Shown piece by piece: positions 1 to 22,745 of a stretch of 22,745 nt of DNA. The stretch is from a virus, in IMG/VR virus record IMGVR_UViG_3300034356_001228, positions 1 through 22,745 of that record; one strand, given 5' to 3'. A program made the position numbers and the translations under genes. The notes under the pieces are model-generated. The model was not told where the DNA came from, did no database searches, and saw only the letters and a list, made by a program, of their open reading frames with translations. How positions within the stretch are numbered: the first letter of the stretch is position 1; every line of letters begins with the position of its first letter.

Positions 1-2
1 CG

Positions 3-293
3 CCCATGCAGCGTCTGATCACCGGCAAGCCTGGGCTCATCATCAACCGCGACTGCAAACTGCTGCGCAAAGCGCTGGCCGGTGGCTATCATTTCAAGCG
101 AATTGCTGTTGGGGCTGGCCAAGAGCGCTTTAGGGACGCGCCAAACAAGAATGAACACTCCCACATTGGCGACTCATTCGGATATTTGATGCTGGGTGGC
201 GGCGAATACAACCGGATGACCCGCACCCACCAGCTCGGCGGCAGACCCATGGGCCAGGCCAGCGCCGGGACTGACTTTGATGTGTTTGCTTAA
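3..293 (+). CDS. Terminase large subunit, C-terminal part (gene starts before the window)
   Basis: This is the end of the DNA-packaging motor subunit, which pumps phage DNA into the prohead and cuts it with its C-terminal nuclease. The visible 97 codons carry the pattern typical of the extreme C-terminus of T7-type large terminases: a GKPGLIINRDC segment, a GGYHFKR segment, then NKNEHSHIGDSFGYLMLGGG. The frame is open to the left edge, so the ATG at 6 is an internal methionine and the ATPase and nuclease centres lie outside the window. The gene ends with TAA at 291-293 and is followed by a 62-base gap holding a promoter candidate. Family assignment is by remembered sequence pattern. The position directly upstream of the structural genes agrees with it. 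Confidence 0.88.
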   Translation, partial: PMQRLITGKPGLIINRDCKLLRKALAGGYHFKRIAVGAGQERFRDAPNKNEHSHIGDSFGYLMLGGGEYNRMTRTHQLGGRPMGQASAGTDFDVFA

Positions 294-319
294 CAACATA
301 TCACTCAGATATACACGCC

Positions 320-347
320 TTGCATACTGTACAGAATCCATTAGAAT
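320..347 (+). promoter_or_regulatory. Candidate sigma70-type promoter, TTGCAT-N16-TAGAAT
   Basis: TTGCAT at 320-325 and TAGAAT at 342-347 are separated by 16 bases. Transcription would be expected to start near 354-356, at the ATG of the next gene at 356. The hexamers and spacer match the candidate at 5415-5442 closely. It sits in the 62-base gap after the terminase gene. It is inferred from sequence only. Confidence 0.5.
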
Positions 348-355
348 CTTTTGAT

Positions 356-832
356 ATGAGCACAGCCATCATTGAATTGCCAAGAGAACATCTGCCTGCG
401 CCGATTGCGCGGCAGAAGATCATGGCCATTCAAAGGGCTTGTCAAGGACTGCCTGATGGCCAGCGGATGGATGAATCACCGCCACTGAAGCACTGGCTGT
501 CGCCGGGCATCTATGCGCGTGAGATCCATCTGCCTGCTGGCACTGTGGTGGTTGGCAAGATCCACAGACACCGCCACTTCAACATCATCAGCAAGGGCAG
601 CATCAGTTGCTACACCGAGTTTGGGCTGGAGACACATACCGCGCCTTCCTCCTTCATCTCGGAGCCGGGCACCAAGCGGGTAGTCCACACGCATGAGGAT
701 GCGATCTGGACAACGATTCACCCAAACCCGACAAATGAAACAGATCTTGCCACGCTTGAAGAGATGTTCACCGCACTTGAGTATGTTGAGCTCGGCATGG
801 AAGTTTATGACCACAAGGAGGCAATCGCATGA
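356..832 (+). CDS. Cupin-fold phage protein, 158 aa
   Basis: The protein has the layout of a single-domain cupin, a small beta-barrel that usually binds a metal or small ligand. Around residues 62-81 a glycine-flanked strand carries H70, H72 and H74 (GKIHRHRH), and a second histidine group, H111 and H113, follows in PGTKRVVHTHED. These spacings suit a metal site, but no substrate can be inferred. A longer reading from TTG at 320 is open, but that codon lies in the -35 of the promoter candidate, so ATG 356 is preferred. No Shine-Dalgarno is visible before 356 and the -10 box ends only 8 bases upstream, which suggests a leaderless message. It ends in an ATGA overlap with the next gene. Its place between terminase and head genes hints at a virion or assembly role; that is inference. 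Confidence 0.72.
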   Translation: MSTAIIELPREHLPAPIARQKIMAIQRACQGLPDGQRMDESPPLKHWLSPGIYAREIHLPAGTVVVGKIHRHRHFNIISKGSISCYTEFGLETHTAPSSFISEPGTKRVVHTHEDAIWTTIHPNPTNETDLATLEEMFTALEYVELGMEVYDHKEAIA

Positions 833-1278
833 GCTACTTTATTTCCGGTGCCATTATTGCAAGCACCGCATACACAGCAAATCAAGCTCGCAAGTCAAGG
901 CAGCAAGCTGAGAATGATCAGCGCACCATGCTGGCGCAGCAGCAATCTGACCAGGCTGCCATGCGGCTTGAGTTGGGCAAGCAAACTGCCGAGTACGCCA
1001 AGCAAGGTGCCTCACTTGAGCAGCAGGCCCAGACCGCTCGGCAGCAGTTTGAGACAACTCAGGCCAACTACGCTACCAACAAGCTGGACATGGAGCGCAA
1101 AGCCAAAGAAGTGCAGGCCGCTGCTGATGAAGAGCGCCGCAAAGCTGCTGCCGCCGAGGCCTCTGCCCTCAGAGCTCGCACCCGTGGTGGTCGCCGGTCG
1201 CTGCTGTCCGGTGAGCGCATGGATGCCGAGCTGGGCATGGTCGCAGACCTCAACAGCCCTGGCATGAGGTTGCAGTAA
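829..1278 (+). CDS. Coiled-coil protein with hydrophobic N-terminus, 149 aa; function unknown
   Basis: A strong Shine-Dalgarno (AAGGAGG at 815-821) precedes the ATG by 7 bases. Residues about 4-17 are hydrophobic and Ala/Ile-rich. Residues about 20-120 are dominated by Gln, Ala, Glu and Lys with no proline, which predicts a long helix or coiled coil. The C-terminus holds a basic, glycine-containing stretch (RARTRGGRRSLLSGER) near residue 115-131. The makeup resembles small internal virion or ejection proteins of podoviruses, which have an amphipathic N-terminus and a helical body, but I do not recognise the family with certainty. It overlaps the next gene by one base (TAATG at 1276-1280), and the two are probably translated together. 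Confidence 0.7.
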   Translation: MSYFISGAIIASTAYTANQARKSRQQAENDQRTMLAQQQSDQAAMRLELGKQTAEYAKQGASLEQQAQTARQQFETTQANYATNKLDMERKAKEVQAAADEERRKAAAAEASALRARTRGGRRSLLSGERMDAELGMVADLNSPGMRLQ

Positions 1279-1859
1279 TGGCTACGCTACCCCAGTTCAA
1301 GCAGCGCAAACTGGCCCGGCGCAGCACATCCGACATTGAGCGGCTGGCCAAGCAATACCAGAGCAGTGTTGATGCGCTGACCGGCGACTACCAGACCGCA
1401 TTCACCGGCTACCAAGCGGGTGTCGCTGAAAAGATAAAGCCGTTTGAGGCCCAGATGGCGGCTTACAAAGAATCGCTGCTGCCGACCTATGAGGCGCAGA
1501 AGGTTGCCTACCAAGCCAAGCTGGACGATTACAACAAAGTGCTGGCCGAGCTTGAAAAGAACCCGGTTACTGCAAGAACAGAGCGCGTGGTCACCGGCAA
1601 AACATGGTACGGCAAAAAACAATACGGTGATGTCACTGTTTACGACCCGAAGCCAATACCAAAATTCACCGAGACAGCACCAGAATTGCCTGCTGCACCG
1701 ATGGCACCGGAGATCGAGCAGTTTGACGAAGGCGAGTTTGGCACCAAGCGTGCCGCAGCCGAAAGCACTTTCAAACGAGAAGTAGGCGAGCGCCGAGCCG
1801 CTAGGGTCGGTGCCGTGTCTCGCAAGATGACCCGACCAATGTTAAGAGGAGCTGAATGA
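1278..1859 (+). CDS. Coiled-coil structural-type protein, 193 aa; function unknown
   Basis: The first half (residues about 15-95) is a charged, Gln/Ala/Glu-rich helix rich in tyrosines and predicted to form a coiled coil. The middle (about 100-130) has a shorter Gly/Tyr-containing segment around KTWYGKKQYGDVTVYDP. A Pro/Ala/Glu linker follows. The tail is basic and ends in RRAARVGAVSRKMTRPMLRGAE. The start overlaps the stop of the preceding gene. Together with that gene it forms a pair of helical proteins with Arg-rich C-termini, a combination compatible with a virion or head-tail component. No enzymatic motif is visible and I do not recognise a named family. Confidence 0.7.
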   Translation: MATLPQFKQRKLARRSTSDIERLAKQYQSSVDALTGDYQTAFTGYQAGVAEKIKPFEAQMAAYKESLLPTYEAQKVAYQAKLDDYNKVLAELEKNPVTARTERVVTGKTWYGKKQYGDVTVYDPKPIPKFTETAPELPAAPMAPEIEQFDEGEFGTKRAAAESTFKREVGERRAARVGAVSRKMTRPMLRGAE

Positions 1860-2020
1860 TGCCTGGACACTATGACGATAAATCAAGCAAGATGAAAAAC
1901 AAGGTCGCCAAGACCATGCGTGAGTACAAGGCTGGCAAGCTCAAGAGCTCCAGCGGCGACAAGGTCACAAACCAGAAGCAGGCCGTGGCCATTGCCATGT
2001 CGAAGGCTGAAAAGAAATGA
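1859..2020 (+). CDS. DUF6496-like small basic protein, 53 aa
   Basis: This is a lysine-rich protein. The central pattern MREYKAGKLKSSSGDKVTN followed by QKQAVAIAMSKA matches what I recall of the DUF6496 family, small proteins common in phages and some bacteria with no established function. The upstream AGAGGAG at 1845-1851 stands 7 bases before ATG 1859 and 4 bases before the in-frame ATG at 1856; the first spacing is more usual, so 1859 is chosen. The preceding gene stops at 1857-1859, so the two are coupled. It ends in an ATGA overlap with the next small gene. The high Lys content and short length could suit nucleic-acid or head-protein binding, which is speculation. Confidence 0.75.
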   Translation: MPGHYDDKSSKMKNKVAKTMREYKAGKLKSSSGDKVTNQKQAVAIAMSKAEKK

Positions 2021-2175
2021 AAGAAGTCTGGGACAAGCCCCGGCCAAAGGATCTTGGAAAGCCAAAAGAGATGTCTTCCGCTGAGAAGCGAATGGCCATG
2101 CGCCGCGCTGCCAAGGCAGGCAGACCCTACCCCAACCTGATCGACAACATGGCCGCATCGCGTGACAAAAAATGA
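2017..2175 (+). CDS. Conserved-looking small phage protein, 52 aa
   Basis: The reading frame starts in an ATGA overlap with the preceding gene and ends the same way with the next, giving a gapless chain. The protein is basic. Its N-terminal part is Lys/Pro-rich (KPRPKDLGKPKEMSSAEKR), its middle is an Ala/Arg/Met helix, and its end holds AKAGRPYPNLIDNMAASRD. I remember that AGRPYPNL-DNM ending from small proteins next to portal genes in other podoviruses, which supports it being real, but no function is known to me. Start choice rests on the overlap; the Shine-Dalgarno is weak. Confidence 0.68.
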   Translation: MKEVWDKPRPKDLGKPKEMSSAEKRMAMRRAAKAGRPYPNLIDNMAASRDKK

Positions 2176-2351
2176 AAGTCGAAATCGAAATTGAAAGCGA
2201 GATGGAGGACAAGGTAAAGCTGTCCAAGCTGCCGCCTGCCCTGCGCAAGAAAATTGAAAAATACATGTCGGCCAAAAAGCCAGAAAAGCCAATGAAGGGC
2301 ATCAAGCAAATGATGCAGGAGGCCAAGCTGGAAGAGGACGAGGACGATTAA
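2172..2351 (+). CDS. Small highly charged protein, 59 aa; function unknown
   Basis: The frame begins in an ATGA overlap and ends in a TAATG overlap with the next gene. The protein alternates Glu and Ile at its start (MKVEIEIESEMED), has a Leu/Lys helix in the middle (LSKLPPALRKKIEKYM) and a very acidic end (EEDEDD). This is the composition of small helical adaptor or assembly proteins, but no family is recognised. Reality is supported by the gapless chain of overlaps on both sides and by the lack of another frame filling this interval. Confidence 0.65.
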   Translation: MKVEIEIESEMEDKVKLSKLPPALRKKIEKYMSAKKPEKPMKGIKQMMQEAKLEEDEDD

Positions 2352-2674
2352 TGGCTGGGCTGCGCGACCCAAAGGGTGGTCTTACCGAAGAGGGCAGACG
2401 CAAGTTTGAAGCCTCTGGCGAGAGCAAGAACTTGCAGCCTGGGGTCAAGGAAAAGAACCCCACCGGTCAGGCGCTGCGCCGCAAGGGATCCTTCTTGACA
2501 AGGTTCTACACCAACCCGAGTGGGCCGATGGTGGGCGAGAACGGCAAGCCGACACGGCTGGCGCTGGCGGCAAATGCATGGGGCGAGCCCGTGCCGCGCA
2601 CCGCAGCATCCGCAGCGAGGCTGGCCGCGAAGGGTCGCAACTTGCTTGAGAAGTACGAATTGCAAAAGGACTGA
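2351..2674 (+). CDS. DUF6321-like protein, 107 aa
   Basis: The protein begins MAGLRDPKGGLTEEGRRKF, then carries a PGVKEKNPTGQALRRKGSFL segment followed by TRFYTNPSGPMVGENGKPTR and LALAANAWGEPVPRTAA. This order matches the DUF6321 family as I remember it, a phage protein often found near structural genes and in cyanophages. It has no known activity. The Gly/Pro-rich, Arg/Lys-rich makeup is compatible with a small basic virion or DNA-linked protein. The start ATG shares one base with the preceding stop and follows a purine-rich GGAAGAGGAC stretch. The portal gene starts one base after its stop. Confidence 0.8.
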   Translation: MAGLRDPKGGLTEEGRRKFEASGESKNLQPGVKEKNPTGQALRRKGSFLTRFYTNPSGPMVGENGKPTRLALAANAWGEPVPRTAASAARLAAKGRNLLEKYELQKD

Positions 2675-2675
2675 T

Positions 2676-4289
2676 ATGGACTACGACAAGAGCGCCCCAG
2701 GCGGCATGCGCCTGACACCTGACCAGATTCTGAAGCGACAGGCTACGGCCCAAGCCAAGAAGGATGAGTTCCAGCAGCTCTATCAGGACGCATACGAGTT
2801 TGCCCTGCCCCAGCGCCAGCTCTATGGCGTGTGGGAAGGTGGTGCTACCGGCTCCAAGAAGATGCAGCGCGTGTTTGACTCGACTGCCATCAATTCTACC
2901 CAGCGCTTTGCCAACCGCTTGCAGTCTGTGGTGTTCCCGCCCCAGCGCAAATGGGCCAAGCTGGAGGCTGGCTCAGACATCCCGCCAGAGCGCAGGCAGC
3001 AGGCCCAGGCCGTGCTTGAGGTCTATCAGGAAAAGATGTTCACCATGCTGAACCAATCCAACTTTGACATTGCCATGGGCGAGTTCTTGCTGGATCTGGC
3101 TGTTGGCACCGCCTGCATGATGGTGCAGCCGGGCGATGATGTATCCCCGCTCAACTTCATTCCCGTGCCGCTGTTCTTGGTGAGCTACGAGGAGGGTGCC
3201 AATGGCCAAGTGGACAATGTCTACCGCCGCATGCGCATGAAGGGTGAGTCTATTCAGCGCCAGTGGCCAGATGCCAAGATCCAAGATGACTTGGCCCGGC
3301 GTATTGAGCAAAAGCCAACCGATGACATCGAGCTGCTTGAGGCCACCATCTATGACTACAAGCGTGGCGACTATTGCTACCATGTGATCGACAAGGCCTC
3401 CAAGCAGGAGCTGGTCTATCGCCGCCGCAAGATGAGCCCGTGGGTGATCAGCCGGTACATGAAGGTGGCCGGTGAGATCTATGGCCGTGGGCCGCTGATG
3501 ACCGCCCTGCCCGACATCAAGACGCTGAACAAGGTCAAGGAACTGCTGCTCAAGAACGCATCCTTGGCCGTGGCCGGTGTATATACAGCAGCGGATGACG
3601 GAGTGCTCAACCCCAATACGGTCAAGATCGTGCCGGGTGCCATCATTCCGGTGGCTCGCAATGGTGGCTCGCAAGGCCCAGCCCTGCTTGCCCTGCCCCG
3701 CTCGGGCGACTTTAACATCAGCCAGTTGGTGATCAACGACCTGTCGGGAAGCATCAAGCGCATCCTGCTGGATGAGTCTCTGCCGCCCGACAACATGAGC
3801 GCCCGGTCGGCCACCGAGATCGTGGAGCGCATGAAAGAGCTGGCCCAGAACCTGGGCTCTGCCTTTGGCCGACTGATCAACGAGACCATGATTCCGGTCA
3901 CCGCCAAGATCCTTGAGGTCATGGATGAGCGCGGCCTGATCGACATGCCCCTGCGCGTCAACGGGCTGGAGGTTAAGGTCACGCCTGTCGCCCCGCTGGC
4001 CATGGCCCAGAACATGGAAGAGGTCAATTCGATCATGCAGTACATGCAAATCGCCCAGAGCCTGGGCACCGATGGCCAGCTTGTGATCAAGACCGATGTG
4101 CTGGTGGACTACCTGGCCGACAAGCTGGGCGTGCCTGCCTCTGTGCGCAACACCGCCGCCGAGCGTGCAGTGCTCATGGAAGAGATGCGCAACCAGCAGC
4201 AGCAGCAAGCCATTGGTCAAGCCATGGCCATGCAGGCCCAGGCCGGTGGCGGCATGCAAGCGCTGCCAGCCCCTGAAGGGGCAATGTAA
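2676..4289 (+). CDS. Portal / head-to-tail connector protein (T7 gp8-like), 537 aa
   Basis: This is the portal, which forms a ring at one vertex through which DNA enters and leaves and to which the tail attaches. The length, 537 aa, is almost that of T7 gp8 (536 aa). Diagnostic segments include FDSTAINSTQRFANRLQSVV at residues 67-86 and FPPQRKW just after, the region conserved in T7-type connectors. The C-terminus is Gln/Ala/Met-rich (five consecutive Gln near residue 507), as often seen in the portal crown. AAAGGA precedes the ATG at 2676, one base after the previous stop. A longer open frame back to 2520 overlaps the DUF6321-like gene and is not used. It ends in TAATG coupling to the next gene. 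Confidence 0.95.
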   Translation: MDYDKSAPGGMRLTPDQILKRQATAQAKKDEFQQLYQDAYEFALPQRQLYGVWEGGATGSKKMQRVFDSTAINSTQRFANRLQSVVFPPQRKWAKLEAGSDIPPERRQQAQAVLEVYQEKMFTMLNQSNFDIAMGEFLLDLAVGTACMMVQPGDDVSPLNFIPVPLFLVSYEEGANGQVDNVYRRMRMKGESIQRQWPDAKIQDDLARRIEQKPTDDIELLEATIYDYKRGDYCYHVIDKASKQELVYRRRKMSPWVISRYMKVAGEIYGRGPLMTALPDIKTLNKVKELLLKNASLAVAGVYTAADDGVLNPNTVKIVPGAIIPVARNGGSQGPALLALPRSGDFNISQLVINDLSGSIKRILLDESLPPDNMSARSATEIVERMKELAQNLGSAFGRLINETMIPVTAKILEVMDERGLIDMPLRVNGLEVKVTPVAPLAMAQNMEEVNSIMQYMQIAQSLGTDGQLVIKTDVLVDYLADKLGVPASVRNTAAERAVLMEEMRNQQQQQAIGQAMAMQAQAGGGMQALPAPEGAM

Positions 4290-4552
4290 TGTCTTGGGAT
4301 GAGTTGGATGCCATTGGCCAGCCCAGCGATATACGCGAGGTTGACCAAAAGCGCGAGGATCTGGTCAAGCTGACTCTGCGGGTGTTCGGGTCAGAGGATG
4401 GCCAGAAGCTGCTTGAGTGGCTCAAAGACATGTATGTGAATGTGCCCATCGCCGTGCCGGGCACAGATTCCTCGCACGCCTACTTTGCCGAAGGGCAGAG
4501 GTCGGTGGTGAGGGACATTGAGGTACGGATTAACACAGCAAGGAAACTATGA
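4289..4552 (+). CDS. Bbp19-like phage protein, 87 aa
   Basis: The pattern LRVFGSEDGQKLLEWLKD, a short aromatic/Pro segment, then HAYFAEGQRSVVRDIEVRI matches the Bbp19 family, named after a Bordetella phage structural-region protein and typically found between portal and scaffold/capsid genes. Its exact role is not established to my knowledge. The protein is mostly helical with a conserved EGQR motif at residues about 68-71. It overlaps the portal stop by one base and the scaffold gene by four bases (ATGA), so translation of the three is probably coupled. Confidence 0.82.
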   Translation: MSWDELDAIGQPSDIREVDQKREDLVKLTLRVFGSEDGQKLLEWLKDMYVNVPIAVPGTDSSHAYFAEGQRSVVRDIEVRINTARKL

Positions 4553-5325
4553 GCGACACAGCAACCGTTGAGCCCGGTGCAACCGGCCTACTTGACAATG
4601 TGCAAGTGAATGACGAAGCCAAGCCAGAGAACCCGCAAAACACCGAAATTAGCCACAAGGCTGCGGATCCCAGCGCTCCAGAGCCCGAGGATCCACTAGA
4701 GCGGCCAGACTTCTGGCCCGAGAACTTCTGGAAAAAGGACTCCAACGAGCCCGACCTAGAAGGCATTGCAAAGAGCTGGTCAGATCTGCGCAAGCAAATC
4801 AGCCAGGGCAAACACAAAGCACCCACAGACGGCAAATACGACCTCAAGGCCTTTGGCGAAGAGGCAGACACCAACCCTATCGCCACGACCCTGTCTGGCT
4901 GGGCCAAGGAAAACGGCCTGTCTCAAGCCGCCTTTGATGACCTGGTCGGCAACTTGCAGACCCAAGCCAAAGAGCTGATGTCTGGTGACATGGTTGACCC
5001 TGCCGCCGAGATGAAACAGCTTGGCCCAAAGGGTGGCGCTATTGTCAACGGCATGGTGGATTGGGCTCGCGGCCTGGTCAACAAGGGTGTCTGGTCAAAG
5101 GATGACTTTGAGGAGTTCAAGATCATGGGCGGCACCGCCCGTGGCATCACAGCCCTGATGAAGGTGCGTGAGGCCTACGAAGGCCGGGTGCCAATTGAGT
5201 CTGCCCAGCTTGAGGGTGCCCCCAGCCAAGAGGAACTGTACGCCATGGTCGGGGATCCACGCTACAAGACAGATGCTGCGTATCGGCAAAAAGTTGAACG
5301 GATGTTCGGCCAGTACGCCAAATAA
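4549..5325 (+). CDS. Capsid assembly scaffold protein (T7 gp9-like), 258 aa
   Basis: A scaffold guides capsid subunits into the prohead and leaves before or during packaging. The position between connector and major capsid genes is the standard one. The N-terminal 60 residues are acidic and Pro/Asn-rich, then come Trp-containing segments (PDFWPENFWKK), a helical middle rich in Ala/Gly, and a short basic C-terminal helix ending in YRQKVERMFGQYAK, the usual capsid-binding end of such proteins. At 258 aa it is somewhat shorter than T7 gp9 (307 aa). AAGGA precedes the ATG, which overlaps the previous stop. It is directly followed by a hairpin array with a terminator. Confidence 0.86.
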   Translation: MSDTATVEPGATGLLDNVQVNDEAKPENPQNTEISHKAADPSAPEPEDPLERPDFWPENFWKKDSNEPDLEGIAKSWSDLRKQISQGKHKAPTDGKYDLKAFGEEADTNPIATTLSGWAKENGLSQAAFDDLVGNLQTQAKELMSGDMVDPAAEMKQLGPKGGAIVNGMVDWARGLVNKGVWSKDDFEEFKIMGGTARGITALMKVREAYEGRVPIESAQLEGAPSQEELYAMVGDPRYKTDAAYRQKVERMFGQYAK

Positions 5326-5327
5326 AT

Positions 5328-5359
5328 CGGGGCACTCCACCCCGTCTGCCGCAAGGCAG
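5328..5359 (+). ncRNA. Two consecutive RNA hairpins after the scaffold gene
   Basis: Hairpin 1 pairs CGGGG (5328-5332) with CCCCG (5340-5344) around a 7-base loop. Hairpin 2 pairs CTGCC (5346-5350) with GGCAG (5355-5359) around a GCAA tetraloop, a GNRA-type stable loop. They begin 3 bases after the scaffold stop and lead into the terminator at 5367. They may protect or process the 3' end of the upstream message, or help termination. The pairing is seen in the sequence; the role is inferred. Confidence 0.55.
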
Positions 5360-5366
5360 TTGCCTT

Positions 5367-5392
5367 GACCCAGCTTTGGCTGGGTCTTTTTT
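5367..5392 (+). terminator. Strong intrinsic terminator between scaffold and capsid genes
   Basis: A perfect 8-bp stem, GACCCAGC (5367-5374) with GCTGGGTC (5379-5386), encloses a TTTG loop and is followed by six T residues (5387-5392). This is a textbook rho-independent terminator. It would end, or partly attenuate, transcription from the terminase/portal side before the capsid gene. Confidence 0.92.
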
Positions 5393-5414
5393 GTACAACA
5401 GTCAATAGCCCCTG

Positions 5415-5442
5415 TTGCATTGTTGCAAAAAAGTCATACAAT
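5415..5442 (+). promoter_or_regulatory. Candidate sigma70-type promoter for the capsid unit, TTGCAT-N16-TACAAT
   Basis: TTGCAT at 5415-5420 and TACAAT at 5437-5442 are separated by 16 bases. It lies 22 bases after the T-run of the terminator and about 138 bases before the capsid start codon. The expected transcription start near 5449-5451 lies just before the folded leader. The -35 and spacer are identical to those of the candidate at 320-347. Confidence 0.66.
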
Positions 5443-5456
5443 CTCGCCAAGGCCCA

Positions 5457-5533
5457 CCGAGTAATCGACCCTTACCGCTGCGGATGCAGACGATTGGCTG
5501 GCGCAACCAGCAAGCACAGACCCGGATTACCGG
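5457..5533 (+). ncRNA. Candidate structured 5' leader RNA of the capsid message
   Basis: A closing helix pairs CCG (5457-5459) with CGG (5531-5533) and GTAATC (5461-5466) with GATTAC (5525-5530), with A5460 bulged. Inside it are two hairpins: CTGC (5478-5481)/GCAG (5486-5489) with a GGAT loop, extendable by two pairs with a bulged A, and GCTGG (5497-5501)/CCAGC (5507-5511) with a CGCAA loop. Together these give a three-way-junction shape. It is not a tRNA, and I cannot match it to a named RNA family. Roles could include message stability, translation control, or binding of a phage protein. Pairings are visible; existence as a functional RNA is inferred. Confidence 0.5.
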
Positions 5534-5580
5534 CCCACCAGCGCGACAAACCCTGATCAACAACCAAATGAGGTATCAAA

Positions 5581-6435
5581 ATGAGCGTTTCTCTTTCAAA
5601 CGCCTTTGTGACACTATTTGACGCAGAGGTTAAGCAGGCATACCAAGGCAAAGCAATGCTGGTAGCTGCTGTTCGTCAGCGCCGAGGTGTCGAAGGCTCC
5701 ACTGTCAAGTTCCCTAAAGTCGGTCGCGGAGTAGCTACTGCTCGCGTCACCCAGACCGATGTCACCCCAATGAATGTTGGGTTCTCCACCGTCACCTGCA
5801 CATTGTCTGACTTCAATGCAGCCGAATACAGTGATGTGTTCAGCCAGCAAAAAGTCAACTTTGACGAGCGCTCTGAGCTTGTGCAAGTTGTCGGTAACGC
5901 AATCGGTCGCCGCCAGGATCAACTGATCCTTGATGCGCTGATCGCTGCCAGCAGCACCGGCACCGTGGCAAATTCAATTGGTGGTGCAAACACCAACATG
6001 AATATTTCCAAGCTGCGTGAAGCCGCAAAAATCTTGAACACCAAGAATGTGCCAGCCGAAGGTCGCAACATCATCATCCACGCCAATTCGTTGGCATCGA
6101 TGCTTGAGCAGACCTCCGTTACAAGCTCGGACTTCAACAGTGTTAAAGCTCTGGTTCAAGGTGAGATCAACCAATTCATGGGCTTTACATTCCATGTGCT
6201 GGGTGACCGCACTGAAGGTGGCTTGCCCATCGATGGTTCCAGTGACCGCACTCTGTTCGCATTCCACAAGGATGCGATTGGCTATGCAGAAGGTATCGCT
6301 CCAAAGACCGAGATCAACTACATCCCAGAGAAGACCAGCTATCTTGTCAATGCCCTGTTTAGCGCAGGCGCAATTGCCATCGATAGTGAAGGTATTGTAA
6401 AAATCACCGCACGCGACACAGCGGCTGCGGCTTAA
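5581..6435 (+). CDS. Major capsid protein, 284 aa
   Basis: This is the shell protein, identified by position after the scaffold and by features of HK97-fold podovirus capsids: an N-terminal helix (NAFVTLFDAEVKQAY), the basic VRQRRGVEGSTVKFPKVGRG segment that corresponds to the extended loop, a long spine-helix region around FDERSELVQVVGNAIGRRQD, and a C-terminal part with FAFHKDAIGYAEG and INYIPEKTSYLVNALFSAGA. It resembles the Bbp17/Phage_capsid_2 type group. At 284 aa it is shorter than T7 gp10A (345 aa). GAGG (5570-5573) precedes the ATG. It has its own promoter candidate and leader and is followed by a strong Shine-Dalgarno for the decoration gene, suggesting high expression. Confidence 0.93.
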   Translation: MSVSLSNAFVTLFDAEVKQAYQGKAMLVAAVRQRRGVEGSTVKFPKVGRGVATARVTQTDVTPMNVGFSTVTCTLSDFNAAEYSDVFSQQKVNFDERSELVQVVGNAIGRRQDQLILDALIAASSTGTVANSIGGANTNMNISKLREAAKILNTKNVPAEGRNIIIHANSLASMLEQTSVTSSDFNSVKALVQGEINQFMGFTFHVLGDRTEGGLPIDGSSDRTLFAFHKDAIGYAEGIAPKTEINYIPEKTSYLVNALFSAGAIAIDSEGIVKITARDTAAAA

Positions 6436-6449
6436 TAGGAGGTCACAAA

Positions 6450-6725
6450 ATGGCTTTTTCTAGCACTGGTCTTGTGACCGTTTGCGCTTCCAAATCTGGA
6501 AACGCGCCTAACATGTATCTGTATAAGACAACAGATACTCAAGCCACGGTTAACACTGTGAGCTACTTTGACAGCATTGCATCGCTGTTAAATGTGGGTG
6601 ACATTATTTTTGTCTATGACGCTACTACGCCAAGTTTGGTGTTGACTTATGTCAATGCTGTATCCTCGGCTGGTGTGGTTGACATTGCTGACGGAACTAC
6701 CGTGAGCGCAACTGACACCGACTAA
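6450..6725 (+). CDS. Putative capsid decoration or head-associated protein, 91 aa
   Basis: An AGGAGG (6436-6441) precedes the ATG, the strongest ribosome site in the window together with that at 815. The small beta-rich protein is Ser/Thr/Val-rich with few charged residues; it begins MAFSSTGLVTVCASKSGNAP and has YLYKTTDTQATVNTVSYFDS and VGDIIFVYD segments. I recall similar proteins directly downstream of capsid genes in many podoviruses, where a decoration or head-fibre role is assumed but seldom proven. Sharing the terminator-bounded unit with the capsid gene suggests a high copy number, as expected of a capsid surface protein. A tail or spike component cannot be excluded. Confidence 0.72.
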   Translation: MAFSSTGLVTVCASKSGNAPNMYLYKTTDTQATVNTVSYFDSIASLLNVGDIIFVYDATTPSLVLTYVNAVSSAGVVDIADGTTVSATDTD

Positions 6726-6743
6726 TCGGTGTTGAGTCAACTG

Positions 6744-6782
6744 GGCCATCTTCTGGGGATTCTCGGAGGATGGCCTTTCTTA
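6744..6782 (+). terminator. Intrinsic terminator after the capsid/decoration genes
   Basis: GGCCATC (6744-6750) pairs perfectly with GATGGCC (6769-6775), and the stem extends inward through TTCTGGG with CTCGGAG using several G-T pairs to a GATT loop, about 14 bp in all. TTTCTT follows. It lies between the capsid unit and the tail-tube genes, the same relative place as T-phi after gene 10 in T7. The imperfect T-run suggests partial read-through, which would let tail genes be expressed at a lower level. Confidence 0.78.
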
Positions 6783-6797
6783 CATTGAGGGGTTCAA

Positions 6798-7412
6798 ATG
6801 GCTGCTGGTGACACTGGTGTTTCGATCTGCTCTGATGCCCTGCTCCTGATCGGGGCGAAGGCAATATCGTCTTTCAATGACGGCACAGATGAGTCGAGTG
6901 TTTGCGACCGCCTGTATCCCGACATCCGTGATTCCACCCTGGTCATGTACCCGTGGACTTTTGGAATGAAGAAGGTGCAGCTGGCGAGGTTGATCACAAC
7001 ACCCGGCAGCGTCTGGGAATATGAATACCAGCTGCCAGGCGACAAACTGGCCAACCCTCGCGCCGTGTACGACACCGCGCAGCCGGGCGCATATCCGCGC
7101 AAGGAATGGGAGATCCAAGGCGACAAGCTGCTGACCAGTTTGCCCGAAGTCTTCATTGACTACCAATACAGCGTGCCAGAGTTTGCGATGCCGCAATACT
7201 TTGTGCAACTGCTCAAGTACATGGTCGCCTGGCACATTGCCGAGACCGTGACCGAGCAACAAGACAAGTCTGCCAAGTGGCAGCGGGTTGCTACTGGCGA
7301 CATCAGCGAGAATGGCCGTGGCGGCTACTTCCGCACTGCTGCCCAGATCGATGGCCAGAACAATCCCGTGCGAGTCATTGAAGACTACAGCCTGATTGCA
7401 GTGAGGAACTGA
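6798..7412 (+). CDS. Tail tubular protein A / gatekeeper (T7 gp11-like), 204 aa
   Basis: This protein forms a ring between the portal and the nozzle and closes the DNA channel. The length is close to T7 gp11 (196 aa). Typical features are the helical N-terminus (ICSDALLLIGAKAISSFNDG), a CDRLYPDIRDSTLVMYPWTF segment in which aligned family members share a YP-R--L---PW core, and a later LLKYMVAWHIAETVTEQQDK helix. GAGGGG (6787-6792) precedes the ATG. It overlaps the next gene by one base (TGATG), matching the tight gp11-gp12 coupling seen in T7-type phages. Confidence 0.92.
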   Translation: MAAGDTGVSICSDALLLIGAKAISSFNDGTDESSVCDRLYPDIRDSTLVMYPWTFGMKKVQLARLITTPGSVWEYEYQLPGDKLANPRAVYDTAQPGAYPRKEWEIQGDKLLTSLPEVFIDYQYSVPEFAMPQYFVQLLKYMVAWHIAETVTEQQDKSAKWQRVATGDISENGRGGYFRTAAQIDGQNNPVRVIEDYSLIAVRN

Positions 7413-9625
7413 TGCCCCGTTTTGTCGAGTTCACCACCAACTTTGCAACCGGCGAGCTTGACCCGCTGCTGCGTGCGCGGGTAGACCTGGCTGCGTACAA
7501 CAATGCCTTGGCCAAAGCCACCAATGTGCTGATCCAGCCCCAGGGCGGTCTGCGCCGCAGGCCCGGCACCAAGCACATCTTTGAGCTGCCAAACAGCAGC
7601 ACCCCAAGCGCTGGCAATGGCGTGCGGCTGGTGCCGTTCCAGTTCTCAGTCACTGACAGCTACATGTTGTGCTTTACCCACAACCGCATGCATGTGATTA
7701 AAAATGGCGTGGTGCAAGCCAACATTAACGGAACCGGCAACAGTTACCTGACCACCACAATCGGCAGCGACATTGTTGACGATATGTGCTGGACTCAGTC
7801 TGCCGACACTTTAATCGCAGTGCATCCTGACTTAAACCCTGTGCGGATTACACGGACAAGCGACACAGCGTGGACGGCCACATCAATCACATTTGACTCA
7901 ATCCCAAAGCATGCCTTTGACATTGATTTTCATACCAATAGCAGCTCAACCCTGACCCCGTCTGCTGTGTCTGGTAATGTGACTCTCACGGCATCTACCA
8001 CACACCATGACTCTGGCACAGCGCAAGCTGGCACCAGCACAACAATAACGCTCAAATCTACAGCAAGTGCAACAAATGACATATATGTTGGCATGTACAT
8101 CAACATCACAGGAGGCACAGGCTCTGGCCAAACAAGGCTGATTGAGGACTACAACGGCACCACCAAGGTGGCCACGGTGGGCGAGGCCTTTACCGTCACG
8201 CCAAACAACACAAGCACTTACACCACAACTACCTTTTCGGCTCTGTCTGTCAACCAGTACATCAATGTGCAGCCACAGGGCCGCGCAAGGATTGTGCGGT
8301 ATGTATCAGCCACAGTGGTCGAGGTGGTGACCGAGTACCCGTTCTTCAACACAACTGCCGTTGACGCAGGCCGCTGGGAGCTTGAGCACGGCTATGTGGA
8401 TGTCTGGTCGAGCACCAAGGGCTGGCCACGCACAGTAACTTTCCACGAAGGAAGGCTCTACTTTGGCGGCAGCAAGTCGCGCCCGTCCACAATCTGGGGC
8501 TCAAAGATCGGCCTGTTCTTTGACTTTGTGCCCAGCGAGTCGCTGGATGATGATGCGGTCGAGGCCACGCTGGACACCAACGACCTCAATGTCATCACCG
8601 ACATCATCTCTGGGCGTGACTTCCAAGTGTTCAGCACTGGCGGTGAGTTCTTCATTCCGCAGGCAGGCTCTGACCCGGTCACCCCGCTGACTTTCACATT
8701 CAAGAATGTGAGCCGCAACGGCATCAAGCCTGGCACCCGAGTGCAGTCGGTGGACTCTGGCTCGATCTACATTCAGCGCCAGGGCAAGTCGCTCAACGAG
8801 TTCATCTTCAACGACACTCAGTTGACCTACATTACCCAGCGCATCTCGCTGCTGTCTGGGCACTTGCTCAAGGGGCCGCAGAGGGTCGCCCTGCGCAAGG
8901 CATCTAGCACTGAAGAGGCTGATCTGTTGCTAATGACCAACACCGATGACGGCAGCATTGCAGCCTTCAGCATCATGCGCAGCCAGCAAGTAACCAGCCC
9001 CAGCGAGTTCACCACCGATGGCCTGTTCATCGATGTGGGCGTGGATGTCAACGCGATCTACGCGGTGACCAAGCGCACATTTAACAGCGTTGACCGGTAC
9101 TTCATTGAGCTGTTTGGCTACGAGTACTTCACCGACTGTGCGTTTGTCGGCGGTGCAGCCGCCAGCGCCAGCAGCCTGCCCCATGTGGCCAAGGCGCTGA
9201 ATGTGATCACAGACGGCTCACCGCAAGGCAACGAGACCGTGAGCGGCGGTGGTTCGGTAACCTTTGACAGGGCCAGCACCACCAGCTACGAGGTCGGCTT
9301 GCCCATCAGCGTGTTTGTCAAGACCATGCCTGCCGAGGTCAAGTTACAAACCGGCAGCAGGGTGTCGTTCAAGAAGCGCATTGTCGAGATCAGCGCTGTG
9401 GTCAATGAGACCCAGAACCTGATCATCAACAACCAGCCGGTGGCGTTCCGTTTGTTTGACAACCCGCTGCTTGACGATCCCGTGCCAGAGTTCACCGGGA
9501 TCAAGCGCGTGAATGGGGTGCTTGGCTACAGCCGCGAGCAGTCTATTGAGCTGTCCCAAGATCTGCCGCTCAAGATGAATTTGCTCGGCCTCGACTATCG
9601 CGTGGCTGTTTTCTCAGGGACATAA
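7412..9625 (+). CDS. Tail nozzle / tail tubular protein B-like (T7 gp12-like), 737 aa
   Basis: This is the large beta-rich tail-tip protein expected right after the gp11-like gene. The N-terminus has the recognisable pattern FTTNFATGELDPLLRARVDL, then YNNALAKATNVLIQPQGGL and RRRPGTKHIFEL, found in podovirus nozzle/stabilisation-type proteins. The length is near that of T7 gp12 (794 aa). Residues about 175-290 are a Thr/Ser/Asn-rich insertion with low charge that may form an exposed beta domain, while the segment with GWPRTVTFHEGRLYFGGSKS near residues 331-350 returns to the conserved core. TGAGGA precedes the ATG. It stops 3 bases before the next gene. Confidence 0.88.
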   Translation: MPRFVEFTTNFATGELDPLLRARVDLAAYNNALAKATNVLIQPQGGLRRRPGTKHIFELPNSSTPSAGNGVRLVPFQFSVTDSYMLCFTHNRMHVIKNGVVQANINGTGNSYLTTTIGSDIVDDMCWTQSADTLIAVHPDLNPVRITRTSDTAWTATSITFDSIPKHAFDIDFHTNSSSTLTPSAVSGNVTLTASTTHHDSGTAQAGTSTTITLKSTASATNDIYVGMYINITGGTGSGQTRLIEDYNGTTKVATVGEAFTVTPNNTSTYTTTTFSALSVNQYINVQPQGRARIVRYVSATVVEVVTEYPFFNTTAVDAGRWELEHGYVDVWSSTKGWPRTVTFHEGRLYFGGSKSRPSTIWGSKIGLFFDFVPSESLDDDAVEATLDTNDLNVITDIISGRDFQVFSTGGEFFIPQAGSDPVTPLTFTFKNVSRNGIKPGTRVQSVDSGSIYIQRQGKSLNEFIFNDTQLTYITQRISLLSGHLLKGPQRVALRKASSTEEADLLLMTNTDDGSIAAFSIMRSQQVTSPSEFTTDGLFIDVGVDVNAIYAVTKRTFNSVDRYFIELFGYEYFTDCAFVGGAAASASSLPHVAKALNVITDGSPQGNETVSGGGSVTFDRASTTSYEVGLPISVFVKTMPAEVKLQTGSRVSFKKRIVEISAVVNETQNLIINNQPVAFRLFDNPLLDDPVPEFTGIKRVNGVLGYSREQSIELSQDLPLKMNLLGLDYRVAVFSGT

Positions 9626-9628
9626 GAC

Positions 9629-10240
9629 ATGGCAACAACACCAGCAGCAAATCCGTATGCAGGCCAGATGGCGGGTGCGGCAGGCCTCATTGGTGCCTAC
9701 GGCGCAGCCGAGGCTCAAAAGGCTGCGGCGATAAATCAGCAGACAAGCTACTTGCTGCAAGCCCGAGACACGCTGATGGTGGCCGAGGTGCGTGCCGACA
9801 TGAGCGAGCAGTACGCCACCATCCAAGCTGGCCGCACGGTCAAGAAGGCTGAGATTGAGGCGCAGAACTACCAGATCGCTGGCAACACCCTGCTCAAGAA
9901 CATGCGTGCCACCAACGCCTCTATGCGAGCTCGGGCTGCTGCCAGTGGCGTGGCGGTGAGCGAGGGCTCTGTGGCTGCTGTGCAGCGTGAGAATGTGGGC
10001 GCGACCATGCGCGATGTTGGGATCTCCGACCTCAACGCATTGACCGCGAGGGTGTTGGGCTTTGAGGATGCCAGCGCCATGCTGCAATCAACCGACTACC
10101 AGAACATGCTCAACCTGTACAGCGCACGCAGCCAGGCTGGCCAGCTCAATTTTGCTGGAGCTTCTGCTCGCAGGACGGGCGGCATGTTGGCCAATGCAAC
10201 TTTGGTCAAGGCAGGCATTGATTACTTGAAGGTGAAATAA
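9629..10240 (+). CDS. Internal virion / DNA-ejection protein (T7 gp14-like), 203 aa
   Basis: In T7 the smallest core protein is ejected first and forms a pore in the outer membrane. This protein has a matching size (T7 gp14 is 196 aa), an Ala/Gly-rich amphipathic N-terminus (MAGAAGLIGAYGAAEAQ), a long helical middle and the segment RAAASGVAVSEGSVAAVQ, a Gly/Ser turn typical of the group. The C-terminal part is again Gly/Ala-rich. AGGGA lies before the ATG. It is followed after 2 bases by the next ejection protein. The assignment rests on order, length and composition more than on clear sequence identity. Confidence 0.8.
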   Translation: MATTPAANPYAGQMAGAAGLIGAYGAAEAQKAAAINQQTSYLLQARDTLMVAEVRADMSEQYATIQAGRTVKKAEIEAQNYQIAGNTLLKNMRATNASMRARAAASGVAVSEGSVAAVQRENVGATMRDVGISDLNALTARVLGFEDASAMLQSTDYQNMLNLYSARSQAGQLNFAGASARRTGGMLANATLVKAGIDYLKVK

Positions 10241-10242
10241 GC

Positions 10243-12045
10243 ATGGCCACCCAACGAATCGAATCAGGTCAAATGCAAATCCGCTCTGTTGGCAGCGTGC
10301 CTATGGTGCAGGCCCAGCAGCAGTCGGTGGACTACATTGGCCCACGGGTGGCTGCGCAAGGCGCAAGCCAACTGGCCCAGGTTCTTGACCGCATGAGTGC
10401 CAGTGCATTTCAGACTGCTGGCACATTGCGCCAGCAAGAGGGTCTTCAGTTTGCTGCACAAAACCCACTGACAATTGAGCAACTTACTGCGGCCAAGGGC
10501 GGCGCTGACATTGGTGTCGGGTCAACTGGGTCAATGAATTTCTTTGATCAAGCCGTGGCCAAGGCTCGCAGCTTGGAGCTGTCTGGCCACTTTGAGATGG
10601 AAGGCCGCAATGAGCTGGTCAAGCTGCTGTCTGGCGTTGAGGATGGTAGCGTCACTTCAGAGCAAGTCAGCGCTAAGATCAAGACCATGTCGGATGGGTT
10701 TTCAAAATCACTGTCCAGCATTGACCCAGAAGCATCAATCAAGTTCCGCGCCACTATGGCCACGCACGGCAACACTGTGTTGAATGCCGCCTACAAGGCC
10801 GAGCTTGAAAGAAAAAAAAATCAGAGCATTGCCAAATTTGACGCTGACTTTGACAACGGCATTAGATTGCTGGAGCCCACAATATCGCAAGGCAGTTGGT
10901 ATCGCGGCACCGGTCAACGAGATGAAACTGGCACTGAGTTTGTTGAGCAGCGGTCTGTTGATGAGCTCGCAGATGTGTTTCGCAAAAATGTGCTGAATCA
11001 ATCCCTGCTGCTTGGCGACAAAGCCTTGCAGACCAGCTACAGCACTAAGTTTGAGGTGGCACTGCGCACGGCAAAGGTCAACGCTGTAACCAAGGCGCTG
11101 ATGTCTGATGTCAACATGGCTGACCCAGAGAAGACGCTGGCCAAGCTAAAGGCTGGCGACCTGGGCAACATGAGCCCGGTGCTGCAATCCATGATCACCA
11201 ATGACTTTGAGTCGGTGGCCAAGGTGACTGCCAACTTCATGGTGGCCGTCAATCAGCGCAAGTCGATCAAGGATGCCAAGATCGCAGACGAAAAGCGAGT
11301 TGCCGAGGGTCAAGCCATTAATTTGTTGGAGCAGATTTTTCCGCTGCCAGAGAACAGCCCCAAGCGCAAGGCGCTGATTACCGAGCTGATCGCTTTGCCT
11401 CCCGGCTCGGTAGCGCCTGGCATGCTCAAGGATTTGTTGGAGCCAAAGCCAGCTAAAGAAGCTGAATCCAACCAGGGCATTCTTTTCAATCTGATTGATG
11501 GCATCTACAACAACACCATCACTGACTCATCTCAGATCAAGGCATTGGTTGGCAAAGGCATCACCGGCAAAGATGCTGTATCAGTTCTCAAGCTGCTACA
11601 AAGCGACAACAAGAGTGACAGCTCTCAGCTTGAGCGCGGCATCTCCCAGCTTGCTGGCATCCCGGTAATTGCTGGCAGTGTGGTGGTGCTCGACCCCAAG
11701 GGCGAGGAGTTTAAGCGCCGCAAAGAATTGCAAGCCGAGGCATTTCAGATTCAGTCAGCGGCTGCACTTGACAACAAGACCCTGACACCGCGCCAGATCT
11801 TGACCCAGCTTGAAGACAACTTGGCCAAGCGCCGAAACAGCGAAGATGCCAAGGCCGCACAGAGGACGCTGGCTGAATTTTCCAAGCGGCCAGACGGCAC
11901 CTACAAGCCGGGCCGTGAGTGGATTACAGGGCCGGTGACTGAAGACAATCTGCCAGCCCTGCGTCAAAAGGCTGGCAATGATCCCACCAAGATGCGACAA
12001 ATTAATGAGCTTGAGAAGCTGCTCAAGAGAGCTCGAGGAAACTAA
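10243..12045 (+). CDS. Internal virion protein (T7 gp15-like), 600 aa
   Basis: A large, mostly helical protein in the gp15 position. T7 gp15 (747 aa) builds a tube in the periplasm with gp16 during DNA ejection. The N-terminus is Gln/Ser-rich with VDYIGPRVAAQGASQLAQVL, like other core proteins of this type. The body is dominated by Lys/Ala/Leu/Glu helices, and the end (WITGPVTEDNLPALRQKAGN) carries a basic tail. A poly-A run of nine (10813-10821) encodes KKN near residue 191. GGTGAAA precedes the ATG. No enzymatic motif is visible. Order and composition support the call; sequence similarity to T7 is not obvious by eye. Confidence 0.76.
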   Translation: MATQRIESGQMQIRSVGSVPMVQAQQQSVDYIGPRVAAQGASQLAQVLDRMSASAFQTAGTLRQQEGLQFAAQNPLTIEQLTAAKGGADIGVGSTGSMNFFDQAVAKARSLELSGHFEMEGRNELVKLLSGVEDGSVTSEQVSAKIKTMSDGFSKSLSSIDPEASIKFRATMATHGNTVLNAAYKAELERKKNQSIAKFDADFDNGIRLLEPTISQGSWYRGTGQRDETGTEFVEQRSVDELADVFRKNVLNQSLLLGDKALQTSYSTKFEVALRTAKVNAVTKALMSDVNMADPEKTLAKLKAGDLGNMSPVLQSMITNDFESVAKVTANFMVAVNQRKSIKDAKIADEKRVAEGQAINLLEQIFPLPENSPKRKALITELIALPPGSVAPGMLKDLLEPKPAKEAESNQGILFNLIDGIYNNTITDSSQIKALVGKGITGKDAVSVLKLLQSDNKSDSSQLERGISQLAGIPVIAGSVVVLDPKGEEFKRRKELQAEAFQIQSAAALDNKTLTPRQILTQLEDNLAKRRNSEDAKAAQRTLAEFSKRPDGTYKPGREWITGPVTEDNLPALRQKAGNDPTKMRQINELEKLLKRARGN

Positions 12046-12047
12046 GC

Positions 12048-13976
12048 ATGGCCTACAGCCCCATTGAGAACAAGTACTTGTCAGCACTGACTGCCATGCA
12101 ATTCCCGGATGAGCCGGTTGAAGTGGCCATGCCAGAGCAAGTCGCACCCGGCACCCAGCCTGGTGATGTTCTGCTGGCCGCTGGGCCCAGCACGACAATG
12201 ACCGATGCTGGTGGTGGCCAGTCTAGAGGCACCATCAAAGCCATTGAGCAATCACGCTTTGAAAAGGCACTAGAAAACACAGGCCTGACGCTGGAGCAGG
12301 CTGGCAAGTTTCTTGACAACCTTGGCCAGGTTGATGTGCCGCTGCTGGGCAAGATCAGTCTGGCTGACTTTGTGCCGTTTGTGGGTTCGGTCAAAGAGGG
12401 CTCGCGCAGCGTGCTTGGCGATCCGCAAATGCAAGGCACGCCGATGGCCTTGCAGCAAGCAGGCACTGGTCAATCGCTCACCAAGGGCACCGGCTTTGCG
12501 CGGCAAATGAAAGAGGACGCATCTCTGGCTGCCATGGATATTGGCTTAAATATTGTGCCCACCGCAAAGCTCTTAAAAGCAGGCGGCAAGGCGCTGCTAA
12601 CAGAAACCGGCTCTCAGCTTAACCGCGCCATGATGGAGGGCACTGGGCCTCTGTCAGCTCTGGTTCCGCAAGGCGCTCGCCCGTTGTTTGCTGTTGAGCC
12701 ATCAAAATTCAATCCAAAAGTTGAGCTGCCCAAAGCGGTTGACATAGTTGCCAATAATCCAGCGTTGAACATTTATTTGCCGCAAGCACAACGCGCTCCG
12801 TCTGTAGCCTTGCGCTTGGCAAAACCAGAAATTCAAGGCACTGGCGAAAAAGGTGTTTTGACCGTTGCTGACATTGGCGTGGTTTTAGAGAAGTCGCAGC
12901 TTGCCTTGAACAAGGGCAAAACCTTGGATCCGACAAAGCCAAAAGACTTGGTCAAAATGGTTGACTCAGCAACCGCTGAAGCTGAATACCAGATGTCGCA
13001 GCCAATTACTGGCGCAACATGGTACGAAGATGATGTGTTTCAAGCGTTTGCTTTGGGCGCAAAAATTGTTCCAGAGCTTGCAACTGACGAACCATTGCGC
13101 GTGATGGCCACAGCCTTTGCGGCATCAACCAGCTACAACAAGCGAGCGTCTGAGAACTGGTCTGTCGCAATGCGCATCACTGAAAACCTGATGAAGACCG
13201 GAAAAATCCCAGCCAGAAACCCAGACAACGGCAAGTTGTGGGGCGGCACTACTGGGCCGATTATGGAGACACAGCTTAATCTGCATCAATTCATGATCAA
13301 CAGGATGGGCATGGATGGCTATGCCGAATGGCTGCTGACACCGCATACGGTCAAAGAGATTGTCAGCATGAAGGAAGCCTCTGGTTTGTATAAATCACCA
13401 AGCATTCCTGGCAAAGCAACCGATATGAAGATGGGCTCCTTCATCATGGGTGAAAAAGGCGGTGCGTTCTTCCTTAACCTTAACGGCATTAAGGAGACAA
13501 CCGCTGACAAATGGTTCACAAGAACCTACAACCGACACACTGGAACACTGACTTCTGGAAATGTGAGCGAGCAGGGTTTGATTGACTCACCGCGCAATGA
13601 ATCAGAGCGCTCGCTAATGAAAGGCTGGAACCGCTCAGTGGCCAACAATATGGGGCTGGATGAGCAGGCAAACCAAGCTGTTCTCTGGTACTACGAGCAG
13701 AGTCTGTATTACAATTTGGGCATCAAATCAGCCAGATCGGAGAGTTTCTCAGATGGAGCAAAAACCCTACTCAATGCCAGAGGAATCCCCTTCACCGATG
13801 CCGAGCTCGCTGGAGCTAGAGGCCGCAGCAATGCGGGTCAAGTTGCAGCAAAACCGCCAAGCGCTGGAGGAACAGGGGATACAGTCGGCCTCGGACAAGT
13901 TGCGCCAGCTCAACCAGCAGCAACCCCAACAAGCGTAACCGGGGGCCGTCAGGCTCCGCAATCTGGAGCTAAGTGA
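12048..13976 (+). CDS. Putative ejected virion protein with a mobile-element-type domain, 642 aa
   Basis: This gene lies between the gp15-like and gp16-like genes, so its product is probably packaged in the virion. The N-terminal 110 residues are disordered-looking. Residues about 100-160 include LLGKISLADFVPFVGSVKEG, hydrophobic and possibly membrane-active. Residues about 320-565 form a folded domain: ATAFAASTSYNKRASENWSV, then FFLNLNGIKETTADKWFTR, then QAVLWYYEQSLYYNLG. I recall this three-part pattern from uncharacterised domains of large phage and mobile-element proteins; its activity is unknown to me. The last 70 residues are Gly/Ala/Pro low complexity and use codons rare elsewhere here (AGA, GGA, CTA, GGG). 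That end overlaps a possible nested gene at 13753-13938. GAGGA precedes the ATG. Confidence 0.72.
   Translation: MAYSPIENKYLSALTAMQFPDEPVEVAMPEQVAPGTQPGDVLLAAGPSTTMTDAGGGQSRGTIKAIEQSRFEKALENTGLTLEQAGKFLDNLGQVDVPLLGKISLADFVPFVGSVKEGSRSVLGDPQMQGTPMALQQAGTGQSLTKGTGFARQMKEDASLAAMDIGLNIVPTAKLLKAGGKALLTETGSQLNRAMMEGTGPLSALVPQGARPLFAVEPSKFNPKVELPKAVDIVANNPALNIYLPQAQRAPSVALRLAKPEIQGTGEKGVLTVADIGVVLEKSQLALNKGKTLDPTKPKDLVKMVDSATAEAEYQMSQPITGATWYEDDVFQAFALGAKIVPELATDEPLRVMATAFAASTSYNKRASENWSVAMRITENLMKTGKIPARNPDNGKLWGGTTGPIMETQLNLHQFMINRMGMDGYAEWLLTPHTVKEIVSMKEASGLYKSPSIPGKATDMKMGSFIMGEKGGAFFLNLNGIKETTADKWFTRTYNRHTGTLTSGNVSEQGLIDSPRNESERSLMKGWNRSVANNMGLDEQANQAVLWYYEQSLYYNLGIKSARSESFSDGAKTLLNARGIPFTDAELAGARGRSNAGQVAAKPPSAGGTGDTVGLGQVAPAQPAATPTSVTGGRQAPQSGAK
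13753..13938 (+). CDS. Possible nested out-of-frame gene, 61 aa, helical Gln/Glu-rich protein
   Basis: In the +1 frame relative to the 642-aa gene, an ATG at 13753 follows GGAG (13739-13742, within CGGAGAG) at a workable distance of 10 bases. The product starts MEQKPYSMPEESPSPMPSSL, continues as a helix (LELEAAAMRVKLQQNRQALE) and ends with a Gln-rich stretch (LRQLNQQQPQQA). Its codons (CTG, GAG, GCC, AAG, CAG, CGC) look like those of ordinary genes in this window, whereas the host frame there uses rare codons and yields low-complexity sequence. The next gene starts 37 bases after its stop. It could instead be chance, or the trace of an old separate gene onto which the upstream frame later extended. 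Function unknown. Confidence 0.5.
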   Translation: MEQKPYSMPEESPSPMPSSLELEAAAMRVKLQQNRQALEEQGIQSASDKLRQLNQQQPQQA

Positions 13977-16855
13977 TGGCCATCGAACAGAAGTCCCTTG
14001 ATCAACGGCTTGGCCAGATCCTGCCGAGTGCTGCGCCTAGCACGCCTGCCGAGGACATCCCGCTGGAGCCCATGCCTGGGGCTGGCCCAGCCGACACAAC
14101 TGAGATGCCCGAGGTTGCTGAGATCGGCACCCCGTCCATGGAGGAGGGTGTCCAAATCGCAGGCCCAATAGACGCTGCTCTGCGCAAGCTGATCACCCGG
14201 CAAGCCACCAAGGCCGAGCGCAACCTGGTGCCCGAGGCCGCACGCATGCCCGAGGGTCAGTTGCCCGAGCCAGCCAAGGCTGGCCGCTTTAAGCTGATCC
14301 CCGAGGCTGACCAAACCCTGACTGATGAGGTTGGCCGTGCGGTCAGCCGCAGGCAGACCTTTGGCATCACCGAGGGTAAACCCGGTGGCACGCCTGATGA
14401 GCCGTTTAACCTGTCCCGCTACCAGACCGAGGATGCTGCTGCCATTGTGGGCGGCGTGGCCGATGCGCTGAACATTCGCACCAAGGCGGTCACCTTCCAA
14501 GAGATCAAGGACAAGGCTGCTGAGTCGGGCATTGGCGAGGCCTTCCTGTCGCGCCTGATCGGCACTGACGGCAAGATGATGGCCAACGCTGTCGAGACCT
14601 ACAAAGCGCTGGAGGTGCTGGAGTCCAGCGCCAACGAGCTTGACAAGTTGTTCAAGATGGTCAACAGCGGCACGGCCACCGATGTGGACAAGCTCAAGCT
14701 GCGCCAGCAGATCGCCTTCCACGGCCTGATCCAGCGCGGTGTCAAGGGCATCCAGACCGAGACAGCTCGGTCGCTGGCTGTGTTCCGTATCCCACGCGAT
14801 GGCAACGCTGCTATCGTGCGCCAGGTGATCGATGAGTACGGTGGCGACAAAAGCCTGTCTGATCTGGCTAAGTCTTATTTGACACTGGAGTCGCGAGCTG
14901 AACAGAATAAGCTGGTCGAAAAGTCGATGATGTCGAGCGTGAAAGATGTGTGGTTTAGCACCTTCATCAACGGCCTGCTGTCGTCACCAAAAACACATGT
15001 TCTTAATATTGCATCAAACAGCAGTTTTGGCTTGTATCAAATACCAGAGCGTGCGGTTGCCTCTCTGTATTCAAAATATTTACCAGCAAGTGTGCGCGAG
15101 GGACGCATGCCCAATGTGATCACAAAATGGGGCGATCTTTTGCCTGGTAGCGCTGACGAAAAAATTGCACTTGACGAAGCGCTGACCATGATCCAGTCGC
15201 TGCGCAATGGATTCTTTGAAGGATTACAGCTGGCAAGCACTGCGTTTAAAAAGAATCAGCCCAGCGATTTGATGAGCAAGATCGAGGCGCAGCGCAGCAA
15301 TACTGTCCCAGCGATCAGTTCCGCAGGTTTTGGCATTGAGCAGGACAAGTGGTTTGGCAAAGCCATCGACTACTATGGCACGGCTGTCACCCTGCCGGGT
15401 CGGATGCTATTAACTGAAGATGAGTTTTTTAAGGGTGTGCTCTATCGCATGGAGTTCAACACCCTGATTACCCGGCGCAGCAAAAAGGTCTACCGCGAGT
15501 CGCTGGACGCTGGCATGCCAGAAGCCGATGCTCTGGCCAAGGCCAAGGCAGAGACAATCAGCCTATTTGAAAACCCGCCAAGAGATCTTGACGAAGCTGC
15601 ATCTCTGTTTGCACAGAAAGGCACCTTTACTGCTGATTTGCCGCCAGTGCTCAAGTCATTGCAGAAGGCTTTTAGTAATCCTGTGCTGAAAGTAATGCAG
15701 CCGTTTTTTAAAACACCAGCCAACATTGGTTTACAGGTTGTTGAGCGCAGTCCCTTTGCGCCGCTGTCCAGCCAGTTTCGTGAAGAGATCGCCAAGGGTG
15801 GCGTGTACCGCGACATGGCATTGGCCAAGGTAACGCTGGGCAGCACCATCATGGCAACCTTTGCACTGCTGGCTGCTGAGGGAAAAATTACTGGCAGCGG
15901 CCCGGCTAAAAAAGAAGAACGAGAAGCGCTTGAGCGTACCGGATGGAAGCCTTATTCATTTAAGCCAGGCGACACCTACTACAGCTATAGCGGTATGGAG
16001 CCAATTTCTGCAATGATTGGCATTTCCGCAGATTACAACGAGTACGCCCAGCGCGAACCGGATGACAACAAAATTGAAGAAGTGTTTCTTGGTTCTGTAT
16101 ATGGCATGTATGAATACCTAGCGGAACAGCCTTACTTGCAAGGCATTGCTGACATGGCTGCATTGCTAGGCTTTGGAAAAAAAGGTGAAGAGGCTGACAT
16201 TAAGAAAACAATTGACAACGCATTTAAGCAATTGGGTGGTTTTGTAATTGGCGGTTCACCGGCTGGTGTTTACAGCTCTTTGTTTGCCGCTACTGAGCGA
16301 ATGGTCGATCCAACAAATCGTGACCCTCGCGCCAACCCAGAGTTGCCCATGGGTGTGCGCGGCTTTATGGAATCTTTTAACAGGTACAAATCACGCCTGC
16401 CTTATTTCAATGCAGACTTGCCAGAAGAATTAAATCTCTGGGGTGACCCAATGAAGTCGGGCACGGGTGCAATTTATGAAATGTTTTTGCCAACCAAGGT
16501 TTCACCAGAACAATTTTCTGAAGTCGATGATTTACTTGTGCGCATAATTTCACCAATTGGAAAGCCAGATCGCAAGATTGATGGTGTTGAATTAAGCGCA
16601 GTGCAATACAACCGATTGATCACGATCTACGGGAAAGAGCTGCCATCCAAAGATCAAATTCTTGCCACCATGCAGATGCCTGGCTTTGACCAACTGTCGC
16701 GTACTGACCAGCAAAAGTTCGTGCAGGGCGTGCACAGCAAATACATGGACATGGCCAGGAAACAGCTACTTGCAGAAAATCCAGAAATACAAGTAAAAAT
16801 TGACGAGCGTAAAGATTTAAAAAATGATCGCGTTAACTTTTACAAACCCGATTAA
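13976..16855 (+). CDS. Large internal virion / ejection protein (T7 gp16 position), 959 aa
   Basis: This is the largest gene, in the place of T7 gp16 (1318 aa), which spans the inner membrane during DNA entry. Residues 1-130 are Pro/Ala/Glu-rich. A characteristic segment begins at W326 (FSTFINGLLSSPKTHVLNIA), and near 567-585 comes NPVLKVMQPFFKTPANI; both patterns recur in ejection proteins of many podoviruses. Residues about 613-635 (LGSTIMATFALLAAEG) are hydrophobic and may insert in a membrane. I see no lytic transglycosylase motif such as the one at the start of T7 gp16. GGAG precedes ATG 13976, which shares a base with the previous stop (TGATG); an in-frame GTG at 13973 is less likely. 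GC content falls from 72% (14221-14280) to 37% (16501-16560) within the gene. Confidence 0.82.
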   Translation: MAIEQKSLDQRLGQILPSAAPSTPAEDIPLEPMPGAGPADTTEMPEVAEIGTPSMEEGVQIAGPIDAALRKLITRQATKAERNLVPEAARMPEGQLPEPAKAGRFKLIPEADQTLTDEVGRAVSRRQTFGITEGKPGGTPDEPFNLSRYQTEDAAAIVGGVADALNIRTKAVTFQEIKDKAAESGIGEAFLSRLIGTDGKMMANAVETYKALEVLESSANELDKLFKMVNSGTATDVDKLKLRQQIAFHGLIQRGVKGIQTETARSLAVFRIPRDGNAAIVRQVIDEYGGDKSLSDLAKSYLTLESRAEQNKLVEKSMMSSVKDVWFSTFINGLLSSPKTHVLNIASNSSFGLYQIPERAVASLYSKYLPASVREGRMPNVITKWGDLLPGSADEKIALDEALTMIQSLRNGFFEGLQLASTAFKKNQPSDLMSKIEAQRSNTVPAISSAGFGIEQDKWFGKAIDYYGTAVTLPGRMLLTEDEFFKGVLYRMEFNTLITRRSKKVYRESLDAGMPEADALAKAKAETISLFENPPRDLDEAASLFAQKGTFTADLPPVLKSLQKAFSNPVLKVMQPFFKTPANIGLQVVERSPFAPLSSQFREEIAKGGVYRDMALAKVTLGSTIMATFALLAAEGKITGSGPAKKEEREALERTGWKPYSFKPGDTYYSYSGMEPISAMIGISADYNEYAQREPDDNKIEEVFLGSVYGMYEYLAEQPYLQGIADMAALLGFGKKGEEADIKKTIDNAFKQLGGFVIGGSPAGVYSSLFAATERMVDPTNRDPRANPELPMGVRGFMESFNRYKSRLPYFNADLPEELNLWGDPMKSGTGAIYEMFLPTKVSPEQFSEVDDLLVRIISPIGKPDRKIDGVELSAVQYNRLITIYGKELPSKDQILATMQMPGFDQLSRTDQQKFVQGVHSKYMDMARKQLLAENPEIQVKIDERKDLKNDRVNFYKPD

Positions 16856-16866
16856 CTTAGTACAAT
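16839..16866 (+). promoter_or_regulatory. Candidate sigma70-type promoter for the tail-fibre genes, TTTACA-N16-TACAAT
   Basis: TTTACA (16839-16844) and TACAAT (16861-16866) are separated by 16 bases, overlapping the end of the upstream gene. The -10 box is identical to that of the capsid promoter candidate and the spacer is the same length. The start of transcription would fall near 16873, about 16 bases before the fibre ATG, leaving room for the AAGGA ribosome site. Confidence 0.55.
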
Positions 16867-16888
16867 TTCCATAAGCAAGGATTGAATC

Positions 16889-18463
16889 ATGGCCATCCCA
16901 ATCAGCAATGTCACCCGCCGAGCAGTCTACGCACCCAGTGGCACTGGTGGCATTGGCCCCTATGCGTTCACCTTTGAGATCCTGGCCAACACCGACATTG
17001 CCGTGTACAAGGACGATGTACTGCTGACGCTGACCACTCACTACACTGTGACGATCAACGCCAACGGCACCGGCTCGGTGACCATCACAGCCACCGGCTT
17101 GGCGCTGGCACCAACCTCGCCAACCCAGTATGCCATTGTCGGCAACCGCACTATTGCCAGGGCAACCGACTTCACAACCGGCGGCGACTTCTTTGCCAAC
17201 ACGCTCAATGACGAGCTGGATCAGCAGACCATCTTTGCCCAGCAGAATGCCGAGGGCTTGGTCAGGGCGCTGTCAGCTCCACAGACAGACCCGACCAACA
17301 TCAACATGACCTTGCCGCTTGCATCACTGCGAGCCAACAAGACGCTGGGTTTTGATGCCAATGGCAACCCTGCACTGGGCGAAACCTTGGGCACCAACCG
17401 TGGCAACTGGGCTGCTAGCACTGTCTACTATGTGCGAGACATTGCAAAGGACACCACCACCAACAACATTTTCCAAGTCATCACGGCGCATACCTCAAGC
17501 GGGGCTTTGCCGATTACCACCAACGCTGACTCTGCAAAGTGGACACTGCTGGTGGATGCGGCATCAGCAACAACCTCGGCTACCAACGCAGCGGCCTCTG
17601 CCTCAGCAGCCAGCACATCAGCCAGCAATGCATCCACCTCGGCCAGCAATGCAAGCACCAGCGCAAGCAATGCGTCCAGCTCTGCCTCTGCCGCAAGCAC
17701 AAGCGCCAGCAATGCAGCCACAGCACAGACCGCTGCCGAGGCTGCACGCGACTCAGCCTTGGCTGCGTATGACAACTTTGATGATCGCTACCTTGGCCCC
17801 AAAGCAAGCGATCCCACGCTAGACAATGACGGCAACGCTTTGCTTGCTGGTTCCCTGTACTACAACACTGTGGTGCCAGAGATGCGCCTGTACACAGGCT
17901 CTGCTTGGGTGGCCGCTTATGTCTCTGGTGCTGCGTATCTGCTCACTTCAAACAACCTGTCTGAGCTGACGGCAACTGCGTCTACTGCTAGGACAAACCT
18001 TGGCTTGGCCATTGGCACCAATGTCCAGGCGTGGGACGCTGATCTGGACACATGGGCAACTAAGACTGCACCATCTGGGACTGTTGTTGGCACAAGCGAT
18101 ACCCAGACACTGACCAACAAGACACTGACAAACCCAACTGTCACCAACTATGTGGAGACTGTGGTCGCCATTGGTAACTCTGGCACATCACAAACCCTGT
18201 CACTGACCAACGGCACTGTGCAGACTGTGACCATGACGGGCAACTGCACATTCACCATGCCCACGGCCACGGCTGGCAAGTCATTCATTCTGATCTGCAC
18301 TCAGGACGCTACAGGGTCGCGCACAGCGGTGTTCACATCGGTCAAGTTCCCTGGCGGTACTGCCCCGACACTGACCACCACGGCCACCACGGGGGTTGAC
18401 ATTTTGACCTTTGTGGCAAACGGCACATCTTGGTTTGGCACTTACGCACAGGCATTTGCATAA
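16889..18463 (+). CDS. Tail fibre protein with T7-type N-terminal domain, 524 aa
   Basis: The first 140 residues match the virion-attachment domain of T7-type tail fibres: ISNVTRRAVYAPSGTGGIGP, YAFTFEILANTDIAVYKDD, then TDFTTGGDFFANTLNDELDQ. The fibre should bind the tail and carry receptor-binding parts. Residues 223-295 are an Ala/Ser/Thr/Asn rod with five STSASNA-type heptads (17612-17716). A folded segment follows, with FDDRYLGPKASDPTLDNDGN and LYYNTVVPEMRLYTGSAWV, a pattern common in phage fibres. The C-terminal part has NNLSELTATASTARTNLGLA and TLTNKTLTNPTV repeats, then a beta-rich end. It has no visible chaperone or peptidase domain. AAGGA precedes the ATG. It overlaps the adhesin gene by one base (TAATG). 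Confidence 0.9.
   Translation: MAIPISNVTRRAVYAPSGTGGIGPYAFTFEILANTDIAVYKDDVLLTLTTHYTVTINANGTGSVTITATGLALAPTSPTQYAIVGNRTIARATDFTTGGDFFANTLNDELDQQTIFAQQNAEGLVRALSAPQTDPTNINMTLPLASLRANKTLGFDANGNPALGETLGTNRGNWAASTVYYVRDIAKDTTTNNIFQVITAHTSSGALPITTNADSAKWTLLVDAASATTSATNAAASASAASTSASNASTSASNASTSASNASSSASAASTSASNAATAQTAAEAARDSALAAYDNFDDRYLGPKASDPTLDNDGNALLAGSLYYNTVVPEMRLYTGSAWVAAYVSGAAYLLTSNNLSELTATASTARTNLGLAIGTNVQAWDADLDTWATKTAPSGTVVGTSDTQTLTNKTLTNPTVTNYVETVVAIGNSGTSQTLSLTNGTVQTVTMTGNCTFTMPTATAGKSFILICTQDATGSRTAVFTSVKFPGGTAPTLTTTATTGVDILTFVANGTSWFGTYAQAFA
17612..17716 (+). repeat. Five tandem 21-base repeats in the tail fibre gene
   Basis: Five in-frame 21-base units encode STSASNA, STSASNA, STSASNA, SSSASAA and STSASNA. 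Synonymous differences between units show they are not fresh copies. They form the Ala/Ser rod of the fibre and could change rod length by recombination. Confidence 0.85.
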
Positions 18464-20823
18464 TGTTTGCCTCAAAAAACCAGCTTTTTACGACCCCTAG
18501 CGGCTACCAGATCCAGCGGAGTCTGCGCTTTCGCTCTAGTGCGTCTGCTTATTTGAATCGAACATTTGGAACAGCAACTAATTCATATAAATGGACTTGG
18601 AGTGCTTGGGTCAAGCGTGGAGCTTTGGGGGTTGACGATTGTTTATTTTCTGGCGGTACAACTGCTGGAGATGCCAATACATTTAACATCCGTTTTAGTT
18701 CAACAGATGTAATTACTATGTCGTCTGATGGGACAAATTGGCGAATTACATCACAAGTGTTTCGTGACCCTAGCGCTTGGTATCATTTGGTTTTGGCGGT
18801 CGATACAACACAAGCAACAGCCGCAAACAGAATTTTGTTTTATATAAATGGCGTACAGGTTACTTCATTTTCTGCAAGTGCTAACCCAACACAAAACACA
18901 ACAATAGGTGTTAATACTGCTTCTAGCCATTATCTTGCAAACAGGACATATCCATCCGATTTATTGCTTGACGGCTACATGGCAGAAGTCAATTTCATTG
19001 ACGGCCAAGCCCTAACCCCGTCCAGCTTTGGTGCGATTAACGCCACCACTGGCGTATGGTCTGCAACAAGGTACAACGGCACATACGGCACAAACGGGTT
19101 CTACCTGAACTTCACAGACAACAGCGCAGCGACTGCCACCACAATCGGCAAGGACTACTCTGGCAACGGCAACAACTGGACACCGAACAACATCAGCGTG
19201 ACTGCTGGCGCGACCTACGACTCCATGCTGGATGCGCCTCTGGGTGCTGGTGGTGGGGAGAGGGGGAACTACTGCACGCTTAACCCGCTGGATAAGAACG
19301 CAGGAACAACCCCAAGCAACGCCAATCTGACTTGGACTGCATCAACGCCTTGGCGTTCTGCCAGAGCCACTTTTGGAATGACAACTGGAAAGTGGTATTG
19401 GGAAGTTACGGCTTCTGGTGCAAACAATATGTATGGTATTGGTACAGCAACAGCCGCGATTGCCGACAATAATTATCCAGGCAAGGATGCGAATGGTTGG
19501 GGATATTTTGATACCAATGGCAACAAATTTACCAATGGATCAGGATCATCTTACGGGGCAAGTTACACAACCAATGATGTGATTGGTGTTGCTTTTGATG
19601 CAGACAACGGAACGCTGACTTTCTATAAGAATGGCACAAGTCAAGGCACAGCGTTTACTGGACTGACAAGCGGCCCTTACTTCCCTATGGTTGGCAATGA
19701 AGGGTCAACAAGCCATAGCAACTTCGGCCAGCGCCCCTTCAGCTACACGCCACCGACCGGCTTCAAAGCCCTGCACACCGGCAACCTTGGCGCACCAGTG
19801 ATTGCGCTGCCAGCGCAAAACATGGCGGCTACGCTGTACACGGGTAATGGGACAACGCAGAGCATCGTAAATACTGTCAATGGCGTTTCGTTCCAGCCTA
19901 ATTTGGCTTGGGTTAAAAGTCGAAATACGCTTGAGGCTCAGATTTGGATTGACTCCGTAAGGGGTGTTGGTCAAGAGTTAGAAAGCAACAGCACTAACGC
20001 AGAAGCTTACAACGCCAATTCAATTCAATCATTCAACTCAAACGGGTACACATCTGGGAACAGCAATACGAATGTCGCCACAAGAACTTATGTCGCATGG
20101 CAATGGAAAGCAGGCGGCACTGCTGTCTCTAACACCGCAGGGAGCATCACATCCTCGGTTAGCGCCAATGCCTCGGCTGGCTTTAGCGTGGTGACTTATA
20201 CGGGTACGGGTGCTAACGCTACTGTGGGGCATGGCTTGGGTGTCGCGCCGGGAATGGTGATTGTTAAATCGCGTAGTTCTGTTTACGATTGGGGCGTTTA
20301 CCATTCTGCAAACACAGCGTCACCGGCTACCCAGCGGCTTTTGTTGAGCAGCACAGCAGCCACTGACACCAACAGCACCTACTGGAACAACACAGCTCCA
20401 ACATCTTCAGTCTTTTCTCTTGGTTCACAACCTAATGTAAACAACAGCGCTTCAACCTATGTCGCCTACTGCTTTGCCCCAGTAGCAGGCTATTCAGCCT
20501 TTGGCAGTTACACAGGCAACGGCAGTACGGATGGGCCTTTTGTGTTCCTTGGATTTAGGCCGAGGTTTGTGATGATTAAGCGGACTGATGCTGTAAATAA
20601 TTGGGTTATCTATGACACAGCACGGAACACTTTTAACAAGACAAGCAAGTATCTTTATGCACAATCATCTCAAGCGGAAGTTGATGACACAGTGGATTAC
20701 ATAGACATTCTTTCTAATGGTTTTAAGCCAAGAGCAACTTGGAGTGGATTAAACGCCAGCGGCGGCACATACATCTACATGGCCTTTGCCGAATCCCCAT
20801 TTAAAAATTCACTTGCGAGGTAA
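18463..20823 (+). CDS. Large modular adhesin: LamG-like, SPRY-like and three DUF7483-type repeats, 786 aa
   Basis: This is probably a receptor-binding tail or fibre-tip protein. Residues about 21-220 resemble a LamG/concanavalin-A-like domain (FTATWSAWVKRG-like pattern seen as YKWTWSAWVKRG, then WYHLVLAVDTTQ and LLLDGYMAEVNFIDGQALTP). Residues about 290-440 resemble a SPRY domain (TTGKWYWEVTASG, then NDVIGVAFDADNGTLTFYKN). Residues about 455-550, 574-670 and 680-782 are three diverged repeats starting YTGNG or YTGTG, with a central V-K-R and an ending such as TYVAYCFAP or TYIYMAFAE, like DUF7483 as I recall it. The frame is open back to 18430, but ATG 18463 overlaps the fibre stop. The start of the gene is AT-rich (about 37% GC at 18541-18600). 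Coupling to the fibre suggests joint assembly. Confidence 0.85.
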   Translation: MFASKNQLFTTPSGYQIQRSLRFRSSASAYLNRTFGTATNSYKWTWSAWVKRGALGVDDCLFSGGTTAGDANTFNIRFSSTDVITMSSDGTNWRITSQVFRDPSAWYHLVLAVDTTQATAANRILFYINGVQVTSFSASANPTQNTTIGVNTASSHYLANRTYPSDLLLDGYMAEVNFIDGQALTPSSFGAINATTGVWSATRYNGTYGTNGFYLNFTDNSAATATTIGKDYSGNGNNWTPNNISVTAGATYDSMLDAPLGAGGGERGNYCTLNPLDKNAGTTPSNANLTWTASTPWRSARATFGMTTGKWYWEVTASGANNMYGIGTATAAIADNNYPGKDANGWGYFDTNGNKFTNGSGSSYGASYTTNDVIGVAFDADNGTLTFYKNGTSQGTAFTGLTSGPYFPMVGNEGSTSHSNFGQRPFSYTPPTGFKALHTGNLGAPVIALPAQNMAATLYTGNGTTQSIVNTVNGVSFQPNLAWVKSRNTLEAQIWIDSVRGVGQELESNSTNAEAYNANSIQSFNSNGYTSGNSNTNVATRTYVAWQWKAGGTAVSNTAGSITSSVSANASAGFSVVTYTGTGANATVGHGLGVAPGMVIVKSRSSVYDWGVYHSANTASPATQRLLLSSTAATDTNSTYWNNTAPTSSVFSLGSQPNVNNSASTYVAYCFAPVAGYSAFGSYTGNGSTDGPFVFLGFRPRFVMIKRTDAVNNWVIYDTARNTFNKTSKYLYAQSSQAEVDDTVDYIDILSNGFKPRATWSGLNASGGTYIYMAFAESPFKNSLAR

Positions 20824-20826
20824 CCC

Positions 20827-21360
20827 ATGTTTCAACTAAACGGCAACCCTATCAGCCTTGACACGGCCTTCACCTTGGACGGCACAAGCTACCCTGCCAA
20901 CTGGATACGCTTGGCCTCGCCAGCAGAGCGCACTGCCATTGGCATCACTGAGGTGGCTGACCCTGCCACATGGGATGACAGGTTCTATTGGGGCGTGGGC
21001 AACCCCAAGCTGCTCAATGATCGTGAGGAGTCTGACAAAGACGGCAACCCGCTGTATGTCCAGAAGTTTGATGCAACAGTAGGCGAGCACGGCGCAATGG
21101 TGGACACGGCAGAACGCCTGGTCACCAAGGGCTTGAAGTCGCAGTGGATTGCACAGGTCAAGACCACCGCCGGTACATTGCTTGCCCAAAGCGATTGGAT
21201 GGTGATCCGCAAGGTCGAGCGTGATGTCGCTATCCCTGCGGCAGTGGCTACCTACAGGGCCGCTGTGGTGGCTGCAAGCGCGGCGCATGAGGCTGCGATC
21301 AGTGCGGTCACTACTGTTGACCAACTGGCTGCTCTGGTGCTGGAGTGGCCTGAGCTATGA
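20827..21360 (+). CDS. Putative tail-fibre-associated or assembly protein, 177 aa
   Basis: The N-terminus (MFQLNGNPISLDTAFTLDGT, then YPANWIRLASPAERTAIGI) is a pattern I recall from short proteins encoded after phage fibre genes. The C-terminal half has LLAQSDWMVIRKVERDVAIP followed by an Ala-rich helix and ends with a Trp-Pro motif (LEWPEL), as in DUF4376-type and fibre-assembly-type proteins. It could be a chaperone for the fibre or adhesin, or a small fibre-tip subunit. GAGGT precedes the ATG by 7 bases, and there are 3 bases between it and the adhesin stop. It overlaps the next small gene by ATGA. Confidence 0.74.
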   Translation: MFQLNGNPISLDTAFTLDGTSYPANWIRLASPAERTAIGITEVADPATWDDRFYWGVGNPKLLNDREESDKDGNPLYVQKFDATVGEHGAMVDTAERLVTKGLKSQWIAQVKTTAGTLLAQSDWMVIRKVERDVAIPAAVATYRAAVVAASAAHEAAISAVTTVDQLAALVLEWPEL

Positions 21361-21527
21361 ACGAAACAGAAGCAAGGCTGAACAGCCATGAAGCAGTGTG
21401 CTTGATTCGCTATGAGCAGATCAACGCCAGGTTAAAGCGCATGGAAGGCATCCTTATCAAAGCGTCAGGCGTGCTGATCGTCAGCATGGCGGCAGTGATC
21501 TGGGCAACGCTTGCAGCCAGGATGTAA
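21357..21527 (+). CDS. Small single-span membrane protein, 56 aa; possible holin-like protein
   Basis: This short frame starts in an ATGA overlap with the fibre-associated gene. Residues 1-30 form a charged helix (HEAVCLIRYEQINARLKRME), and residues about 31-52 are a hydrophobic membrane span (ILIKASGVLIVSMAAVIWAT). This layout, a short cytoplasmic coiled coil followed by one span, is like XhlA-type and similar small phage membrane proteins encoded near lysis genes. A holin role is possible but not shown. The upstream GGAG lies before the stop of the previous gene. Confidence 0.72.
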   Translation: MNETEARLNSHEAVCLIRYEQINARLKRMEGILIKASGVLIVSMAAVIWATLAARM

Positions 21528-21529
21528 TC

Positions 21530-21655
21530 ATGGACGCGCTGCCGCCACCACCGCCAGCAGCTCAAGCCCCAGCACCGGTCTTTGAGTGCGTCAGGTGGTC
21601 ATGGTCTTCTGACCGGCTGCTGGTCTGGTGCCTTCAGTGGCGGGTAAAGAAATGA
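21530..21655 (+). CDS. Tiny Pro- and Trp-rich protein, 41 aa; function unknown
   Basis: The ATG lies 2 bases after the previous stop with AGGAT upstream, and the stop overlaps the next start by ATGA, so the frame exactly fills the gap in the gene chain. The first half is Pro/Ala-rich (MDALPPPPPAAQAPAPVFE) and the second is Trp-rich and basic (CVRWSWSSDRLLVWCLQWR). It has no lipobox and no true membrane span, so it does not fit a standard Rz1 spanin despite the proline richness. A membrane-surface peptide or a partner of the neighbouring membrane proteins is possible. Confidence 0.6.
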   Translation: MDALPPPPPAAQAPAPVFECVRWSWSSDRLLVWCLQWRVKK

Positions 21656-22122
21656 TCGACCCGCTAACAGCCCTTGCTGGTATCCAGGCAGCAGTCGCAC
21701 TGATCAAGAAGGTCAGCAAGACTGTTGATGATGTGAGCTCGCTTGGCCCTGTCCTTGGCAAGTACTTTGATGCAAAGTCAACGGCTACCAAGGCTGTTGT
21801 CCAAGCCAAGAAGTCCAAGTCCAGCATGGGCACGGCCATCCAGATTGAGATGGCGCTTGATCAGGCCAAGCGCTTTGAGGACGAGCTACAGCTCCTGTTC
21901 ATGCAGAGCGGCAAGGTTGATGTCTGGAACAAGATCAAGTCCAGAGCAGCGGCCATGGATGTTGAGTCTGCCCATGACGCACGCAAAGAAAAAGAGGCTG
22001 CTGCCAAACGCAAGAAAGAGATGGATGAGGTCATTGAGCTTGTGCTGATGGCGCTTGTTTTTTTTGGCTTGCTTGGTGTCATCCTTTATTTCAGCCTTGG
22101 CATCCTTCAGCAGCGCGGGTGA
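21652..22122 (+). CDS. Coiled-coil protein with C-terminal membrane span, 156 aa
   Basis: The ATG at 21652 overlaps the preceding stop; an upstream GTG at 21628 would overlap the 41-aa gene and is not preferred. The N-terminus is hydrophobic and helical (DPLTALAGIQAAVALIKKVS), residues about 50-125 are Lys/Ala/Glu-rich and likely coiled, and residues about 128-150 are a clear membrane span (IELVLMALVFFGLLGVILYF). I recall similar proteins in tail-end modules of marine and freshwater podoviruses, where they are usually annotated hypothetical. A C-terminal anchor with a cytoplasmic coiled coil could fit an antiholin or anchor; an inner-membrane spanin normally has an N-terminal span, which argues against that. 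Confidence 0.75.
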   Translation: MIDPLTALAGIQAAVALIKKVSKTVDDVSSLGPVLGKYFDAKSTATKAVVQAKKSKSSMGTAIQIEMALDQAKRFEDELQLLFMQSGKVDVWNKIKSRAAAMDVESAHDARKEKEAAAKRKKEMDEVIELVLMALVFFGLLGVILYFSLGILQQRG

Positions 22123-22125
22123 GTT

Positions 22126-22734
22126 ATGGCAGATGAACGCCTTGCCCTAGTGGACAAAATTCTTGCTTTCTGCACATCCCCGTTTCGGTTGTTTGCTCTT
22201 GTACTCATGGCCGTACTGACCTTTGCTGGGTACTTTGTCTACACAAACCAAGACCTGTTGATCGGCGCTTACAAGGAGTCCAAGAAGATCCCAACGATTG
22301 CAGAGGATCGGGTGGAGGACGCAGCCGCTCACCTGTTCAAGCAGTCTGGTGCGCTGGTGGTGGCGGTCTTCAAAGTCAACAGCATGTTTGGCACGCGCAT
22401 CCTGCACAGGGCTTATGGCAAGAACGGCAGGGACAAAACAAATGATGGGCTGGATGTCGGCCTGTTCACCCAGAACGCAGCCAACAACGCCGATGTGGTC
22501 AAGCTGATGGCCAGCGAGATCCCATGCGGTGAGTACAAGTCAGCGCAGAGTGAAATGGGGCTTTGGTATATTGCCCGAGGGGTTAGTTACACATGCCGCA
22601 TCAGCGTGCCACCGGAGCCGGGGCGCTTTGTCGGACAGATCACAGTCGGCTGGGCTACGCAGCCAGAAGACCTTGATCAAGCAAAGGCAATGCTGCAAAT
22701 TGCCGCAACCATGTTATCCAGGAGTAAGCAATGA
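22126..22734 (+). CDS. Membrane-anchored protein with extracytoplasmic domain, 202 aa; function unknown
   Basis: A short N-terminal segment is followed by a membrane span at residues about 19-40 (LFALVLMAVLTFAGYFVY), then about 160 residues that would lie outside the cytoplasm. That domain has alternating strands and helices, for example GALVVAVFKVNSMFGTRIL and a late GRFVGQITVGWATQPED segment, which reminded me of GAF/PAS-like sensor folds; this is a weak impression. Two cysteines (C130, C153) could form a disulphide in the periplasm. It begins 3 bases after the previous stop and ends in an ATGA overlap with the next gene. It may work in lysis or superinfection exclusion; neither is shown. 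Confidence 0.72.
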   Translation: MADERLALVDKILAFCTSPFRLFALVLMAVLTFAGYFVYTNQDLLIGAYKESKKIPTIAEDRVEDAAAHLFKQSGALVVAVFKVNSMFGTRILHRAYGKNGRDKTNDGLDVGLFTQNAANNADVVKLMASEIPCGEYKSAQSEMGLWYIARGVSYTCRISVPPEPGRFVGQITVGWATQPEDLDQAKAMLQIAATMLSRSKQ

Positions 22735-22745
22735 TTGGACTCGAT
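22731..22745 (+). CDS. Start of a further gene cut by the window edge
   Basis: AGGAG (22720-22724) precedes an ATG at 22731 that overlaps the previous stop (ATGA). Only five codons (MIGLD) are visible, so no product can be named. From the neighbouring small membrane proteins, a lysis gene such as an endolysin or spanin would be a reasonable expectation. Confidence 0.5.

Follow-up and report, generated by a model that had tools for sequence, protein, structure and literature searches.

An unannotated frame within an ejection-type gene

The window analysed here, a 22,745-nt stretch of viral DNA (IMG/VR record IMGVR_UViG_3300034356_001228), is a T7-like structural module that comprises a portal/head-tail adaptor, an assembly protein, the capsid, tail proteins, ejection-type genes and a tail fibre. 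Proteins of 203 aa and 600 aa occupy the gp14 and gp15 positions and are followed by a 642-aa gene, a gp16-like protein and the tail fibre. The 642-aa protein matched no PHROG or Pfam family; its residues 254–501 are homologous (28%) to part of a 3125-aa protein of Limnohabitans phage DC33. An earlier reading of the letters alone (hereafter, the sequence-only reading) had proposed that a small gene is hidden near the end of this long gene, and a 61-aa frame is indeed present exactly where that reading had placed it, in frame +1 relative to the long gene, with its ATG at 13753 and its TAA stop at 13936–13938. The features of the locus are as follows.

12048–13976, plus strand: host (long) frame for a 642-aa protein of internal-virion/ejection type, flanked by the gp15-position and gp16-like genes
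13660–13752, plus strand: in-frame stretch upstream of the small frame, for a potential 92-aa version (rejected; stops in relatives)
13686–13709, plus strand: long-frame anchor motif, WYYEQSLY
13739–13744, plus strand: Shine-Dalgarno sequence GGAGAG, 8 nt 5′ of the small-gene ATG
13753–13938, plus strand: overlapping +1-frame gene, 61 aa, MEQKPYSMPEESPSPMPSSLELEAAAMRVKLQQNRQALEEQGIQSASDKLRQLNQQQPQQA followed by the stop (open frame, synonymous trough, small-frame dN/dS)
13801–13872, plus strand: segment for a conserved helix, residues 17–40, including the module common with the marine clade (AlphaFold2, hhalign)
13974–13978, plus strand: TGATG junction, in which the long-frame stop overlaps the ATG of the next gene (13976)
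13976–16855, plus strand: the gene that follows, for a gp16-like internal virion protein (match to the internal virion family phrog_6651, E 9e-36); a start at GTG 13973 would make it 960 aa long

Given the amino acids of the long frame, the probability that the +1 frame is open is about 0.05–0.07, so the small ORF alone is not improbable, and five other +1 or +2 ORFs of at least 61 aa lie inside long genes of the window. Since ORF length by itself is within chance, conservation across relatives is the deciding evidence. As a negative control we used a 117-aa +1 ORF in the capsid gene (window 6047–6400), which had a synonymous ratio of 1.07 and was open in 16 of 51 relatives and broken in the other 35. 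A 155-aa +1 ORF at window 17355–17822, within the Ser/Ala-repeat tail fibre gene, is probably a by-product of the repeats.

The small frame is conserved and under selection in the freshwater clade

Searches with the 642-aa protein (40 viral loci) and with the small protein (33 loci) yielded set A, the 26 distinct sequences of the window's freshwater clade that cover the site, window included. All loci share descent, and locus counts are not independent events. The small frame was open in 26/26 of these sequences, and no relative stopped it while keeping the long frame. In the first 57 codons, the remaining unannotated frames (+2 and antisense) were mostly closed, with 22–99 stops each, summed. 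Across set A the small protein (LELEAAAMRVKLQQNRQAL...) shows strong conservation, while the tail of the long frame diverges.

The start signals are preserved as well. The Shine-Dalgarno-like GGAG singled out by the sequence-only reading is part of a GGAGAG whose core is kept in every set A sequence; in fact, TCGGAGAG and the ATG of the small gene are identical across 26/26 distinct relatives, with the long frame reading TCG-GAG-AG(T/C) at this site in all of them. A longer version starting at ATG 13660 (92 aa) was rejected, as many relatives have in-frame stops 9–33 codons 5′ of the ATG at 13753.

To measure constraint, we counted pairwise codon differences at identical long-frame amino acids and compared them with the number expected from the remainder of the gene. 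This synonymous-constraint check, which the sequence-only reading had suggested, gave an observed/expected ratio of 0.275 over the overlap, as compared to 0.955–1.081 for 240 upstream windows of equal length (set A). An OLGenie-like count, in which changes were split by their effect in both frames, located the constraint in the small frame. Where a change was silent in the small frame, it was tolerated whatever its long-frame effect (dNS 0.475, dSS 0.72), whereas changes that altered the small frame were disfavoured (dNN 0.154, dSN 0.188). The resulting small-frame dN/dS was 0.32 for dNN/dNS (bootstrap 0.23–0.44) and 0.26 for dSN/dSS (bootstrap 0.13–0.71). Long-frame dN/dS within the overlap was 0.82 and 0.66; upstream, where there is no overlapped gene, it was 0.145 and the +1 statistic was 0.77/0.65. 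As dN/dS in the overlap is lower for the small frame than for the long one, it is the annotated frame that is under the weaker constraint there, and the Gly/Ala/Pro low complexity ascribed to it in that stretch is matched by weak constraint.

The embedded gene recurs in distant podovirus clades

Three loci (L029–L031) encode a homologue of the 642-aa protein that is only about 34% identical, and each has a +1 ORF at the corresponding site. Searches from these gathered 38 distinct marine loci (set B), every one of which has an embedded open +1 gene (38/38; nearly all 70–77 aa) preceded by a Shine-Dalgarno sequence. Taking sets A and B together, the SD-like core was present in 26/26 and 38/38 loci (64/64), as compared to 9/179 and 74/292 control out-of-frame ATGs, and the start codon was ATG in 61 loci and GTG in three. 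The synonymous ratio of set B was 0.464 over the small gene and about 1 on either side.

Apart from chance hits, tblastn with the small proteins matched a single named phage, Limnohabitans phage DC33 (PQ492659), in which the small gene is present, unannotated, inside the 3125-aa gene. Its clade (set D) has the small gene in 56 of 66 distinct loci, with a synonymous ratio of 0.29–0.77 over it and about 1 elsewhere. A third clade, the giant-gene clade C2, showed ratios of 0.48–0.71 at the same place, and in two of its loci the small gene ends in the C-terminal motif of the marine and DC33 small proteins. In giant-gene clade C1, which aligned poorly, the dip was mild only (0.72–0.9). The search for homologues of the 61-aa product thus led to related embedded +1 genes well beyond the freshwater clade. 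Hits in Prochlorococcus phage P-SCSP1 (tblastn, E 6) lie antisense to annotated genes and were discarded as chance.

Side observations came from another giant-gene clade (loci L200–L245), in which other +1 ORFs follow the anchor motif, for example MPVDQESSLFSMTPEQHKKMVEQARAEFLSAK and a second type, ETEEDxIRAEALRRLKVR, with a mild synonymous dip only. These are possibly further embedded genes. In L083–L085 (L083:4938-5270), the small protein is devoid of the HPGLT module and is extended instead by the ETEEDxIRAEALRRLKVR tail of the giant-gene-clade +1 ORFs, which points to module exchange.

Stand-alone relatives of the small gene occur, rarely, in two marine alphaproteobacterial genomes:

L198:4956–5168: stand-alone relative in SAG AG-390-A18, near rmuC
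L199:633–851 and 51–185 (minus strand): stand-alone relatives in MAG UBA4588, two copies

The clearest of them has its own Shine-Dalgarno sequence. In the family of the L198 genome, one of 121 genomes searched had a stand-alone relative and the other 120 had none. The relatives are perhaps phage-derived. These stand-alone copies are rare and give no direction to the history of the overlap.

A selected, separately initiated protein best accounts for the data

That the frame is open by chance, as a stop-free by-product of Gly/Ala/Pro low-complexity sequence with no product, would agree with the not so tiny probability of an open frame and with the other long out-of-frame ORFs of the window, but is statistically refuted already by the synonymous troughs in separate clades, the frame-specific dN/dS, the 64/64 SD-like cores and a small protein conserved where the long frame diverges, the capsid +1 ORF typifying what chance produces. 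Hardly more credible is a constraint on RNA or DNA, such as a secondary structure or regulatory site, in place of protein. Any overlapping element reduces synonymous change; here, however, the signal shows a triplet periodicity that follows the +1 frame, small-frame-silent changes are frequent even if they alter the long protein, the constraint extends over the ORF, and the frame is retained in loci that differ in length. Entry into the small frame by +1 frameshifting, which would create a long-frame/small-frame fusion, fits the shared strand and the +1 relation, and phages are known to make frameshifted tail proteins. We regard it as very improbable, given that 25 of the 38 marine loci have an in-frame stop 0–3 codons 5′ of the small start and that an SD and an ATG or GTG are found in all.

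We therefore read 13753–13938 as a true, selected, unannotated overlapping gene that would yield a separate protein by internal initiation, with a probability of about 0.9. The hidden gene proposed by the sequence-only reading is upheld by the frame open in 26/26 relatives, the 0.275 ratio, the dN/dS of about 0.3 and the kept Shine-Dalgarno sequence. The DNA of related viruses from lakes and oceans, well above a hundred of them, shows a gene family that evolution has preserved and current annotations miss.

The mechanism that we propose starts from the late structural mRNA. Some ribosomes would read through the 642-aa ejection-type gene, and others would start internally at the strong Shine-Dalgarno sequence and ATG to produce a separate, small, soluble helical protein from the +1 frame. 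Phages are known to have embedded +1 genes: gene E within D of phiX174 and Rz1 within Rz of lambda are completely embedded, encode lysis proteins and are of proven function. The window gene resembles them in its separate +1 product, putative internal initiation and own Shine-Dalgarno sequence. In contrast to these, the window protein has predicted helices only and neither a lipobox nor any Cys, such that the lipobox cysteine of an Rz1-type embedded spanin is absent, and its gene lies in a core/ejection gene. What is new is a family found in none of the libraries searched, unusually broad in its distribution, with module exchange at a fixed site.

The small proteins are modular

The helical character foreseen for the Gln/Glu-rich product was supported by structure prediction. 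AlphaFold2 modelled residues 17–40 of the window protein as a confident helix, with pLDDT about 86–92 over most of it, and one marine small protein as three helices. For neither was there a confident overall fold (pTM 0.41 and 0.29, respectively); such isolated helices would fit a small protein that requires a partner.

Marine and DC33 small proteins have in common a C-terminal module, DPIExAMxNHPGLTREExxxMxxxGF, ending at the stop codon (hhalign probability 97.7, E 2e-12), and an HMM built without the DC33 protein retrieved it at E 2e-5. Window and marine proteins have in common an N-terminal helix, AMxxKLxxNR (hhalign A11 versus A9; probability 85.5, E 5.7e-6, 16 columns), and their genes lie at the same site and in the same frame. 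The window-marine kinship is founded on a 16-residue module and an identical position. With an HMM (A8) built without window-clade members, the window frame ranked first among the non-members, its E of 0.019 being slightly above the threshold for inclusion. A direct hhalign comparison of the window and DC33 small proteins found no homology (probability 0.8); the two are tied only via set B, which shares its C-terminal module with the DC33 clade. Judged by sequence, the small proteins are a mosaic of N- and C-terminal modules.

Searches of Pfam, PHROG, NCBIfam and PDB gave no family that we accepted for the small proteins, and no function-bearing homologue was found. PHROG matches (E 0.002–0.4) were scattered across different families, PDB matches (E 0.3–0.6) were of no use, and a BFVD fold search returned no match at E 0.001 or better. 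The absence of the small-gene family from the libraries probably arises because gene callers discard overlapped frames. Likewise, open-licence papers held no report of this overlap, which is weak evidence. A well-conserved overlapping gene can evidently last across very divergent phage clades while absent from all family libraries searched.

History of the overlap

The small gene of the window begins 67 nt after the W of WYYEQSLY; in marine loci with the anchor WYYEQxLY it mostly begins 82 nt after the W. In the marine and DC33 clades, it is fully embedded, with the long frame running about 190–200 codons or far more beyond it and including a conserved domain. Residues 522–842 of a marine long frame align with residues 1192–1553 of the DC33 protein (33%, E 7e-41), a stretch that spans and follows the small gene. 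In the window, the long frame stops 12 codons after the small gene. The sequence-only reading had proposed that the small gene is the older one and that the upstream frame later grew over it. Both outgroups speak against such an order: as their long frames continue far past the small gene, the ending in the window clade is more simply a truncation, and the window long frame looks like the truncated form of a longer ancestral one.

The codon usage of the two frames, the basis for the proposed ages, pointed the other way in the window alone. A CAI-like index trained on the window's long genes was 0.606 for the small frame and 0.446 for the long frame where the two overlap, the latter being lower than the 1st percentile (0.545) of 147 reference windows of 61 codons; GGA made up 6 of 62 long-frame codons there, whereas its frequency in the window's long genes is 3.9 per 1000. 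The earlier contrast between common small-frame and rare long-frame codons thus held in the window and was weak clade-wide, with the small frame better in 13 of 25 sequences, and it does not settle the gene-age polarity. Overprinted de novo viral genes (reviewed in PMC8227390) are similar in their +1 overlap of the internal type; here, by contrast, birth order is unassignable because codon usage is equivocal clade-wide and both frames share one distribution.

As we reconstruct it, a small-gene family has remained embedded at one inter-domain linker of an ejection-type gene across several podovirus clades. The ancestral protein would have begun with an amphipathic helix, followed by a Ser/Pro linker and then, at the C terminus, by a helical hairpin with HPGLTREExxxMxxxGF as its end. 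The freshwater clade lacks both this C-terminal module and the downstream domain of the long frame, and a single deletion could explain the two losses. At the junction of the long frame with the next gene, 25 of 26 set A sequences have TAATG or TGATG, which suggests translational coupling; the long frame is probably kept open to its TGATG stop for this purpose. The locus offers a natural example of an overlap where constraint is stronger on the embedded gene than on the host frame, which seems to be in decay.

Possible functions

Of the small T7 virion proteins gp6.7 and gp7.3, the first belongs to the core and the second is a scaffold for assembly (PMC11784390). As small proteins working with the internal core and tail they are our favoured functional analogy, the difference being that genes 6.7 and 7.3 are separate and located elsewhere. 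From this analogy and the gene neighbourhood, our tentative guess, held at somewhat less than even odds, is that the small protein may either form part of the internal core/ejection machine or help to assemble it. This modest rating reflects that homology to gp6.7 and gp7.3 was tested and not found: comparisons with T7 gp6.7, gp7.3 and gp16 gave no similarity (hhalign probability below 1 against gp6.7).

The main rival accepts the small gene as real and makes its product a late-expressed host-takeover or host-interaction factor unrelated to the virion. The stand-alone relatives in two alphaproteobacterial genomes, one near rmuC, and the missing likeness to gp6.7 or gp7.3 favour this rival; every embedded locus, however, is at a fixed position in an ejection-type gene that belongs to the late structural operon, and we deem a host factor possible yet rather unlikely. 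The most far-reaching form of the core/ejection reading, in which an ancient modular family, embedded at a fixed linker, always in +1, with modules swapped between clades, has escaped annotation and is an essential component of DNA ejection, strikes us as doubtful.

The small protein may be regarded as a candidate component added to the podovirus ejection apparatus, with Limnohabitans phage DC33 as the cultured member. DC33 (PQ492659.1, L041) is filed under Inoviridae; its 39-kb genome has large podovirus-type structural genes homologous to the window, and the taxonomy line looks wrong.
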